DNA of 64,000 nucleotides from Lachnospiraceae bacterium (lineage in GTDB: Bacteria > Bacillota > Clostridia > Lachnospirales > Lachnospiraceae): NCBI GenBank assembly GCA_017940415.1, contig JAGAYR010000044.1:1-64000 (forward strand). The letters run 5' to 3'. The translations under genes and the position numbers were made by a program. The notes below the pieces were generated by a model. It saw only the letters and a list, made by a program, of their open reading frames with translations, was not told where the DNA came from and made no database searches. Positions 1-64,000 of the stretch are shown here, one piece after another; position 1 is the stretch's first letter; each line of letters starts with the position of its first letter.

Positions 1-139
1 AAAGACTGATAAACAGTGGCTTTTATGATCTAGCCACAGCCTATCAGTCTGTGCACGTCAACTATTGAAAGCGCCGTATACCGAACGGTACGTATGGTGC
101 TGTGAGAGGACGGCGGTTAGTCACCGCCTCCTACTCGAT
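1..139 (+). mobile_element. Group II intron, 3' end (domain IV tail, domains V and VI)
   Basis: Domain V is complete at about 70-101. An AGC triad strand pairs with GCT, the lower helix is 9 bp, there is a two-base CG bulge (91-92), then a 4-bp upper helix capped by GAAC. Domain VI follows at 104-136: GAG, AGGA and GGCGGT pair with ACCGCC, TCCT and CTC around a TAGTC loop, leaving one bulged A at 133. That is the expected branch-point adenosine, seven bases from the inferred 3' splice site after GAT at 137-139. A hairpin at 3-50 (arms 3-11/42-50 and 16-20/33-37) lies upstream and is probably the distal part of domain IV. Any intron-encoded reverse transcriptase lies outside the window. The intron ends 17 bases from the stop codon of the convergent unknown gene at 157-921. 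The fold was done by eye, but it matches all the diagnostic features. Confidence 0.85.
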
Positions 140-156
140 TGATCATATGATGGATG

Positions 157-921
157 TCAGCCTCTTGTGGTGCTTTTTGTGCCGTGTAAAATAAGATTTT
201 CGTCGGAGGGATCTATCTGAATGATCCTTCCTCTTGAGTCATATTGTGTAAGGAGTGTGGAGGAAATGGCTGCATGCCTGCTTCCGCCTCTTGTGATGAT
301 TCTTTCGAATCTTTCCTCATCACCTGACATCAGGGCATCCTTTATTGCCTTATCCTCGAAGTCCTTTATGTGTTCTTCGTCATTATATGAAGCAAGTTCT
401 GCTCCCTCTTTTTCCAGCTCTTCCGTGTATGCATCGAATTCGTCCCCGGGAATTGAACTTCCTATATTCATTCCGGTTTCGCCTCTGTAGAATTTCATGG
501 AATCTTCAGAGTGGAGAGGGTCGGTTTCATCAGGGTTATCCGAAGGTTTCTCCATACCTTCGTTAAGAGGTTTGCTTTCCCAGATATTACCGAATATCCT
601 TAATACATTTTCCCATATCCCGGACAGATATTTCCCGATGCTTTTAAGGAGGTTTGCCGTGTCGATTGCCCCCAAGGGCGCTTCGGGATTCGGCTTTTCA
701 ACTATCTCGGAGTTTTCTTTTTCATTCGAAGATGCCTTTGATTGCTGCTTCTCGGATTTCCGGGGAGAGGAATGCTCGTAATATACTCCTTCACCCTTGG
801 CGGATTCTTCGGCAAGAGCCTGGTCCATGCTAAAGGGCGCAGAGTTACCGTTACCGCTTGTTTTGGTACCTACGCTGCTTACTCCTGTATATGATTCTAC
901 CCTTGATACGGGGTCTATCAT
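157..921 (-). CDS. Hypothetical protein, hydrophilic, low complexity
   Basis: This 254-residue product has no signal peptide, no membrane segment and no domain I recognise. The first half is rich in Ser, Gly, Glu and Lys and looks disordered. A short moderately hydrophobic stretch near residues 83-115 contains LGAIDTANLLKSIGKYLSGI. The C-terminal 70 residues are charged (GDEERFERIITRGG) and look more ordered. The ATG start at 921 is supported by AGGAAAGG seven bases upstream. The gene runs against its neighbour fcl, and a group II intron has landed just past its stop codon. The function is unknown. Confidence 0.6.
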   Translation of the reverse strand: MIDPVSRVESYTGVSSVGTKTSGNGNSAPFSMDQALAEESAKGEGVYYEHSSPRKSEKQQSKASSNEKENSEIVEKPNPEAPLGAIDTANLLKSIGKYLSGIWENVLRIFGNIWESKPLNEGMEKPSDNPDETDPLHSEDSMKFYRGETGMNIGSSIPGDEFDAYTEELEKEGAELASYNDEEHIKDFEDKAIKDALMSGDEERFERIITRGGSRHAAISSTLLTQYDSRGRIIQIDPSDENLILHGTKSTTRG

Positions 922-947
922 TTAATTCCTTTCCTAAGTATCTTTGT

Positions 948-956
948 GATATAATT
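948..956 (+). promoter_or_regulatory. Extended -10 promoter candidate for fcl
   Basis: TGATATAAT is a perfect extended -10 element, with no clear -35. It lies about 85 bases before the fcl start and is followed by an AT-rich hairpin, AAATACT/AGTATTT, at 961-980. Confidence 0.4.
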
Positions 957-1041
957 CAATAAATACTTCTTTTAGTATTTTAACTTTTATTATCCCTTCG
1001 GGCAAGTTTTTGAAGCATGACCCGACAGGCGGTGAGGTAAT

Positions 1042-1983
1042 ATGGAAAAGAACAGTAGAATATATGTTGCCGGTCATAAAGGAATGGTTGGAAGTGCCAT
1101 TTTGCGTGAGCTTAAAAAGCAGGGATATGAGAATTTTATCCTGATGCCGCATGCTGATCTTGATCTGTGTGATCAAAGGGCTGTGGAAGATTTTTTTGAA
1201 AGCGAGAAACCGGAATATGTATTCCTGGCTGCAGCCAAAGTCGGCGGTATCATAGCCAATTCCGAGGCACTTGCCGATTTTATGTATGATAACATGATGC
1301 TCGAGATGAATGTCATTCATTCTGCATTCAAGAACGGAGTCAAGAAACTTGAATTCTTAGGTTCATCATGTATCTATCCCAGACTTGCTCCCCAGCCCAT
1401 GAAAGAGGACTGCCTTCTTACTTCAGAACTTGAGAAGACCAACGAGGCATATGCTCTTGCCAAAATCTCGGGACTCAAGTACTGCGAATTCTTAAACAGA
1501 CAATACGGTACCGATTATATATCGGTTATGCCCACCAATCTTTACGGACCGGGCGATAATTATCATCCTACCCATTCACATGTAGTTCCCGCTCTTATAA
1601 GAAAATTCCATGAAGCAAAGGAAAGCGGTGCTCCTGAAGTAGTATGCTGGGGCGACGGTTCTCCTCTCAGAGAATTTTTGTATGTGGATGATCTGGCGGA
1701 GCTTTGCGTATTCCTTATGAACAATTACAGCGGTAACGAAACCGTAAATGCAGGAAGCGGCAAAGAGATTACCATCAAAGAATTATCCGAACTTGTTGCT
1801 AAGACGGTAGGATATGAAGGAAAGATTGTATGGGATACCACTAAACCCAACGGAACTCCCAGAAAACTCCTTGATGTATCCAAAGCTACAAATTTAGGCT
1901 GGACTTACCATACCGAGCTTGAAGACGGACTTAAGCTTGCATATGATGACTTCTTGAATAATCCCGTTAGGGCTGAACGATAA
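1042..1983 (+). CDS. fcl: GDP-L-fucose synthase
   Basis: This enzyme of 313 residues would convert GDP-4-keto-6-deoxy-mannose to GDP-L-fucose with NADPH, by epimerisation and reduction, for surface glycan synthesis in the cytoplasm. It is an extended SDR protein. The N-terminal nucleotide loop is GHKGMVGSA (residues 11-19), the catalytic serine region is LGSSCIYP (106-113), and the YxxxK pair is Tyr137/Lys141 in YALAK. The family hallmark [13 protein letters not shown] follows. The length is normal. GDP-mannose dehydratase is not adjacent, so the substrate must come from elsewhere. The next gene, a chemoreceptor, starts 30 bases downstream and may be co-transcribed. Confidence 0.9.
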
Positions 1984-2013
1984 AAACATTCAACACATGA
2001 AGGGAGAGGTTTT

Positions 2014-3495
2014 ATGGAAGACAAACAGAGCATTAAGTATCAGGAGATGGCTCTTGCCAATCTGAGGATGCTGCAGGCCTCCACGGTACTGTGCAGTATC
2101 ATTTCTCTGGCGTATATCGCTGAGATATTCAAACACGCCAGAACGGTGGGATATGTACTTTTGGTCATTGTTCTTGCACTTACCCCTTCCATCATCGGAT
2201 GGTTTATCTACAATTCCAATAATGCAGCGGAAGCAATCAGACACCTCATAGGTATCGGATATGCCATCATGTACTGCTTTGTTCTTTTTACTACGGAAAA
2301 TATCCTGGTTTTCGTATATGTATTCCCGATGCTTGTTATCATCACTCTTTATGACGACACCGCGTTTATATCCAAGATCGGTATCGGATGTATTGTTGTA
2401 AATATGATATCCATTGTGCTCTCTCTCAAAAACGGTACTATCACTGATTCCGCAGTAGCAGAGATTCAGGGATTTGTTATGGTGGTTACCGTTGCATATC
2501 TGATAATGGTTAGTCTGACCAACAGCAAGCTTCAGAAAATGCGTACCGAAAGTCTTGAAGGAGCGAATGCCAAGACTCAGGCTCTTTTGGACAATATTCT
2601 CACAGTGTCAGACAGAGTAACAGATACCGCAGGACAGCTTTCCGATGAAATGGGAATGCTCAAGTCATCGATTGACAGAACCATTGAATCCATGGAAGAG
2701 GTCAGACAGGGTACCAATGAGTCTGCGGAAGCTGCTCAGGTTCAGCTTGTTCAGACTACCAAGATTTCAGATCATATCGAGACCGTAAGATCTTCAGCTG
2801 ATGTTATCACCGAAAATGTTGAAGTCGCTTCGGATGCTGTATCTGTTGGACAGGAGAATATCCGCAGAATGACAGAACTGACAAGTGAAGTTGATTCCGC
2901 AGGTAAGGATGTAGCAGGTGCTCTTGAGAAGTTTAAGAAGACCGCTGATGAAATGAATTCCATAACCGTTATCATCACGGATGTTGCATCACAGACAAGA
3001 CTCCTTGCACTCAACGCTTCCATCGAAGCTGCACGTGCCGGTGAAGCGGGAAGAGGATTTGCGGTTGTTGCAACCGAGATATCTAATCTTGCAGGACAGA
3101 CTACCAAGGCTACAGAAAATATCAACGCTCTCATCGGTGATGTTGTAAATCAGGTAGGTACAATGGTAACCACCATTGAAAAGCTTCTCCAGATCGATGA
3201 TGAAGAAAGCAAGTGCGCTGTTGACACAGCAGACAGCTTTAATAAGATTTCCGGAACCGTTGACATCATCAAGAAGCATACCGCCGATCTTGATGATCTT
3301 GTGGGAAGACTTTCACAGGCTAATGAGGATATCGTAAACAGCATTCAGACTACTTCAGCTGTTACGGAAGAGGTTACCGCACATGCTACCGAAACCTACG
3401 ATGTCAGCCTTCAGAATCAGGAAGTCGTTAATGCTCTCGGTAATCTTGTTAGCAGCCTCAATGAGGATGCGGAGCTTCTTAAGGCGGGCAGATAA
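2014..3495 (+). CDS. Methyl-accepting chemotaxis protein, polytopic membrane type
   Basis: This is a chemoreceptor signalling protein of 493 residues. About six hydrophobic segments occupy residues 15-170 with short loops only, so there is no large extracellular ligand domain. Sensing must occur within or near the membrane or in the cytoplasm. The cytoplasmic part is a long coiled coil carrying the hairpin tip LLALNASIEAARAGEAGRGF (about 328-347), which binds CheA/CheW. The start is supported by GGGAGAGG upstream. An intrinsic terminator follows directly. The gene implies a motile or surface-moving relative, but no flagellar or che genes are in the window. Confidence 0.92.
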   Translation: MEDKQSIKYQEMALANLRMLQASTVLCSIISLAYIAEIFKHARTVGYVLLVIVLALTPSIIGWFIYNSNNAAEAIRHLIGIGYAIMYCFVLFTTENILVFVYVFPMLVIITLYDDTAFISKIGIGCIVVNMISIVLSLKNGTITDSAVAEIQGFVMVVTVAYLIMVSLTNSKLQKMRTESLEGANAKTQALLDNILTVSDRVTDTAGQLSDEMGMLKSSIDRTIESMEEVRQGTNESAEAAQVQLVQTTKISDHIETVRSSADVITENVEVASDAVSVGQENIRRMTELTSEVDSAGKDVAGALEKFKKTADEMNSITVIITDVASQTRLLALNASIEAARAGEAGRGFAVVATEISNLAGQTTKATENINALIGDVVNQVGTMVTTIEKLLQIDDEESKCAVDTADSFNKISGTVDIIKKHTADLDDLVGRLSQANEDIVNSIQTTSAVTEEVTAHATETYDVSLQNQEVVNALGNLVSSLNEDAELLKAGR

Positions 3496-3504
3496 ACAAT
3501 CAAT

Positions 3505-3541
3505 GCGGGATGGTTTCCCAAAGAAACCGTCCCGTTTTTTT
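3505..3541 (+). terminator. Intrinsic terminator after chemoreceptor gene
   Basis: The stem CGGGA-GGTTT / AAACC-TCCCG is followed by seven T residues (3535-3541). Confidence 0.9.
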
Positions 3542-3550
3542 ATATATTGA

Positions 3551-3579
3551 TTGACAGTATGCGTAGGATTGTATACAAT
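3551..3579 (+). promoter_or_regulatory. Sigma-A promoter of the GntR-type regulator gene
   Basis: A perfect -35 TTGACA (3551-3556) is followed by a 17-bp spacer and -10 TACAAT (3574-3579). An apparently longer open frame beginning with this TTG is therefore not the coding start. Confidence 0.8.
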
Positions 3580-3606
3580 AATACACGTTGTTAAGCGTGT
3601 ATTATT
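3568..3606 (+). promoter_or_regulatory. Two overlapping dyads, probable operator of the GntR-type regulator
   Basis: ATTGTATACAAT (3568-3579) is a perfect 12-bp palindrome covering the -10 box. Its core, TTGTATACAA, resembles FadR-subfamily operators. A second dyad has perfect 11-bp arms, AATAATACACG (3577-3587) and CGTGTATTATT (3596-3606), with an 8-base gap over the expected transcription start. Their position favours autorepression. This is inference from position and motif. Confidence 0.55.
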
Positions 3607-3640
3607 TTTTAGTATTTACCCACATTTGGAGGAGATACAA

Positions 3641-4321
3641 ATGGAAGAAGATGTTAAGGAAGGTGCCTCTGATAAATATTCGTTAAGAGGAAGGGTTTTT
3701 TCCCGATTAAGAGAAGATATCCTTAACGGAAAATATGAAGAAGGTGTTGAACTTCGAGAGATAGCCATCGGCGAAGAACTCGGAGTAAGCAGAACACCCG
3801 TAAGAGAAGCTTTCAGACAGCTTGAGCTTGAAGGACTGATCAAGATTATTCCCAACAAAGGTGCTTACGTTGTCGGTATAAGCGATAAGGATGTAAGGGA
3901 TATCTATATCCTCAGATCCAGACTTGAAGGTCTTGCGGCAAGATGGGCCGTTGACCATATTACAAATGAGCAGCTTGAAGAGATGGAAGAGAATGTTTAC
4001 CTTGCCAAATTCCATACTCAGAAAGGCCATAACGAGCAGATATTTGAACTTGATAACAGATTCCATGAACTTCTTTATGAGGCATCAGGTTCTAAGATTC
4101 TTGAGCATCAGCTCAAAGATTATCATCAGTATGTTCTTCGTATCCGAAAGAAGACATTGTCCAGCAAGGCAAGAGGACCTCAGTCCAATCTGGAGCATGA
4201 AGCAATTCTTGAAGCTATCAAGAACAAGAATGCGGATGATGCGGAGAGACTTGCTCACGAGCATATGATCAATGCTTATAAGAACATGATCGATAACGGG
4301 CTTATTAAACCCGAAGATTAA
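3641..4321 (+). CDS. GntR family transcriptional regulator (FadR/FCD type)
   Basis: The N-terminal winged helix-turn-helix (residues about 14-80) contains LREIAIGEELGVSRTPVREA and the wing IIPNKGAYV, both typical of GntR proteins. The C-terminal helical part (about 90-220) is FCD-like, with several histidines (FDNRFHELLY-type, LEHEAILEAI, HEHMINAY) that could bind metal and carboxylate ligands. I place the start at ATG 3641 behind GGAGGA. The frame is open further upstream, but that part overlaps the promoter. The product has 226 residues. The gene is 24 bases ahead of icd, so it may control isocitrate dehydrogenase in response to a central metabolite. The ligand is unknown. Confidence 0.85.
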   Translation: MEEDVKEGASDKYSLRGRVFSRLREDILNGKYEEGVELREIAIGEELGVSRTPVREAFRQLELEGLIKIIPNKGAYVVGISDKDVRDIYILRSRLEGLAARWAVDHITNEQLEEMEENVYLAKFHTQKGHNEQIFELDNRFHELLYEASGSKILEHQLKDYHQYVLRIRKKTLSSKARGPQSNLEHEAILEAIKNKNADDAERLAHEHMINAYKNMIDNGLIKPED

Positions 4322-4345
4322 TAACCAAACAGGAGATGTATTAAC

Positions 4346-5554
4346 ATGGCAAAGATTCAGATGAAAACACCCCTTGTCGAGATGGACGGAGATGAGATGA
4401 CCAGAGTACTCTGGCAGATGATCAAGGATGAGCTTATCACTCCTTATGTTGATCTTAAGACAGAGTATTACGATCTCGGACTTGAGCACAGAAATGAAAC
4501 CAATGATCAGGTTACCGTTGATTCAGCCAATGCGACCCTTAAATACGGCGTTGCGGTTAAATGTGCCACCATCACTCCCAATGCGGCAAGAATGACCGAA
4601 TATAACCTTAAGGAGATGTGGAAGAGCCCCAACGGAACAATCCGAGCTATTCTTGACGGAACCGTATTCAGAGCTCCCATTCTTGTAAAGGGAATCAGAC
4701 CCTATGTTTCCAACTGGACCAAGCCCATCACTCTTGCACGTCACGCTTACGGTGATGTCTATAAAAATACCGAGATAGCTGTTCCCGGAGCAGGTAAGGC
4801 AGAGCTTGTTTTCACCGCTGCCGACGGAACCGAGACCAGAAAGACCATTCAGGAATTCGACGGTCCCGGAATCATTCAGGGAATCCACAATACCGATAAG
4901 TCCATCACCAGCTTTGCAAAGGCATGTTTTGAATATGCGCTTTCAACAAAGCAGGACCTTTGGTTCTCAACCAAGGATACCATTTCCAAGATCTATGATC
5001 ATCACTTCAAAGATATCTTTGCCGATATGTACGAAAAGGAGTATAAGGAGAAATTTGAAGCTGCAGGAATCGAATACTTCTATACTCTCATTGATGATGC
5101 CGTTGCCCGTGTTATCAGAAGTGAAGGCGGATTTATCTGGGCATGTAAGAACTACGACGGAGATGTTATGTCAGACATGGTAGCTACCGCTTACGGTGAT
5201 CTGTCCATGATGACTTCCGTACTTGTATCTCCCAAGGGAGTTTATGAGTACGAGGCAGCTCACGGAACCGTTCAGAGACATTACTACAAGCACCTTAAGG
5301 GAGAGAAAACTTCCACCAACTCCATTGCTACTATCTTTGCATGGACCGGAGCTCTTAAGAAGAGAGGAGAGCTTGACGGAATCGCAGAGCTTTCAGAGTT
5401 CGCCGAGAAGCTTGAGAAAGCTTGCATCAAGACCATCGAAGACGGCAAGATGACCAAGTCTCTTTCTCTTATCTCTGATTGCAAGGATCCCGTTATTCTT
5501 GATTCTGAAGGATTCATCAAAGCTATCAAGGAAACTTTTGAAACTCTTATGTAA
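4346..5554 (+). CDS. icd: NADP-dependent isocitrate dehydrogenase
   Basis: This cytosolic enzyme of 402 residues oxidises isocitrate to 2-oxoglutarate with NADP+. It belongs to the homodimeric type II family shared with eukaryotes, as shown by [14 protein letters not shown] at the N-terminus, GTVFRAPI and the RPYVSNW segment. The cofactor region [18 protein letters not shown] (about 293-310) is NADP-type. The SD AGGAG lies upstream and a strong terminator downstream. In fermentative bacteria it provides 2-oxoglutarate for glutamate synthesis plus NADPH. That fits with NfnAB, proBA and gltX elsewhere in the window. Confidence 0.95.
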
Positions 5555-5583
5555 TTAAAATGAAGCGTCCCTATTTTCATTTA

Positions 5584-5613
5584 AAGGAAGCCGATGTTTC
5601 GGCTTCCTTTTTT
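5584..5613 (+). terminator. Intrinsic terminator after icd
   Basis: The stem AAGGAAGCCG/CGGCTTCCTT with loop ATGTTT is followed by a T run. It isolates icd from the bacteriocin-like cluster. Confidence 0.92.
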
Positions 5614-5621
5614 GTATCTAT

Positions 5622-5732
5622 TTCTGCAATATTCGTCCGCATTCTGCAACAGGTATCGTCATAGTCAGATTCATAGGATATATTAAAATTGCCGTACGGC
5701 GGTATACCATCATTCCCCGGGGATTGCGCAAT
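5622..5732 (+). promoter_or_regulatory. Candidate control region of the bacteriocin-like cluster
   Basis: The 245-base gap 5614-5858 carries two direct repeats, TTCTGCAA (5622-5629 and 5642-5649), 20 bp apart. After these comes a weak promoter, TAGTCA (5662-5667), 16 bp and TAAAAT (5684-5689). Four perfect palindromes then lie almost back to back: GCCGTACGGC (5691-5700), GGTATACC (5701-5708), TCCCCGGGGA (5714-5723) and ATTGCGCAAT (5723-5732). A second possible -10, TATAAG, lies at 5745-5750. Regulation is inferred; no regulator gene lies in the cluster. Confidence 0.35.
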
Positions 5733-5858
5733 CAAAACGGAATGTATAAGAATCTAAACTCAAAAATGTGTGTATGTTCAAAAAGTCTGTGAGGGGAGCA
5801 TCATAATTCTTAAGACCTTAAGGACTTACTCGGACAGAAGTTACAGAAAGGAAAAAAT

Positions 5859-6080
5859 ATGTTTAACATAGTTGAAGTACTTGGAACATCTTGGGGCGTC
5901 GGAAACCTTATCTATGATTATCTTACAGGTGCAGCATGGTGGGCATGGCTCATCGATGCGGGATTCCTTGTAGCCGGTGTTATTTCCGGAGGAACCGCTG
6001 CACTTATTAAAGAGGCTGGAAAACTCGGACTTAAGGCAGCTATTAAGGGCCTTACAAAGTCTGCTGCAATTGCGCTCTAA
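5859..6080 (+). CDS. Putative circular (head-to-tail) bacteriocin precursor
   Basis: The peptide has 73 residues and no classical signal peptide, double-glycine leader or cysteine. It is very hydrophobic and alanine/glycine rich. Two helical hydrophobic stretches (about 25-50) are followed by a C-terminal amphipathic helix whose five lysines fall exactly every fourth residue: 51, 55, 59, 63 and 67. It ends in AAIAL. Circularin A, uberolysin and carnocyclin-type precursors share a short leader, a hydrophobic core, a Gly-Gly turn, a cationic C-terminal helix and a hydrophobic last residue. By analogy the leader may be residues 1-7, giving a ~66-residue ring starting at Leu8. That cleavage site is a guess. 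The SD AAAGGAA is strong. The four downstream genes match a circular-bacteriocin export and immunity set. Confidence 0.72.
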   Translation: MFNIVEVLGTSWGVGNLIYDYLTGAAWWAWLIDAGFLVAGVISGGTAALIKEAGKLGLKAAIKGLTKSAAIAL

Positions 6081-6097
6081 TCAATAAAGAATAATAT

Positions 6098-6123
6098 GGG
6101 GTGGTGAAATATTTTGCCACCCT
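6098..6123 (+). terminator. Possible attenuator between precursor and export genes
   Basis: The stem GGGGTGG (6098-6104) / CCACCCT (6117-6123) has a 12-base loop and is followed by an A/T-rich tail without a clean T run. It could reduce read-through, so that peptide mRNA exceeds the transport genes. It is weak as a terminator. Confidence 0.4.
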
Positions 6124-6148
6124 CATATTTATTTAGGTCAAGTATATC

Positions 6149-7849
6149 ATGTATATATTCACCAAAATCTTGATGTATATAAATCTGTTTTTTTCAATCA
6201 ACAAAAATATGTTTTTCGAAAAATACAAATTTATTTCATTGAGTGAAAAGAAAAAAAAGAGCTTTTATGCTGTCTGGTTCTTTATACAGAATTATGTATT
6301 TCTTATGATCGGTACTCTTGTAATCTATAAACTGTTCAAGAGTACTTTAGTCTGCGGTGCAATCTGTTTTTTTCATCTTATTTCCGGATTTTTCCAAATA
6401 GACTCCAATGACTGGAAGGCATTTGAGAGAAATGATTTTGTAATGGCGTTCCCGCAAAAAAGTAAAAGATGTTTCATGGTGCTTGTGGGAAATCTTATAT
6501 ACCGTTTATTCATCAGTAACAACATTGTATTTTACGGAATCATCACGGGATTGTTATTTGGGATGAAAACAATAGGCATAGTCTGTTTCATTATGCTCTA
6601 TCTGATAATATATATGATTTCTGAGCTTGTGGTATTTACCGTAAGATACAGTACCATCGGGATCAAAAAATTCTACAGTATATTCGGTTATGTTTTTTCA
6701 ATGTCCGTAACCTCACTTGTGATATATGCGATCTTTCAGGCGGGCATATACCTGGCAACACAAATAATAAAAAAGCAGCTGGATAAAGATAATATTCTTG
6801 CGGAGTTTGAATTACTGGTCGGAAGGATAAGTATTTGGTTTACGGAGCATAAGATTGTATTGGCTTCGTTGGCTGCTGTATTTGCCCTTTTTATAACCGC
6901 AAGCTTTATATATACCTTATATGTTCTCAAACACAATTTTTATTCCGAAAAAGATAAGAGTAAGTATGTGGTTAAGAATTTCAGATTTATCAGATTTTTC
7001 AGATTCTTAATGCATAGCATCGCTAAGTCTGACAATCACTATATTGCTCTTTCGGATAAAGAATATGCGCTATATGCCGATGTGTATAAATTTAATTATA
7101 AGAATTACTGGTATGTGATGATAGCAGACAGACCTTTGGCAATTATGATAGCAGTTATAGCAGTTCTCTATGATCATATGTTTGAAGGATGCGAGCTTTT
7201 GCTTCTCGGGATTCTTCCCTGCTTTTTTATGCTGGATATAAATTCAGCAACGACTGTAAAGCTTCTTGTAAACATGTCCTTTATCTCGGATTACAATACA
7301 ATACTGTTTGCGAATACGTCGGGAATAAGTTTAAAAGAACTCATCCGGGCTAAACTGAGGTTTTATTATGTGACCAAATCTGTCAGCACGGTTGTATTTT
7401 TCATAACGTCGAATCTTATAATGTATGTCTTTGGCTGTGAACCGGCTATCTATATTTTGACCAATCTGCTTTGTCTGATAATTCTTATTGTTTTTCCCGA
7501 GAATTATCTTATCAGCAATCTTATATATACCAGGCTGAATTACAAACAATATGAGAAGTATCTTGATGAATCTCAGATTCTTGAAGTTGGGTCCCGGGAG
7601 TTTTTTCCCTTGAATCTTTTATACAGGGTAATGACCACACTGGTTTTTCTTGCCCTCATAGTTTTGCTTTTCGGAACACGTTTCTCATTCAGGATAAGTG
7701 AATATCTGATCATGGGAATTATGTTTTCCGTTTTTATTATCGGAATCTTTTTATGCAGAAAGATCATGAAGAGGGTCGGAAACAATATTTTAGCATTTGT
7801 GGAAAGGGGTGATTACTCTGCGGACTTTGCTAAGATATTCAAAAAATAA
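6149..7849 (+). CDS. Large polytopic membrane protein of circular bacteriocin cluster
   Basis: The 566-residue product has about 12 hydrophobic segments spread along its length and no soluble domain. The cytoplasmic loops are lysine-rich. I see no catalytic motif. In AS-48-type clusters a membrane protein of similar size (As-48B type, around 560 residues) follows the precursor gene and is needed for maturation, cyclisation or secretion. Size, topology and position here agree. The start at 6149 has only a weak SD (AGG 12 bases upstream); ATG 6173 is an alternative. The base composition is more AT-rich than in neighbouring housekeeping genes, which suggests transfer. The end overlaps the next gene by about 40 bases. 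The role is assigned by context, not by sequence identity. Confidence 0.65.
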   Translation: MYIFTKILMYINLFFSINKNMFFEKYKFISLSEKKKKSFYAVWFFIQNYVFLMIGTLVIYKLFKSTLVCGAICFFHLISGFFQIDSNDWKAFERNDFVMAFPQKSKRCFMVLVGNLIYRLFISNNIVFYGIITGLLFGMKTIGIVCFIMLYLIIYMISELVVFTVRYSTIGIKKFYSIFGYVFSMSVTSLVIYAIFQAGIYLATQIIKKQLDKDNILAEFELLVGRISIWFTEHKIVLASLAAVFALFITASFIYTLYVLKHNFYSEKDKSKYVVKNFRFIRFFRFLMHSIAKSDNHYIALSDKEYALYADVYKFNYKNYWYVMIADRPLAIMIAVIAVLYDHMFEGCELLLLGILPCFFMLDINSATTVKLLVNMSFISDYNTILFANTSGISLKELIRAKLRFYYVTKSVSTVVFFITSNLIMYVFGCEPAIYILTNLLCLIILIVFPENYLISNLIYTRLNYKQYEKYLDESQILEVGSREFFPLNLLYRVMTTLVFLALIVLLFGTRFSFRISEYLIMGIMFSVFIIGIFLCRKIMKRVGNNILAFVERGDYSADFAKIFKK

Positions 7850-8378
7850 AAATATCTTTTTGATCACATTCGTTGTATATGCCCTGACCATAGTTTCACT
7901 TTATCTGATGATCAGGTTTGGCAGGACGATAGTATTTGGTGATGTAAACGAACTTGAAGAATTGGACGTCAGCTATTTCCATGTTTTTTTCGGAAATATA
8001 ATCCTTATCTATAAAACCTATATTCTCGGTTTGATGACTTTCGGTTTGTATGCTTTTTACAGTCATTTCCAGAATACTGTGGGAATTGCCCTTGTAGGTA
8101 AACAATTGCTGTATGAAGGATATGAGAAGCTGGCATATAAGATGATTCCCCACGGATTGATAGAGTTTTTGGGAATGTCATTAGCTTTGGCCACAGTCAT
8201 ATGGTTCTGGATTAAAGTGATTAAGGATGCTCCCGATATCATAAAACGAAAAAAGAATTTTATGGAGACTGTCCGTACGCTGGTAAGCACATTGTTAGTC
8301 TCTGCGATTGCAAATACGTTTATTTTTGCCATTGCCGGTATTGTTGAAGTGTTGGTTTCGCATATAAAGGTTATGTAA
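7797..8378 (+). CDS. SpoIIM/DUF95-type membrane protein of circular bacteriocin cluster
   Basis: The product has about 190 residues and four to five membrane segments. The motif PHGLIEFLGMSLA (near residue 120) matches the PHGxxE signature of the SpoIIM/DUF95 stage II sporulation M family. Members of this family recur in circular bacteriocin loci, where they contribute to secretion or self-protection. The start is uncertain: TTG 7797, GTG 7809, CTG 7818 and TTG 7827 are in frame. An almost ideal SD, AAAGGGGTGAT, at 7803-7813 would best serve 7818. The gene overlaps the preceding one, and its stop overlaps the next start as TAATG, so all are translated as a unit. Confidence 0.72.
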   Translation: MWKGVITLRTLLRYSKNKNIFLITFVVYALTIVSLYLMIRFGRTIVFGDVNELEELDVSYFHVFFGNIILIYKTYILGLMTFGLYAFYSHFQNTVGIALVGKQLLYEGYEKLAYKMIPHGLIEFLGMSLALATVIWFWIKVIKDAPDIIKRKKNFMETVRTLVSTLLVSAIANTFIFAIAGIVEVLVSHIKVM

Positions 8379-9028
8379 TGGAAGATACTAAGAAAAACAC
8401 ATTGATCAGAGTTGAGGATCTGACATACGGATATGAAGATGATCCGGTTATAAAAAATCTTTCCCTGGAAGTAAATGCTGGGGAGATAGTTTTGATCGAA
8501 GGAGAAAACGGTGCGGGTAAGACCACCTTACTCAAATGCATGACCGGAATCCTGAATAACTGTAAGTCTGTTTTTATGGACGGAAAAGAAATTTCCGAAT
8601 GCAAGGAGGAATTGAAGAATATCTCTTTTGTAATGAGTGAGGATTTTCTATATGATTATCTGACTCTGAGGGAGAATGTCGAGTTCTTCAAAAAGCTTTT
8701 TGATGAAGATGCTGACTTCGATAAGAATATAGCTTTTTTTGTAGATAAATTCGGATTGGGCAAGTATGAAGATTATCTGGTTAAGAATCTTTCCCAGGGA
8801 ACCCGTAATAAATTGTATATAGCAATCATGTTTTCGAAACACCATAAAATTCTGGTTCTTGATGAACCGTTTACTGCTCTGGATACAGCAACACAGGATG
8901 TCATACTGGACTATGTCAGGGGGTATACGAAATTAACCGACAAAGCTGTGATCATGGTCACACATATTGCCCAGTTTAAAGAGATATCAACAAAAAGATT
9001 TTTGATGAAATTAAGAGGTGAAATATGA
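8378..9028 (+). CDS. ABC transporter ATP-binding protein (bacteriocin export/immunity)
   Basis: This single nucleotide-binding domain of 216 residues has Walker A GENGAGKTT (about 42-50), a signature written LSQGTRNK instead of LSGGQ, and Walker B ILVLDEPFTALD. It has no membrane segment, so it must pair with the adjacent membrane proteins. Circular bacteriocin loci carry one such ATPase of about this size, for export or for pumping the peptide away from the producer. The start ATG overlaps the stop of the DUF95 gene, and the stop overlaps the start of the following 23-codon gene (ATGA). This tight coupling argues for one functional complex. Confidence 0.88.
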   Translation: MEDTKKNTLIRVEDLTYGYEDDPVIKNLSLEVNAGEIVLIEGENGAGKTTLLKCMTGILNNCKSVFMDGKEISECKEELKNISFVMSEDFLYDYLTLRENVEFFKKLFDEDADFDKNIAFFVDKFGLGKYEDYLVKNLSQGTRNKLYIAIMFSKHHKILVLDEPFTALDTATQDVILDYVRGYTKLTDKAVIMVTHIAQFKEISTKRFLMKLRGEI

Positions 9029-9096
9029 GAGTTGTCATAAGCGGAGTTTTACTTGTAGTTTTTGTTGTCGTTCTTTTGATTCTGAAAAATAAATGA
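9025..9096 (+). CDS. Small membrane peptide, candidate immunity peptide
   Basis: This 23-residue peptide begins MR, continues with one hydrophobic span of about 18 residues rich in Val and Leu, and ends KNK. It would form a single transmembrane helix with a positive tail. The start overlaps the ATPase stop as ATGA, and AAGAGGTGA five bases upstream is a strong SD, so translation is likely. Circular bacteriocin clusters commonly end with a small cationic hydrophobic immunity protein of about 50 residues (As-48D1 type). This one is only half that size, so the assignment rests on position and character. It is easily missed because of its length. Confidence 0.6.
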   Translation: MRVVISGVLLVVFVVVLLILKNK

Positions 9097-9111
9097 TCGT
9101 TTGTAAGGAAT

Positions 9112-9151
9112 AAAAAAAGCGGGGAGCATATCATCGTGCTTCCCGCCTTTT
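9112..9151. terminator. Bidirectional terminator between bacteriocin cluster and ABC-F gene
   Basis: The stem GCGGGGAGCA/TGCTTCCCGC has an 8-base loop. It has a run of A on the left (T on the minus strand) and CTTTT on the right, and serves both convergent genes. Confidence 0.85.
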
Positions 9152-9159
9152 GGTGTCTT

Positions 9160-11097
9160 TTAGCTTAAAGCTTCCCATTTTTCCATGAGTTCTTCGAGTT
9201 CGTTATTCAGTTCGGTTTGTTTCTTGACCAGTTCGTTCAGTTTGGAAGGGCTGGTGGCAACATCGGGCTCAGCCATTTTGGTTTCAATCTCGGAAAGCTC
9301 GTTTTCAATCTCGGTGATCCGGTCTTCACACTTTTTCAGGTCGTTTGCTTTCTTTCTTGCTTCAGCCTGCAGTGCTTTCTGTGCTTTCCAGTCTGCGGCA
9401 CTGTCTGTGGAGGCGGTTCCTGCTTTTTCAGAGACTGATGCGGATGCGGAAGATGAGCTTACGGAAGAATCTCTGTGCACATCACTTGCTTTTCTAACAT
9501 CATCTCTCTTTTCCAGATAGTAATCGTAATTGCCGATGTAGTTATCGAAATATCCTTCGTGAAGTTCAATGATCCTGGTAGATATCTTGTTCACGAAATA
9601 TCTGTCGTGGGATACGCAGATTATTGTTCCTTCAAATTCCGACAGAGCCTGCTCAAGAATCTCCTTGGTGGTGATGTCCAGATGGTTTGTGGGCTCGTCC
9701 AGGATCAGGAAATTGGCATCGGAGAGCATGAGCTTTGCAAGGCTTACACGTCCCTTTTCACCGCCGCTCAGAAGCTTTATCTCTTTATATACGCTGTCGT
9801 CCGTAAAAAGAAATGCAGCAAGCACGGTTCTGATCTGAGTGATCGTCATATCGGGGTGCTCGTCCGAGATCTCATCATAAATGGTATTCTCGGGATTCAG
9901 GACCAGATGCTCCTGATCGTAGTAAGCGGTCTCTACATTGCTTCCCCACTTAAATGAACCTGTATCCGAAGTCTCCAGTCCGTTAAGTATTTTCAGGAAT
10001 GTGGTCTTGCCGGTTCCGTTGTCTCCGATTATGCAGACATGTTCACCGCGTTTGATCTCCACGTTCATGTCTTTAAAAAGAGTACGTCCGTCGAAGGATT
10101 TGGACAGATTCTCAACTGTAAGGACATCGTTTCCCGGAACCTTTGAGGGTTTGAATCTCAGATTTATCTCATTGGATATGACTTCCGGTCTGTCCAGAAC
10201 CTCGATCTTCTCAAGAGCTTTTTCACGGCTTTCGGCACGCTTTATGGATTTCTCCCTGTTAAAGCTCTTAAGCTTTTCTATAACTTCTTCCTGATGCTTG
10301 ATTTCCTGCTGCTGATTGATATATGCCTTCATCTGAGCTTCGAAAAGCATTTTTTTCTTGGAGGCATAATCGGAATAATTGCCCTTGTATGAATTTACAT
10401 GGGTGTTTTCAAGCTCCAAAACTGTATCTGCGATCTTATCCAGGAAGTATCTGTCGTGGGAGACTATTAATACGGCTCCGTCATAAGAACTCAGATATCC
10501 TTCAAGCCAGATGACAGAATTCATATCAAGATGGTTTGTGGGCTCGTCCAGTATTATCAGGTCGGGCTTTTTAACAAGTATCGCACCAAGTGCTGCTCGG
10601 GTTTTCTGGCCTCCCGATAAAGTGGATGCTTTTCTGTCAAAATCATCCTCCGAAAAGCCGAGACCTTTGAGTACACCGACTATTTCGGATCGGAAAGTAT
10701 AGCCGCCCTTAAGATCAAATTCCGTGCGCAGCTTTTCATATCTGTCGCAGACAGCACTTACGTCATCCGCACCCTCCATCTGAGCTTCCAAAGAGCGGAG
10801 ATCTTCCTCCATTTTGACCAGCTCGGATCTGCAAAGGAGCATCTCTTCGAAAATGGTTCCTCCGCCTGAAAATGTCCCCTCCTGGGACAGGTATCCGAAG
10901 GATGAATCCTTCTCATAGGTGACAATTCCCGTATCGGGTTCCGATTCACCGGTTATAATACGCAGAAGAGTGGTCTTTCCGGATCCGTTGGATCCTACAA
11001 GAGCCGTTTTCTGTCTTCTTTCCACATTAAAAGAAACCCCGCTTAAAATAGGGCCTGTTTCAAATTCTTTTGAAATATTGTTGACGCTTAATAACAT
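9160..11097 (-). CDS. ABC-F family ATPase (ribosome-associated, Uup/YdiF-like)
   Basis: This 645-residue protein has two ABC domains and no membrane segment. The first has Walker A GSNGSGKTT, signature LSGGQKTR and Walker B LIILDEPTNHLD. The second has GDNGTGKTT, LSGGEKGR and LILDEPTNHLD. A charged interdomain linker near residues 250-320 and a C-terminal coiled coil (about 560-645) are typical of ABC-F proteins. These act on the ribosomal E site, relieving stalling or giving antibiotic protection. Which member this is cannot be said from the motifs. The start is ATG 11097 (MLLSVNNISK). An in-frame ATG at 11148 would add a non-conserved leader overlapping the rex promoter region. The gene is convergent with the bacteriocin cluster and probably unrelated to it. 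Confidence 0.92.
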   Translation of the reverse strand: MLLSVNNISKEFETGPILSGVSFNVERRQKTALVGSNGSGKTTLLRIITGESEPDTGIVTYEKDSSFGYLSQEGTFSGGGTIFEEMLLCRSELVKMEEDLRSLEAQMEGADDVSAVCDRYEKLRTEFDLKGGYTFRSEIVGVLKGLGFSEDDFDRKASTLSGGQKTRAALGAILVKKPDLIILDEPTNHLDMNSVIWLEGYLSSYDGAVLIVSHDRYFLDKIADTVLELENTHVNSYKGNYSDYASKKKMLFEAQMKAYINQQQEIKHQEEVIEKLKSFNREKSIKRAESREKALEKIEVLDRPEVISNEINLRFKPSKVPGNDVLTVENLSKSFDGRTLFKDMNVEIKRGEHVCIIGDNGTGKTTFLKILNGLETSDTGSFKWGSNVETAYYDQEHLVLNPENTIYDEISDEHPDMTITQIRTVLAAFLFTDDSVYKEIKLLSGGEKGRVSLAKLMLSDANFLILDEPTNHLDITTKEILEQALSEFEGTIICVSHDRYFVNKISTRIIELHEGYFDNYIGNYDYYLEKRDDVRKASDVHRDSSVSSSSASASVSEKAGTASTDSAADWKAQKALQAEARKKANDLKKCEDRITEIENELSEIETKMAEPDVATSPSKLNELVKKQTELNNELEELMEKWEALS

Positions 11098-11130
11098 AGA
11101 CTTCTTTCTCTTATTACTACCCCTGTAGAA

Positions 11131-11160
11131 TTGACAATATTTTAACATAAGTTGTAAAAT
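11131..11160 (+). promoter_or_regulatory. Sigma-A promoter of rex
   Basis: A perfect -35 TTGACA (11131-11136) is followed by an 18-bp spacer and TAAAAT (11155-11160). The stretch ATTTTA...TAAAAT (11139-11160) is an imperfect dyad that might serve as a Rex operator, but it does not match the Rex consensus well. Confidence 0.65.
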
Positions 11161-11239
11161 CTTGTATATATGTGCAATTCTATTCTGTACTGTTTTTTAA
11201 GGTTTTTTATGGCCGTTATTAAGGCTGCGGAGGTGTGTT

Positions 11240-11884
11240 TTGGATAAAGATATTTCCCAGGCAGTTATAGGAAGATTACCCAGATACCTGCGTTATCTTG
11301 GGGAACTCAAAGACAAAAATGTGGAGAGGATCTCATCCTCCGAGCTCAGTGTGCTTATGAAGGTCACTGCATCCCAGATTCGTCAGGATCTCAATAATTT
11401 CGGCGGATTCGGCCAGCAGGGATACGGCTACAATGTGGACTATCTCTACAGTGAGATCAGCAAGATACTCGGTCTCGAGCACCAGTATAACTTTATCATT
11501 ATCGGAGCGGGAAACCTGGGCAAGGCCCTCGGCGGTTACCTGAACTTCGAAAAAAGAGGATTTATGCTGAAGGGCATGTTTGACAAAGCACCCGAACTGA
11601 TCGGAACCGAGGTCAGGGGCGTTAAGGTTATGCCCATGGAGGAGCTTCCTTCTTTTATCAGAAATAACAATATAGACATTGCGGTTCTTACCATTCCCAA
11701 GGAGGGTGCCGTTCCGGTTTCAAAAGTTCTTGTGGATAACGGCATAAGGGCAATCTGGAACTTTGCCCATGTGGATCTGGATCTGCCTGAATATGTACAG
11801 GTTGAAAATGTACATCTGTCGGATTCACTGATGAAGCTTTCATATAACATTTCAAGTTACAATGAAAATAACGGCGGAAAGTAA
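11240..11884 (+). CDS. rex: Redox-sensing transcriptional repressor Rex
   Basis: Rex (214 residues) senses the NADH/NAD+ ratio and represses fermentation and electron-transfer genes when NADH is low. The N-terminal winged helix contains TASQIRQDLNNFGGFGQQGYGY (about 43-64), a very conserved Rex signature. The Rossmann part begins FIIIGAGNLGKALGGYL (about 86-102). The start codon is TTG at 11240 with GGAGGTG seven bases upstream. The dimer-swapping C-terminal helix is present. Likely targets in this organism would include fermentation and NfnAB-linked genes, but no convincing operator was found near them. Confidence 0.95.
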   Translation: MDKDISQAVIGRLPRYLRYLGELKDKNVERISSSELSVLMKVTASQIRQDLNNFGGFGQQGYGYNVDYLYSEISKILGLEHQYNFIIIGAGNLGKALGGYLNFEKRGFMLKGMFDKAPELIGTEVRGVKVMPMEELPSFIRNNNIDIAVLTIPKEGAVPVSKVLVDNGIRAIWNFAHVDLDLPEYVQVENVHLSDSLMKLSYNISSYNENNGGK

Positions 11885-11897
11885 TTCCGGGTAAAAC

Positions 11898-12575
11898 ATG
11901 GCTAAACATTCGGGACAGGACAAAAAAGACGAATTTGAGCTCTCTCTTAAGGGTAAGGATGTTCCTGCCCTTACTTTGGACAACAAATGGTATCACCTTC
12001 TCGGAAAAGTAGGATTTGAAGATATAAAAGATCCCGAGAAGAGGCTGAACGATCTGTTAAAGCGTCAGGGCAAGGTTAATACCGAGACCAGGGAGATCAA
12101 AAAAGTAAAACGCCGCCTTATGGACGAGATAGTGTCTCTCATGGATGAGCAGCAGGGCGGCTCTGATGAAGCTACGTCCAAGATCGAAGAAAACAAGCGG
12201 CTTTTAAAGGAATGTAACGATAAACTCGACCAGTACGAGGAAGAGATAATGGATCTTCCCCGTATGATAGATGAGGTTAATAAAGAGCTCCTTTGCATCA
12301 CCATGGAACATTGTTACGACACGATGCAGGAGAATACCGACGATATAGATGAACTTGAGGAATGGATCCGGAATATCCGTATAGAACTCAAGAAAAATCT
12401 AATCCGGAAGCAGGAAAAAGAAGCCAAGAATCACGAAATATACAAATACATGCACGATATTTTCGGAGCGGATGTGGTTGATCTGTTTGATATGAGGTAT
12501 AACCCCGAGGACAAACACCCCAGAACAGCCGAAGAGATCGCTGCAGAGAAAAACAGTGAGGATAAAAAGGACTGA
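11898..12575 (+). CDS. Hypothetical coiled-coil protein
   Basis: The 225-residue product is highly charged and mostly helical, with a long coiled coil at about 55-185 in which Glu and Lys alternate with Leu/Ile. It has no cysteine cluster, membrane segment or signal peptide, so it is cytoplasmic. The N-terminal 50 residues (LTLDNKWYHLLGKVGF) look folded. The C-terminus is charged (AEEIAAEKNSEDKKD). The gene is 14 bases after rex and 23 bases before alr, and so probably in one operon. I do not recognise the family. Confidence 0.75.
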   Translation: MAKHSGQDKKDEFELSLKGKDVPALTLDNKWYHLLGKVGFEDIKDPEKRLNDLLKRQGKVNTETREIKKVKRRLMDEIVSLMDEQQGGSDEATSKIEENKRLLKECNDKLDQYEEEIMDLPRMIDEVNKELLCITMEHCYDTMQENTDDIDELEEWIRNIRIELKKNLIRKQEKEAKNHEIYKYMHDIFGADVVDLFDMRYNPEDKHPRTAEEIAAEKNSEDKKD

Positions 12576-12598
12576 CTTTACGGTCCCGAAAGGATAAT

Positions 12599-13804
12599 AT
12601 GTGGGTTCAGACCAAGGATCAGATTGATGAATGCATTCTGACATATAAGAGAGGTGTGGCATATGTGGATCTTGATGCCGTTATCTCCAACATGGATGCG
12701 ATGCACTCGCTTCTCAGAAACGACACCAAGATGTATGCCGTCATCAAGACCAACGGATACGGACACGGAAGCATCCCTATAGCCAAGGCTCTTGAAAGCG
12801 TTTCATATGTCAAAGGATATGCGGTTGCCACCGCCGAAGAAGCGATGGAACTCAGGGCAGAGGGAATCAAGAAAGATATTCTCATCCTCAGTTATACATT
12901 CCCCTATAGCTATCCTGAACTTATCAAAAACGATATCAGGATCACAGTTTTCCGCAAGGATACCATTCAGGAGCTTTCACGGGCCGCAGCGATGGTAGGA
13001 AAAAATGCCATTGTTCATATAGCCGTTGATACGGGAATGGGCAGGATAGGTGTAAATCCCGACAAAACCGGCATTGATTTCGTAAGACAGACTCTGGATG
13101 CGCCCAATATCATCGTGGAAGGCATATTTACCCATATGGCCAGAGCCGATGAGACCGATAAGAGGTCCGCTCTTGATCAGGTTGCGATTTTCAAGAAATT
13201 TATTGCGGATATTTCCGAGAAGGCCGGAGCGGTTATTCCCATAGCCCATATCTCGAACTCAGCAGCCATCCTGGAGCTCCCCGATTCCTATATGGACGCG
13301 GTAAGAGCGGGTATAACCATGTACGGACTTAAGCCTTCGGATGAGGTTCCCACCGAGTCTGATATTAACTTAAAACCCGTACTCAGTCTTTTCTCGCACA
13401 TAACCTATGTCAAGAAAGTCTGCCCCGGTCAGAGCATCAGCTACGGAGGCACATTTACCGCCGAGAAGGATATGATGGTCGCAACCGTACCTCTGGGCTA
13501 CGGAGACGGATATCCCAGACAGCTTTCCGGAAAGGGAGAGGTCCTTGTAAGGGGCAAAAGATGTCCCATTCTCGGCAGGGTTTGCATGGATCAGTTCATG
13601 ATAGATGTTTCCGCTCTTGAAGACGTAAAAGAGGGCGAAACCGTAACACTTTTGGGATTTGACGGAGATGAGCATATTTCCGCCGAAGAATTGGGTGAAA
13701 AGTCAGGCAGGTTCAATTATGAGCTGGTTTGCCTTATCGGCTCCAGAATCCCCAGGGTTTACACCCTTCACGGCAGTCCCGTTTTGGCCTTGAGCTCAAC
13801 CTAG
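12599..13804 (+). CDS. alr: Alanine racemase
   Basis: This PLP enzyme interconverts L- and D-alanine for peptidoglycan. The product has 401 residues. The PLP lysine is Lys50 in YAVIKTNGYGHG; most homologues have KADAYGHG there, so this is a conservative variant. The TIM barrel is followed by the C-terminal beta domain with the catalytic tyrosine region SYGGTFTAEKD and CMDQFMIDVS. GAAAGGA precedes the ATG. It sits downstream of rex and the coiled-coil gene. No terminator is visible, but a new promoter follows for yebC. Confidence 0.95.
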   Translation: MWVQTKDQIDECILTYKRGVAYVDLDAVISNMDAMHSLLRNDTKMYAVIKTNGYGHGSIPIAKALESVSYVKGYAVATAEEAMELRAEGIKKDILILSYTFPYSYPELIKNDIRITVFRKDTIQELSRAAAMVGKNAIVHIAVDTGMGRIGVNPDKTGIDFVRQTLDAPNIIVEGIFTHMARADETDKRSALDQVAIFKKFIADISEKAGAVIPIAHISNSAAILELPDSYMDAVRAGITMYGLKPSDEVPTESDINLKPVLSLFSHITYVKKVCPGQSISYGGTFTAEKDMMVATVPLGYGDGYPRQLSGKGEVLVRGKRCPILGRVCMDQFMIDVSALEDVKEGETVTLLGFDGDEHISAEELGEKSGRFNYELVCLIGSRIPRVYTLHGSPVLALSST

Positions 13805-13820
13805 TAAGGGAATCGATTTC

Positions 13821-13849
13821 TTTACTAAAGAGGCCCGAAATGATAAAAT
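13821..13849 (+). promoter_or_regulatory. Promoter of yebC
   Basis: TTTACT (13821-13826), a 17-bp spacer and TAAAAT (13844-13849), with TG one base before the -10, give an extended -10 promoter. It lies about 50 bases from the yebC start. Confidence 0.65.
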
Positions 13850-13894
13850 ATATTGATTGCATAAATTTAAGAAACAAAAACGAGAGGTTATAGT

Positions 13895-14623
13895 ATGTCA
13901 GGACATTCAAAATTCGCCAATATCAAGCATAAGAAGGAAAAGAACGACGCCGCAAAGGGTAAGATCTTTACCATCATCGGCCGTGAGATCGCAGTCGCTG
14001 TTAAAGAGGGCGGCCCCGACCCCAACAATAACTTCAAGCTTGCTACCGTTATAGCCAAAGCTAAGGCAAATAACATGCCCAACGACACCATCGAGCGTGG
14101 TATCAAAAAAGCAGCCGGTGAAGGCGGAAACGTTAACTACGAATATATCACTTACGAAGGATATGGCCCCAGCGGTATCGCTATCATCGTTGATACCCTT
14201 ACCGATAACAAGAACCGTACCGCAGCCAATGTAAGAGCTGCATTCACCAAGGGAAGCGGTAACATCGGAACTCCCGGATGCGTATCTTTCATGTTTGACA
14301 AGAAGGGACAGATCATCATCGACAAAGAAGAAGTTGATATGTCAGCCGATGATCTCATGATGACCGCACTTGATGCAGGTGCAGAGGATTTCAATGAGGA
14401 AGAGGACAGCTACGAGATCCTTACCGATCCCGATGCATTTGACGAGGTTAACAAGAAGCTTCTTGATGCCGGAATCCCCATGCTCAGCGCAGAGGTTACC
14501 ATGATCCCTCAGAATTATGTTGAGCTTACCAATGAAGATGATATTAAGCTTCTTCAGAGAATCCTTGATATCCTTGATGAAGATGATGACGTTCAGAACG
14601 TTTATCACAACTGGGACGAGTGA
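13895..14623 (+). CDS. yebC: YebC/PmpR family protein
   Basis: This 242-residue member of the YebC family begins with the invariant [22 protein letters not shown] and has [19 protein letters not shown] and the acidic C-terminal domain. YebC proteins were described as transcriptional regulators. More recent work on relatives links the family to relief of ribosome stalling at proline motifs; which applies here is open. GAGAGG precedes the ATG. It has its own promoter, and the glycosyltransferase gene follows after 32 bases. Confidence 0.93.
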
Positions 14624-14655
14624 ATTAAAATCCGGGGGTAGAAAAAGAGGTATTT

Positions 14656-15618
14656 ATGGAACGTCTAGCAATTGTTGTTCCCTGCTATAACGAAGAAGAA
14701 GTACTCGGCATGTCATCCGAAGCTTTAAGAGGAGTTTTGGATGACCTTATAGCCAAGAAAAAGATTTCCGAAGACAGCTATGTACTGTTTGTAAATGACG
14801 GAAGTAAGGACAGAACCTGGGAGCTCATTGAAGAGGAGCATGCCAAGTTCCCTAACCGGATTTTCGGCGTAAAGCTTGCCAGAAATGTCGGTCATCAGTA
14901 CGCACTTACCGCAGGTCTTTTTACCGCAGCTTCAATGTGTGATATCTCCGTTTCCATCGATGCGGATCTTCAGGATGATGTATCCGTAATCGAAGAGATG
15001 GTTGACAAGTATCACGAAGGATGCGAGATCGTATACGGTGTACGTAAGGAGAGAAAGACCGATACATTCTTCAAGAGATTTACCGCTCAGTCATTCTACA
15101 AGCTCATGGCTAAGATGGGAGTCAAGACTGTATATAACCATGCGGATTTCAGACTCATGAGTGCAAGAGCTCTGAATGAGTTCGAGAATTATCACGAGTA
15201 CAATCTTTTCCTCAGAGGAATTGTTCCTCTCATCGGATACAAGACCGACTGCGTATATTATGACAGAAAAGAAAGAGTTGCAGGGGTTTCCAAGTATCCC
15301 CTCAAGAAGATGCTTGCACTTGCCTTTGACGGAATCTCTTCATTCTCGACCCGCCCCATCGATCTTATCCTTACCGCGGGTATAGCATGTTTGTTCCTGT
15401 CTTTCGTAGCTCTTATTTATGCTCTTGTTTCATATTTCACGGGAAATGTTGAACCCGGCTGGACTTCGCTGATCATATCGATCTGGTTCCTCGGCGGATT
15501 ACAGCTCCTGGCGATCGGCCTTGTAGGTAAATATGTCGGCAAGACCTACATAGAGGTAAAGCACAGACCCAGATACAACATTGAAAAGGTTTTGACAAAT
15601 GACTCTGCGCAAGACTAA
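14656..15618 (+). CDS. Family 2 glycosyltransferase (polyprenyl-phosphate sugar synthase type)
   Basis: This protein of 320 residues has an N-terminal GT-A domain (AIVVPCYNEEEVL; FVNDGSKDRTWE; SIDADLQDD as the DxD-type metal site). Two C-terminal membrane segments lie at about 230-300. The layout matches GtrB/DPM/ArnC-like enzymes, which load a sugar from a nucleotide donor onto undecaprenyl phosphate. The membrane protein gene that follows overlaps by 20 bases, and may use the lipid-linked sugar. The sugar is unknown. Confidence 0.88.
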   Translation: MERLAIVVPCYNEEEVLGMSSEALRGVLDDLIAKKKISEDSYVLFVNDGSKDRTWELIEEEHAKFPNRIFGVKLARNVGHQYALTAGLFTAASMCDISVSIDADLQDDVSVIEEMVDKYHEGCEIVYGVRKERKTDTFFKRFTAQSFYKLMAKMGVKTVYNHADFRLMSARALNEFENYHEYNLFLRGIVPLIGYKTDCVYYDRKERVAGVSKYPLKKMLALAFDGISSFSTRPIDLILTAGIACLFLSFVALIYALVSYFTGNVEPGWTSLIISIWFLGGLQLLAIGLVGKYVGKTYIEVKHRPRYNIEKVLTNDSAQD

Positions 15619-17716
15619 GTTTTCTTATGTTCTGAATGTTATATACGCATTACTCGCCAGTGCCGTTTCCATTATTGCCATAATGGATGCGGCTCAGGGG
15701 TTAGGTTACTCCTATCTGCCGGGTCTCGTGGCGTTTGCTGTCATGATCCTCCTCGGACTTGTCTTTAAAAAGCTTCTCTCTTATACGGAGATGTCGGACA
15801 AGTTCAAGGCGATTTCGGAAAAAGGGAACGTTATCGGCTTGGCCGTTTTTATTGTTCTCCTTATAGCTTCGATTGCTTTCAGGGTCTTTTCCTACATGTG
15901 GAACGGCCTTGGTGGGACTGCGTATTTTGAGCTTGCCAAGGTGACCGGAGAGCAGGTCAAACATATAGTTCACCCCTGTGATGACTGGTATCTTACAGCT
16001 CTTCACGGGATTTTTTTCCTGTTTGGGAACAGGATTTTTGTGGCTGCGATCTTTAATGTTGCTGTTCAGATCATCGCAGTCATTTTCGGTTTTGCGGCAT
16101 TCCGTAAGATGCTGGGTATGATCCCGGCTCTTATGTTTGCAGGATTCTGGACCATTTCCGGTTTCTCTGTTCACGAAGCGCTTACCTTGAGTTCCAGAAA
16201 CCTGGAATTTCTGCTCATCTGTATTACTCTTTTTGCGATTTCTTTCGCGATTCCCGCAACCCGCGGCAAATTCTTAAGTTACCTGATATCCGGTATACTC
16301 ACGGCTGTATGCATTTATGCGGATATAAGCGGACTTGCTCTTATTCCTTTTATCTTCGGTATTCTTTTTAACTCCGTTGACGGGGACGAAGAGTTTTCAC
16401 TGAGATTCAGAAAGATGCTCTTTGCACTTATCTCGGTTATCTTCGGTTTTGTTGTTCTGATCTTTGTGGACTCGTTTCTGAGTTCATCCAATCCCGCAAA
16501 TATTCTGGGCAGCATCGGAAGACTTTACAGACCATCACATAATTTCTCCCTGGGATTCTCATATATGACATCCTACGGTGAGGTTACCGTTCTTGCCGTT
16601 TTGGGAGCGTTGAGCATTTTTGCATGTTTCCTTGCTTACGATGACTCAAGATCCATACTTACTCTTTCTGCAATCACCATAATCCTGATCAATAATTTCG
16701 GGCTTACTTATCTCGAAAATGACGGAAGAGAAGTATTCTTTATGGTCTGTGCACTCCTGGCGGGTGTTTCATTCCGTGAACTGTTCCCCGATAAGATCAC
16801 GGGTGATGTTTTCAAGGCCAGCGCAGAAATGTATGACAACGAAGTTATTGCGCCCGATGCCGGATATGTACCCAAGAAGCTTGATTCCGGCAACTTTACG
16901 GTAGATGATATGGATGCGCTTGAGTCAGGCTCTTTTGAAGCTTCACCTAAACAGGCCGAAGAAAAAACTGAGGATAATGCCCCTGCCGAAAAGCTTACTC
17001 AGCCCGATCTTAATCAGGGATTTGACTCTGTGAATATTCAGACACCCAAACCCCAGGCATCCGTACAGCCTGCAGTCAGCCCCGCACCTCCTGTGGTTAA
17101 CGCTGCGGACTATATGACACCTAATGCCAGAAACATTCAGCCCTTGAGTGATTCCTCACAAGTCGGTCTCAATAAGGCTCAGGAACCTGTAATCCAGACT
17201 CCCGTTCCTCAGGGTGTAGGAGGAGCACTCGGAGTTCAGAAGGATGAAACCGTAACCGCTCCTACACAGAATATCGGCGCAGCACTTAAAGATTCTCCCG
17301 AAAACGATAAGTCTTCGGATAAAGCAGAGGATGATAAGAAATCATCCGCTTATGTGCCTTATAAGAAACCACAGCTCAGACCCGAGTACAGAAGAAGACC
17401 CGGTGCATGGGCTCAGCAGTATGCGGAGAGGACCAAGCTGGCTGAGAAGGAAAAGGCAGAAGAAGCTTCCAAAGCAGAAGACACGAAGACTCAGGATAAA
17501 GTTAAGACTGCTCAGCAGCCTGCCCATAAAGAACCTGTCAAGGAGCAGCCTCATGTTCCCGAGGTTGCGGCAAACGGCGCTGTGATGCTGGAAAACCCCA
17601 TTCCTCATCCCGCACGTAAAACAGAACATCATCCCATGGAATATGATGTTGATCTTACAAGTGACAAGATGGATTACGACATCAAGGTCTCGGATGATGA
17701 CGATTTTGATATTTAA
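15599..17716 (+). CDS. Large membrane protein with long disordered tail, GT-C-like
   Basis: The product has 705 residues. The first ~400 form about 11 membrane segments. A first extracellular-type loop near residues 105-130 carries HPCDDWYLTALHG, which could hold the acidic residues of a GT-C transferase. The remaining ~300 residues are hydrophilic, rich in Pro, Lys, Glu and Ala, and appear disordered (PVSPAPPVV-like segments). Overlap with the upstream GT2 gene suggests a two-step glycosylation pair: one protein makes the lipid-linked sugar and the other transfers it. I cannot place it in a named family with certainty. Confidence 0.6.
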   Translation: MTLRKTKFSYVLNVIYALLASAVSIIAIMDAAQGLGYSYLPGLVAFAVMILLGLVFKKLLSYTEMSDKFKAISEKGNVIGLAVFIVLLIASIAFRVFSYMWNGLGGTAYFELAKVTGEQVKHIVHPCDDWYLTALHGIFFLFGNRIFVAAIFNVAVQIIAVIFGFAAFRKMLGMIPALMFAGFWTISGFSVHEALTLSSRNLEFLLICITLFAISFAIPATRGKFLSYLISGILTAVCIYADISGLALIPFIFGILFNSVDGDEEFSLRFRKMLFALISVIFGFVVLIFVDSFLSSSNPANILGSIGRLYRPSHNFSLGFSYMTSYGEVTVLAVLGALSIFACFLAYDDSRSILTLSAITIILINNFGLTYLENDGREVFFMVCALLAGVSFRELFPDKITGDVFKASAEMYDNEVIAPDAGYVPKKLDSGNFTVDDMDALESGSFEASPKQAEEKTEDNAPAEKLTQPDLNQGFDSVNIQTPKPQASVQPAVSPAPPVVNAADYMTPNARNIQPLSDSSQVGLNKAQEPVIQTPVPQGVGGALGVQKDETVTAPTQNIGAALKDSPENDKSSDKAEDDKKSSAYVPYKKPQLRPEYRRRPGAWAQQYAERTKLAEKEKAEEASKAEDTKTQDKVKTAQQPAHKEPVKEQPHVPEVAANGAVMLENPIPHPARKTEHHPMEYDVDLTSDKMDYDIKVSDDDDFDI

Positions 17717-17732
17717 AGGATTTATCGTTTAA

Positions 17733-20700
17733 ATGGCTTCACGTAACAATACAAACAATTCAAGATCTCCTCAGAGAAGATCTTCTTCGGGCGGAAGGAG
17801 TTCGGGTAACGGATCGCGTCAGGGTAACAGACCCTCATCCGCACCCCGCAGCCGTTTTCCCCGTGAAGAGTACGATGATGACGGATCTTCAAGGGTTCTT
17901 GTATCGGTGATAGTCGCAGGAGCGGCAATATTCCTTACGCTTTGTGCTTTCGGAACGTGCGGATCCTTCGGCGATACCATTGCTTCGGTACTTTTCGGAG
18001 CATTTGGATTTACCGGATATATCGCACCCGTATTTATAGCCGGAATGATCTTCTGGTATATGTTTTTTAACGAAACCGATGAGATTCTTCCCATCAGGAT
18101 GACCGGTGCCGCAGTTTTGTTTTTGATATTCGGTATCTTTGCCGACATGGCGGGTAAGGTATCAAAGTCCATGGCGGAATACAATACCGGAGAATTGTAC
18201 AGACTTTGCGCGGAAGGCAAAAAGGGCGGCGGAGTTATCTCGGGAAGTATTTCTTATGCGCTCAATAAGAACATCGGAACCGCCGGCTGCATCATAATAT
18301 GTCTTCTGGTACTGGTACTCAGTCTTTTTGCCATAAACAGACAGTTTTTTGCTAATCTGTTCAAGCAGATCATTCTGAGTGCATCCGACAGAACCGGAGA
18401 GTTTATCAACAATCAGAAGGACAGAAGAGAAGAAAGGCGCCTTGCACTTGAACAAAGTGAAAGACTTCCGGAACTTCCCGATAATTCTGCCGCAGGAACA
18501 GAGCTTGTCCCTTATGAAGGAGAGGAAGACGCAGCACCCAGAGAAGCTCTTACCGTAACGGAGAAGATGCGCAAGGAGCGCGATTCCAAGAAGAAAGATA
18601 CACTTTCTGCCGTATCTGACGGTTTGGAGAATTGGAAAAACAATTTTAAAAAGCGTACAGAAGAAGAGAGGCTTAAGAAGGAAGCCGGCAGAAAAGTAAA
18701 AGAAGAAACCGAGGATGCCAAAGAAATCCTGGTTGCACGAAAAGCTCCCGAAAGAAGATCAATGTTTGATGAGCATCATACCGGTGAGATGCACGAGATG
18801 AGCTATCGTGAGTATGAACCTGAAGATGATGCTGAAGAATACGAAGAAAATGACGCAAGGGGAACCTGGTATGATCCTGCTAAGCGTCCCGGAGCGTTAA
18901 CTTCTGCGGCTGCGGAATCGGATTATTATGATGACACCGCATTTGAGGATAACGAGCCTTCCTTCGAGAGAGTAAAAGTAAATTCGGATCATAAGATCAG
19001 AGTTACGGGAGCACATGAAGAATATGTTCCCGAAGATGCGGACACTGAGATTCCCGATATGCCCGAACCGCCCGAATTTAAAAAGACCGTTCAGACTCAG
19101 GAAAGTGTTTCGGAGAATATACCCGAAGCCGTATCACCTGCATCTGTACGCAAGGCTCCCGCAAAGAGAAATGCAAGATTCGTATACAAGGCTCCCAGCC
19201 TTGATTATCTGAAAAAGAGCGGGGCATCCAAGAGAGATGCACAGGCAGAGATCCGTGATGTACAGAATAAACTTATACAGACGCTTGCATCCTTCGGTAT
19301 TGAAGCTGAAATGGGAGAATACAGTCAGGGGCCTACCGTTACCAGATATGAATTTACGGTAAGTCAGGGAACCAAGCTTTCAAGAGTCGTAGGTTTGTCC
19401 GATGAGATCAAGATGGCACTTGCGGCCACTGATATCAGAATAGAAGCGCCCATTCCCGGAAAGAGTGCTATCGGAATAGAAGTTCCCAATTCTTCCGCTA
19501 CGGCCGTATTCCTCGGAGATCTGCTATCCAGCATGGAGTACAAGAAATCCAAGGATCCTCTTTCTTTTGCCGTAGGCAAGGATATCGAAGGAAAAACAGT
19601 TGTTGCAAACATAGCGAAATTCCCTCATGTACTTATCGCAGGTACTACGGGTTCCGGAAAATCGGTATGTATAAATACACTTATCCTGAGTATTCTGTAT
19701 AAGTGTTCGCCTGAAGATGTTCAGCTCATAATGGTTGATCCTAAGGTCGTTGAGCTGAAAGTTTATAATAAGATACCTCATCTTCCTTTTGATGTTGTGA
19801 CCAAGCCCAAGGCTGCATCCGAGATGCTTAAATGGTCCGTCAAGGAGATGGAGAGAAGATACAGGGCTTTTGCGGACCGCGGCGTAAGAGACATTGAAGG
19901 ATACAACCAGTATGTCGAGGATGTTAATGCCGGCAGGAGAGAGCCCGAGGATGTGGACAGACATGAAGAGACAGATTCTCTGGCACCCGCACTTCGCAAG
20001 ATGCCCAGAGTGGTCATCATCATCGACGAGCTTGCAGATCTGATGATGGTTGCAGCCAAAGAGGTTGAGGAATCAATCTGTCGTCTGGCACAGCTTGCCA
20101 GAGCTGCAGGTATGCACCTGATCGTTGCGACCCAGCGTCCTTCGGTTGATGTCATCACTGGTCTTATCAAGGCAAATATGCCCAGCCGTATCGCGTTTGC
20201 CGTATCCAGTGGTGTAGATTCAAGAACCATTCTTGATTCCGTGGGTGCGGAAAAGCTTCTCGGAAAAGGAGACATGCTCTTTTATCCCCAGGGTAAAATG
20301 AGACCCGAGAGACTTCAGGGCGCTTTTGTATCGGATGAGGAAGTATCCAAGGTTACCGGATATCTCAGAGGTATCAGCCAAGATCCCGCGTTCCATAATC
20401 CTCTTGAAGGTGCCGACGGTATTAATGACCTTAAGAAGACCATTATTGACATTGAAGCAGGTAACGAATCCGTTGTTTCCAATAATTCCTCTTCATCGTC
20501 TTCGTCAGGTTCATCATCCGTATTCGGAGATGAGCTTTTACCCGAAGCCGGAAGATACATTATCAGAAGCGGTAAAGCTTCCATAGGTTATCTTCAGAGA
20601 GTACTTAAGATAGGATTTAACCGTGCCGCCAGGATCATGGATATGCTTGCGGATTACGGTGTGGTCGGTCCCGAGCAGGGAACAAAACCCAGAGAAATTC

Positions 20701-20756
20701 TGATGACCGAAGAGATGTTTGAAGCATTTCTGGCATCACAGGAAAAATCAGAATAA
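17733..20756 (+). CDS. ftsK: DNA translocase FtsK/SpoIIIE
   Basis: This septal DNA pump of 1007 residues clears chromosome ends during division or sporulation. Four or more N-terminal membrane segments occupy about 50-210. A long charged linker (about 215-480) follows. The motor domain then has Walker A AGTTGSGKSV (about 637-646) and Walker B VVIIIDELADLMM (about 757-769). The C-terminal gamma winged helix (about 935-1000) contains RSGKASIGYLQRVLKIGFNR. A serine-rich spacer of around 12 residues separates motor and gamma domains. The length is at the long end for Firmicutes because of the linker. Confidence 0.95.
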   Translation: MASRNNTNNSRSPQRRSSSGGRSSGNGSRQGNRPSSAPRSRFPREEYDDDGSSRVLVSVIVAGAAIFLTLCAFGTCGSFGDTIASVLFGAFGFTGYIAPVFIAGMIFWYMFFNETDEILPIRMTGAAVLFLIFGIFADMAGKVSKSMAEYNTGELYRLCAEGKKGGGVISGSISYALNKNIGTAGCIIICLLVLVLSLFAINRQFFANLFKQIILSASDRTGEFINNQKDRREERRLALEQSERLPELPDNSAAGTELVPYEGEEDAAPREALTVTEKMRKERDSKKKDTLSAVSDGLENWKNNFKKRTEEERLKKEAGRKVKEETEDAKEILVARKAPERRSMFDEHHTGEMHEMSYREYEPEDDAEEYEENDARGTWYDPAKRPGALTSAAAESDYYDDTAFEDNEPSFERVKVNSDHKIRVTGAHEEYVPEDADTEIPDMPEPPEFKKTVQTQESVSENIPEAVSPASVRKAPAKRNARFVYKAPSLDYLKKSGASKRDAQAEIRDVQNKLIQTLASFGIEAEMGEYSQGPTVTRYEFTVSQGTKLSRVVGLSDEIKMALAATDIRIEAPIPGKSAIGIEVPNSSATAVFLGDLLSSMEYKKSKDPLSFAVGKDIEGKTVVANIAKFPHVLIAGTTGSGKSVCINTLILSILYKCSPEDVQLIMVDPKVVELKVYNKIPHLPFDVVTKPKAASEMLKWSVKEMERRYRAFADRGVRDIEGYNQYVEDVNAGRREPEDVDRHEETDSLAPALRKMPRVVIIIDELADLMMVAAKEVEESICRLAQLARAAGMHLIVATQRPSVDVITGLIKANMPSRIAFAVSSGVDSRTILDSVGAEKLLGKGDMLFYPQGKMRPERLQGAFVSDEEVSKVTGYLRGISQDPAFHNPLEGADGINDLKKTIIDIEAGNESVVSNNSSSSSSSGSSSVFGDELLPEAGRYIIRSGKASIGYLQRVLKIGFNRAARIMDMLADYGVVGPEQGTKPREILMTEEMFEAFLASQEKSE

Positions 20757-20778
20757 ATATATTGAGGCAGGTTGAAAA

Positions 20779-22449
20779 ATGAGATCAGATATCGAAATTG
20801 CACAGAGCTGCGAAATGCTCCCCATTACAGAGGTTGCTACCAGAGCAGGGATTGATCCCGAATCTCTGGAACTCTATGGAAAATATAAGGCTAAACTTAC
20901 CGATGAGAGCCTTAAAGAGATTGCATCCAATAAGAACGGAAAACTAATTCTTGTAACGGCAATCAATCCCACTCCCGCAGGAGAGGGCAAGACTACGGTT
21001 ACCGTAGGACTCGGCGAAGCATTTGCCAAGCTGAATAAAAAAGCAATCATAGCTCTCAGAGAGCCTTCACTCGGACCTTGTTTCGGAATAAAGGGCGGTG
21101 CCGCAGGCGGCGGAATGGCACAGGTTGTTCCCATGGAAGATCTTAACCTTCATTTCACGGGTGATTTCCATGCTATAACCGCAGCAAACAATCTCCTTGC
21201 AGCGCTTCTCGACAATCATATCCAGCAGGGTAATGTAAAAAGAATTGATTCCAGAAGTGTAGTATGGAAGAGATGTATGGATATGAACGACAGGGCTCTC
21301 AGAAATATCGTGGTAGGCCTTGGTTCCAAATCCGACGGATTCGTCAGAGAAGATCATTTCGTAATTACCGTTGCATCAGAGATTATGGCTGTCCTTTGCC
21401 TTGCAGAGGATCTTAAGGATCTCAAAGCAAGACTTGCAAGAATCATTGTTGCTTACGATCTTGACGGAAATCCTGTTACCGCAGGGGATATTCAGGCTGT
21501 AGGTGCCATGACCGCACTTCTCAAGGATGCAATCAGACCTAATCTGATCCAGACTCTTGAGCATACTCCTGCGATCGTACACGGCGGACCTTTCGCAAAT
21601 ATCGCTCACGGATGTAATTCAGTTATCGCTACAAGAACCGCACTTAAACTTGCAGATTATTGCATCACCGAAGCAGGTTTCGGAGCGGATCTCGGAGCCG
21701 AGAAGTTCTTTGATATCAAGTGCAGACAGGCCGGACTTAAGCCCGATGCGGTAGTTCTCGTTGCTACCGTAAGAGCTCTTAAGTACAACGGAGGAGTTCC
21801 TAAGGATCAGCTTTCTGATGAAAATCTTGATGCTCTTAAATCAGGTATCGAGAACCTCGGAAAGCATATCGAGAATATTCAGTCCTACGGACTTCCCGTA
21901 GTTGTAGCACTCAACGCATTCGTATCAGATACCGATGCGGAGATCGCATTTATCAAGGAGTATTGTGAGAGCAAGAACTGCCGTATGTCCGTAGCCAGAG
22001 TATGGGAAAAGGGCGGAGAAGGCGGATGTGAACTTGCTCAGATGGTCATCGAAGAGGCAGAAAGCGGAAAGGCAGCATTCAAGCCCATCTATGCGGATGA
22101 ACTTTCCATCACCGAGAAGATCGAGACCGTAGCAAAGAAGATCTACGGCGCCGCTGATGTATCCATAGCATCATCCGCAGCAAAGCAGATCAAGAAGATC
22201 GAAGAAATGGGATTTGGAAATCTTCCCGTTTGTATGGCCAAGACCCAGTACAGCCTGTCAGATGATCCTAATCTCCTTGGTCGTCCTTCGGGATTTACTC
22301 TTAACGTAAGAGAAGTATATGTAAGCGCCGGCGCAGGATTTGTTGTTGTACTTACCGGAAATATTATGACCATGCCCGGACTTTCCAAATCTCCCGCAGC
22401 TTACAAGATAGATGTTGATGATGACGGAAAGATCACAGGATTGTTCTAA
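20779..22449 (+). CDS. fhs: Formate-tetrahydrofolate ligase
   Basis: This enzyme makes 10-formyl-THF from formate, ATP and THF. It has 556 residues, the normal length. Diagnostic pieces are the nucleotide loop [14 protein letters not shown] (about 66-79), [18 protein letters not shown], and the C-terminal [11 protein letters not shown]. It is followed at 24 bases by folD, so the pair supplies one-carbon units for purines and fMet-tRNA, or runs the methyl branch of acetogen-like metabolism. CODH genes are not in the window. Confidence 0.97.
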
Positions 22450-22472
22450 AGTACTGAAACAGAGGTAATGTA

Positions 22473-23312
22473 ATGGCACAGATTATAGACGGAAAAGCAA
22501 TATCACAGGCAGTAAAGGATGAGATCAAAGCCCGCACCGCAGAGCTTTCAGCGAAAGGCATAACCGCAACTCTAGCGGTAATACTTGTAGGCGAAGATCC
22601 CGCTTCCCAGGTTTATGTTAAGAATAAAAAGAAAGCCTGCGAATATTGCGGCATAAGATCCTTGTCTTATGAGCTTCCCGCGGACACCACCGAGGATAAG
22701 CTCCTTGAACTGATCGAAGAGCTCAATGCGAGAGAAGATGTAAACGGAATTCTCGTTCAGCTTCCTCTTCCAAAGGGAATAGATGAGGACAGAGTTCTGG
22801 ATGCCATTTCACCCGATAAGGATGTTGACGGTTTCCATCCCGTCAATGTAGGTAAACTCTCGATAGGTAAGAAAGGCTTTGTAAGCTGCACACCCGCGGG
22901 TGTCATTCAGCTTCTCAAGCGTTCCGGTATCGAGATCTCCGGAAAAGAATGCGTTGTTGTGGGCAGAAGCAATATCGTAGGAAAGCCCATGAGCATGCTT
23001 CTTCTTAAGGAAAACGGAACCGTTACGGTTTGTCATTCCCGCACCAAAGATCTTAAAGAAGTAACTAAGCGTGCGGATATACTTGTAGTAGCCATAGGAA
23101 AGCCCAAATTCATTGATGCTTCCTATGTGCGTGAGGGGGCAGTAGTTATTGATGTAGGCATTCACAGACAGGAGGACGGAAAGCTCTGCGGAGATGTTGA
23201 CTATGCATCCGTAGAACCCATTGCTTCCGCCATTACTCCCGTTCCCGGCGGTGTAGGACCCATGACCATCGCAATGCTTATGTACAATTGTCTGGCATCA
23301 GTAGACGCGTAA
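22473..23312 (+). CDS. folD: Bifunctional methylene-THF dehydrogenase/cyclohydrolase
   Basis: FolD interconverts 5,10-methylene-, methenyl- and 10-formyl-THF. It has 279 residues. The catalytic lysine lies in [14 protein letters not shown] (about 50-63). The signatures GILVQLPLP (about 94-102) and [10 protein letters not shown] near the C-terminus are intact, as is the Rossmann motif [12 protein letters not shown]. It works with the adjacent fhs. AGAGG precedes the ATG. Confidence 0.97.
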
Positions 23313-23330
23313 ATTACGGAGTCCCATAAA

Positions 23331-24488
23331 ATGAAATGTGCAATATGCGGAGCGGAGATTCCCGAAGGATCACTTTACTGCGAAAAATGCGGTAAAGATG
23401 TTCATCTGGTACCTGATTTTACGGAATTTGCCGAAAAAAAAGCCGAGGAGACCGTAAAGAGTATTGTCAGTGAATTCGATGATGATGATACCGATTTCGG
23501 AAGGTCTCCCGAGGGCGCCAATGACGAAAGACCCGTCAGGAAAAAAGAAAGCTCCAAAGAACCACAACATAAATACGGCTGGATCAAATTCGCACTCCTG
23601 GCTGCTTCCGTTGTAGCGCTTGCGATGGTGTCTCTTGGATTCATTAACAGGTATTCGGATACCGAGTATCTGCTGGAATCCGCAAGAAATCATGCCGAAG
23701 CAGGCGACAGAGCAAAGGCTAAGGCAATTCTTGAAGCACTGGAAGTTAACGACAGCGATGATGTGGACGTTCTGCTGTATCTGGCGGAACTCTACAAAGA
23801 AGATGAGGAATATATCAAGTACGAAAACCTTCTTCTTCAGATCATCGGTCTCGGTTTTGCTACATCCGAGCAGAATGCGGCAGCGTACGAGAAACTTCTC
23901 GCCATCTATTATCAGAATGAAGATTATGTATCAATGGCGGATATTCTCTATACCTGCAACAACGTAGAGATCAAGGAACAGTTCGTTGAGTTTTGTCTCA
24001 TGATCCCGGAGTTTTCTCTGGAGAGCGGATATTACGGAACCGATCAGATACTGAAGATAACCGTACCCGGTAACGCCAGAATCTACTATACGCTTGACGG
24101 AAGTGATCCCGACGAAAACAGTGATGAGTATCTGGTTCCGCTTCTTCTTACAAAAGGAGAATATGACATCAGGGTATGTGCGGTTAATGCATACGGTGTC
24201 ATGAGTCCCGTTACCGAAGGCACTTTTGTAATAGAGTCCGAAGCCGAATACCAGACCATTTCCCCTGTTCAGGGGCAGAATGTGATCGATGAAAATAATA
24301 ACGGAATTCCCGATGCGGATGAATTTGAACTTCTCATCCCCGGAGGAATATCGGGATATACCGATGACGGTGATGTAATACTTTCGGACGGAACCAGAAT
24401 ATCCCCCGAAGACCTGGCTGCCTGGATACTTGCAAATACAATGCAGCCCGAACCGGCTCCGGAACCGGTTCCCACAGAAGATATTTAA
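23331..24488 (+). CDS. Zinc-ribbon, TM, TPR-like, chitobiase-C-like protein
   Basis: This mosaic of 385 residues starts with a zinc ribbon (CAICGAEIPEGSLYCEKCG, residues 3-21). An acidic linker follows, then one membrane segment (about 86-104), a TPR-like helical part (about 110-215), and a beta domain (about 235-305) with ARIYYTLDGSDPDENS, typical of the chitobiase/hexosaminidase C-terminal Ig-like fold. A DENNNGIPDADE loop (about 321-332) resembles a calcium-binding EF-hand/dockerin-like element. The C-terminus is Pro/Glu rich. The zinc ribbon would be cytoplasmic and the rest outside. The role is unknown; it may bind surface glycans. Confidence 0.75.
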   Translation: MKCAICGAEIPEGSLYCEKCGKDVHLVPDFTEFAEKKAEETVKSIVSEFDDDDTDFGRSPEGANDERPVRKKESSKEPQHKYGWIKFALLAASVVALAMVSLGFINRYSDTEYLLESARNHAEAGDRAKAKAILEALEVNDSDDVDVLLYLAELYKEDEEYIKYENLLLQIIGLGFATSEQNAAAYEKLLAIYYQNEDYVSMADILYTCNNVEIKEQFVEFCLMIPEFSLESGYYGTDQILKITVPGNARIYYTLDGSDPDENSDEYLVPLLLTKGEYDIRVCAVNAYGVMSPVTEGTFVIESEAEYQTISPVQGQNVIDENNNGIPDADEFELLIPGGISGYTDDGDVILSDGTRISPEDLAAWILANTMQPEPAPEPVPTEDI

Positions 24489-24529
24489 GGATCTACTCAA
24501 TATATTTTAACTAGTGAAAGGGAAATGAA

Positions 24530-25405
24530 ATGTACAAGATCTTAAGCAAATGTTATCTTACCGACAACATTATCAAGATGGAGGTTGAGGCTAAGAGAAC
24601 TTCGGACAGCTGTCTGCCCGGTCAGTTTGTTATAGTCAGAGCTTCCGAAGACGGAGAGAGAATTCCTCTTACCATCTGTGACTATAACAGAGAGAAGGGT
24701 ACCATCGTACTCGTATTCCAGGTAGTCGGAGCTTCAACAGCCGTTATGGCTAAGCTGGAAGAGGGTGATTCCTTCCAAGATATTGTAGGACCTCTTGGAA
24801 AGCCTTCGGAACTTTGTGAGATGGATGTCGAGGAACTTAAGAAGCTTAAGATCGTCTTTATCGCGGGCGGTGTAGGTACCGCACCTGTTTATCCTCAGGT
24901 TAAATGGCTCAAGGAGCAGGGAGTTGCTTCCGATGTAATTATCGGTGCAAGAAACAAGGATCTTGTAATCCTTGAGGATGATTTCAAGGCTGTTTCCGAC
25001 AATGTTTATGTTACTACCGATGACGGATCATACGGCAGAAACGGAAATGTTTGCGTATGTCTCCAGTCACTCATCGATGAAGGCAAGACCTATGACAAGT
25101 GTATCGCCATCGGTCCCCTCATCATGATGAAATTTGCGGTTAATCTTACCAAGCAGCTTAATATTCCCACCATCGTTTCCATGAACCCTATCATGGTAGA
25201 CGGAACCGGAATGTGCGGAGCATGCCGCGTACATGTAGGTGATGAGATTAAGTTTGCCTGCATCGACGGTCCCGAGTTTGACGGATGGCTTGTAAACTTC
25301 GACGAGTCCATGAGACGTCAGGCAATGTACAAGACCGAAGAGGGCAGAAAGATGCTCGAACTTCAGGAAGGTGCAACTCATCACGGCGGATGTGGCCATT
25401 GCTGA
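24530..25405 (+). CDS. nfnA: NfnA-type FAD/[2Fe-2S] subunit, ferredoxin:NADP+ oxidoreductase
   Basis: This 291-residue member of the ferredoxin-NADP reductase/PyrK superfamily has an FAD site (RIPLTICDY, about 45-53), an NAD site (FIAGGVGTAPVYPQV), and cysteines for a [2Fe-2S] cluster (GTGMCGACRV, then FACIDGPEFDG). The C-terminus HGGCGHC adds further cysteines. With the following gene it matches NfnAB, which uses electron bifurcation to couple NADH, ferredoxin and NADP+. Paralogues are annotated as sulfide dehydrogenase or PyrK-like. The pairing and order support Nfn. Confidence 0.88.
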   Translation: MYKILSKCYLTDNIIKMEVEAKRTSDSCLPGQFVIVRASEDGERIPLTICDYNREKGTIVLVFQVVGASTAVMAKLEEGDSFQDIVGPLGKPSELCEMDVEELKKLKIVFIAGGVGTAPVYPQVKWLKEQGVASDVIIGARNKDLVILEDDFKAVSDNVYVTTDDGSYGRNGNVCVCLQSLIDEGKTYDKCIAIGPLIMMKFAVNLTKQLNIPTIVSMNPIMVDGTGMCGACRVHVGDEIKFACIDGPEFDGWLVNFDESMRRQAMYKTEEGRKMLELQEGATHHGGCGHC

Positions 25406-25451
25406 TCCGTACACTAAACCGATTCTAAACCATCTTAAAGGAGATATATAA

Positions 25452-26840
25452 ATGGAAGTCGATGTAATGAAGAAAGTTCCCGTAAGAGAGCAGGAGCCTC
25501 AGGTTAGAGCAAAGAATTTCGAAGAGGTCTGCTACGGATATACTCTTGAAGAGGCTCAGGCCGAGGCTTCAAGATGCTTAAATTGTAAGAATGCTCAGTG
25601 TATGAAAGGATGTCCCGTATCCATCAACATTCCCGGATTCATTCAGCAGATCAAAGAAGGAAATATCGAAGAAGCATACAATATCATTTCCCGGTCTTCA
25701 GCACTTCCCGCAGTATGCGGAAGAGTCTGCCCTCAGGAGACCCAGTGTGAAGGCAAGTGTATCAGAGGAATCAAGGGTGAGGCTGTTGCAATCGGTAAGC
25801 TCGAGAGATTTGTTGCCGATTATGCAATGGAGCACGGACTCAAGCCCAAGAAGGAGAAGGAATCCAACGGAATCAAAGTTGCCGTTATCGGTTCCGGCCC
25901 CAGCGGACTTACCTGTGCAGGAGACCTTGCAAAGCTCGGATACGATGTAACCATCTTCGAGGCACTTCATCAGGCAGGCGGAGTTCTCGTATACGGTATC
26001 CCCGAATTCAGACTCCCCAAAGAGAGAGTTGTTGCCAAGGAGATTGAAAACGTTAAAGCACTCGGTGTTAAGATCGAGACCAATGTTGTTGTAGGACGCA
26101 GCGTTACCATCGATGAGCTTATGGAAAAAGAAGGATTCCGCGCAGTATTCATCGGATCCGGCGCAGGACTTCCCAGATTCATGAACATTCCCGGCGAGAC
26201 TCTTAACGGAGTATTCTCCGCAAATGAGTACCTTACCAGAAGCAACCTTATGAAGTCCTTCCGTGAGGATTCCACCACTCCCATCATGAAGAGTAAGAAG
26301 GTTGCCGTTGTCGGCGGCGGAAACGTAGCTATGGATGCTGCAAGAACCGCTCTCAGACTCGGTGCCGAAGTACATATCGTATACAGAAGAGGCGAAGAGG
26401 AACTCCCTGCAAGAGTAGAGGAAGTTCATCACGCTAAGGAAGAGGGCATCATATTCGATCTCCTTACCAATCCCGTAGAGATCATCGGCGATGAAAACGG
26501 CTGGGTAAAGGCTATCAAGTGCGTAAAGATGGAACTTGGCGAGCCCGATGAGTCCGGCAGAAGAAGTCCCGTAGAAGTTAAGGGATCCGAGTTCGAGATC
26601 GATGTTGATACCGTTATCATGTCCCTGGGAACTTCACCCAATCCTCTCATTTCCATGACCACCAAGGGACTTGAGACCAATAAGAGAAAGTGCATCGTTG
26701 CTGAGGAGAATACCGGTAAGACTTCAAGAGAAGGCGTATATGCCGGCGGTGATGCCGTAACAGGTGCAGCAACCGTAATCCTTGCAATGGGTGCAGGTAA
26801 AGAAGCAGCCAAGGCTATCGATGAATTCATAAACGGATGA
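25452..26840 (+). CDS. nfnB: NfnB/GltD-type flavin oxidoreductase subunit
   Basis: This 462-residue protein is homologous to the glutamate synthase small subunit. Two N-terminal [4Fe-4S] motifs are visible: C-x2-C-x4-C-x3-C in CLNCKNAQCMKGC and C-x3-C-x5-C-x3-C in CGRVCPQETQCEGKC. Two dinucleotide folds follow, with VIGSGPSGLTCAG and VAVVGGGNVAMDAAR. With no large GltB subunit present and NfnA directly upstream, it is best read as NfnB, which reduces NADP+ using NADH plus reduced ferredoxin. The SD GGAGATAT is upstream. It is often annotated gltA. Confidence 0.9.
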   Translation: MEVDVMKKVPVREQEPQVRAKNFEEVCYGYTLEEAQAEASRCLNCKNAQCMKGCPVSINIPGFIQQIKEGNIEEAYNIISRSSALPAVCGRVCPQETQCEGKCIRGIKGEAVAIGKLERFVADYAMEHGLKPKKEKESNGIKVAVIGSGPSGLTCAGDLAKLGYDVTIFEALHQAGGVLVYGIPEFRLPKERVVAKEIENVKALGVKIETNVVVGRSVTIDELMEKEGFRAVFIGSGAGLPRFMNIPGETLNGVFSANEYLTRSNLMKSFREDSTTPIMKSKKVAVVGGGNVAMDAARTALRLGAEVHIVYRRGEEELPARVEEVHHAKEEGIIFDLLTNPVEIIGDENGWVKAIKCVKMELGEPDESGRRSPVEVKGSEFEIDVDTVIMSLGTSPNPLISMTTKGLETNKRKCIVAEENTGKTSREGVYAGGDAVTGAATVILAMGAGKEAAKAIDEFING

Positions 26841-26857
26841 TTTTTTAGAGGATAAAT

Positions 26858-27481
26858 ATGTCCGGATCTGAAAAAGAAAACAGTGAAAACTACGGATATG
26901 ACGAGGAGGCGCCCTTAGCGCCTCCCGTTTCCGAAGTTAAGGATGAAGGGGAGTTTATATCACCCGGATTCAAAGCTCCGTATGTAAAAAATAATGACAG
27001 GGCATCCGACTATAAATCTACGGGATTATTACTGACCGTATTCGGAGGCGTCGGCATTTTGTTTGTACTTTTAACCGTGATAGGTATCATACCCGAATTT
27101 CTGGGTAATCCTTACCTTTCATACGGTGTGCTTTTTGCGGTGTTCGTTCTCTTTTTCGTGATGGGAATCATCTCCATCAGGAGTGCGGGCATTTTCGAAA
27201 AGAAAGCAAAATCCGATCACACCCTTGAAAAGAGGATTCTTGATTTTGTCGGTAATGAGCTTAATTCTTCCGAGGTTGATGCTCAGGCTGACATATCCGA
27301 TGCCGATGAACCTGAAATATTGTTTTTCAAGCGTACGGATTGTCTGAAGAAGATAATCACCAATAAATTTGTGAATATCGATCCCGATTTTCTCGATAAT
27401 CTGATAGATGAAGAAGTATATGACAAGATCTTCGGCAACAATAAGGAAGAAGATGAAGACAGCGAGACATCCGAAGAGTAG
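26858..27481 (+). CDS. Hypothetical membrane protein, two TM segments
   Basis: The product has 207 residues: an acidic N-terminal tail, two membrane segments (about 54-75 and 88-108), then a charged cytoplasmic C-terminal region with EPEILFFKRTDCLKKIITNKF and a Glu-rich end. AGAGGA precedes the ATG. The gene is four bases from rlmH, so they are probably co-translated. No known family was recognised. Confidence 0.75.
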   Translation: MSGSEKENSENYGYDEEAPLAPPVSEVKDEGEFISPGFKAPYVKNNDRASDYKSTGLLLTVFGGVGILFVLLTVIGIIPEFLGNPYLSYGVLFAVFVLFFVMGIISIRSAGIFEKKAKSDHTLEKRILDFVGNELNSSEVDAQADISDADEPEILFFKRTDCLKKIITNKFVNIDPDFLDNLIDEEVYDKIFGNNKEEDEDSETSEE

Positions 27482-27484
27482 AAC

Positions 27485-27961
27485 ATGAACATAAGTATTA
27501 TATGTGTCGGTAAGATAAAAGAATCTTTCTACCGCGATGCCATTGCGGAATATGCCAAGCGTCTTTCCGCATATTGCACTTTCAAAGTAATTGAAACAGA
27601 GGATGAACCCGATACCGGTTCTTCTGAATCGGCAATTGAAAATGCCAAGGAACGCGAAGCAGAAAGAATTCTTAAAAATATCAAACCCGGAATGCATGTT
27701 ATAACTCTTGAGATCAAGGGAAAGAAATATTCATCGGAGAGTTTTTCGGAATATCTATCGGGACTTTTTGTTTCGGGTAAAAGCGATATTGCATTTGTTA
27801 TAGGCGGATCCAACGGTCTTGCAAAATGTGTTTCCGACAGAACTGATGCGAAACTTTCATTTTCCGATATGACATTTCCTCATCAGCTTATGAGAGTTAT
27901 CTTATCCGAGCAGATCTACAGGGCATTCAGGATCATGCGCGGTGAGCCATATCATAAGTAA
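27485..27961 (+). CDS. rlmH: 23S rRNA pseudouridine-1915 N3-methyltransferase
   Basis: RlmH (SPOUT fold) methylates pseudouridine 1915 in helix 69 of 23S rRNA. The 158-residue length is normal. The AdoMet knot motif FVIGGSNGL (about 101-109) and the C-terminal signature FPHQLMRVILSEQIYRAFRI ending in GEPYHK are complete. It sits with other RNA genes (phoH, ybeY) further along the same strand. Confidence 0.96.
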   Translation: MNISIICVGKIKESFYRDAIAEYAKRLSAYCTFKVIETEDEPDTGSSESAIENAKEREAERILKNIKPGMHVITLEIKGKKYSSESFSEYLSGLFVSGKSDIAFVIGGSNGLAKCVSDRTDAKLSFSDMTFPHQLMRVILSEQIYRAFRIMRGEPYHK

Positions 27962-27975
27962 CGGTTACGGTATAT

Positions 27976-28605
27976 ATGAGAAAAAAGGAACTGGCCTCGG
28001 AAGTTATCGAAAGGCTAAAAAAAGAATATCCTGATTCCGTGTGTACACTGGATGTATCGGATGCATGGCAGCTTTTGGTCAGCGTAAGACTTGCCGCTCA
28101 GTGTACCGATAAAAGGGTCAACGAAACCGTTCCCGCATTATTTAAAAAGTACCCCTCACCCAAAAAGCTTGCGGCCGCAAAGATTTCAGATATAGAAGAT
28201 CTGATCCGTCCCTGCGGACTGTTTAAAACAAAGGCAAGGGATATCAAGGCGTGCATGACCGACGTTTGTGACAGGTTTGACGGTAAGGTTCCGGATAATA
28301 TGAAAGATCTTCTGTCACTCCCCGGAGTCGGCAGAAAGAGTGCAAATCTTATCCTGGGAGATATATTCGGTCAGGAAAGCTATGTATGCGATACTCATTG
28401 CATCAGACTTTCCGGAAGAATAGGTCTTTCGGACGGAAGCAAGGATCCTGTTAAAGTCGAGATGCAGCTTCGTAAAATAGTGCCTCCCGAAGAATCCGGC
28501 GCATTTTGCCACAGACTTGTGGACCATGGAAGAGCTGTATGTAAAGCACAGTCACCACAGTGCGAAGTATGTTGTCTTAATGATATCTGTCGTAAGAAAA
28601 TGTGA
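27976..28605 (+). CDS. nth: Endonuclease III
   Basis: This DNA glycosylase/AP lyase removes oxidised pyrimidines. It has 209 residues. The helix-hairpin-helix LPGVGRKSANLIL (about 115-127) carries the catalytic lysine position, with the Asp in CDTHCIRLSGRIGL just after. The C-terminal [4Fe-4S] loop has four cysteines in CKAQSPQCEVCCLNDIC. The SD is weak, so translation may be coupled to rlmH. Confidence 0.95.
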   Translation: MRKKELASEVIERLKKEYPDSVCTLDVSDAWQLLVSVRLAAQCTDKRVNETVPALFKKYPSPKKLAAAKISDIEDLIRPCGLFKTKARDIKACMTDVCDRFDGKVPDNMKDLLSLPGVGRKSANLILGDIFGQESYVCDTHCIRLSGRIGLSDGSKDPVKVEMQLRKIVPPEESGAFCHRLVDHGRAVCKAQSPQCEVCCLNDICRKKM

Positions 28606-28631
28606 TCTTTTTACGAAAGGAGCGTATCTTT

Positions 28632-29936
28632 ATGAGAATGGTAGACATCATAATCTCCAAGAGAAACGGTAATGAACTTACGGATGAGGAGATAGCTTTT
28701 TTCGTAAACGGATATACAAAGGGAGAGATTCCCGACTATCAGGTTTCAGCACTTATGATGGCCATATACTTCAAAGGTATGAGTAAAAGAGAAACTCTTA
28801 CCCTTACAAAGCTTATGGCAGATTCCGGAGATCTTCTGGATCTTTCCAAGATCGCAGGTATCAAGGTTGATAAGCATTCAACAGGCGGTGTAGGAGATAA
28901 AACATCTCTTGCACTTACTCCCATTGTCTCTGCATGCGGAGTTCCCATTGCCAAGATGAGCGGAAGAGGTCTCGGACATACCGGCGGAACCATAGATAAA
29001 CTTGAGAGTTTTGACGGATTTAATGTTTCAATCCCTACCGAACAGTTTATTGATAATGTAAATACCAACGGTATTTCCATTATGGGACAGACTGCAGATC
29101 TTGCCCCTGCGGATAAGAAACTCTACGCACTTCGTGATGTGACCGGAACCGTAGAAAACATGTCACTTATAGCAAGTTCCATTATGAGTAAGAAACTTGC
29201 AGCGGGTGCGGATGCGATCGTTCTTGATGTTAAGACCGGAAGCGGCGCCTTCATGAAGACACTTGAAGACTCCACCGCTCTTGCCAAGGAAATGGTAGAG
29301 ATCGGTAACGGAGCAGGCAGGAAGACTGTTGCGATTATCAGTGATATGGATCAGCCTCTCGGTCTTGCGGTCGGTAATGCCATTGAAGTAAGAGAAGCAA
29401 TAGATACATTAAACGGACACGGGCCCGAAGATTTTACCGAGCTTGTTTATACACTTGCAACTTATATGATCATGCTGGGAGGAAAAGCATCTTCCGAAGA
29501 TGAGGCTCTGACCATGATCAAGGAGGCCGTATCAAGCGGAAAAGCACTTGATAAACTTGCAGCATTCATCGGAAGTCAGGGCGGTAATACCGAGCAGGTA
29601 TATCATCCCGAACTTCTTAAAGTCTCAGATAAAACAGTTACGGTCAAAGCAGAAAAAGACGGATATGTGGATCATATCGTCTGTGACAGAGTCGGTGTGG
29701 CCTGCATGATGCTGGGGGGCGGAAGAGCATCCAAAGAAGATGTTATAGACCTCAGTGTTGGTATCAGGCTTGTGAAAAAAGTAGGTGACGAAGTAAAGAA
29801 AGGCGACGATCTTGCCATTGTTTATTACAGCAGGGAAGAAGGCCTTGAAAGTGCTCTTGAAAGGCTGCAGAGTTCATATGTAATCTCTGATGTGAAGCCC
29901 GAAAAACAGCCGCTTATCAAAAACATCATCAAATAA
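28632..29936 (+). CDS. pdp: Pyrimidine-nucleoside phosphorylase
   Basis: This enzyme phosphorolyses uridine and thymidine for salvage. It has 434 residues from ATG 28632, which has AAAGGAG nine bases upstream. A GTG at 28602 overlapping nth is rejected for lack of an SD. Family signatures are KHSTGGVGDKTSL (phosphate/glycine loop, about 81-93) and MSGRGLGHTGGT. The C-terminal domain follows DGYVDHIVCDRVGVA. It is co-directional with nth and phoH. Confidence 0.95.
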   Translation: MRMVDIIISKRNGNELTDEEIAFFVNGYTKGEIPDYQVSALMMAIYFKGMSKRETLTLTKLMADSGDLLDLSKIAGIKVDKHSTGGVGDKTSLALTPIVSACGVPIAKMSGRGLGHTGGTIDKLESFDGFNVSIPTEQFIDNVNTNGISIMGQTADLAPADKKLYALRDVTGTVENMSLIASSIMSKKLAAGADAIVLDVKTGSGAFMKTLEDSTALAKEMVEIGNGAGRKTVAIISDMDQPLGLAVGNAIEVREAIDTLNGHGPEDFTELVYTLATYMIMLGGKASSEDEALTMIKEAVSSGKALDKLAAFIGSQGGNTEQVYHPELLKVSDKTVTVKAEKDGYVDHIVCDRVGVACMMLGGGRASKEDVIDLSVGIRLVKKVGDEVKKGDDLAIVYYSREEGLESALERLQSSYVISDVKPEKQPLIKNIIK

Positions 29937-29954
29937 CAAAGGAACCTGAATTTA

Positions 29955-30938
29955 ATGGATGAATTTTCGCTTAAAGCAGAACTGTCAAGCGATGAGATGA
30001 GAAACATATTCGGCATGAGGGATGCCTTCATAAAGAAGGTGGAATCCTCCATGAATGTTCGTGTTGTTTCGAGAAACGGCTTCTTGTATGTCTATGGAAG
30101 TGAGGAAAACGCCAATAAGGCGATGTCGGTTATCATGGATCTTAAAGACTATTCGGAAAAAGGAAATGTGATCGAAGAGCAGAGTGTGAACTATGCCATC
30201 GATATGATGGAGGATTCTCATGAAGGAGCTCTGGGGGAAGCATCTGCGGATGTTATCTGTCATACTGCTCAGGGTAAACCGGTCAAGCCCAAGACTCTCG
30301 GTCAGAAATCATATGTAAAAAGCATTTCCGATAAGATGATCACTTTCGGTATCGGACCTGCGGGAACCGGTAAAACCTATCTTGCCATGGCTATGGCAAT
30401 TACCGCGTTTAAGAATGAGGAAGTCGGACGAATAATCCTGACCAGACCTGCCATAGAAGCGGGTGAGAAACTTGGATTTTTGCCCGGTGATCTGCAGAGC
30501 AAAGTAGATCCCTATCTTCGTCCTTTATATGATGCACTGTTTCAGATAATGGGTCCCGAGAAATTTGCTCTCAATATGGAAAAAGGACTTATAGAGGTCG
30601 CTCCTCTTGCATATATGAGAGGAAGGACTCTGGATAATGCGTTTATTATCCTGGATGAAGCGCAGAATACCACCCCCGCACAGATGAAGATGTTTCTGAC
30701 CAGAATAGGTTTCGGCTCCAAGGTAGTCGTAACCGGTGATGCAACCCAGAAAGACCTTGCCCCCGGAACGGTATCCGGTCTTGATGTGGCACTCAAAGTT
30801 CTCGGTTCCATGGATGAGATAGGATTCTGTATGCTCACCAGTAAAGACGTCGTAAGACATCCTCTTGTTCAGAAAATAGTCAAGCGATATGAGGACTATG
30901 AGAACAAGCATAAAACCAGCGAGAGAAAACACAGATAA
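29955..30938 (+). CDS. phoH: PhoH family ATPase
   Basis: This 327-residue P-loop protein has an N-terminal KH-like segment (about 30-70). Walker A is GPAGTGKT (134-141) and Walker B is AFIILDEAQNTTP. The sequence TRPAIEAGEKLGFLPGDL is typical of the family. PhoH proteins are linked to RNA handling. The synteny phoH, yqfF, ybeY seen in many Firmicutes is preserved here. AAAGGAA lies 11 bases before the ATG. Confidence 0.93.
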   Translation: MDEFSLKAELSSDEMRNIFGMRDAFIKKVESSMNVRVVSRNGFLYVYGSEENANKAMSVIMDLKDYSEKGNVIEEQSVNYAIDMMEDSHEGALGEASADVICHTAQGKPVKPKTLGQKSYVKSISDKMITFGIGPAGTGKTYLAMAMAITAFKNEEVGRIILTRPAIEAGEKLGFLPGDLQSKVDPYLRPLYDALFQIMGPEKFALNMEKGLIEVAPLAYMRGRTLDNAFIILDEAQNTTPAQMKMFLTRIGFGSKVVVTGDATQKDLAPGTVSGLDVALKVLGSMDEIGFCMLTSKDVVRHPLVQKIVKRYEDYENKHKTSERKHR

Positions 30939-30953
30939 AGAGGCTGATACATA

Positions 30954-32153
30954 TTGAAGACAGCACATGTAAAATCAGGAAGTAAGATCCCGGGAATCAT
31001 CTTCACGATCATTTATGCCATGCTTCTTACGGGAGTGGGATATGTCGGAGGCAAAGATACCGCCGAGATTATTCAGTATGGAGTTTTCAGTTTGATACTG
31101 GGAGGACTGGTATCTCTTTGCATCAGAAAATTCTTCCCAATATCCATGACCGATCCCGATATTTCCGAAGGAGCGGAATCCAGATTTTGGGTAATAGTAT
31201 ATATCTGTATGCTTTTATCCGTTCTCTTTTCTTATTTTCCCAACACCATGTGGGTGTTTGTTCCTGTTTTTGTCATACTGTCTCTGTTCTCATCACCTTT
31301 GGTGGGCATAACCATTGCTTCCGTTTTACTGGCAGGAACTGCCATTATCTCGGGATGCGGTGCATTGGTATTCTTCCTGTACTTTGTCAGCGGAGTATTT
31401 TCGGTAATGGTATATCTTCCTCTTACCGAGGAAATGAAATTTGCCATGCCTGCATTTTTGTCTTCCGTATGTCTTCTTGTTTGTGAAATGTGCGGAATAA
31501 TCCTTACCATCAATTCTGCCTTTGATATACAGCTTCTCATACTTCCCTGTGCAAACTGTCTCATAGGTCTTATGGTCATATACTCCGCATTCAGAGGATA
31601 TTCATCCCTTATAATGTTTAAGTATTATGATCTGTATCAGACCCTTTGTGATACAGAAAATGAAAAACTTCTCGAACTTAAGAGCGATTCTCCCAAAGAA
31701 TATATGCTCAGCATACATACTGCATATTTCTGCGACAGAGTATCATCATCATTGGGACTTGATGCGGACATTGTGAAGTGTGCCGGTTATTATCATGAAC
31801 TTACTCCGGATAATGCCGAAGACAGGGAAGATTTTTATGACGAGATGAATTTTACGGAAGGTCTTAAGTGTATTCTTGATGAGTACAAGGATTATATATC
31901 GGGTTCACGTAAGTCTCTTATCAGAAAAGAAGCCGCTGTTCTTGTATGCTCCAGAACCGTTGTCATGACTGTAATGACACTATTTGAAAAAGATAAAAAT
32001 GCCGATATCGATACCGGTAAACTTATCGATGCGGTTTTTGACAGATTTGTATCCAGAGGATCTTTCGCAGATTGTGAAATAACCTTTTCCGATATCTCCA
32101 AGATGAAGAAGATATTCAAGGAAGAGAAATTATATTATGACTTTTTGAAATAA
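30954..32153 (+). CDS. Shortened YqfF/PgpH-like membrane protein with degenerate HD domain
   Basis: The position between phoH and ybeY is where Firmicutes carry YqfF (PgpH), a 7TM-HD cyclic-di-AMP phosphodiesterase of about 700 residues. This product has 399. It keeps about seven membrane segments (residues 10-225) and a helical C-terminal domain. It lacks the N-terminal extracellular region. The HD motif appears as GYYHELT where the family has YHDIGK, so a key metal-binding aspartate is replaced by glutamate. An upstream histidine survives in SIHTAYFCDRVS. It starts with TTG. Probably catalytically impaired or altered; c-di-AMP hydrolysis may fall to another enzyme. Confidence 0.65.
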   Translation: MKTAHVKSGSKIPGIIFTIIYAMLLTGVGYVGGKDTAEIIQYGVFSLILGGLVSLCIRKFFPISMTDPDISEGAESRFWVIVYICMLLSVLFSYFPNTMWVFVPVFVILSLFSSPLVGITIASVLLAGTAIISGCGALVFFLYFVSGVFSVMVYLPLTEEMKFAMPAFLSSVCLLVCEMCGIILTINSAFDIQLLILPCANCLIGLMVIYSAFRGYSSLIMFKYYDLYQTLCDTENEKLLELKSDSPKEYMLSIHTAYFCDRVSSSLGLDADIVKCAGYYHELTPDNAEDREDFYDEMNFTEGLKCILDEYKDYISGSRKSLIRKEAAVLVCSRTVVMTVMTLFEKDKNADIDTGKLIDAVFDRFVSRGSFADCEITFSDISKMKKIFKEEKLYYDFLK

Positions 32154-32156
32154 ACC

Positions 32157-32663
32157 ATGAATATTTACATTGAAAAAGAAGTTGATACCGATTTTGCATT
32201 TGATGAAAATGTGCTTATAAAGACTGTTGCCGAGCATGCGTTTAAGTCGGAGGGAGCACCTGTTTCTTCATCGTGCGTTAATGTGCTGATCACGGACAGC
32301 GAAGGCATAAGAGAACTTAACAAAGATTACAGGGGAATAGATTCTCCTACGGATGTTCTTTCTTTTCCCAACCTTGATTTTGACTCGCCTTCCGATTTTG
32401 ATATTCCCGAAGAGAGGAAGGTTGACTATACTGATCCCGAAACCGGGGAGCTTATCATGGGGGATATCATTCTTAACTCGGACAGGATAATTTCTCAGGC
32501 AGATGAATACGGACACAGCATTAAACGAGAGATGGCATTTCTTGTAGCTCACAGCTGTCTGCATCTGTGCGGATATGATCATATGACAAAGCCCGAAGAA
32601 GAAGAGATGATATCCAAACAGGAAGAGATTCTTAATTCACTTGGTATTACGAGAGGTGACTGA
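32157..32663 (+). CDS. ybeY: Endoribonuclease YbeY, rRNA maturation factor
   Basis: YbeY acts in 16S rRNA 3' processing and 70S quality control. It has 168 residues. The zinc site is AHSCLHLCGYDHM (about 138-150), where most homologues have HGxLHLxGYDH. The three histidines are intact. RGIDSPTDVLSFP is also diagnostic. It starts three bases after the preceding stop, with no clear SD, so coupling is likely. Its stop overlaps the next start. Confidence 0.95.
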   Translation: MNIYIEKEVDTDFAFDENVLIKTVAEHAFKSEGAPVSSSCVNVLITDSEGIRELNKDYRGIDSPTDVLSFPNLDFDSPSDFDIPEERKVDYTDPETGELIMGDIILNSDRIISQADEYGHSIKREMAFLVAHSCLHLCGYDHMTKPEEEEMISKQEEILNSLGITRGD

Positions 32664-34237
32664 TGAAAAATTATGTATATAAGAAAAAGACAGGATATAT
32701 CTGCCTTCTTATTTCTATAATGTCCTTATTCCTGTACAGAATGTTTTTGACCGAAACCGGTATGGGATATGCACTTGTTTCTTATCTGGTTTGCATGTCT
32801 GTCTGGATGCTTTTCGGACAGGGCTTTTCGGATGTTACCGCAAGAATGGCCAGAGTCAGACTGGCTAAAGGGCAAAAAAGAAGTGCACTTGATGTACTTG
32901 CAGTATCTTTTGCATGTCATTTCATACTTGGATTACTCGGCACCGCTCTTTGCGGAGCTTTGAATTTTTGGTTCATGTCCGATGTTATTCATCTTCCCAA
33001 GGGAAGATTTCTGGGACTTTATCTATGCAGCTGGTTCTTTTTCAGGATGATGAATGAATATCTTACCGGATATGCATCCGTATCATCCGGAGACAGGGCT
33101 ATCTGCATCTCTATGGTATCAAGACAGCTTTTCAGGATTGTGTTCGGATTCCTGTTCATGAAGATGATGTATGATAAGGGCGAGGTCAATTCCGCTCTTT
33201 TGATGGATGGTGATATCAAGTTCATCTACGCATGTGCAGGTCTTTTCGCAGGTTTTTGTGTAGCCGAGATTTTTGTATTTGTATTCCTGTTCATAGTCCG
33301 TCTGGGACTCAGGATCAAAGCAAGTGATGAAAGAGAAGGCTTCGGAGGAAGAGATAATCTTGGTATTGTTATTCTCAATCTTCTTAAGAGGAGACTTGGG
33401 GATGCCGTACTTGGTCTGTCCGGATGCCTGGTACTTCTTTTCTGGGCTGCTCAATCCGCTGATGTTCACGGAATTGGTGTTTCGGTATATATGCTTCTTT
33501 CACCTTTTGCATTCTCACTTGTATTTGCTCTCTTTGCTGGAGCGCTTTCAGGCGCCAACTGGATGCAGAGTGTTCGTAAGAATGAAAAAGGAAATGCCAG
33601 AGCATATTTTGATTTCGGAATGCATATCGTATGTATAGTTTCGGTATTCCTGACCGCATTTTTTGCATCCGTATCAAAGCCCGTGGCTAAGCTGCTTGCA
33701 ACCGGTGTTGAAGTAAGCCTTATTACTGAATTTATCCTGATCATTGCCACATCCATCATGCTTTCCATGGCTTTGTTCTGTGATTCTCTCTGTGTGGGAA
33801 GAGATGACAGAATTCCCAGGATCGTAGCTCATGCAGCTTCGGGATTTGCCGGAATACTTGCCGTTAAATTATCTACCGGTAACGGACATAGTATGTATAA
33901 GGGACTTATGATTTCTGTTTTGGTATATTCCATTATCGAGATCATAGTATGGTGCGTAATATCTTATATTCGTATGAGCATGGTATTCGACCCCATCAGA
34001 AATATTCTGATTCCCATTGTTTCCGGTGCCGTATGTGCCATCTTCCTGGTTATCATAACCAATGCGGCTGCCGCTCATCTGGGGAATCTCTTTACCGTTG
34101 TTATTTGTATTCCGATAGGGCTTATCATATATCACTCGGTACTTTTGCTTCTCAGAAATTATTCCGATGCCGAGCTTAAATTGATGCCTTTCGGAAGCAT
34201 TCTTTACAGTCTCGGTCAGATATTGAAGGTAATTTGA
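32663..34237 (+). CDS. Polytopic membrane protein, MOP-flippase-like
   Basis: The protein has 524 residues with about 13-14 membrane segments and short loops. The topology and the repeated bundle resemble MurJ/SpoVB/Wzx-type flippases of the MOP superfamily, but I see no decisive motif. The start overlaps the ybeY stop. A role in moving lipid-linked cell-wall or glycan precursors is an inference. An ordinary transporter is also possible. Confidence 0.6.
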   Translation: MKNYVYKKKTGYICLLISIMSLFLYRMFLTETGMGYALVSYLVCMSVWMLFGQGFSDVTARMARVRLAKGQKRSALDVLAVSFACHFILGLLGTALCGALNFWFMSDVIHLPKGRFLGLYLCSWFFFRMMNEYLTGYASVSSGDRAICISMVSRQLFRIVFGFLFMKMMYDKGEVNSALLMDGDIKFIYACAGLFAGFCVAEIFVFVFLFIVRLGLRIKASDEREGFGGRDNLGIVILNLLKRRLGDAVLGLSGCLVLLFWAAQSADVHGIGVSVYMLLSPFAFSLVFALFAGALSGANWMQSVRKNEKGNARAYFDFGMHIVCIVSVFLTAFFASVSKPVAKLLATGVEVSLITEFILIIATSIMLSMALFCDSLCVGRDDRIPRIVAHAASGFAGILAVKLSTGNGHSMYKGLMISVLVYSIIEIIVWCVISYIRMSMVFDPIRNILIPIVSGAVCAIFLVIITNAAAAHLGNLFTVVICIPIGLIIYHSVLLLLRNYSDAELKLMPFGSILYSLGQILKVI

Positions 34238-34239
34238 TA

Positions 34240-35859
34240 ATGATCCGTATTGATCAAGTTAAAATAAAAGTAAGTTTAAAACAGCCCGATATACGTCGGG
34301 CTGTTATTGCTAAACTCAAAATTTCCGAATCCGAGTTAAAAGAAACCGGTATCATAAGAAGATCTCTTGATGCAAGGAAGAAACCCGAGCTATATTACGT
34401 TTTCAGCATATGGGCCGAATGCGTAAATGAAGGGATAATCCTGAAAAGATTCGCAAAAGATGCCAATGTATCATCATACGAATTCTCTGAATACAAACTC
34501 CCCGAACCCGGAAGTGAAAAACTTGTCAGCAGACCTGTTGTAGTCGGAATGGGACCAGCAGGACTTTTCTGTGCGTATGAACTTGCCGTGGCAGGATTCA
34601 ATCCTCTTGTGATCGAACGTGGAAGGTGCGTTGAGGAGAGAGCACGGGATGTCGAAAAATTCTGGGAAACCGGAGTTCTTGATATAAGCAGTAATGTACA
34701 ATTCGGGGAAGGCGGAGCAGGTACTTTTTCCGACGGAAAACTTTCCACTTCCATCAAGGATAAAGAAGGCAGAATCCGTGAAGTGCTTAAGATATTTACA
34801 GAGTTCGGAGCTCCGGAAGAAATTCTTTACGATCACATGCCTCACCTTGGGACCGATGTTCTTCCGAAAATAGTCAGGAATATTCGTGAGAAGATTATCG
34901 AACTCGGCGGAGAAGTCAGATTCGAAACATGTCTTACAGATATAGTATGTGATGAAGGTAAGATCACAGCAATCAAAGTAAAGCGAGTTGACGGCGTAGA
35001 AGAGGAGATCAAAACAAACATCCTTGTTCTTGCCATCGGACATTCCGCAAGAGATACATATAAAGCTTTATATGAGAGCGGACTTAGGATGGAGCAGAAG
35101 CCTTTTGCCGCAGGATTCAGAGTCCAGCATCCCCAGCGGGTTATCAATGAGAATCAGTACGGTGATGCGTCTTATTCTGAGATTCTCGGTGCGTCTCCTT
35201 ATAAGCTCACTGCCAATTTCGGTGACAGAGGAGTGTTTTCTTTTTGCATGTGTCCCGGAGGATATGTGGTTGATTCATCATCAGAGGAAGGTGAGACTGT
35301 TGTTAACGGAATGAGCTACAGCGGTAGAGATTCAGAGAATGCCAATTCCGCTATAGTTGTCAGTATTCCTGTTACGGATTATCCCTCGGATCATCCTCTC
35401 GCCGGCATTGAGTTTCAGAGAATGCTGGAGCGCAGAGCATATGAAGCGGGAAAGGGTAAGATTCCGGCGCAGAGATATGGAGAATTTATAAGCAAGGTTA
35501 CCGGTGAAACCGACGTTAAGAATAATCCTTCATTCGTAAATCCTGTATTTAAAGGGGCATACGAGTGGACGGATCTGTCAGGGATTTTTGATGCCGGAAT
35601 AAACAAACTCTTTGTGGACGGCATGACAAAGTTTGGAAGAACTATCAAAGACTTTGATGATCCCGGCGTGATAATGGCGGGCGTTGAATCCAGGACCAGC
35701 TCACCGGTGAGAATACCGAGGGGAGATTCTCTGGAGGCATCCATAAGCGGCATCATCCCCCTGGGAGAAGGTGCAGGATATGCCGGCGGTATTACATCTG
35801 CGGCCATCGACGGAATAAGGGGCGCGGAAGTTATAATAAAAAAATTTTCGTCAGTTTGA
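34240..35859 (+). CDS. FAD-dependent oxidoreductase (COG2509 family)
   Basis: The 539-residue protein starts with a small ferredoxin-like N-terminal domain (about 1-85), then an FAD-binding Rossmann motif VVVGMGPAGLFCAYELA (about 99-115) and a conserved GEGGAGTFSDGKLST segment. The C-terminal FAD motif is GEGAGYAGGITSAAIDG. This is the YhfP-unrelated COG2509 group of uncharacterised flavoproteins. The substrate is unknown. GAAGG lies 10 bases before ATG 34240; a TTG at 34234 is the alternative. Confidence 0.88.
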   Translation: MIRIDQVKIKVSLKQPDIRRAVIAKLKISESELKETGIIRRSLDARKKPELYYVFSIWAECVNEGIILKRFAKDANVSSYEFSEYKLPEPGSEKLVSRPVVVGMGPAGLFCAYELAVAGFNPLVIERGRCVEERARDVEKFWETGVLDISSNVQFGEGGAGTFSDGKLSTSIKDKEGRIREVLKIFTEFGAPEEILYDHMPHLGTDVLPKIVRNIREKIIELGGEVRFETCLTDIVCDEGKITAIKVKRVDGVEEEIKTNILVLAIGHSARDTYKALYESGLRMEQKPFAAGFRVQHPQRVINENQYGDASYSEILGASPYKLTANFGDRGVFSFCMCPGGYVVDSSSEEGETVVNGMSYSGRDSENANSAIVVSIPVTDYPSDHPLAGIEFQRMLERRAYEAGKGKIPAQRYGEFISKVTGETDVKNNPSFVNPVFKGAYEWTDLSGIFDAGINKLFVDGMTKFGRTIKDFDDPGVIMAGVESRTSSPVRIPRGDSLEASISGIIPLGEGAGYAGGITSAAIDGIRGAEVIIKKFSSV

Positions 35860-35878
35860 TTTTTTCATGGGAGGGAAT

Positions 35879-36316
35879 ATGGGAATATTTGATTTTATGG
35901 ATGTGCTTGGAGGCATGAATACCGATTCATACGGTTACAAGACATTCAAAAATATTAATCATTGGAATAATGAGGATATGCTCAGACTTTTGTCTGAAAC
36001 TAAGACACCTTACGATCCGCCCAAGATGGGATGGATAAGAGCTTTCGGTAAAGAAAGACAGGTAGTGGTCTACAGTAAGCCCAATAAAACAAATTATATC
36101 TATGTGGATGCAAAGCCAAGGAAAATAATAGTCAGCATGGCTCCAAAGCCCGGACAGATCGGAGGGCCCATAGAACATGTGGATCCTGCGGATGTCAGTC
36201 CCAAAAATCCCGATACTTTTTCAGCCACCTTAAATACCATGGAACCTGTAGAACAGATAATATTTGCGGTGGAAAAATTACTGGAAAAACCCGATGAAGT
36301 AAAAAGATTTATTTAA
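35879..36316 (+). CDS. Hypothetical protein
   Basis: This small soluble protein of 145 residues has no signal peptide or membrane span. The central part (WIRAFGKERQVVVYSKPNK, then NYIYVDAKPRKIIVSM) reads as beta strands, and the C-terminus EQIIFAVEKLLEKPDEVKRF as a helix. ATG 35879 is preceded by GGGAGGG at five bases; an in-frame ATG at 35867 contains that SD and is rejected. I do not recognise a family. Confidence 0.7.
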   Translation: MGIFDFMDVLGGMNTDSYGYKTFKNINHWNNEDMLRLLSETKTPYDPPKMGWIRAFGKERQVVVYSKPNKTNYIYVDAKPRKIIVSMAPKPGQIGGPIEHVDPADVSPKNPDTFSATLNTMEPVEQIIFAVEKLLEKPDEVKRFI

Positions 36317-36328
36317 GAAGATCATCTT

Positions 36329-36502
36329 ATGGCCCGGAATGCTAAGATCACCGTCCACCCTTCTTATGAGATAGGAGAGATATCGGAAAGTCTTTTTTCC
36401 GCTTTTCTTGAACCTATCGGTACGATCGTTAACGGAACCATGTTTAATCCCAAGCATCCCACTGCGGATGAACAGGGATTCGGAAGAGCTTTCATGGAAT
36501 GA
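36329..36502 (+). pseudogene. Remnant of GH51 alpha-L-arabinofuranosidase, N-terminal 57 codons
   Basis: The frame from ATG 36329 reads through IGEISESLFSAFLEPIGTIV and MFNPKHPTADEQGFGRAFME, then stops. This matches the N-terminus of GH51 arabinofuranosidases, whose consensus begins with an IGEI..(Y/F)GSF.EH.GR.VYGG..EP.HP.ADE.GFR pattern. The remaining ~440 residues, including the catalytic glutamates, are absent; a terminator follows within 25 bases. I call it a 5' fragment left by deletion. The short product could still be translated, but cannot be an enzyme. Confidence 0.75.
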
Positions 36503-36523
36503 TTACGTTTTTGAAGGCTAAAT

Positions 36524-36561
36524 AAAACGCAGGTATCAATCACTTGGTACCTGCGTTTTTT
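36524..36561 (+). terminator. Intrinsic terminator
   Basis: The stem AAAACGCAGGTA/TACCTGCGTTTT has a 12-base loop and continues into T residues. It ends the long upstream transcript. It may be the original terminator of the deleted GH51 gene. Confidence 0.9.
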
Positions 36562-36609
36562 ATGGAGCAAGAAGTATTTTGCAAAATACATAAATTATAG
36601 TAGAATAAT

Positions 36610-36638
36610 TTGACAGTTTTTGCTCACTGATTTATATT
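36610..36638 (+). promoter_or_regulatory. Sigma-A promoter of the proB operon
   Basis: A perfect TTGACA (36610-36615), a 17-bp spacer and TATATT (36633-36638) lie about 70 bases before the proB start. No T-box or riboswitch fold was recognised in the leader. Confidence 0.78.
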
Positions 36639-36709
36639 AAAACGGTATGTTTAAAGCGATTTCAAGGCTTTTTTGACCTGTAAAATTATATTAACGGTTT
36701 AGTGAAAAA

Positions 36710-37579
36710 ATGAGTAATTTAAGAGAGAATTTTAAAAATAAAAAAAGGATCGTAGTTAAGATAGGATCATCCTCCATAAATCATCCCGAAAGCGGCGGAA
36801 TGGATTTTTCCAGGATAGAGCTTTTGGTAAGACTGCTCTGTGATATCCATAATTCCGGTAAGGATGTGGTTTTAGTATCATCGGGAGCAATTGCCGCAGG
36901 TAAGTATGCCATCGGCTACGGAATGGACAGATCCATCAACCGTCATGAACTTACACTTCCCCAGAAGCAGGCATGTGCTGCCATCGGACAGGGAAGACTT
37001 ATGAATATCTATGAGAAGTTCTTTACGGAGTATAATTCTCTTCCCGCTCAGGTCCTTATGACCAAGGACACCGTTTTAAACGATACCAACAGGATGAACG
37101 CAACCAATACTTTCAAGGCTCTCCTTGATATGGGCGTTATTCCCATCGTTAATGAAAACGATACTATCGCAACACACGAGATTGAGATTGGGGACAACGA
37201 TACTCTTTCCGCAATGGTTGCTTCCATGGTAGAAGCTGATCTCCTTATCCTTCTTTCCGATATCGAGGGACTTTATACCGACGATCCCAATAAGAATCCC
37301 GATGCCAAATTCATTGCCGAGGTTCCCGAGATCACGGCTGAATACCTGGAGATGGGAAAGGGCAGTACAGGATCCGGAATGGGAACCGGCGGAATGAGCA
37401 CCAAACTTAACGCAGCAAGGATTGCTACCAAGTCCGGTGCGGATATGGTCATTTGCTCCAGCAAGGATCTTACAATTCTATCCAGGATCATTGCGGGTGA
37501 AGAAGTCGGAACCGCATTTGCTTCCGCTAAGGATGATTCATTCGACCTTCCTTCTTTTGTAAGGGATATACTTAAATAA
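36710..37579 (+). CDS. proB: Glutamate 5-kinase
   Basis: This enzyme phosphorylates glutamate in the first step of proline synthesis. The product has 289 residues: the amino-acid kinase domain only, without the C-terminal PUA domain of the longer enterobacterial form. Signatures are RIVVKIGSSSI (about 13-23), VSSGAIAAGKYAIGYG, INENDT-type IVNENDTIATHEI, and GTGGMSTKLNAARIA. The SD is weak. The operon continues with a formyl-THF cyclo-ligase and proA. Confidence 0.95.
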   Translation: MSNLRENFKNKKRIVVKIGSSSINHPESGGMDFSRIELLVRLLCDIHNSGKDVVLVSSGAIAAGKYAIGYGMDRSINRHELTLPQKQACAAIGQGRLMNIYEKFFTEYNSLPAQVLMTKDTVLNDTNRMNATNTFKALLDMGVIPIVNENDTIATHEIEIGDNDTLSAMVASMVEADLLILLSDIEGLYTDDPNKNPDAKFIAEVPEITAEYLEMGKGSTGSGMGTGGMSTKLNAARIATKSGADMVICSSKDLTILSRIIAGEEVGTAFASAKDDSFDLPSFVRDILK

Positions 37580-37607
37580 TTCAGGGCATCAAGCCCTCAG
37601 AGGATAT

Positions 37608-38219
37608 ATGGCTGACAACAGAAAACCTGAGATAACCAAAAAACAGATAAGAGCAGAGGTTCTAGCAAAGCGTGATGCTCTCAGCGAGATTCAGCGAAAA
37701 GCTGCCGCAGAGAGTGTATATAATCAGGTCATCAATGACCCTCTTTTCATTAAGGCTAAGAGAGTTCTTGGCTTTATGCCCTTCGGAAGCGAGATTGATA
37801 TCAAGCCGATTCTTGAATATGCTCTTGCCAATGAAAAAGAAGTTTTTGTTCCACGCATAACCACCAACGGATTTCATAAAGAGATGGAATTCAGGAAAGT
37901 TAAGGATGTGGATCCCGTTCATTTTGCTTTTGGCAAATATAAGATATTAGAGCCTTCGGAGGAATGTGATCCGTTCGAATACAACGAAGCCGAAGCAATG
38001 ATGCTTCCCGCCCGTGACCTTGTACTTCTTCCCGGCGTTGCTTTCGATAAATACAATAAGAGAGTGGGATACGGCGGGGGATATTATGACAGGTTCCTTG
38101 AGGATAAGCTTACGCTCCGTATTCATTCCATCGCAGTATGTCATGCCTGCCAGATCGTTGACTACGAAATACCTGAAGATGAAGGTGATGTAAGACCTTA
38201 TAAGGTGGTTTGTTCATAA
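37608..38219 (+). CDS. 5-formyltetrahydrofolate cyclo-ligase
   Basis: This 203-residue enzyme converts 5-formyl-THF to methenyl-THF with ATP, returning inhibitory folate to the pool. The signature VGYGGGYYDRFL (about 149-160) and the preceding PGVAFDKYNKR are clear. It is inserted between proB and proA, although it serves the folate pathway represented by fhs and folD upstream. AGAGGAT precedes the ATG. Confidence 0.93.
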   Translation: MADNRKPEITKKQIRAEVLAKRDALSEIQRKAAAESVYNQVINDPLFIKAKRVLGFMPFGSEIDIKPILEYALANEKEVFVPRITTNGFHKEMEFRKVKDVDPVHFAFGKYKILEPSEECDPFEYNEAEAMMLPARDLVLLPGVAFDKYNKRVGYGGGYYDRFLEDKLTLRIHSIAVCHACQIVDYEIPEDEGDVRPYKVVCS

Positions 38220-38230
38220 AGGAGATCAAT

Positions 38231-39481
38231 ATGACAGATCTTAAAACATTAGGCGAAAATGCCGTAAAGGCAAAATATAAGGCGGCTCTTATCTCTACGG
38301 ATAAGAAAAACGAAGTACTTATAAAATGTGCCAAGGCACTTCAGGAAAACGCTGCTTCAATCATTGCCGCAAATGAACTCGATCTGAATAACGCCGTGCA
38401 AAACGGAATGTCCAAGGCAATGCAGGACAGACTTCGTCTTACTCCTCAGCGTATCGACGGAATTGCCGAAGGATTGCATCAGGTTGCTGCTCTTCCCGAT
38501 CCCGTAGGTGAGATCATGGAGGAGTTTGACCGTCCCAACGGAATGCACATCACCAAAGTTCGCGTTCCCATGGGCGTTATCGGTATCATTTATGAATCCC
38601 GTCCCAATGTTACTCCCGATGCTTTCTCACTTACCTTTAAAGCCGGAAGTGCCTGCATTCTTAAAGGAGGAAGCGATTGTATAGAATCAAACAAGGCCAT
38701 AGTTAAGGTTCTCAGAAATGTTCTTGAGGAAGAAGGCCTTGATCCCGATATACTTCAGCTTATCGAATCTACTGACAGAGCAGTAACTGCAGAATTCATG
38801 AAGATGAAGGAATATATCGATGTGCTCATTCCCAGAGGCGGAGCGGGACTTATCCGTGCCGTTGTCGAGAATTCACTTATTCCCGTCATTGAAACCGGAA
38901 CCGGAAATTGCCATGTTTACATTGACAAGGATGCAGACCTTGAAATGGCGGTAAACATTCTTTTCAATGCAAAAACTCAGAGAATTTCCGTATGTAATGC
39001 CTGCGAGAGCCTTGTTGTTCACTCTGCGGTCAAGGACAAAGTTCTTCCCATGATTTATGAAAAACTTTCCGAGAAGAATGTGGAACTCAGATGTGATGCG
39101 CCCTCGCTTGATGTACTCGGAGATAAAGCAGTACCCGCTACCGAGGAGGATTTCGGCAAGGAATATCTTGATTACATTCTTTCCGTTAAGACTGTTGATT
39201 CCGTAGAGGAAGCAATCGACCATATCAATAAATACAGTACACATCATTCCGAATGTATCGTAACAGAAAACAAAGAAGCGGCTGAAATGTTCCAGGAAAG
39301 AGTTGATGCCGCCTGTGTATATGTAAATGTATCAACCAGATTTACGGACGGATTCGAGTTCGGATTCGGAGCAGAGATCGGTATCTCCACCCAGAAACTT
39401 CAGGCAAGAGGTCCTATGGGACTTAGGGAGATAACATCATATAAATACAGGATCACCGGAAACGGTCAGATCAGAGGATAG
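38231..39481 (+). CDS. proA: Glutamate-5-semialdehyde dehydrogenase (gamma-glutamyl phosphate reductase)
   Basis: This enzyme reduces gamma-glutamyl phosphate with NADPH to the semialdehyde, the second proline step. It has 416 residues from ATG 38231, with AAAGGAGAT just upstream. An in-frame TTG at 38210 includes that SD and is rejected. It has an aldehyde dehydrogenase fold. The catalytic cysteine region is [15 protein letters not shown], and the family signatures [17 protein letters not shown] and [20 protein letters not shown] are complete. Confidence 0.96.
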
Positions 39482-39495
39482 TTAGGAGAATTAAA

Positions 39496-40950
39496 ATGCA
39501 GAAGATCAGAACCAGATATGCACCTTCACCCACAGGAAAGATGCATGTGGGAAATTTAAGAACAGCTCTTTATGAGTTCCTTGTTGCCAAGCATGAGAAC
39601 GGAGATTTCATGCTCAGAATAGAGGATACCGACCAGGAGAGATTTGTTGAAGGCGCCATCGACATTATCAACAGAACTCTTGAAAAGACCGGCCTCTATC
39701 ACGATGAGGGACCCGATAAGGACGGTGGAGTCGGCCCTTACGTTCAGTCCGAGCGTGTTAAGACCGGTATCTATATGAAGTATGCCAAGGAACTTATCGA
39801 GAAGGGAGAGGCTTATTATTGCTTCTGCGACAAGGAGAGACTTGATTCTCTTAAGACCGCAGTTTCAGAGGACGGAAAGACCATCACTGTTTACGATAAG
39901 CATTGTCTCGGACTTTCCAAAGAAGAGGTTGAGAAGAATCTCGCTGAGGGAAAGCCTTTCGTAATCAGACAGAATATTCCCAATGAGGGAACCACTACTT
40001 TCAAGGATGAGCTTTACGGTGATATCACTGTTGAGAATTCCGAGCTTGATGATATGATCCTTATCAAGTCTGACGGATATCCTACATATAATTTCGCAAA
40101 TGTTGTAGATGATCACACCATGAACATCACACATGTCGTAAGAGGAAATGAGTACATCTCTTCATCACCCAAGTATCAGAGGCTTTATGATGCATTTGGA
40201 TGGGAGAGCCCCGTTTACATCCACCTTCCTCTTATCACCGATGAGAATCATAAGAAGCTTTCCAAGAGAAGCGGACATTCTTCTTTCGAGGATCTTATCG
40301 AGCAGGGATTTATTTCAGAGGCTATTGTTAACTACATTGCACTTCTCGGATGGTCACCTGAGGATAACAGAGAGATCTTCAGCCTCGATGAGCTTATCAA
40401 GGAGTTTGATTATCACAGAATAAGCAAATCCCCTGCGGTTTTTGATATTCAGAAGCTTAAGTGGATGAACGGCGAGTATCTCAAGGCAATGGATGATGAG
40501 AAGTTCTTTGAGATGGCTAAGCCTTACCTCGAGAAAGCACTTCCTGCAGGAATCGATGCTAAGAAGGTTGCTTCCAAGGTTAAGACACGTATCGAGATCT
40601 TCCCCGATATAGCCGAGCAGGTTGATTTCCTGACAGCGGTACCCGAGTATTCCAATGAGCTTTACACCAACAAGAAGAATAAGATCGATGAGGCAGGGTC
40701 CAAGGCAGTTCTTGCTGATGTTCTTCCAATTCTTGAAGCTCAGGATGATTACAGCAATGATGCCCTTTATGCAGCGCTTCTTAAATATGCAGAGGAAAAA
40801 GGATATAAGAACGGATATGTAATGTGGCCTCTCAGAATCGCACTTTCCGGTAAAGTAATGACTCCCGCAGGTGCTACCGAGATCCTTGAGCTTCTCGGAA
40901 AAGATGAGTCCGTAAAGCGTGTTAAGGCAGCAATTGAGAAACTTTCATGA
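39496..40950 (+). CDS. gltX: Glutamyl-tRNA synthetase
   Basis: This class I synthetase of 484 residues charges tRNA-Glu, and probably tRNA-Gln in a non-discriminating mode, as in many Firmicutes. The HIGH-type motif is [20 protein letters not shown] and the KMSKS-type motif KLSKRSG. The C-terminal anticodon-binding helical domain is present. AGGAGA precedes the ATG. It lies 15 bases after proA and overlaps the next gene, so it is in the proBA operon and shares the glutamate theme. Confidence 0.96.
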
Positions 40951-41423
40951 AAATACCTAAGATATTTGAGATAAAAGATACCGGCGAAAAGCTTGATCCG
41001 GGAAAACTGGCCATAGCTGCACTTATCATTTCGGCTCTGGTCATTGTATTGGTTATCTGGTCCAAAAACGGTTATTACAATACAAGATTTTCCGAAGGGG
41101 CGTTTTCCGATGAAACTGCGTTACTGATGCGTAAGATTATCAGTATTGGTCTTTCGGTACTTCCATCGGTTTTGATGGTGGTGTTTCATGGTTTCTTTAA
41201 GATCACGAATAAGACCACTAAGGCTTTAACGATACTTTTGATCGTTACTGCAGTACTTATATGTGCAAACGGTATATTTGAGGCAGTTTCTCTGGCACAT
41301 TCCTATGTGACGGAAGATAAGCTTCGCACCGATCTTTGTTTTGTTTTGATAGGATGCCATATATTGTCTGCAGGAAGTGCATCAAACGGTCTTAAGATCC
41401 TCAAAATACAGCCTCCTGCTTGA
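40947..41423 (+). CDS. Hypothetical membrane protein, four TM segments
   Basis: This protein of 158 residues has a short cytoplasmic head and four hydrophobic segments (about 24-43, 63-82, 90-111 and 125-145). The start overlaps the gltX stop (ATGA). I recognise no motif. A terminator lies 40 bases downstream. It resembles small DUF membrane proteins with no known role. Confidence 0.7.
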
Positions 41424-41463
41424 TTTTCCGCCTGATGTAGGGCATTATATATATGCAGGACAC

Positions 41464-41494
41464 AAGGGAGCTTGCGCTGAGCAGGCTCCTTTTT
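41464..41494 (+). terminator. Intrinsic terminator of the proBA-gltX operon
   Basis: The stem GGAGCTTGC/GCAGGCTCC has a GCTGA loop and is followed by five T residues. It lies inside the 5' extension of the next open frame, which argues against that extension being coding. Confidence 0.85.
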
Positions 41495-41536
41495 ATGTGT
41501 AAGCACGTCCTGACTATTACGAAAGGAGGAAAAGAA

Positions 41537-42532
41537 ATGTCGATATTTTCAAGGAAGACCGAAGTACAGGTACCTTTGCAGGACCATACCATATACCTTA
41601 TTGATACTGAAAACGTAAGGACTGTCTGGACCCTTCTTCTTGACAGAATGACTCTTAACGATAAGATTTATGTCTTCTATACAATGAATTCGGGAAATGT
41701 TTCGTATGAGGACTTAAACGGCGTTATCTCATCCGGTAAGAATGTTGAGCTTATTCAGTGCCATACAGGAAAAAACGGCCTTGATTTCCAGCTTGTTTCA
41801 TATCTCGGATATTTGATCCGGAACAATGAAAATGCTGATTATTGCATTATTTCCGATGACAGCGGATATGATGCGGTTATCAAATTCTGGGAAGGCAGGG
41901 AAGTTAAAGTATCGAGGAAAACAGCTTTCCAGATTTCCGGAAAACAGGCTAAAGCACCCAAGAAGCCTCTTTTCGGAGTCAAGCCCAGAGTAAAAGCTCC
42001 CGCAAAGACACCGGCTGCACCTAAGAAAGCTCCGGCCGCAGGTAAAGCGGAAGATGTAAAAAAGACAACAGATGTACCCAAGACGGATGATAAAGCAAAG
42101 TCGGCACCTGTTAAAGGTTCTGAAACCGTAAAACCGGCGGAACCTAAAAAGTCAGCCGAGCCTAAGAAAGCAGCAGAACCTAAAAAGCAAGCTGAACCGG
42201 GTAAGGCTACTGAATCAAAGAAAACACCCGAACCCAAGAAAACTCCGGAATCTAAACTGGCTTCAGAACCTAAAAAGCAGCCTGCAAATAAAAAAGCTCC
42301 TGCACCCAAGTCCGCTGTTGCTCCGGTTAATGTTTCAAGAGACAGACTCAGAGAATTTCTTCCCGAGGAAACGGAAGAGAGACTTAATCAGATAACCGAG
42401 ATAATAAGTAAAAGCGGCGGTAAAAAAGGTCTGGCCGATATCCACGATGAGATTGAGAAGATCTATCGTAATGAACAGGCATCGGATATCTATCGAATTA
42501 TCAGACACAATATCAAGGATATCTGCTGTTGA
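41537..42532 (+). CDS. PIN-like domain protein with Lys/Pro/Ala-rich repeat tail
   Basis: The start is ATG 41537 behind AAAGGAGG, giving 331 residues. The N-terminal ~125 residues look like a PIN/NYN-like nuclease fold: an acidic DTENV motif after a strand (IYLIDTENV, about 19-27), and NADYCIISDDSGYDAVIKFW (about 98-117), with paired aspartates. A ~140-residue basic linker of AEPKK-type pentapeptides follows, reminiscent of linker-histone tails and suited to nucleic acid binding. A short helical C-terminal domain (about 265-331) closes the protein. An RNA-related role is likely but not shown. Confidence 0.7.
   Translation: MSIFSRKTEVQVPLQDHTIYLIDTENVRTVWTLLLDRMTLNDKIYVFYTMNSGNVSYEDLNGVISSGKNVELIQCHTGKNGLDFQLVSYLGYLIRNNENADYCIISDDSGYDAVIKFWEGREVKVSRKTAFQISGKQAKAPKKPLFGVKPRVKAPAKTPAAPKKAPAAGKAEDVKKTTDVPKTDDKAKSAPVKGSETVKPAEPKKSAEPKKAAEPKKQAEPGKATESKKTPEPKKTPESKLASEPKKQPANKKAPAPKSAVAPVNVSRDRLREFLPEETEERLNQITEIISKSGGKKGLADIHDEIEKIYRNEQASDIYRIIRHNIKDICC
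42136..42291 (+). repeat. In-frame pentapeptide-type repeats (AEPKK-like)
   Basis: Degenerate 15- to 18-base units encode PAEPKK, SAEPKK, AAEPKK, QAEPGK and TPEPKK-type peptides in the tail of the PIN-like protein. The length of this region is likely to vary between strains. Confidence 0.7.
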
Positions 42533-42550
42533 TTGTTTGATCGCCAAAAG

Positions 42551-42590
42551 AAAAGCTCTTACCGGTTTAAACCGTGGTAAGAGCTTTTTT
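42551..42590. terminator. Bidirectional terminator between convergent genes
   Basis: The stem AAAAGCTCTTACC/GGTAAGAGCTTTT has T residues on the plus side and A residues (T on the minus strand) on the other. It serves both the PIN-like gene and the DUF3021-like gene. Confidence 0.9.
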
Positions 42591-42599
42591 GATAGAATT

Positions 42600-42986
42600 T
42601 TAAGATTGTTTTTCGATGAGATCGTTTATTTCCTTAACCTTGTTTTTGAGACTCAGCATATCCAGGAATTCGCATACGATGAGTATAAAAGCCGTAAATC
42701 CTATCAGAACAGGTAATGACAGGCTTTCGTACCATGAAAATATATAACCGCTGATAATTGCCAGTATAATGGCATATATGAGCTTGATTCCTGTTTCTAC
42801 AAGAGCCAGATTGATCTCTATCTTATTGATAAGAGTTATTCCTGCATATATAAGGATATTTACGCCGAGAGCCTGAAATACGGTGTTCAGGCATAAGAAT
42901 GTTGCATTATAGCAAAGCGCAATCAGGGAGAGAGCCACAAGTGTTATCCCTGTCATTGCAAATATATTGATTATCGTCTTTTTCAC
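42600..42986 (-). CDS. DUF3021-like four-TM membrane protein
   Basis: This protein of 128 residues has four hydrophobic segments (about 8-28, 36-54, 65-83 and 90-110) and a charged C-terminus. Its size, topology and immediate overlap with a LytTR regulator gene match the DUF3021/LytTR module of Firmicutes, in which the membrane protein restrains the regulator. The assignment is mainly by this context. It overlaps the LytTR gene by four bases. Confidence 0.75.
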   Translation of the reverse strand: MKKTIINIFAMTGITLVALSLIALCYNATFLCLNTVFQALGVNILIYAGITLINKIEINLALVETGIKLIYAIILAIISGYIFSWYESLSLPVLIGFTAFILIVCEFLDMLSLKNKVKEINDLIEKQS

Positions 42987-43432
42987 AATGAATTCCTCCG
43001 CAGGAGTACATCCCTGATATCATTAAGATAATTTCTCTTAACACAGATTCTCTCGCCGTTTATCAGTATTGCTTCCAGCTTTGAATTGGGAAGATTTTTT
43101 ATTCCTTTAAGTTTTTCGACATTAATGATAACGGATCTGCTTACCCTTACAAAACCTGCACCGGATAGCATTTTTTCCAGTTCCAGTAATCTGTGCGATG
43201 TTTGATATACTTCGGACTTTGTGTAGATAAATCCTTTTTTATCTACACTTTCCATATAATAGATTTTATTTACGGGAACAGAATATTCTTCGTTTTCTTT
43301 TTTACAGGTTATGACCTTGTCCACGGATCTGACAAAATCCGAGACTCTTTTAACGTTACCGGATATTTCCCTGTACTCAATCGTTACTTCCGGCTCTCCC
43401 ATATTCGGGTTTTCTTTCATTATCAGCTGCAT
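42983..43432 (-). CDS. LytTR-type DNA-binding regulator
   Basis: This protein of up to 149 residues has a C-terminal LytTR DNA-binding domain (about 45-148). It contains VNKIYYMESVDKKGFIYT, the conserved FVRVSRSVIINVEKL (about 104-118) and ERICVKRNYLNDIRDVL. There is no receiver domain, so control must come from the neighbouring DUF3021-like membrane protein. The first ATG (43432) lies inside the upstream CPBP gene with about 56 bases of overlap. ATG 43420 or 43402 may be used instead. The 21-bp-phased repeats before the operon are the probable binding site. Confidence 0.85.
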   Translation of the reverse strand: MQLIMKENPNMGEPEVTIEYREISGNVKRVSDFVRSVDKVITCKKENEEYSVPVNKIYYMESVDKKGFIYTKSEVYQTSHRLLELEKMLSGAGFVRVSRSVIINVEKLKGIKNLPNSKLEAILINGERICVKRNYLNDIRDVLLRRNSL

Positions 43433-44264
43433 GTTTTTTCCGCCATACGCAGTAGCAGATAATCACGATGGCGAAGGATACGGTCTGGGCGATGGTTACC
43501 CTGACTGTCATTAATTCATCCGCACCTGTTTCTGTTACTACATGTAATAGATTTACTATTGTATTGTTGAAAAAGTGATCTGCCATGGAAAAATAGAGAT
43601 TTCCGGACATCTTAGTCAACATAGTAAACTTTAAACCAACAAGTGCGCTTGCGACAAGTAAAAATAATGCATTAAAGATCATTCCGTTTAAGCTTTGCTC
43701 ACCGTCAAGGAAATTTCTTACGGGGCCCATAACATGCCAGAAGCCGAATAATACGGAAGAAATGAGTGCAGAGACCATAAAACTGTATTTTGATTCAAGT
43801 ATTTTTATGAAAAGACCTCTGAAATTACCTTCTTCCATGATTACGTTGATAATATTTCCGATGATGCAGATCACGAAAAAGATAAGTTCGGTTCTGTTTC
43901 CTATATTTTTATCAATGGCATATGCACTTACGTACAGCTGAAGTGACTTAAAATTTCCTTGTGATACTGCGATTAATACCTCTGTGGCATAAGCAATGAT
44001 AAACACCGCAGCACCGAATGCAAGACCTTTAAGGACGTACCAAAAATTCTTACCGGTTTTGAATCCGATCTCTTTCGCGGAAAAACCGAATTTTTTTGCG
44101 AAAACTGCAAGGATAACTATACCGAGTATTTTATGGATGACTGCTTCACCTATAACGGTCTGATCCGTACGAAGCAGGAAATATTCCGCTATGTGAAGTG
44201 CGTAGCAGAGAAGATAGATCATAAATACGATTGGAAACGGGTTTTTAAAGCTTTTTTTGTTCAT
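43377..44264 (-). CDS. CPBP family intramembrane protease
   Basis: This membrane protein of 295 residues has about eight hydrophobic segments. The CPBP (Abi, Rce1-like) signatures are visible: EEGNFRGLF (EExxxR, near residue 150) and FGFWHV (FxxxH, about 185). The start is ATG 44264, six bases behind AGAGGT; an upstream in-frame ATG at 44306 lies over the promoter and is rejected. In Gram-positive bacteria, CPBP proteins occur with peptide-bacteriocin immunity and with LytTR regulators, as here. The substrate is unknown. Confidence 0.85.
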   Translation of the reverse strand: MNKKSFKNPFPIVFMIYLLCYALHIAEYFLLRTDQTVIGEAVIHKILGIVILAVFAKKFGFSAKEIGFKTGKNFWYVLKGLAFGAAVFIIAYATEVLIAVSQGNFKSLQLYVSAYAIDKNIGNRTELIFFVICIIGNIINVIMEEGNFRGLFIKILESKYSFMVSALISSVLFGFWHVMGPVRNFLDGEQSLNGMIFNALFLLVASALVGLKFTMLTKMSGNLYFSMADHFFNNTIVNLLHVVTETGADELMTVRVTIAQTVSFAIVIICYCVWRKKHAADNERKPEYGRAGSND

Positions 44265-44296
44265 TTTCATACCTCTTTTCATATGTTTGTGAATGC

Positions 44297-44325
44297 AAGA
44301 TATCACAGGAAAATAGCGTGTTCAA
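44297..44325 (-). promoter_or_regulatory. Promoter of the CPBP-LytTR-DUF3021 operon
   Basis: On the minus strand TTGAAC (44325-44320), a 17-bp spacer and TATCTT (44302-44297) lie about 33 bases before the CPBP start. Confidence 0.65.
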
Positions 44326-44334
44326 CGGCACTTC

Positions 44335-44368
44335 TACCGAATTGCAAGAAAGAGATACCGAACTGCAA
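44335..44368 (-). promoter_or_regulatory. Direct repeats, probable LytTR binding site
   Basis: TACCGAATTGCAA (44335-44347) and TACCGAACTGCAA (44356-44368) differ at one base and start exactly 21 bp apart, two helical turns. On the transcribed strand they read TTGCARTTCGGTA and end nine bases before the -35 box. Paired direct repeats at this phasing are how LytTR activators bind, so the operon probably activates itself. Confidence 0.6.
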
Positions 44369-44422
44369 AAAACTTAAAAAATGTATTAAATTATGCCTCT
44401 TTTTATTTAATAAAGTCTTAAA

Positions 44423-44450
44423 TGGATAACCCATCCATTGCTGTTATAAT
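44423..44450 (+). promoter_or_regulatory. Promoter of the solute-binding lipoprotein gene
   Basis: A perfect TATAAT (44445-44450) is preceded at 16 bp by TGGATA (44423-44428). A dyad ATGGAT/ATCCAT (44422-44427, 44433-44438) overlaps the -35 and may be an operator. Confidence 0.5.
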
Positions 44451-44475
44451 GATTTTGGCAAAAAAACAAGAAAGG

Positions 44476-47022
44476 GTGATCAATACGAAAAACTTAAGAA
44501 AATACTTTTCAATACTGCTTATATTTACAATGCTGCTTTCTCTTTCCGCATGTAAAGGGGACGAAGAGGTTACAGAGCCCGTCGGAGAGAGCGAAAATAC
44601 CGAGCAAGAATACGAAGAGGTAATAGATTCGGAAACGGGTGAGACTGTCGAGTATTATCATTCCGACCTTGCAAAGACCGGAGTATATAACATTACCGAT
44701 ATAGATCTCGGATTCGGTAACAGGGATATATATGTTGAAGATGGCGGAAGTACCGAAGACGGAGCTTTTTATGTTGTTTGTGAAAGTGATGAATACTGGA
44801 ACCACGCATATTATATTCTGAACCTGGATGATAAAGGAAATCTTCTTTCCTCAACTCATCTTTCTCTTCCTGTGGATCTTGACAGAAGCGGAGAGGGCGT
44901 AAAAACCGACGTTACAGAGGCTAATGAGATAACCTCCGGAATTGCATATGATGATGTTAATGATCTTTTCAAAGAAAACAAGATCAAATCGGACAGCGTA
45001 GATGCGCTTTATTACGAGTACTTTAATTATTCCGGTGACGGAAAATATGAAGCTATAATCAGGATCTCTACAGACGGCACTGAGGAATCTTCCAAGGAGT
45101 ATTCTTTTAACGTACGTTGGAATGAAGACGGAGAATGCACGGATGTTCTTTATCTTCCCGTAGATTGCGGTGAAGGATATATAGACAATTATATATATAC
45201 CCCCGACGGAAAACTGATAATACTTTATAACTATTATATGTGTGATGATGATCAAAGCGGCGAGTGTGCGATCGTTTTCTCGGAAGACAGATTTGATGAT
45301 GCGGATAACATGGTTGTAGCCGAGAATACGGAAATATCCTCATGGGCTGATTATATAGGCGAATTTGTCACTTTAGGAGACAAAGTAGTTGCTGTGTACG
45401 ACTCTATTGATGCTTCCGGTGAAACTTCCGTATCAGAGATTGATACAGATACATTTGAGCCTGTTAATACATATATACTTGACCAGCTTGGATCCGGATC
45501 TCTTTATCCCATCGGTGCAACCGATGACGGACAGCTGATATTCAAGACAAACGGAGGTCTTCAGTCCTGCAAGGATGGCGAGAAGGCAACTCAGTTTTTT
45601 GACACCATCAATTCCGATTTCAGAGATGACGGAAGTGACTTTTTTGTAAGTGTTAACGGAACCGAAGAATTTTATCTTTCATACTTCAATACAAAGGGTG
45701 AACGTTACATTGCATTTTTTAAGCATGTTCCTGAAGAAGAAGTTGAGGACTGCGATGTGGTCACGCTTGCTTCCGTATGCCTGTATGGTTCCATGATAGA
45801 CAGTATCGTTGATTATAATGAGAAAAACACCGGAACCAGGATTGTATTCAAGGATTATCACATTTTTGAGAAAAATGATGATTTTAATTCGGATCTGAGC
45901 AAGCTTTATGATGATATGAAGAATGGCCGTATGGCGGATATAGTATTTCTTGATCCTTATTCGGGACTGGATATAGATTATCTGTCCTATAAGGGCGCTC
46001 TGGCTGATATCGGTGCACTTATCGATGAAGATCCCGACATGTCAAGGGGTGATTATCTTACAAATATTTTCGATGCCATCAGTTTTGACGGAAAGCTCTA
46101 TCGTATTATGCCTTCATTTTCCGTATACACAGCTTACGGAAATTCCGAGTATGTATCCGGATGTGAGAATTGGAATGTAGATGCATTCCTTGAATATTCC
46201 GAAGGACTCAATCCCGAAGAATCAATTATGTTTACGATGTATGAGACACGTCAGAATTTCCTTGAGGACATGCTTAAATACAACGGATATTGCTGGGTTG
46301 ACAGAAATACTTTCTCCTGCGATTTTAATGATATTAATTTCATGAAACTTGTGGGCTATGCGGCTCAGGTTCCCGAGGAAATTGATTTTGACGGTATTCA
46401 CATGCAGAATTACTGGGACGGATATGACGAAATGTATTATTCGGGAGAGATCAGACTGAAGCTTGAATATATGATTTCATATAAGGATTCATATTATGAT
46501 GCATATGCTTCATGTAAGAATGAACCTGCGTATGTAGGATTCCCTTCACCCGATTCACAAGGTTCTGTCATCACATATACCAGTTATTATCTGCTTAGTG
46601 CTAATTCACCTGTTCTCGACAGAGCTTGGGATTATGCAAAACAGTTCCTGCAAAGTGATTATCAGGAATCCTCAGAGGTGTTTAATTTCCCTGTTCTGAA
46701 GAGTGCATTCGATACGAAAATGGAAGACTGTATGAATCCCTTTATCTGTACCGGTGAGGATGGTGAAGATTATGAATACATGCCTTCATATGACTCGGAC
46801 GGAGAAAGTGTTGAGGTACCTTTTATGGCTGAAGAGCAGGTTGAGGCAGGCAAAGAATTGATCTATTCAATCGACAGACTTACTTTTGAGGATATGGAAC
46901 TTACCGAGCTGATCATAAACGAAGTAAACAGCGGTTTAGACAGCGGTAAGACACCGGAAGAGATTTCTTCCTCCGTTCAGATGGCTGTCCAGAAGGTTCT
47001 GGATGAGAGAAAAGCCGGCTAA
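44476..47022 (+). CDS. Large lipoprotein with C-terminal solute-binding-protein-like domain
   Basis: The product has about 848 residues. The signal peptide has a KNLRK head, a hydrophobic core and lipobox LSAC. An acidic linker leads to a ~350-residue beta-rich part with repeated ITSG, DGQLIFKTNGG and DGKLIIL-type strands, like a propeller. The rest resembles family 1 extracellular solute-binding proteins: IVDYNEKNTGTRIVFKDYH, MADIVFLDPYSGLD and FDGKLYRIMPSF. No permease genes are nearby, so it may sense or capture a ligand for another system. The start is unclear: GTG 44476 abuts its SD, and ACG 44485 is better spaced. The in-frame ATG 44422 lies upstream of the -10 and is rejected. Confidence 0.75.
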   Translation: MINTKNLRKYFSILLIFTMLLSLSACKGDEEVTEPVGESENTEQEYEEVIDSETGETVEYYHSDLAKTGVYNITDIDLGFGNRDIYVEDGGSTEDGAFYVVCESDEYWNHAYYILNLDDKGNLLSSTHLSLPVDLDRSGEGVKTDVTEANEITSGIAYDDVNDLFKENKIKSDSVDALYYEYFNYSGDGKYEAIIRISTDGTEESSKEYSFNVRWNEDGECTDVLYLPVDCGEGYIDNYIYTPDGKLIILYNYYMCDDDQSGECAIVFSEDRFDDADNMVVAENTEISSWADYIGEFVTLGDKVVAVYDSIDASGETSVSEIDTDTFEPVNTYILDQLGSGSLYPIGATDDGQLIFKTNGGLQSCKDGEKATQFFDTINSDFRDDGSDFFVSVNGTEEFYLSYFNTKGERYIAFFKHVPEEEVEDCDVVTLASVCLYGSMIDSIVDYNEKNTGTRIVFKDYHIFEKNDDFNSDLSKLYDDMKNGRMADIVFLDPYSGLDIDYLSYKGALADIGALIDEDPDMSRGDYLTNIFDAISFDGKLYRIMPSFSVYTAYGNSEYVSGCENWNVDAFLEYSEGLNPEESIMFTMYETRQNFLEDMLKYNGYCWVDRNTFSCDFNDINFMKLVGYAAQVPEEIDFDGIHMQNYWDGYDEMYYSGEIRLKLEYMISYKDSYYDAYASCKNEPAYVGFPSPDSQGSVITYTSYYLLSANSPVLDRAWDYAKQFLQSDYQESSEVFNFPVLKSAFDTKMEDCMNPFICTGEDGEDYEYMPSYDSDGESVEVPFMAEEQVEAGKELIYSIDRLTFEDMELTELIINEVNSGLDSGKTPEEISSSVQMAVQKVLDERKAG

Positions 47023-47055
47023 AAAGCCATATTTTCGCGATTTTTAAGTAAAAAC

Positions 47056-47084
47056 TTGCTTTTTTTCCTCACTTGTGATATCTT
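47056..47084 (+). promoter_or_regulatory. Promoter of secG
   Basis: TTGCTT (47056-47061), a 17-bp spacer and TATCTT (47079-47084) lie 51 bases before the secG ATG. Confidence 0.6.
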
Positions 47085-47135
47085 ATCCAAGTCTGTGAAA
47101 ATAAAGCATGATAAATGCAATGATGAGGTTTGTAA

Positions 47136-47375
47136 ATGAGCGCACTTCGTATAGTTTTTACAATACTTTTTATAATTGACTGCCTGGTTCTTACCGTTGT
47201 AGTTCTTATGCAGGAGGGCAAATCTCAGGGATTGGGAGCAATCGCAGGAGCTGCAGAGACTTACTGGGGCAAGAATAAGGGACGCAGTATGGAGGGCTTT
47301 CTTGTAAAGCTTACCAGAGCACTGGCAATACTTTTCATGGTACTTGCAGTACTGCTTAACCTTAACACTTATTGA
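47136..47375 (+). CDS. secG: Preprotein translocase subunit SecG
   Basis: SecG (79 residues) assists SecYEG translocation. It has two membrane segments (about 4-24 and 56-76) separated by the conserved loop [31 protein letters not shown] precedes the ATG. The gene has its own promoter and a strong terminator, and lies upstream of rnr and smpB in the common Firmicute order secG-rnr-smpB-ssrA. Confidence 0.96.
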
Positions 47376-47388
47376 TATCGCGGATTTC

Positions 47389-47420
47389 GGGCGTCCGTTA
47401 ATACGGACGCCCTTTTTTTA
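47389..47420 (+). terminator. Intrinsic terminator after secG
   Basis: The stem GGGCGTCCG/CGGACGCCC has a TTAATA loop and is followed by seven T residues. Confidence 0.92.
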
Positions 47421-47435
47421 TCCTGACTAAGAGAC

Positions 47436-49634
47436 ATGAAGAAAAAAGGAAACTACGGAAAACTTAATAAAAAGTCTGCACATTCTTCCGCAGGATCTAC
47501 TGCTCCCGTCAGGAGAAAAAAGCAGACAAAAGTGGTTCTCAAAGGTAAGGGTGGCAAGGGTAAACTCTATCGATATGAGGGCACTTATTTTGCCACCGAT
47601 AAGGGCTACGGCTTTGTTAAAGTCGAAGGATTTACCAGAGATGTATTTATCTCGGAGAGATTTACCAACTATGCTTTTCACGGAGATAAGGTTCTGATAG
47701 AGCTTCTTACTCCCGGTCCTCTTTATGACGGAGAAATATCAGAGAGTGGCCGAGGACCTAAGAGCCGTGAAGCCAAGATAGTTAAAGTAATCGAGCACTC
47801 CATAACCAGGATTGTCGGAACTTTTGAAGCAATCAGGAACGGATACGGATTTGTTATTCCCGATAAGGGAACGCTGGCATCTGATCTTTTTATTCCCAAG
47901 GGAAATACCATGGATGCGATTACCGGTCAGAAAGTTCTTGCCGAGATTTCCGATTACGGTGAGTTCAAAAGGTCTCCCGAGGGCAGGATTGTTCAGATAA
48001 TAGGAGACCTTGATGATCCACTTACCGATGACGTAAGTGTGATCTGTGCTCTTAACTTAAGAACGGAATTTCCCGAAGCGGCAATTCGTAACTGTGATGA
48101 TATCTGCGGTGACGGTACCATTGCCGGAAGCAGATCCGCATCACAGCTTGACGATCTTTATAAGATAACCGCTTTATCGGATGTCTTTGACGATTCTTTT
48201 ACAGGTAAAGGAAAAAGAGTCGATCTCAGAGATATAGTTACGTTTACCATAGACGGAGATGATTCCGGTGATTTTGATGATGCTGTAAGCCTTCAAGTTC
48301 TTGATCCTACAAACGAAGAAGGCGGAGCATATATTGTCGGAGTTCACATTGCGGATGTTGCGGAGTATGTTCTCGAAGATTCCCCTCTTGATGCTGAAGC
48401 GCTGGAGAGAGGATGCAGTGTATATTTCCCCGGAAGGGTGATTCCCATGCTTCCGGAAAAACTTTCAAACGGATTGTGTTCTTTGAATCCTGATGAAGAC
48501 AGACTCAGTCTGTCGGCAATCATGCTTCTGGATAAAGACGGTAAAACTCTGGATCATTTGATCACCGAGTCTGTAATAAGATCCTCCAAGAGAATGACTT
48601 ACGGAAATGTAGATAAAGTATTGGAAGATGCGGTTCCAGAAGGTTATGAAGCCTTTACGGATGTGCTTGAAGATATGGCTGCGGTTTCCGAGATCTTGCA
48701 CAGAAGAAGATTTGCCAAGGGATCCGTTGATTTTGATATTGATGAATGTGAAATCAGCGTTGATGAAAACGGTAAGGTAACCGAGATCAAAGCAAGAGAA
48801 AGAAGTGCTTCAAGATCTTTGATAGAAGAGTTCATGCTTCTTGCCAACAAAACTGTTGCAAAGCAGTTTTGCAAAAAGAAAATTCCCTTTGCATACAGAG
48901 TCCATGAAGATCCCGATATGACCAAGATCAGGGATCTCGTAGAAACTTTCAAAAAGCTCGGTCTTTCCGTAGACAAAAAAATAATAAAGAAAGTTAACGG
49001 ATCGGATGATGAGACCATAAGTTCTTCCGAGATTGCCAAGCTTATGAGCGAAGCAGAAGGTACTCCTTTTGAAATGCTTATAAAGACACTGACACTCAGG
49101 AGCATGCAAAGGGCTGAGTATAAGCCTGAATCCCTCGGACATTACGGACTTGCATTTAAGTATTATTGCCACTTCACATCACCAATCCGAAGATATCCCG
49201 ATCTTCAGATTCACAGGATCATTAAACAGACTTTACGCGGCAAGATGAAAGCAGAAGCCAAGGAGCATTATGCTAATATTCTTCCGGAAGTCTGCAGAAA
49301 ATCATCCGTATGCGAAAGAAGTGCTCAGGAAGCGGAATATCAGGTGGACCGCCTTAAGATGATCAGATATATGGAAGATCACATGGGCGAAGAATTTGAA
49401 GGTACCGTCTCCGGTGTTACCAGATACGGAGTTTTCGTAAAGCTTGATAATTCTATCGAAGGAATGATCAGTGTTTATGATCTTCCGGCCGATGATTATA
49501 TATACGAGGAATCCCTTCTCAGACTTACCGGAAGAAAATCCCGCAGATACTATTCCATCGGTAAAAGAATACGGGTATCCGTCAGTGCCTGTGATTTGAA
49601 CCAGAGAGTCATTGATTTTGTTATCGCAGAGTGA
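47436..49634 (+). CDS. rnr: Ribonuclease R
   Basis: This 3'-5' exoribonuclease of 732 residues degrades structured RNA and takes part in tmRNA-linked mRNA decay. A basic N-terminal tail is followed by cold-shock/OB domains (about 45-200). The RNB catalytic domain contains DGDDSGDFDDAV (about 272-283), whose aspartates bind Mg2+. The C-terminal S1 domain (about 645-730) begins EEFEGTVSGVTRYGVFVKL. There is only a weak SD. Its position before smpB and ssrA fits its role in trans-translation. Confidence 0.96.
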   Translation: MKKKGNYGKLNKKSAHSSAGSTAPVRRKKQTKVVLKGKGGKGKLYRYEGTYFATDKGYGFVKVEGFTRDVFISERFTNYAFHGDKVLIELLTPGPLYDGEISESGRGPKSREAKIVKVIEHSITRIVGTFEAIRNGYGFVIPDKGTLASDLFIPKGNTMDAITGQKVLAEISDYGEFKRSPEGRIVQIIGDLDDPLTDDVSVICALNLRTEFPEAAIRNCDDICGDGTIAGSRSASQLDDLYKITALSDVFDDSFTGKGKRVDLRDIVTFTIDGDDSGDFDDAVSLQVLDPTNEEGGAYIVGVHIADVAEYVLEDSPLDAEALERGCSVYFPGRVIPMLPEKLSNGLCSLNPDEDRLSLSAIMLLDKDGKTLDHLITESVIRSSKRMTYGNVDKVLEDAVPEGYEAFTDVLEDMAAVSEILHRRRFAKGSVDFDIDECEISVDENGKVTEIKARERSASRSLIEEFMLLANKTVAKQFCKKKIPFAYRVHEDPDMTKIRDLVETFKKLGLSVDKKIIKKVNGSDDETISSSEIAKLMSEAEGTPFEMLIKTLTLRSMQRAEYKPESLGHYGLAFKYYCHFTSPIRRYPDLQIHRIIKQTLRGKMKAEAKEHYANILPEVCRKSSVCERSAQEAEYQVDRLKMIRYMEDHMGEEFEGTVSGVTRYGVFVKLDNSIEGMISVYDLPADDYIYEESLLRLTGRKSRRYYSIGKRIRVSVSACDLNQRVIDFVIAE

Positions 49635-49646
49635 TAAAAGATAATT

Positions 49647-50120
49647 ATGGCTAACGAAAAAGAGCATACAAAGCTCATTGCAAACAATAAAAAAGCGTTT
49701 CATGACTATTTCATCGAAGAGCAGTATGAATGCGGAATAGTCCTTGTGGGCACTGAAGTAAAATCCCTTCGAATGGGAAAGTGTTCTATTAAAGAAGCAT
49801 GGGTTCGTATCGATAAAGGCGAGCTTTGGATCATGGGTATGAATATTTCCCCTTACGATAAGGGTAATATCTTTAACGTTGATCCCATGCGTGTAAGGAA
49901 ACTTCTTGTTCACCGCTCGGAGATAAATAAACTGGATGCAAGGGTCGCAAGAGAAGGTTATACGCTTGTTCCTCTGGATGTATATTTCTCAAAAGGACGG
50001 GCTAAAGTTAAGATCGGCCTTGCAAAAGGTAAGAAGAATTACGACAAGCGCGAGACCATAGCCAAGAAAGACCGCGCACGTGAAGCTGAGAGAGACTTCA
50101 AAGTCCGTATTAAGCAGTAG
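49647..50120 (+). CDS. smpB: SsrA-binding protein SmpB
   Basis: SmpB (157 residues) binds tmRNA and delivers it to stalled ribosomes. The OB fold contains YECGIVLVGTEVKSLRMGK (about 28-46) and LVPLDVYFSKGRAKVKIGLAKGKK. The basic C-terminal tail, with KKDRAREAERDFK, fills the empty mRNA channel. The gene is 12 bases after rnr, and the tmRNA gene follows 123 bases later with a REPIN-like repeat between. Confidence 0.97.
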   Translation: MANEKEHTKLIANNKKAFHDYFIEEQYECGIVLVGTEVKSLRMGKCSIKEAWVRIDKGELWIMGMNISPYDKGNIFNVDPMRVRKLLVHRSEINKLDARVAREGYTLVPLDVYFSKGRAKVKIGLAKGKKNYDKRETIAKKDRAREAERDFKVRIKQ

Positions 50121-50216
50121 ATGACATTGGGGACGTTTCATTTTTGTCATCAAAAAATGTGCAATTTGATGTTTTATAGAAATTTGATGACAAAAATGAA
50201 ACGTCCCCGTTGTCAT
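50121..50216. repeat. REPIN/MITE-like long inverted repeat
   Basis: Perfect 26-bp arms (50129-50154 and 50183-50208), each beginning GGGGACGTTTCATTTTTGTC when read inward, enclose a 28-base loop. Outer arms ATGACA (50121-50126) and TGTCAT (50211-50216) extend the pairing across a 2-base mismatch. The GGGGAC-TTCATTTT core resembles REP sequences mobilised by RAYT (Y1 transposase) proteins. It would fold into a very stable hairpin and may also terminate smpB transcription. Confidence 0.75.
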
Positions 50217-50218
50217 CA

Positions 50219-50227
50219 TGGTATAAT
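50219..50227 (+). promoter_or_regulatory. Extended -10 promoter of ssrA
   Basis: TGGTATAAT is a perfect extended -10, 16 bases before the mature tmRNA 5' end. The -35 position falls inside the right arm of the inverted repeat and has no recognisable hexamer. Confidence 0.6.
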
Positions 50228-50243
50228 ATCTACAATTGAATAA

Positions 50244-50618
50244 GGGGTAGTTAAGGTTTCGACAGGGAATTTGAAACTGGAGAAGCTGTCCGGTGCGAAC
50301 CGTTAATCGCAACCTAAAATAAACGCTGATAACAATCAGTACGCACTCGCTGCCTAATAAGTAGCGCGTGACGCCCATTTAAGGGCTCGTCGGCCCATTG
50401 CACTCACGCTTTGGGGTTCCGGCGTCGCATCGTGAGAAACGGTGTATGGTAAGCTTTGCCCATGCATACGTATTATGAAGCTACCCCGGAAGTGAGTTTG
50501 TCAGGAGCGCTCATTTCCGGAGGAACGTGCCTGCAGAAGGCAAAAGAACTGACTATGACAGTAGAATGACAGAGGGATGGTTCTTTGGACACGGGTTCGA
50601 CTCCCGTCTACTCCACTA
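50244..50618 (+). ncRNA. ssrA: Transfer-messenger RNA (tmRNA)
   Basis: The 5' end GGGGTAG pairs with CTACTCC (50608-50614) and includes a G3-U pair, the alanine identity element. A T arm, ACGGG/CCCGT with TTCGACT, occupies 50591-50607. The tag frame at 50325-50354 encodes ADNNQYALAA and is followed by TAATAA, giving a tag ending in the usual proteolysis signal ALAA. After the discriminator A (50615) the genome reads CTA, so the CCA end is not encoded and must be added. The smpB gene upstream and the terminator downstream complete the unit. Confidence 0.95.
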
Positions 50619-50619
50619 G

Positions 50620-50662
50620 ACCGCGAAGTGTTTTGATCCGAAAGATCCGCTTCGCGGTTATT
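50620..50662 (+). terminator. Terminator of ssrA
   Basis: The stem ACCGCGAAG (50620-50628) / CTTCGCGGT (50650-50658) has an inner GATC/GATC pairing and is followed by TATTTAT. Confidence 0.75.
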
Positions 50663-50684
50663 TATGAGATGAGGCTGTATTTTT

Positions 50685-52091
50685 ATGTCTGTATTTAAAG
50701 ATAATAAATTGTTCGGTTCGGGAAAATTCTATATAAATGCACTTTCTATAGCGGTTCCCATTATGCTGCAGGCTCTTATTCAGAGTCTGGTATCTCTTGT
50801 AGACAACTTTATGGTTGCCGGACTCGGTGATGTTTCAATGGCCGGTGTAAATGTCTCCGGTCAGATTCTCTTTGTGTTTTTTGTTTTTATCAATTCAATC
50901 TGTATGGCCGGCGGTATCTTTATGACACAGTTTTTCGGTGCCAAAGATTCCGAGGGCATGAAACAGGCTTTCAGATTTAAACTGATATTCGGCTTTCTTG
51001 CTTTTATTCCTTATTTTCTGGTTTGTATTGTTTTTCCGAAGCAGGTTATTTATCTGATGCTTAACGGAAATCTTCAAAGAGACCTGATTCTTCCCGAGGC
51101 GGTCAGCTATATAAGGCTGATGTTCTTTATGGGACCCCAGCTTACGTTTTCACTTAGCGCAGCTAGTTCCTTCAGGGATCTGGGAAGAGTAAAGTTTCCA
51201 CTGATAGTGACTATAATAGCAACTCTTACCAATACATTTTTTAACTGGGTTCTGATCTACGGCAATCTGGGATTTCCAGCAATGGGCGTAAGAGGTGCGG
51301 CTATTGCTACAGTTATCGCAAGGTCACTTGAATTTGTCATTTTTGCTGTGGCGCTTCTTGTTAAGAAACCTGAGTTTTCCGTTAAGATAAAAGAATTTTT
51401 CAAGATTGACGGAAAGCTGATAAAGGAAATCTTTAAGAAGGGATCGCTTGTTCTTTTCTGCGAGATGGTGTGGATAGCATCGGAGACCGTTACAAGCTGG
51501 ATTTTTAACGGAAGAGGCGGTGCTGAGGTTGTATCGGGAATGTCTGCCGGATTTGCAATTGCCAATTTATTCTTTGTAGCTTTCGGCGGAATATACAGTG
51601 CAACACAGGTTGTTATCGGTAAGACTCTGGGTGAAGGTAATCTGGATAAAGCTCGCTCTGAAAAGACATGGCTTTTATCAGGTTCTGCGGTGTTCGGAAT
51701 ATTCATGATGCTGTTCGGCTTTATAACCGTAGCCATTGTTCCTTTCGTATTCGGAAGTCTCAGTGAGGAGGCTATTTACATTTGTACCAGGATGGTTATC
51801 CTGATGGCAGTTCTTACTCCGGTCTGGGTATATATGAATGCGCAGACAGCAATAGCGAGAGCCGGTGGCGATACAATGATGGGAGCAACCGCCGATGCTC
51901 TTATTACGATATTTGTAATGTTCCCGCTTCTTCTGGGACTTGGATTTTTCACCTCCGTTGGTCCGGTTGAAATCTATTTATTTGTTAAACTGCTTGATGT
52001 AGTTAAAGTTATTGTATTCACTTTCTGGCTTAAAAAAGAACGGTGGCTCAAGAATCTTACCGTTAAAGAAGAGAGCAGTGAAACTGCATAG
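50685..52091 (+). CDS. MATE family efflux transporter
   Basis: This cation-coupled multidrug or metabolite exporter has 468 residues and 12 membrane segments. The N-terminal half contains IAVPIMLQALIQSLVSLVDN (about 18-37) and the pattern AGVNVSGQILFVFFVF, which are typical of the NorM/DinF-like group. The second half shows the pseudo-repeat. The substrate cannot be predicted. It is the last plus-strand gene before a bidirectional terminator. Confidence 0.92.
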   Translation: MSVFKDNKLFGSGKFYINALSIAVPIMLQALIQSLVSLVDNFMVAGLGDVSMAGVNVSGQILFVFFVFINSICMAGGIFMTQFFGAKDSEGMKQAFRFKLIFGFLAFIPYFLVCIVFPKQVIYLMLNGNLQRDLILPEAVSYIRLMFFMGPQLTFSLSAASSFRDLGRVKFPLIVTIIATLTNTFFNWVLIYGNLGFPAMGVRGAAIATVIARSLEFVIFAVALLVKKPEFSVKIKEFFKIDGKLIKEIFKKGSLVLFCEMVWIASETVTSWIFNGRGGAEVVSGMSAGFAIANLFFVAFGGIYSATQVVIGKTLGEGNLDKARSEKTWLLSGSAVFGIFMMLFGFITVAIVPFVFGSLSEEAIYICTRMVILMAVLTPVWVYMNAQTAIARAGGDTMMGATADALITIFVMFPLLLGLGFFTSVGPVEIYLFVKLLDVVKVIVFTFWLKKERWLKNLTVKEESSETA

Positions 52092-52111
52092 AGAAGTTTA
52101 AAGTTATTTTA

Positions 52112-52141
52112 AAAGGACGGTTCATATGAACCGTCCTTTTG
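52112..52141. terminator. Bidirectional terminator between convergent genes
   Basis: A perfect palindrome has arms AAAAGGACGGTTCAT/ATGAACCGTCCTTTT with no loop beyond the centre. It serves the MATE gene and the esterase-GH43 gene. Confidence 0.9.
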
Positions 52142-52145
52142 CATA

Positions 52146-54926
52146 TCAGTGTAAGAACTCGATTGACTTAAGGCTTGCAGCGCCGCCACCTTTGTAGGTC
52201 AGATATAAGGGAAGGATGCCGCTTATTTTCTTATCAAATGTGCAGGTTCCTTCCTGCCATTCGTTGGAGTTGTTGCCGTGGATCTTGCCAAGTACTTCTC
52301 CGTCTATTGAAGTCCTGATCTCGAAGTCTCCATCGAAATATGCTCTGGTCTTGATCTTAAGGCCTGTTACATCCTTCATGTCGAAATACTTGAATCCGAT
52401 TGTGGTTGTATCAACGATTGCTTTGATATAGCCGTCGTACTTGTCGTTGTCTTTGCCTTCCTGAACAACTCTGGGTGCGTTGTCCTCTACATAGACCTTG
52501 TGATCTTTGGTAAAGATATTACATGCAAGGTATGAAGGATACTCACCGAAATCTGAGAGAGGACCGCCGTTAAGTCCGCAGGATGTCATCTCTGCCTGGA
52601 TGATATGTCCGTCGTCGGTAAATGAAAGCTTTTCGGCGCATCCCTGTCTTGAGAACCAGGTTCCGTTGGTGTGACGGTGATAGAAGATATACCAGTCATC
52701 TCCGATCTGAACAATGCTTCCGTGATTGTTTCCACCGTAAGCCGCTGCCTGATCTGCAGGTTTGTAGGTGTCTATATGCATATCGTTGTTGCTTACGATG
52801 ACTCCGCCGTATACGTAAGGACCTTCGGGATCTTTGGAAGTAGCATAGCAGAGCTCGTGCATTACTTCTGATGAATAAATGAAGTAATAAATATCTCCGC
52901 GCTTTCTGATGGATGAAGCTTCAAAGAATGCATGTCCTTCAAATCCTGATCCTTCCGAATACTGTGCTCCGGGTACGACGATCTTTGGAGCTTTCTTAAT
53001 TGTAAGCATGTCCTTATCAAGAACGGTGAGCATGGATCCGTGTCTTGATTTGTCACCGTGTCCGCAGAATCCGGTGAAGAGGTATGTTGTATCACCCTCT
53101 GTCAGTACACCGGGATCGAACTGAGGCTCATCGCCTTCCTTATCGCCCAGTTTTGTACCGTCTTCATAGTGAACATATCCGTAGAACTTGTAAGGCCCTG
53201 CAGGTGTGTCACTTACTGCGACGGATACTACATTTACTCTGTCGAGAACATAATACAGATAATATCTGCCGTCGGTTCCTACAGTTACATCGGGAGCATA
53301 GAGTTCCATGACTCCGTCCTTATTAAGTTCGTCGGTATCCTTGGGATATATGATTCCTTCATACTTCCAATTACCCAGATCGTTGATATCGGCGGACCAG
53401 CATACATAATCGCCGAGGCAGAAGGTTTCTCCGCCGTAGATATCATGTGAGCCGTATACATATACTCTGTTTCCGAATACATAAGGCTCTCCGTCTGGTA
53501 CATATTCCCATGAAGGAAGGTAAGGATTAACAGCCTGCTTCTTGCTGCGCTGTCTGATTCCTCCTTCTTTTCTCGGAAGAGCACCGCTTCCGGTAAATTC
53601 CATTTCGTTACGGTCATCGTCTGTATAAGGAAGCCACTTGGGAAGCTTTTTCTTATCATAGCCGAGTCCGTTGGGATCACCGGTCTTTACAAAGTTTACG
53701 ATGTAATCGCTCATCTGGTGAGCCAGATCGTAATGTCTTCCGGTATAAGGTCTGTGGCATTTTTCAAGAGTATCAAAGAAGAACCACAGATCGCATGAAT
53801 GGAATGTTCCGGGATAGCTGTCACCTTCGTGACCGTCACCGGGAATATCGGGATCGAAACGGTAGTAGTAGAAATTCTGATCGGGTGACTTTTTAGCCGC
53901 TCCGCCGAGTGCATATTTAACGGAAAGTTCTACTGTGTTAACTCCGTTCACGCTGAACTCATCGGAGGTGTTACCTGCAATCATAGGTACATTCGGGCAC
54001 TGTCTGTTTATGAATCTTTCAACAGGGTCTCCCAAATAGTGGATACCGTCTGTGATAGGGAAGAGCATGCGGTATTTTGTACGGAATTTTCTGTAACCGT
54101 CAAATATCTCTTCGGTGGAAAGTTTTCTGGCTTCTTCAAGACTCTTTACTCCGAGGATCTCAAAGAATTTTTCCCCGAAATCTTCAGCCTGTTCAAATGA
54201 GATGGGAGTAAAGATATCTTCGGTGGGATTATCAACTTTTATGATACCGCTTAAGACAACGGCACCTTTAATGATCTTTTCGTTATCGGGGCAGGTGAGC
54301 TGATTCATTACGCTGGCTCCGCCTGCAGACTGACCCATGATGGTGATCTTCTCGGGATCTCCTCCGAATGCGGCAATGTTTTCGTATACCCAGTGAAGTC
54401 CCGCCTGCTGGTCAAGAAGACCAAAGTTTGCGGGTGCCTTGGGATTTTCGGCAGTTATCTCTTTGTGAGCCATGAAGCCGAAGATGTTCAGTCTGTAACC
54501 CACAGAAACAACGATGATTCCTTTTCTTGCAAGGGCTTCACCGTTGAACTCCATCTCTGCGGTATAACCCCACTGGAAGCCGCCGCCGAAATACCATACA
54601 AGAACAGGAAGTTTCTCGTCCGTCTTCTTGGCAGGAGTCCAGATGTTCAGATAAAGGCAGTCCTCATCCATGGGAATATCGGGATCCACATGCCATTCTC
54701 TGCAGTAGATGTCGGTTCCCACTGCGGGCTGATCCTGATAGGAGATGGGCCCGAATTCATGAGCAAGGAGCTCGCCTTCCCAGTTTTCACAAGGCTGAGG
54801 AGCTCTCCATCTGTTTTCTCCTATAGGAGGTGCAGCAAAGGGGATTCCCTTATAAACCGTGATCCTTGGATCGTTACCCGGCAGACCGGATACTTTTCCG
54901 TTTTTTACTTCTGTACTTCTAAGCAT
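52146..54926 (-). CDS. Carboxylesterase - GH43 glycosidase - CBM fusion protein
   Basis: This 926-residue protein has no signal peptide, so it is intracellular. Residues 1 to about 460 form a type B carboxylesterase: oxyanion loop WYFGGGF (111-117), nucleophile Ser200 in GQSAGG, Glu323 in SDEF and His376 in FHSCD. Residues about 468-790 form a five-bladed GH43 glycosidase: base Asp478 in VPDGEP, Asp546 in YAPDV and general acid Glu669 in FFEASS. The last ~125 residues look like a CBM6-type beta sandwich. The likely substrates are imported acetylated or feruloylated xylo- or arabino-oligosaccharides, de-esterified and trimmed by one protein. The SD GGGGG lies upstream. Confidence 0.9.
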   Translation of the reverse strand: MLRSTEVKNGKVSGLPGNDPRITVYKGIPFAAPPIGENRWRAPQPCENWEGELLAHEFGPISYQDQPAVGTDIYCREWHVDPDIPMDEDCLYLNIWTPAKKTDEKLPVLVWYFGGGFQWGYTAEMEFNGEALARKGIIVVSVGYRLNIFGFMAHKEITAENPKAPANFGLLDQQAGLHWVYENIAAFGGDPEKITIMGQSAGGASVMNQLTCPDNEKIIKGAVVLSGIIKVDNPTEDIFTPISFEQAEDFGEKFFEILGVKSLEEARKLSTEEIFDGYRKFRTKYRMLFPITDGIHYLGDPVERFINRQCPNVPMIAGNTSDEFSVNGVNTVELSVKYALGGAAKKSPDQNFYYYRFDPDIPGDGHEGDSYPGTFHSCDLWFFFDTLEKCHRPYTGRHYDLAHQMSDYIVNFVKTGDPNGLGYDKKKLPKWLPYTDDDRNEMEFTGSGALPRKEGGIRQRSKKQAVNPYLPSWEYVPDGEPYVFGNRVYVYGSHDIYGGETFCLGDYVCWSADINDLGNWKYEGIIYPKDTDELNKDGVMELYAPDVTVGTDGRYYLYYVLDRVNVVSVAVSDTPAGPYKFYGYVHYEDGTKLGDKEGDEPQFDPGVLTEGDTTYLFTGFCGHGDKSRHGSMLTVLDKDMLTIKKAPKIVVPGAQYSEGSGFEGHAFFEASSIRKRGDIYYFIYSSEVMHELCYATSKDPEGPYVYGGVIVSNNDMHIDTYKPADQAAAYGGNNHGSIVQIGDDWYIFYHRHTNGTWFSRQGCAEKLSFTDDGHIIQAEMTSCGLNGGPLSDFGEYPSYLACNIFTKDHKVYVEDNAPRVVQEGKDNDKYDGYIKAIVDTTTIGFKYFDMKDVTGLKIKTRAYFDGDFEIRTSIDGEVLGKIHGNNSNEWQEGTCTFDKKISGILPLYLTYKGGGAASLKSIEFLH

Positions 54927-55030
54927 ATTAATACCCCCGTATTGGTGTTTTGAAATACATATTTAATTATAAATAATTCGCTGAGTAATTCATATCAGAC
55001 TCTGCTGATTTATCATCAAATTTACAATTA

Positions 55031-55039
55031 TGTTATAAT
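55031..55039 (+). promoter_or_regulatory. Extended -10 promoter of GH3 gene, eight bases from the ATG
   Basis: TGTTATAAT is a perfect extended -10. Only eight bases separate it from the start codon, so the transcript would begin at or next to the ATG. A clear -35 is lacking. Confidence 0.55.
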
Positions 55040-55047
55040 ATTTGGGT

Positions 55048-56505
55048 ATGAAAAAAGGATTTGTATTATCAATTATCATAAGTATTTCGGCGGTTTTGTT
55101 ATTGATGGGCGGATGTGGAAATAACGCTTCCGATACTAACACTGCCGAAGTTCAAATAAGTCCTGCGGCAGATACGGAGACAGAAGCTCCGGAGGCAGTA
55201 TCCGATACTGTGGAGTCGGATGAAAATGATCCTGATGCATCAGCTCCCGAACTTGCGGATGTTTCTGAAGATGAACCGGATAATGAAGAAAAGCGTGCAT
55301 CCGAAGCTTCTGAAGAAACTGATACAGAGGAGGTTGTTTTAGAATCAGATGAATCTATAGAACCGGATGAATCATTAGTACCGGATGATGAGCAGGTTGA
55401 TATTGAAGATTCGCAGACGGTTACTTCGGATGTGGATGGAAATGATGTATCGCCGGTTCAGGTAATTCCTCATGAACTTAACTACGGTGATGACATTGAT
55501 ACAATAATTGCTTCCATGTCTTTACATGAGAAGATCTGTCAGATGATCATTGTAACTCCTGCGGTACTGACAGGTTCATCTAAAGTCACTTCTGCGGATT
55601 CAATGCAGATTCCTCTGGGTAATTATCCTGTGGGTGGTCTGATCCTGGATAAGAGCAATATTGTCAGCGGAGCTCAGCTTTCGGGAATGATCTCTCAGGC
55701 ACAGGGGTATATGACGATACCCTTGATCGTGACTCTGGATGAGGAGGGCGGCAGAGTTACCAGACTTATGGGAACAGTCGGAACAACTCCCGTCGGTCCC
55801 ATGTACTCATACCATGAACTGGGCCCTGAAGTGGCATCCTTTAATGCCATGACCATCGGAAACGATATCAGGAGATTCGGGTTCAATATGGATCTTGCCC
55901 CTGTGGCTGATGTCTGGTCCAATCCAAATAATACCGTTATAGGAGACAGAGCATACAGCACGGATTTTGACGAAGCATCAACTCTTGTATCGGCTGCGGT
56001 TACGGGATTCCATATGAGCGGCGTTGCGTGCTGTATCAAACATTTTCCCGGACATGGTGATACTTCGGCGGATTCTCATTACGGTTCGGTTTATGTATAT
56101 AAAACTCTGGATGAAATGAGAACAAATGAATTTAAGCCTTTTATTTCCGGTATAAATTCCGGTGCGGATGCGGTGATGATAGGTCATTTGATTGTGGCAG
56201 ATCAGGGAAATGTGCCCGCTTTGTTTTCTTACCCGCTTATCACAGGTGTTCTCAGGCATGAACTTGGGTTTAACGGTGTCGTCATATCCGATTCGCTCCA
56301 GATGAAAGCTATGACGGATCACTATGGAGCAGCCGATATCCCTGTAATGGCGGTGGTTGCAGGCTGCGATATTTTACTTATGCCCACCGATCTTGAAGTG
56401 ACGGTAAGCAGTCTCGAAGCAGCGGTTCAAAACGGGGTTATTTCAGAAGAGCGTATCAATGAAAGTGTACGAAGAATTCTGATACTGAAGAAGAAGTATA
56501 TATAG
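55048..56505 (+). CDS. GH3 family beta-N-acetylhexosaminidase-like lipoprotein
   Basis: The start at ATG 55048 gives 485 residues. A signal peptide with lipobox LLMGGC is followed by a ~120-residue Asp/Glu/Ser-rich linker, then a GH3 TIM barrel (about 145-480). The NagZ-type motif KHFPGHGDTSADSHYG (about 330-345) supplies the catalytic His, and the nucleophile region is GVVISDSLQMKAM. The enzyme is surface-anchored, and probably cleaves N-acetylhexosamine from peptidoglycan or other glycans. An in-frame TTG six bases upstream is unlikely. There is no SD. Confidence 0.88.
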   Translation: MKKGFVLSIIISISAVLLLMGGCGNNASDTNTAEVQISPAADTETEAPEAVSDTVESDENDPDASAPELADVSEDEPDNEEKRASEASEETDTEEVVLESDESIEPDESLVPDDEQVDIEDSQTVTSDVDGNDVSPVQVIPHELNYGDDIDTIIASMSLHEKICQMIIVTPAVLTGSSKVTSADSMQIPLGNYPVGGLILDKSNIVSGAQLSGMISQAQGYMTIPLIVTLDEEGGRVTRLMGTVGTTPVGPMYSYHELGPEVASFNAMTIGNDIRRFGFNMDLAPVADVWSNPNNTVIGDRAYSTDFDEASTLVSAAVTGFHMSGVACCIKHFPGHGDTSADSHYGSVYVYKTLDEMRTNEFKPFISGINSGADAVMIGHLIVADQGNVPALFSYPLITGVLRHELGFNGVVISDSLQMKAMTDHYGAADIPVMAVVAGCDILLMPTDLEVTVSSLEAAVQNGVISEERINESVRRILILKKKYI

Positions 56506-56542
56506 TTCCGATGGGGACAGTTCATTTTGGTTTCACCGGAAC
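56505..56542. repeat. REP-like short inverted repeat
   Basis: The arms GTTCCG (56505-56510) and CGGAAC (56537-56542) flank GGGGACAGTTCATTTTGG, which is close to the arm of the large inverted repeat before ssrA. It is probably a decayed or related REP unit directly behind the GH3 stop codon. Confidence 0.5.
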
Positions 56543-56640
56543 AAGTGCCGGGAAATTATGTGAAAGTTTTGTGTTTTTCGGGTTTTACATTTTTTATTTG
56601 TTAAAATAAAGATGGTTTAGGTTCTTAAACGGGGGCTTAT

Positions 56641-57189
56641 ATGGCTGACGAGAGAGTTACCGCACTGGGCTATGAATTTGCATGCCTTGACGATGCAATA
56701 CTTGCACAGTCCGAAATCAAGAAAATCGATTATCTGAAAGCACATTTGGACAGGGGCGATGCCGATACGGTAAAGGCTCTGTACGATAAGGCAATCGATG
56801 AGAAGTTTTTTAAAACTCCCGTCGGTATAGGATTCCTTACGGAAATGAGGGAATATCTTATCGAAACACTGGATTATTCAGAAGAAGAGGTCAGGGCCAT
56901 ACCTCTTTACATGTTCTACGATACTACCAAAAAGAAAGCCCCGGAGAAGCCTGTTAAAAAGAAGGAACATGCCGGCGTGCTTTTTACTTCGATCGTACTG
57001 AATATAGCCCTGATCGTCGCGGTTATAATAATGTTCTGGATCGCTACACATACGGATCACCCGAACATACTGAATTATGAAACCGTGCTTACCGATAAAT
57101 ATGCGACATGGGAACAGGAACTGACTGAAAGAGAAACTGCCGTAAGACAGGCGGAAAGAGAACTCGAATTTTTAGAGTCAGGTGAATGA
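56641..57189 (+). CDS. Hypothetical single-TM protein with coiled-coil tail
   Basis: This protein of 182 residues has an N-terminal helical soluble domain (about 1-95, with IKKIDYLKAHLDRGDADTV) and a basic spacer (KKKAPEKPVKKKEH). One membrane segment lies at about 118-140. A C-terminal coiled coil (EQELTERETAVRQAERELEF) would then be extracytoplasmic. GGGGG precedes the ATG. It is seven bases from the response regulator gene, so it is probably part of that signalling operon. The family is unknown. Confidence 0.75.
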   Translation: MADERVTALGYEFACLDDAILAQSEIKKIDYLKAHLDRGDADTVKALYDKAIDEKFFKTPVGIGFLTEMREYLIETLDYSEEEVRAIPLYMFYDTTKKKAPEKPVKKKEHAGVLFTSIVLNIALIVAVIIMFWIATHTDHPNILNYETVLTDKYATWEQELTERETAVRQAERELEFLESGE

Positions 57190-57195
57190 TCTGTA

Positions 57196-57876
57196 ATGGA
57201 TAAAACAAAAATCTTAATCGCAGATGATGAAGAACGTATGAGAAAGCTGGTTAAGGACTTCCTGGGAAAAGAGGGATTCCTTGTGCTTGAGTGCTCAAAC
57301 GGACTTGAGGCTGTGGATGCTGTTACCGAAGATCCGTCCATATCACTTTTGATAATGGATGTCATGATGCCCGTTTTGGATGGGTGGGACGCGGTTAAAC
57401 AGATCAGACAGTTTTCGAATGTTCCCATTATTATGCTTACCGCCAAAACCGAGGAAAAAGATGAGCTTAAGAGCTTTTCGGTCGGTGTGGATGAGTTTGT
57501 ATCCAAACCGTTTTCTCCGAAAGTTCTTGTTGCCAGAGTTCATGCTCTTCTCAGGAGATCCGGGATGGGCAATACATCAGATGAGGTCATCACTGCAGGT
57601 GATATATCTGTAGATAAGTCTGCTCATCAGGTGTATGTCGCCGGAGAAAAGGTGGATCTGAGTATTAAAGAATTTGAACTTCTTTGCTATTTTCTCGAGA
57701 ATAAGGGAATCGCTCTTTCAAGAGAAAAAATACTGAGCAGTGTCTGGGACTATGATTATTTCGGTGAAGCCAGAACTATAGATACCCACGTTAAGAAGCT
57801 TCGCGCAAAGCTTGGCCCCAAAGCGGGAGAGATGATCAAAACCATTTGGGGAATGGGCTATAAATTCGAGGAGTAA
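57196..57876 (+). CDS. OmpR-family response regulator
   Basis: This protein of 226 residues has a receiver domain with acidic pocket Asp10/Asp11, phospho-acceptor Asp55 in LLIMDVMMPV, and Lys near 107 in SKPFSP. A winged-helix output domain follows (about 130-226), with YDYFGEARTIDTHVKKLRAK and the terminal GMGYKFEE. The cognate kinase starts two bases after the stop. The regulon is unknown, but it may include the neighbouring membrane genes. Confidence 0.95.
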   Translation: MDKTKILIADDEERMRKLVKDFLGKEGFLVLECSNGLEAVDAVTEDPSISLLIMDVMMPVLDGWDAVKQIRQFSNVPIIMLTAKTEEKDELKSFSVGVDEFVSKPFSPKVLVARVHALLRRSGMGNTSDEVITAGDISVDKSAHQVYVAGEKVDLSIKEFELLCYFLENKGIALSREKILSSVWDYDYFGEARTIDTHVKKLRAKLGPKAGEMIKTIWGMGYKFEE

Positions 57877-57878
57877 TA

Positions 57879-59372
57879 TTGAAAGGTCAAAGTTCTAAAA
57901 CCGGCAGCAGATTATCGCTGAAGTTGCAATATACTTTTATTTTTGCCGGACTTATGGCAGGAATTATTTTCCTGACACTTTTTTTGAGTTCTGTTTTTCT
58001 TCCGAGATACTACAGGTATTCTCGTCTTAAGGATATTCTCGGTGCATATGACATGCTTGTCTCGATGCCTCAGGGAGATGAGTTATATGATAATCTTGAT
58101 GATCTGTCCCTTCGTAATAACGTTTCTACTATAATTCTTTCCGAAGATTCCTCCGTTAAATATTCATCCATAAAAAGTGAGAGAGATCTGGAACTTGTTC
58201 TTTTATCGATAATTTTCAAGAATCCTCTTGAAGCTCAGGAAATAGAGATTGTCGAAGAACAGGATGATTACAGTATCAGAATCTGCAAAACAGCCGGCAA
58301 TGAATACCTGGAGATGTTCGGACGCCTTGAAGGCGGAAACACTTTTTTGTTCAGAACGCCTCTTGAGAGCATTGATGAAGCATCCGGTTACGCTGCAAGA
58401 TTTTACCTCCTCACAGGTATAGCGTGTATTATTCCCGGTGCGTTCGTTATTTATCTGGTATCCCGCAGGATTTCCAAACCTATATTAAATCTCAGTGATA
58501 TTTCCAAGAGAATGGTCGGCCTTGATTTCGATGCCAGGTATGAAGGCAGGGATGCTGCAGAGATTTCACTTTTGGGACAGAATATCAATACATTGTCAGA
58601 AAGTCTCGAAAAATCAATATCCGATCTTAAAACAGCCAATAATGAACTTAAAAGGGATATAGAGAAAAAAGAAAAAGCTGCAAAAGAACACAGTGATTTT
58701 ATCTCCAATGTATCTCATGAACTGAAAACCCCCATAAGTCTTATACAGGGTTATGCCGAGGGGCTTAAAGAGGGGATATGTGATGATTCTGAAACCCGCG
58801 AGTATTATCTCGATGTGATCCTGGACGAAGCATCAAGAATGAATAAACTTGTCAAACAGCTTCTGAGCCTCGATCAGATTGAAAGCGGTGATGACATCAT
58901 TGAAATGCAGAGATTCGATCTGTTTGAGGTCATAGGTACCTGTCTTCAGACTTCATCAGTTCTGATCAAGGAAGCAGGTATCAGCGCAGAGTTTAATGAG
59001 GAGCCCGGTGCTTTTGTATGGGGTGATCCCTATATGACGGAAACAGTATTTGAAAATTATCTTTCAAATGCAATCCATTATTGTAAAGACGTCGGAGACG
59101 GGAAAAATATAAGGATTACTTTTGTACGGTATGATAAAATTATAAAGGTGTGTGTTTTTAACAGTGGAGATCATATTTCCGATGATCAGATGCCTAAACT
59201 CTGGGATAAGTTTTATAAAGCAGATAAAGCCAGGACCAGAGCATATGGCGGAAGCGGTGTAGGCTTATCCATTGTTAAAGCTATACAGACTTCTCTGGGA
59301 CAGGGATTTGGCGTTGAAAACGTCCCCGGCGGAGTCATATTCTGGTTTGAAGCGGAAGGAGTCAGCAAATGA
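57879..59372 (+). CDS. Sensor histidine kinase
   Basis: This protein of 497 residues starts at TTG 57879 behind GAGGAGT. It has two membrane segments (about 17-40 and 172-193) flanking a ~130-residue extracellular sensor domain. A HAMP domain follows (about 195-250), then the HisKA motif NVSHELKTPISLIQGYAEGL with His280. The catalytic HATPase has the N-box NYLSNAIHY and GGSGVGLSIVK. It pairs with the preceding OmpR-type regulator. The sensed signal is unknown. Confidence 0.93.
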   Translation: MKGQSSKTGSRLSLKLQYTFIFAGLMAGIIFLTLFLSSVFLPRYYRYSRLKDILGAYDMLVSMPQGDELYDNLDDLSLRNNVSTIILSEDSSVKYSSIKSERDLELVLLSIIFKNPLEAQEIEIVEEQDDYSIRICKTAGNEYLEMFGRLEGGNTFLFRTPLESIDEASGYAARFYLLTGIACIIPGAFVIYLVSRRISKPILNLSDISKRMVGLDFDARYEGRDAAEISLLGQNINTLSESLEKSISDLKTANNELKRDIEKKEKAAKEHSDFISNVSHELKTPISLIQGYAEGLKEGICDDSETREYYLDVILDEASRMNKLVKQLLSLDQIESGDDIIEMQRFDLFEVIGTCLQTSSVLIKEAGISAEFNEEPGAFVWGDPYMTETVFENYLSNAIHYCKDVGDGKNIRITFVRYDKIIKVCVFNSGDHISDDQMPKLWDKFYKADKARTRAYGGSGVGLSIVKAIQTSLGQGFGVENVPGGVIFWFEAEGVSK

Positions 59373-61810
59373 AGCTTTCATTTGAGAATGAAGTCGAGCA
59401 GCTTGATTATGAGCTGGGATATTTGATCGATCATTCCAAAGATCGTAAGTTTACCGGATTTTTATATCAGCTTCGCGGAGAGCTTTGTTTTCACCCGGAA
59501 AACTGTCAGTCTATCCGTGTAAGAGCAATTTCCAATTATGAAGTCTATGTATCCAACATGAACTCTCTCGGAAAGCCCGTTGAGCAGTACTATTACGTTG
59601 CGATATATAAGGGCATGGATTCTCCGACGGTTTTGAATTCACGACCTGCTGCAGTACCTAAACCCGAGACCAAACCTGAGCCTGTATTTTCACAAGAGCC
59701 TGTATTTAACGCTCAGCCTGAGATAAAGTCTCAGCCCGAGATTGTGCTTCAGTCTGAGTTTGATTCATTGTCGGATATAACTCAGGAACCTGAAATTATC
59801 CCTCAGCCTGAGACCATCCCTCAGCCGGAGATCGCGCCTCAGCAGCAGTTCATATCACAGCCTCAATTTAATGCTCAGCAGGTTATGAATACTCAGCCTG
59901 CTTCTACTCCTCATTCGAATTTTCATGGAAAAGCAGAAACTGCACCGAAAGCGGAATATGCCGTCGGTGCCATTGTTATGTCTGTTCTCGGAGCGGTATT
60001 CCTTCTTACCGGTCTGGTTTATTTTGCGGTTAATTTCCTCGATACCTTTATGCAGGGAATGCTGATGTATCTTATCTGCATCGGAGTCCTTGCCGTTTCC
60101 GAACTTGTTATAAGAAGGATTGTAGTTAAGCTCTCATCCGTATTTACCGCAATCGGTATAAGCGGATTGTTCCTCACAACCGTGGTCAATTACAGAGCGC
60201 TGTATAATATATCGCTACCGGCTTGTGCATTTATTCTCGGATTATGCGCTGTTTTGGTTTGCTTGTTCGGATATTACAGAAAGAGCAGACTGTATTCGGC
60301 CATCGGCTTTTTCGCGGCCTTTGCTTCTTCGGCAGCCATAGGATCGGATTCGACACCTGTTCAATACCTTGTTATCACATTGGGTACTCTGCTTATTTCC
60401 TGTATGTGGATGATTTTCCCCGTGGACAATCAGTACAGATTTGCAGATACTTTTATGATAATAGCCGAATGTATCTATTTCATGATAGGAGCGGGATTCA
60501 GAATAGACCATGATGATAAGCTGACGATCATGATCTGCAAATATGTATTTATTCTGTGTTCCTGGTTTGTATCTCAATTTATATATTACAGTACTGCCAA
60601 GAGAAATATACTTGATGAGAATGCGGGAACGGGATCCTCTGTTGCAAATAAGATTATAATATCCGTTGCCGGTTTCCTTTATGTTATTTATTTATCCGGC
60701 GGAATTGTGTATTCGGATTTCGAAAAAAGTACGATTCTTCTGGCAGGACTTGTCCTTTACTTTGCCTGTGTCGTTCCTGCCGTGATCTTTGCCGTAAAGC
60801 TTTACCAAAGCAGTAACAGAGCCTGGTTTACTTTCTATATTCTCATTCATCTTGCGGGAATTATAGGCGCATTATCGACTAAGAACGCTTATGTCATCGC
60901 CATAGCATTTGCGCTTCACGGACTGGCAGGCAGGATTCTTACCGCTAAGATTCCTAATGATTACAGTCTGAAGATCATGGATGTCATTATACAGAGTGTC
61001 GTTGGGGTATTACTTGTTTTTACATCCTTCTTCTTCAAACCCGCAGAAGGCGAGTTTGGTCTGGAAATGTATTTTGCCTGTGTTGTCCTGTCCGTCGCAT
61101 TTGCTGCAGGAATATTTATTACATCAGGATATAAAAATGTTGTACGCATAATTTCTGTTTTTGCCATTACCGTCGGCATAATGACTGTATTCATACCAAA
61201 TGCATTGCAGGCCGTATGCGGAATGGGCATTATTCTCGGATTCACTTGCCTTTTCAGTTTCCTTGAGAGAAATGATCGGGCTAAAGACAGTACATTTAAC
61301 TGGTTTGCGGTGGCAATGGAGTTTATATTCCTGTTGGGAGCAGCTGTTGCCAACAGTTCCTATGAGTTCGCGGACGGACTTATTTACATTATCGGTTTGC
61401 TCTTCGGACTGTGCTTTATTATTATGATGTTGAACAAAGATTACGGAATGCCTTTTGCGGAAAAATACATCATTATTCCCGCATATCTTACCTTTGCCTT
61501 TATCATTTCACCTTTGAATAAGGCATTTTTGCTCAGCATTATCCTGATGGCCGTTGCTGTTGCGAGCGTAGTTTTCGGATTTATTCTCAAAGAAAAGGCG
61601 ATCAGAGTATACGGATTAGTGCTTTCAATCATTGTTTGTGCTAAAATAGCTTTTATAGACTTCGTTACATTGGGTGATGTCAAGTCTAAAACGGTTATGT
61701 ATATAATGGTCGGCGCCTTTGCACTTCTTATCGGAACCATCTATATGGTTCTTGAATCAAGAGAGACTAAGGCCTTGGCCAAAAAGAACGAAGAGCAAGG
61801 AGCTTCATGA
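59369..61810 (+). CDS. DUF2339-like multi-TM protein with Pro/Gln-rich linker
   Basis: The protein has 813 residues. A ~95-residue cytoplasmic domain is followed by a Pro/Gln/Glu-rich linker (about 96-195, repeating QPE and IPQPE units), then about 18 membrane segments to the end. The size and layout resemble DUF2339 membrane proteins, of unknown function. The start overlaps the kinase stop (ATGA), so it is translated with the two-component system and may take part in its signal or be its effector. Confidence 0.65.
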   Translation: MKLSFENEVEQLDYELGYLIDHSKDRKFTGFLYQLRGELCFHPENCQSIRVRAISNYEVYVSNMNSLGKPVEQYYYVAIYKGMDSPTVLNSRPAAVPKPETKPEPVFSQEPVFNAQPEIKSQPEIVLQSEFDSLSDITQEPEIIPQPETIPQPEIAPQQQFISQPQFNAQQVMNTQPASTPHSNFHGKAETAPKAEYAVGAIVMSVLGAVFLLTGLVYFAVNFLDTFMQGMLMYLICIGVLAVSELVIRRIVVKLSSVFTAIGISGLFLTTVVNYRALYNISLPACAFILGLCAVLVCLFGYYRKSRLYSAIGFFAAFASSAAIGSDSTPVQYLVITLGTLLISCMWMIFPVDNQYRFADTFMIIAECIYFMIGAGFRIDHDDKLTIMICKYVFILCSWFVSQFIYYSTAKRNILDENAGTGSSVANKIIISVAGFLYVIYLSGGIVYSDFEKSTILLAGLVLYFACVVPAVIFAVKLYQSSNRAWFTFYILIHLAGIIGALSTKNAYVIAIAFALHGLAGRILTAKIPNDYSLKIMDVIIQSVVGVLLVFTSFFFKPAEGEFGLEMYFACVVLSVAFAAGIFITSGYKNVVRIISVFAITVGIMTVFIPNALQAVCGMGIILGFTCLFSFLERNDRAKDSTFNWFAVAMEFIFLLGAAVANSSYEFADGLIYIIGLLFGLCFIIMMLNKDYGMPFAEKYIIIPAYLTFAFIISPLNKAFLLSIILMAVAVASVVFGFILKEKAIRVYGLVLSIIVCAKIAFIDFVTLGDVKSKTVMYIMVGAFALLIGTIYMVLESRETKALAKKNEEQGAS

Positions 61811-61811
61811 T

Positions 61812-62594
61812 ATGAAGTCTGGTTTAGGACTTAAACTTATATCTCTTTCTCTTATCTGTGCCATGTTAATGAGCGGATGCGGCTCCGAGATAGCCGAGAT
61901 GACTGATGAGCAGCAGACACAGATAGGCGAGTATGCGGCTTTTGCCATGCTCAGATATGATGCGGAGCACAGAAGCCGTCTTGTGGATTATTCCGAGGTT
62001 TTGGCCGCGGACGAAGCGAAAAGACAGGCTGAGGAGGCTGCTGTAGCCGCAGAATTGGCAAGACAGACCGAAACCGGTGAAGATCAGAAGCCGGAAGGCA
62101 CTCTGGATGCCAACGGAAATCCTGTGGAGGTTATAGACAAAACCGGGGATGGTGCCGGATATGTCAGTGATACCATGGAAGATTTCCTCGAACTTCCGAA
62201 CGGCGTTCTTCTGACATACAGAGGTTATACCATTCAGTCCTCTTATCCGGAGGATGCTGATGTTTCCGATTATTTCGTTGTTGATGCAACAGCGGGTAAT
62301 AAATTCCTGGTTCTTTGGTATTCCATCTATAACGGATCGGGTTCCGATGCGAGCATCAATTTCCTGGCAGACAGCATCACCTTCAAGTGCCGTGTAAATG
62401 ACAGTAATACGGCAACGGCTCTTGTGACAATGCTTGATGATGATATGTCCACTCTTCAGACGGTTATGAGAGACAACGATGAGATGGATTGCGTTCTTGT
62501 TTTTGAGATCAATTCAGATCTGGCAAATAACGTGGATTCGATAATAGTCAGGATGTCAAAAAACGGCGCCGACTGGGAGAGAAGAGTTCAGTGA
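61812..62594 (+). CDS. Lipoprotein with beta-rich C-terminal domain
   Basis: The start at ATG 61812, nine bases behind AAGGAG, gives 260 residues. The signal peptide and lipobox MSGC place it on the outer face of the membrane. A helical charged segment (about 30-85, EAKRQAEEAAVAAELARQ) is followed by a beta-type domain (about 110-260) with FLVLWYSIYNGSGSD and DCVLVFEI, similar in pattern to DUF4352/DUF5067-like lipoprotein domains. It lies one base after the preceding gene and is last in the two-component operon. Confidence 0.8.
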   Translation: MKSGLGLKLISLSLICAMLMSGCGSEIAEMTDEQQTQIGEYAAFAMLRYDAEHRSRLVDYSEVLAADEAKRQAEEAAVAAELARQTETGEDQKPEGTLDANGNPVEVIDKTGDGAGYVSDTMEDFLELPNGVLLTYRGYTIQSSYPEDADVSDYFVVDATAGNKFLVLWYSIYNGSGSDASINFLADSITFKCRVNDSNTATALVTMLDDDMSTLQTVMRDNDEMDCVLVFEINSDLANNVDSIIVRMSKNGADWERRVQ

Positions 62595-62597
62595 TAC

Positions 62598-62628
62598 AAA
62601 AAGGCCCCTGCTATCTGCAGGGGCTTTA
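62598..62628. terminator. Terminator between convergent genes
   Basis: The stem AAAGGCCCCTGC/GCAGGGGCTTT has a TATCT loop. It has a T-rich tail on the plus side and A residues on the other. Confidence 0.85.
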
Positions 62629-62629
62629 A

Positions 62630-63520
62630 TTATTTCTTTCTGGCAATGTGCCATTTGATCACCGCGGCTCCGATAATGATTATATATCCAATGATGCTGT
62701 ATATATCGGGAAACTCACTGAGGAATATCATTCCTAGGATTGCCGCAAATATCACCTGTGTATAATCAAATACCGAGATGTCTTTTGCCGGCGCATTCTG
62801 ATATGCGGCGGTTATATTAAACTGTCCTCCGCTTGCGGCAACTCCGGCTCCTATAAGGCAGCCCCACTGTGCAAGTGTCATGGGATGCCAGTCAAACATC
62901 AGGAAAGGACCGGTTACCAGACATGAAAACAGGGAAAAGTAGAAGACTATTGTTTTGCCGGGCTGTCCTGTTTTGCCCATCTTATGTACAAATGCATATG
63001 CGGCACCGGCACCGAAGCCTCCGTAGAGTCCGACCAGTGCGGGAATAACAGCAAGACCGGTGGAAGGTTTTATTATGAAAAGCGAACCCGTAAACGCCAT
63101 TATGACGCATGCCCAGTCGGATTTTGAAGGGATCTCCTTCATGATATAGAAGCTGACTATTATGGCGAAAAAGGGTGAAAGCTTGTTGAGCATATTGGCA
63201 TCGGCTATTCCCAGCCTGTCTATAGCCCAGAAATTTGCTATCATTCCGCTGGTTCCGAAGAGACACCTCATAAGAACGGAAATACCGTTTCCTTTTCTGA
63301 TGGAAAAGCCAACTTTATTCTTCAGTATTGATGCCGTTGCTATTATCAGTGCAAAGAAGTTTCTGAAGAAGGCTTTTTGCATAGTGGGAAGATCACCCGA
63401 AATCCTTACAAAAAAGGTCATCAGCGAAAAAAAGAACGCCGCAAGAAGCAGATGGAGTATGGCTTTATGTATATTTGTTCCCATGGGAGGAACTTTGTTT
63501 TCGATTTTTTCATTTTGCAT
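62630..63520 (-). CDS. EamA/DMT family transporter
   Basis: This protein of 296 residues has ten membrane segments arranged as two EamA repeats (about 15-140 and 160-290). It is a drug/metabolite-type carrier of unknown substrate. Signatures include FFVRISGDLPTMQKAFFRNFFA and the second-repeat KDISVFDYTQVIFAAILGMIFLSE. The start ATG 63520 has no SD, and a TATAAT box lies eight bases upstream. Confidence 0.9.
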   Translation of the reverse strand: MQNEKIENKVPPMGTNIHKAILHLLLAAFFFSLMTFFVRISGDLPTMQKAFFRNFFALIIATASILKNKVGFSIRKGNGISVLMRCLFGTSGMIANFWAIDRLGIADANMLNKLSPFFAIIVSFYIMKEIPSKSDWACVIMAFTGSLFIIKPSTGLAVIPALVGLYGGFGAGAAYAFVHKMGKTGQPGKTIVFYFSLFSCLVTGPFLMFDWHPMTLAQWGCLIGAGVAASGGQFNITAAYQNAPAKDISVFDYTQVIFAAILGMIFLSEFPDIYSIIGYIIIIGAAVIKWHIARKK

Positions 63521-63528
63521 AATACGCG

Positions 63529-63534
63529 ATTATA
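63529..63534 (-). promoter_or_regulatory. -10 box of the EamA gene, eight bases from the ATG
   Basis: A perfect TATAAT on the minus strand (63534-63529) is separated from the start codon by eight bases, so the mRNA would be leaderless. There is no good -35. Confidence 0.4.
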
Positions 63535-63590
63535 CTCTTTTTTGTCAGTGATTGCCATATTGTCTCTTGTGGTAAGTACTCCTTCAAATA

Positions 63591-63619
63591 TTGAATTTGT
63601 GATTATCGGAGAATAAAAT
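63591..63619 (+). promoter_or_regulatory. Promoter of the partial sensor gene
   Basis: TTGAAT (63591-63596), a 17-bp spacer and TAAAAT (63614-63619) lie 31 bases before the TTG start. Confidence 0.65.
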
Positions 63620-63649
63620 AAATGTATTCTTATTTCGAGGGGCCTAAAA

Positions 63650-64000
63650 TTGAAAAAACTTACGCGTTCAAGCAGATACATGATATCAATCAGCGTATTT
63701 CTGGTAGTTATAAATGCGCTGCTTGGTTTCTTACTGACTAAACAGTCGGATTATGCTCTTCGCGATCTTATTCATCACCGTATGCTGGATATTTCCAATA
63801 CCGCAGCTGCAATGATAAACGGTGATGTTCTTGAGTCTGCGTCCGCTGATAATATGGATAGTCCCGAGTGCAGGGAAATCTATGAAACTCTTACTTATTT
63901 CCAGGATAATATTGAACTTGAATATATTTATTGTATCCGTGAGGTGGCAGAAGGGAGATTTGTCTTTTCAATAGATCCCACTGTAGATGATCCCGGAGAA
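63650..64000 (+). CDS. Membrane sensor protein, 5' part (runs off the window)
   Basis: The frame begins at TTG 63650, nine bases behind GAGGGG, and is open to the end (117 codons). One membrane segment (about 11-30, MISISVFLVVINALLGFLL) is followed by an extracellular helical region (NTAAAMINGDVLES) and the start of a PDC/CACHE-like beta domain (ELEYIYCIREV, FVFSIDPTVDDPGE). This N-terminus is common in diguanylate cyclases, histidine kinases and related sensors. The output domain lies outside the window, so the class is open. Confidence 0.7.
   Translation, partial: MKKLTRSSRYMISISVFLVVINALLGFLLTKQSDYALRDLIHHRMLDISNTAAAMINGDVLESASADNMDSPECREIYETLTYFQDNIELEYIYCIREVAEGRFVFSIDPTVDDPGE

Follow-up and report, generated by a model that had tools for sequence, protein, structure and literature searches.

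Circular-bacteriocin clusters are recognized by a minimal set comprising a precursor gene, a DUF95 gene and a gene for an ATP-binding protein, according to PMC8534725 and PMC8659200. In circularin A/uberolysin-type loci these genes follow the order precursor, large membrane protein, SpoIIM protein, ATPase and small hydrophobic protein. Group ii circular bacteriocins, including butyrivibriocin AR10 and gassericin A, are described with long leaders and 58-residue cores, with one or two basic residues in butyrivibriocin (PMC7132975, PMC6131525), and butyrivibriocin AR10 is given as the product of a ruminal anaerobe (PMC7132975). Nine circular bacteriocins were already predicted in Lachnospiraceae in 2026, as reported in PMC13289728, and such peptides are not new as such in the family. 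Here, five open reading frames, genes A to E, were examined at positions 5859–9096 of the forward strand of the window, the 64,000-nucleotide stretch of Lachnospiraceae DNA that was analyzed. A precursor-like gene, a SpoIIM gene (PF01944) and an ATP-binding gene occur together in the window, which contains the minimal set described in the literature. A large polytopic membrane protein, B, adjoins them and is counted as a member by its presence rather than by sequence homology. As read from sequence, A–E would form a five-gene circular-bacteriocin cluster from which a putative ring peptide is made and exported, an interpretation with a probability of just under four in five.

Three loci matching the circular-bacteriocin model TIGR03651 (L048, L049 and L050) served as yardsticks. 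The search that yielded them matched three of 391 genomes, and the two over the cut-off supplied the three loci; a further search matched seven of 324 genomes, with one over the cut-off (G278, close to a contig start). The first-pass annotation had listed the five genes, three of them with sizes, overlapping starts and stops in the last four, and the composition and order of a circular-bacteriocin locus, all of which were confirmed: neighboring reading frames overlap at B/C, C/D and D/E, and the same order recurs in all three TIGR03651 loci, with C much shortened in L048 (61 aa compared with 193 aa in the window). The circularin A/uberolysin-type loci (L048 and L050) also share with the window the overlap of the B and C genes and a Cys-free, hydrophobic core of helical type with Lys/Arg towards the C-terminus. 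In contrast, window A is unmatched by the models for this type (TIGR03651 and PF09221), possesses an AWWAW segment and ends in Leu where the L048–L050 precursors end in Trp, and the 23-aa E protein is shorter than its counterparts of 57 aa (L048) and 96 aa (L050). The cluster is AT-rich and is absent from the corresponding site in all congeners examined; it is a small inserted island. A search of Rfam over positions 5400–9300 produced no match.

Gene A (5859–6080, forward strand) encodes a putative circular-bacteriocin precursor of 73 aa that is free of Cys, has a GRAVY value of 0.89, is rich in Trp, and includes five Lys, with lysine borne in the C-terminal third. The pN/pS values of 0.143/0.722 indicate that purifying selection acts on A. 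The identification of A as a circular-bacteriocin precursor had been proposed in the first-pass annotation, along with a search of PF09221 and related profiles. The profile element of this proposal failed: A matched neither PF09221 (Bacteriocin_IId) nor any other Pfam circular-bacteriocin model, and TIGR03651 matched neither window A nor its homolog in locus L056, whereas PF09221 and TIGR03651 each recognized all three yardstick precursors used as positive controls. Window A gave zero Pfam matches at E<=10, and PDB searches retrieved no circular bacteriocin, whether the query was A by itself or a profile of its two members, whereas circular bacteriocins headed the lists obtained with the yardsticks. 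What was upheld is a distant but significant similarity to known precursors. Alignment of the A profile with these proteins by hhalign gave E=4.2e-4, which was reached by none of 400 shuffles, the alignment spanned nearly the whole length of A, and the summed pairwise score exceeded those of all 391 natural hydrophobic segments. In global pairwise comparison with AS-48, A scored above shuffles (p 0.006; 0/1000 for the L056 homolog), the local score of window A against AS-48 was marginal (p 0.05), and pairwise comparisons with NKR-5-3B and carnocyclin A were not significant. BLASTP of A against the yardstick precursors returned nothing <0.1, and the L056 homolog matched the L048 precursor at 0.002. 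These comparisons mark A as a distant relative of circular-bacteriocin precursors that is outside the curated families and that probably represents a new precursor subfamily.

The best guess for the leader of A is the tripeptide MFN, leaving a core of 70 aa from Ile4 to Leu73, because unbroken identity with the L056 homolog begins at Ile4. A circular bacteriocin is expected to have a core of 58–70 aa with hydrophobic residues at both ligation ends; with this leader, those ends would be Ile4 and Leu73, and the computed cyclic pI is 9.6. The core length of 70, the leader of three residues and the pI are inside the ranges published in PMC6131525 and PMC8534725. Computed average masses are 7508.8 Da for the precursor, 7116.3 Da for the linear core and 7098.3 Da (7093.9 monoisotopic) for cyc(Ile4–Leu73). 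With this leader, the core would be of the same length as that of enterocin AS-48 (70 residues), although A retrieves AS-48 in neither PDB nor profile searches. The C-terminal residue of A is Leu; the group logos in PMC8659200 have mostly Trp or Tyr at this end, and Ala in two groups. A saposin-like bundle of four to five helices would be the expected fold; a single-sequence AlphaFold prediction of A consists of one long helix (pLDDT 72.6, pTM 0.38). Butyrivibriocin AR10 and gassericin A belong to the same general class as A, but A differs from group ii in its five Lys, its putative 70-residue core and the lack of a long leader, a distinction that had been drawn at the outset. The absence of a recognizable leader, together with the Trp-rich, hydrophobic-basic composition, would also suit a linear bacteriocin of the leaderless type that leaves the cell through B-C-D without processing and with its Met still in place, and the saposin-like fold is common to leaderless and circular bacteriocins according to PMC8659200. 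This alternative is nevertheless improbable: the near-full-length alignment is with circular precursors, and a SpoIIM gene is described in all circular-bacteriocin clusters in PMC6131525.

The product of gene B (6149–7849, forward strand) is a membrane protein of 566 aa in which a simple Kyte-Doolittle scan counts 12 TM-like segments; by position it corresponds to the large membrane protein (423–590 aa in L048–L050) of circular-bacteriocin loci. B belongs to no family in Pfam or NCBIfam; its relatives are in L038 (37% identity) and L041 (41%). Pairwise identity between B and the known B proteins is about 17–20% with composition correction off, equal to the level among those proteins. The idea that B is a proven homolog of them was dropped, as hhalign against two known B proteins found nothing and BLASTP with composition correction on gave nothing below 0.28. 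Gene C (7797–8378, forward strand) specifies a SpoIIM/DUF95 membrane protein of 193 aa (PF01944, E=1.3e-10, 41.9 bits against a cut-off of 26.9) whose start codon is uncertain, the L056 homolog beginning about 30 nt further in. A profile comparison with the uberolysin-type C protein gave a match of 93.9% (E=1.6e-7). The PHGxxE motif, IPHGLIEF in C, is a hallmark of the SpoIIM Pfam family; it is conserved in all six SpoIIM-family proteins that were aligned and was set aside for this reason as an argument for a circular bacteriocin. Gene D (8378–9028, forward strand) encodes an ABC transporter ATPase of 216 aa (PF00005, ABC_tran, E=5.8e-27). Among the three yardstick D proteins the uberolysin-type was the best match (E=1.6e-31), and the NCBIfam CcmA model matched at E=3.9e-34, below the CcmA cut-off. 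On this comparison D is a generic ABC ATPase, with the generic model at least as near as the circular-bacteriocin ATPases. Gene E (9025–9096, forward strand) encodes a basic peptide of 23 aa with a single TM segment, a candidate immunity peptide that recurs in four of five loci at 23–27 aa and 43–48% identity. The small proteins of the yardstick loci, at 57–162 aa, are all more than twice as long as E.

In L056, from another genus on the evidence of non-overlapping genus lists, a homolog of A with 81% identity over all 73 residues is located directly upstream of B-C-D-E. This recurrence and the purifying selection on A place the cluster beyond chance. Among the five loci with this B, A is missing beside B in two (L038 and L041), and L055 retains a remnant of 15–20 residues in which the start of A alone is kept. 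Homologous clusters that lack the peptide, which the first-pass annotation had named as grounds against its proposal, therefore do exist. The L055 remnant is at the position that A has in the intact second copy, and loss of A is accordingly likelier than independence of A and B–E. Two loci have B and D without an adjoining A, and in one of these, L041, B-C-D-E are open, which would suit a stand-alone export/immunity module with A as a chance or secondary neighbor. Such a module is nonetheless quite unlikely: two genera share the position of A, a third genome keeps a remnant of it there, and in the comparison of the window with L056 conservation is higher for A than for B, C or D.

When 299 genomes of the family were searched with A, 58 matched at E<=1 and the window's own genome was the sole strong match. 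The best other match (G265, E=6.5e-5) was rejected as lying inside a 184-aa multi-TM ORF, and the remaining weak matches were taken as chance. A profile search with A matched seven of 61 genomes at E<=1, of which G1160 (3.9e-46) and G1128 (3.4e-5) were used and five at 0.10–0.84 were dropped; a search without positive control found nothing in G116, G261 and G397 at E<=10. Searches with B matched seven of 397 genomes (two strongly, and five marginally at 3e-4 to 0.009) and three of 392 genomes (two strongly, one marginally at 3.5e-4), and the marginal matches were dropped; G292, a marginal match to B, was dropped after ORF inspection. No match was found for A in viral contigs, plasmids and PHROGs, for B in viral contigs and plasmids, or for C in plasmids. 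The empty plasmid result for A says little as two yardstick precursors likewise were unmatched there.

Histidine-kinase-like genes were noted by eye close to the cluster in L041, L055 and L056, which could fit a secreted signal peptide, sensed by a two-component system, rather than a killing peptide. This reading of A is very unlikely, as such genes accompany known circular bacteriocins too (described in PMC6131525), the small membrane peptide E fits immunity, and none was evident by eye among the window ORFs from 1 to about 40 kb, a range that brings 5.9 kb upstream of A into view. The view of A as a holin-like or toxin-antitoxin membrane peptide was rejected, as the L056 homolog matched PF16079 only below threshold (E=0.031, 15 bits against 29.2, about half of the cut-off), window A lacked even this match, and A co-occurs with SpoIIM/ABC genes and matches no PHROG.

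Terminators on both sides of the cluster had been proposed, and terminator-like hairpins with strong stems were found at 5583–5610, just 3′ of the icd stop codon, and at 9119–9146 (forward strand), between E and a convergent ABC-F gene. The scan returned eight sites in 7 kb compared with 5.4 expected, and the terminator call thus relies on the strong stems. A further hairpin between A and B (6098–6123, forward strand; hairpin scan and fold z -4.4) is absent from the first-pass annotation. The A–B interval of L056 also folds (z -3.0), with a sequence different from that of the window hairpin. Direct repeats with 20-nt spacing precede B in L041 and L038; the window has only an 8-nt pair.

For the five-gene circular-bacteriocin cluster, we infer the following pathway. 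MFN would be removed from the 73-aa precursor and Ile4 joined to Leu73, generating a helical ring of 70 residues whose C-terminal third carries lysine. Processing and export of A may fall to a membrane complex of B, C and D, and E, together with B–D, would protect the producer. The A–B hairpin is perhaps a partial terminator that favors A mRNA and so would keep A in excess. The released ring is predicted to permeabilize Gram-positive neighbors. More tentatively, and with the odds slightly against it, A may found a Trp-rich circular-bacteriocin subfamily with a minimal immunity peptide of 23–27 aa that has passed between Lachnospiraceae-type anaerobes on a small chromosomal island, with repeated loss of the toxin gene, such that relatives (SIG280 and E. 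ruminantium FB3002) would be resistant non-producers with the export/immunity genes alone.

The circular-bacteriocin-like precursor lies beyond the reach of both curated models tested (PF09221 and TIGR03651), and genome mining that demands such a precursor match would therefore pass over the cluster. Anchoring on B, or on the combination of SpoIIM, ATPase and a small upstream ORF, does find it. According to PMC6131525, the field has yet to establish what cyclizes circular bacteriocins, and the copies found in nature, some intact, some lacking the peptide and some broken, may provide a route both to what cyclizes the peptide and to which of B–E gives immunity.

The cluster occupies five genes in the window, all at the positions predicted by the first-pass annotation. 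Peptide A (5859-6080) has 73 residues, is hydrophobic (GRAVY 0.89) and Cys-free as had been claimed, and contains five lysines against four acidic residues. A hairpin at 6098-6123 separates A from B (6149-7849), a 566-residue membrane protein with 12 TM-like segments to which searches of Pfam and NCBIfam assigned no family. The gene read earlier as SpoIIM/DUF95 is C (7797-8378), which matches PF01944 (E=1.3e-10), and is followed by the ABC ATPase D (8378-9028) and the 23-residue peptide E (9025-9096).

Comparison was made with three fetched loci whose precursors match TIGR03651, which by our own reading are circularin-like (L048), amylocyclicin-like (L049; closest PDB chain NKR-5-3B) and uberolysin-like (L050). 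In each, a precursor is accompanied by a membrane protein of 423-590 aa, a protein in the SpoIIM position, an ATPase and a 57-162 aa hydrophobic protein. The gene content and order recognized initially as those of circular bacteriocin loci were borne out in this way, as all three share the order of the window. The SpoIIM-position ORF of the circularin-like cluster (L048:7932-8117, minus strand) is just 61 aa, and this cluster and the amylocyclicin-like one reside in the same genome, G744. Window C resembled the uberolysin-type C protein (BLASTP 0.003; profile comparison 93.9%). Window D matched its uberolysin-type counterpart at 1.6e-31, but this evidence is non-specific because a generic CcmA model also scored 3.9e-34, below that model's cut-off. 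Known B proteins are ~20% identical among themselves and window B shares a similar identity with them when composition correction is off. Neither composition-corrected BLASTP nor profile comparison with known B proteins gave anything significant. Window B is their counterpart by position.

The first-pass annotation had proposed assigning A with PF09221 and related profiles. The precursors of all three comparison loci pass PF09221 and TIGR03651, whereas window A and its intact relative in L056 (genome G1160) match neither. Circular bacteriocins topped the PDB search list for each comparison precursor, albeit at E 0.1 in the case of L050; they were absent from the list obtained with A. When the two A peptides were aligned with the three comparison precursors by hhalign, the match extended over 63 columns (E=4.2e-4, probability 34%) with a score that was reached by none of 200 full and none of 200 local shuffles. 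The summed local pairwise score of A against six circular precursors was 256, which compares with a maximum of 225 for 391 natural hydrophobic segments, these being overlapping stretches of longer proteins and hence not independent; two and one of 1000 shuffles of two kinds reached this value. The sums between known circular precursors are larger, at 336-537 with five partners. The best single pairwise comparison of A was with L048 (global, 2/1000 shuffles), and scores against NKR-5-3B and carnocyclin A were insignificant. Overall, these sequence comparisons are best explained if A is distantly related to circular bacteriocin precursors but lies outside the curated families.

Among 397 family genomes strong matches to B were confined to the window and isolate SIG280 (G261), with five marginal; 392 order genomes yielded the same two and one marginal match. 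The window alone matched among 31 genomes of its genus. In the genus of E. ruminantium FB3002 (61 genomes), FB3002 itself (G397), G1128 and G1160 matched, and a scan of genome contigs recovered SIG280 and FB3002. The searches together gave five distinct loci: the window, L038 (SIG280), L041 (FB3002), L055 (G1128) and L056. The window, L038 and L041 have an open B reading frame, whereas that of L056 is interrupted and that of L055 truncated. L038 has a shortened C and L055 a split one. D was found in all five loci and E in four, none being seen by eye downstream of D in L038. Intact copies of A occur in the window and L056. These two peptides are 81% identical across 73 residues, compared to 63% for D, 39% for C, and 42% and 44% for the two pieces of B. 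The pN of A is 0.143 versus a pS of 0.722, which indicates purifying selection on A; its synonymous sites are close to saturated.

Homologous clusters without the peptide, named in the first-pass annotation as evidence against a circular bacteriocin, were encountered in part: A is absent beside B in L038 and L041 and is reduced to its first 15-20 residues in L055. A search of the 61 genomes with a two-member A profile recovered G1160, the G1128 remnant and five weak matches elsewhere, with nothing in FB3002 at E<=1. The single A peptide retrieved nothing from SIG280 at E<=10 in a search run without a positive control. The two A-less loci and the remnant fit repeated loss, with the export and immunity genes outlasting the toxin gene. 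That B-C-D-E instead form a cassette serving other peptides fits less well than repeated loss; L041, where B-C-D-E are open and the profile found no A in the genome, is the test case between the two.

Further features were noted in these loci and elsewhere in the window. A second SpoIIM cassette directly adjoins the broken cluster in L055 (6293-8997, minus strand) and encodes a SpoIIM protein of 182 aa (PF01944 E=8.4e-18), a 489-aa membrane protein and a 227-aa ATPase; a very short ORF just upstream (~9135, minus strand) may be a precursor remnant. The stretch L041:131-3134 (plus strand) may be a separate modified-peptide cluster of FB3002: it contains genes for a radical-SAM-like protein (NCBIfam matches weak, below cut-off) and for proteins resembling an ABC ATPase and a permease, together with a Cys/Gly-rich ORF of 51 aa. 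Upstream of B, direct repeats spaced by 20 nt at L041:5870-5909 and about 3549-3582 (the latter by eye) and at L038:1012-1041 are possible regulator boxes; in L041 a pair of genes resembling a response regulator and a histidine kinase lies close to them. By eye, an ORF of 15 codons whose ribosome-binding-like site is strong (L041, about 3410-3455, minus strand) diverges from the regulator genes and adjoins one repeat pair. In the window, a 149-aa ORF (42983-43432, minus strand), LytTR-type DNA-binding-like by eye, lies 34 kb from the cluster, and a tmRNA gene (50244-50616, tag ADNNQYALAA) is set among genes that by eye are ordinary housekeeping-like.

The cluster is located between icd and an ABC-F gene and is AT-rich, with a GC content of 0.357 versus 0.433 for the window; a value this low occurs in one of 304 segments of 3.2 kb. 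Thirty genus genomes were drawn and icd was obtained from 27, or 26 excluding the window's own. None of the 26 congeners has A or B inside the 1.5 kb flanks of icd. An ABC-F match occurs at the site in 23, convergent as in the window in 21; two of the three congeners without it are represented by short stretches. Gaps of just a few dozen bases were seen at the site in L068, L069 and L071. Because of the low GC content and the absence from this site in congeners, the cluster looks like a small inserted island, and we infer insertion in the window rather than loss in the congeners. The site appears variable within the genus, as other ORFs of 246-247 aa intervene between icd and ABC-F in L065 and L066.

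The genes of studied clusters are described as required jointly: export is tentatively ascribed to a membrane protein and an ATPase, SpoIIM has been linked to maturation or export, a small peptide confers immunity, and no enzyme for the cleavage and cyclization steps is known (PMC6131525). By analogy with the family, A would be trimmed by three residues, Ile4 would be joined to Leu73, giving a ring with a computed cyclic mass of 7098.3 Da, and the ring would be exported. We infer these steps from the family, other than the identity pattern itself: window and L056 A are identical without a break from Ile4 to Gly9 and differ at positions 2-3.

Ten circular bacteriocins, nine in Lachnospiraceae, were predicted in rumen isolates by a precursor-model match plus SpoIIM, and the peptides named in the available part of that source are related to circularin A, amylocyclicin and NKR-5-3B (PMC13289728). 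No description of the present cluster was found in open-licence PMC literature among the matches listed. The cluster is probably of the circular bacteriocin type already known, with a precursor subfamily that is probably new.
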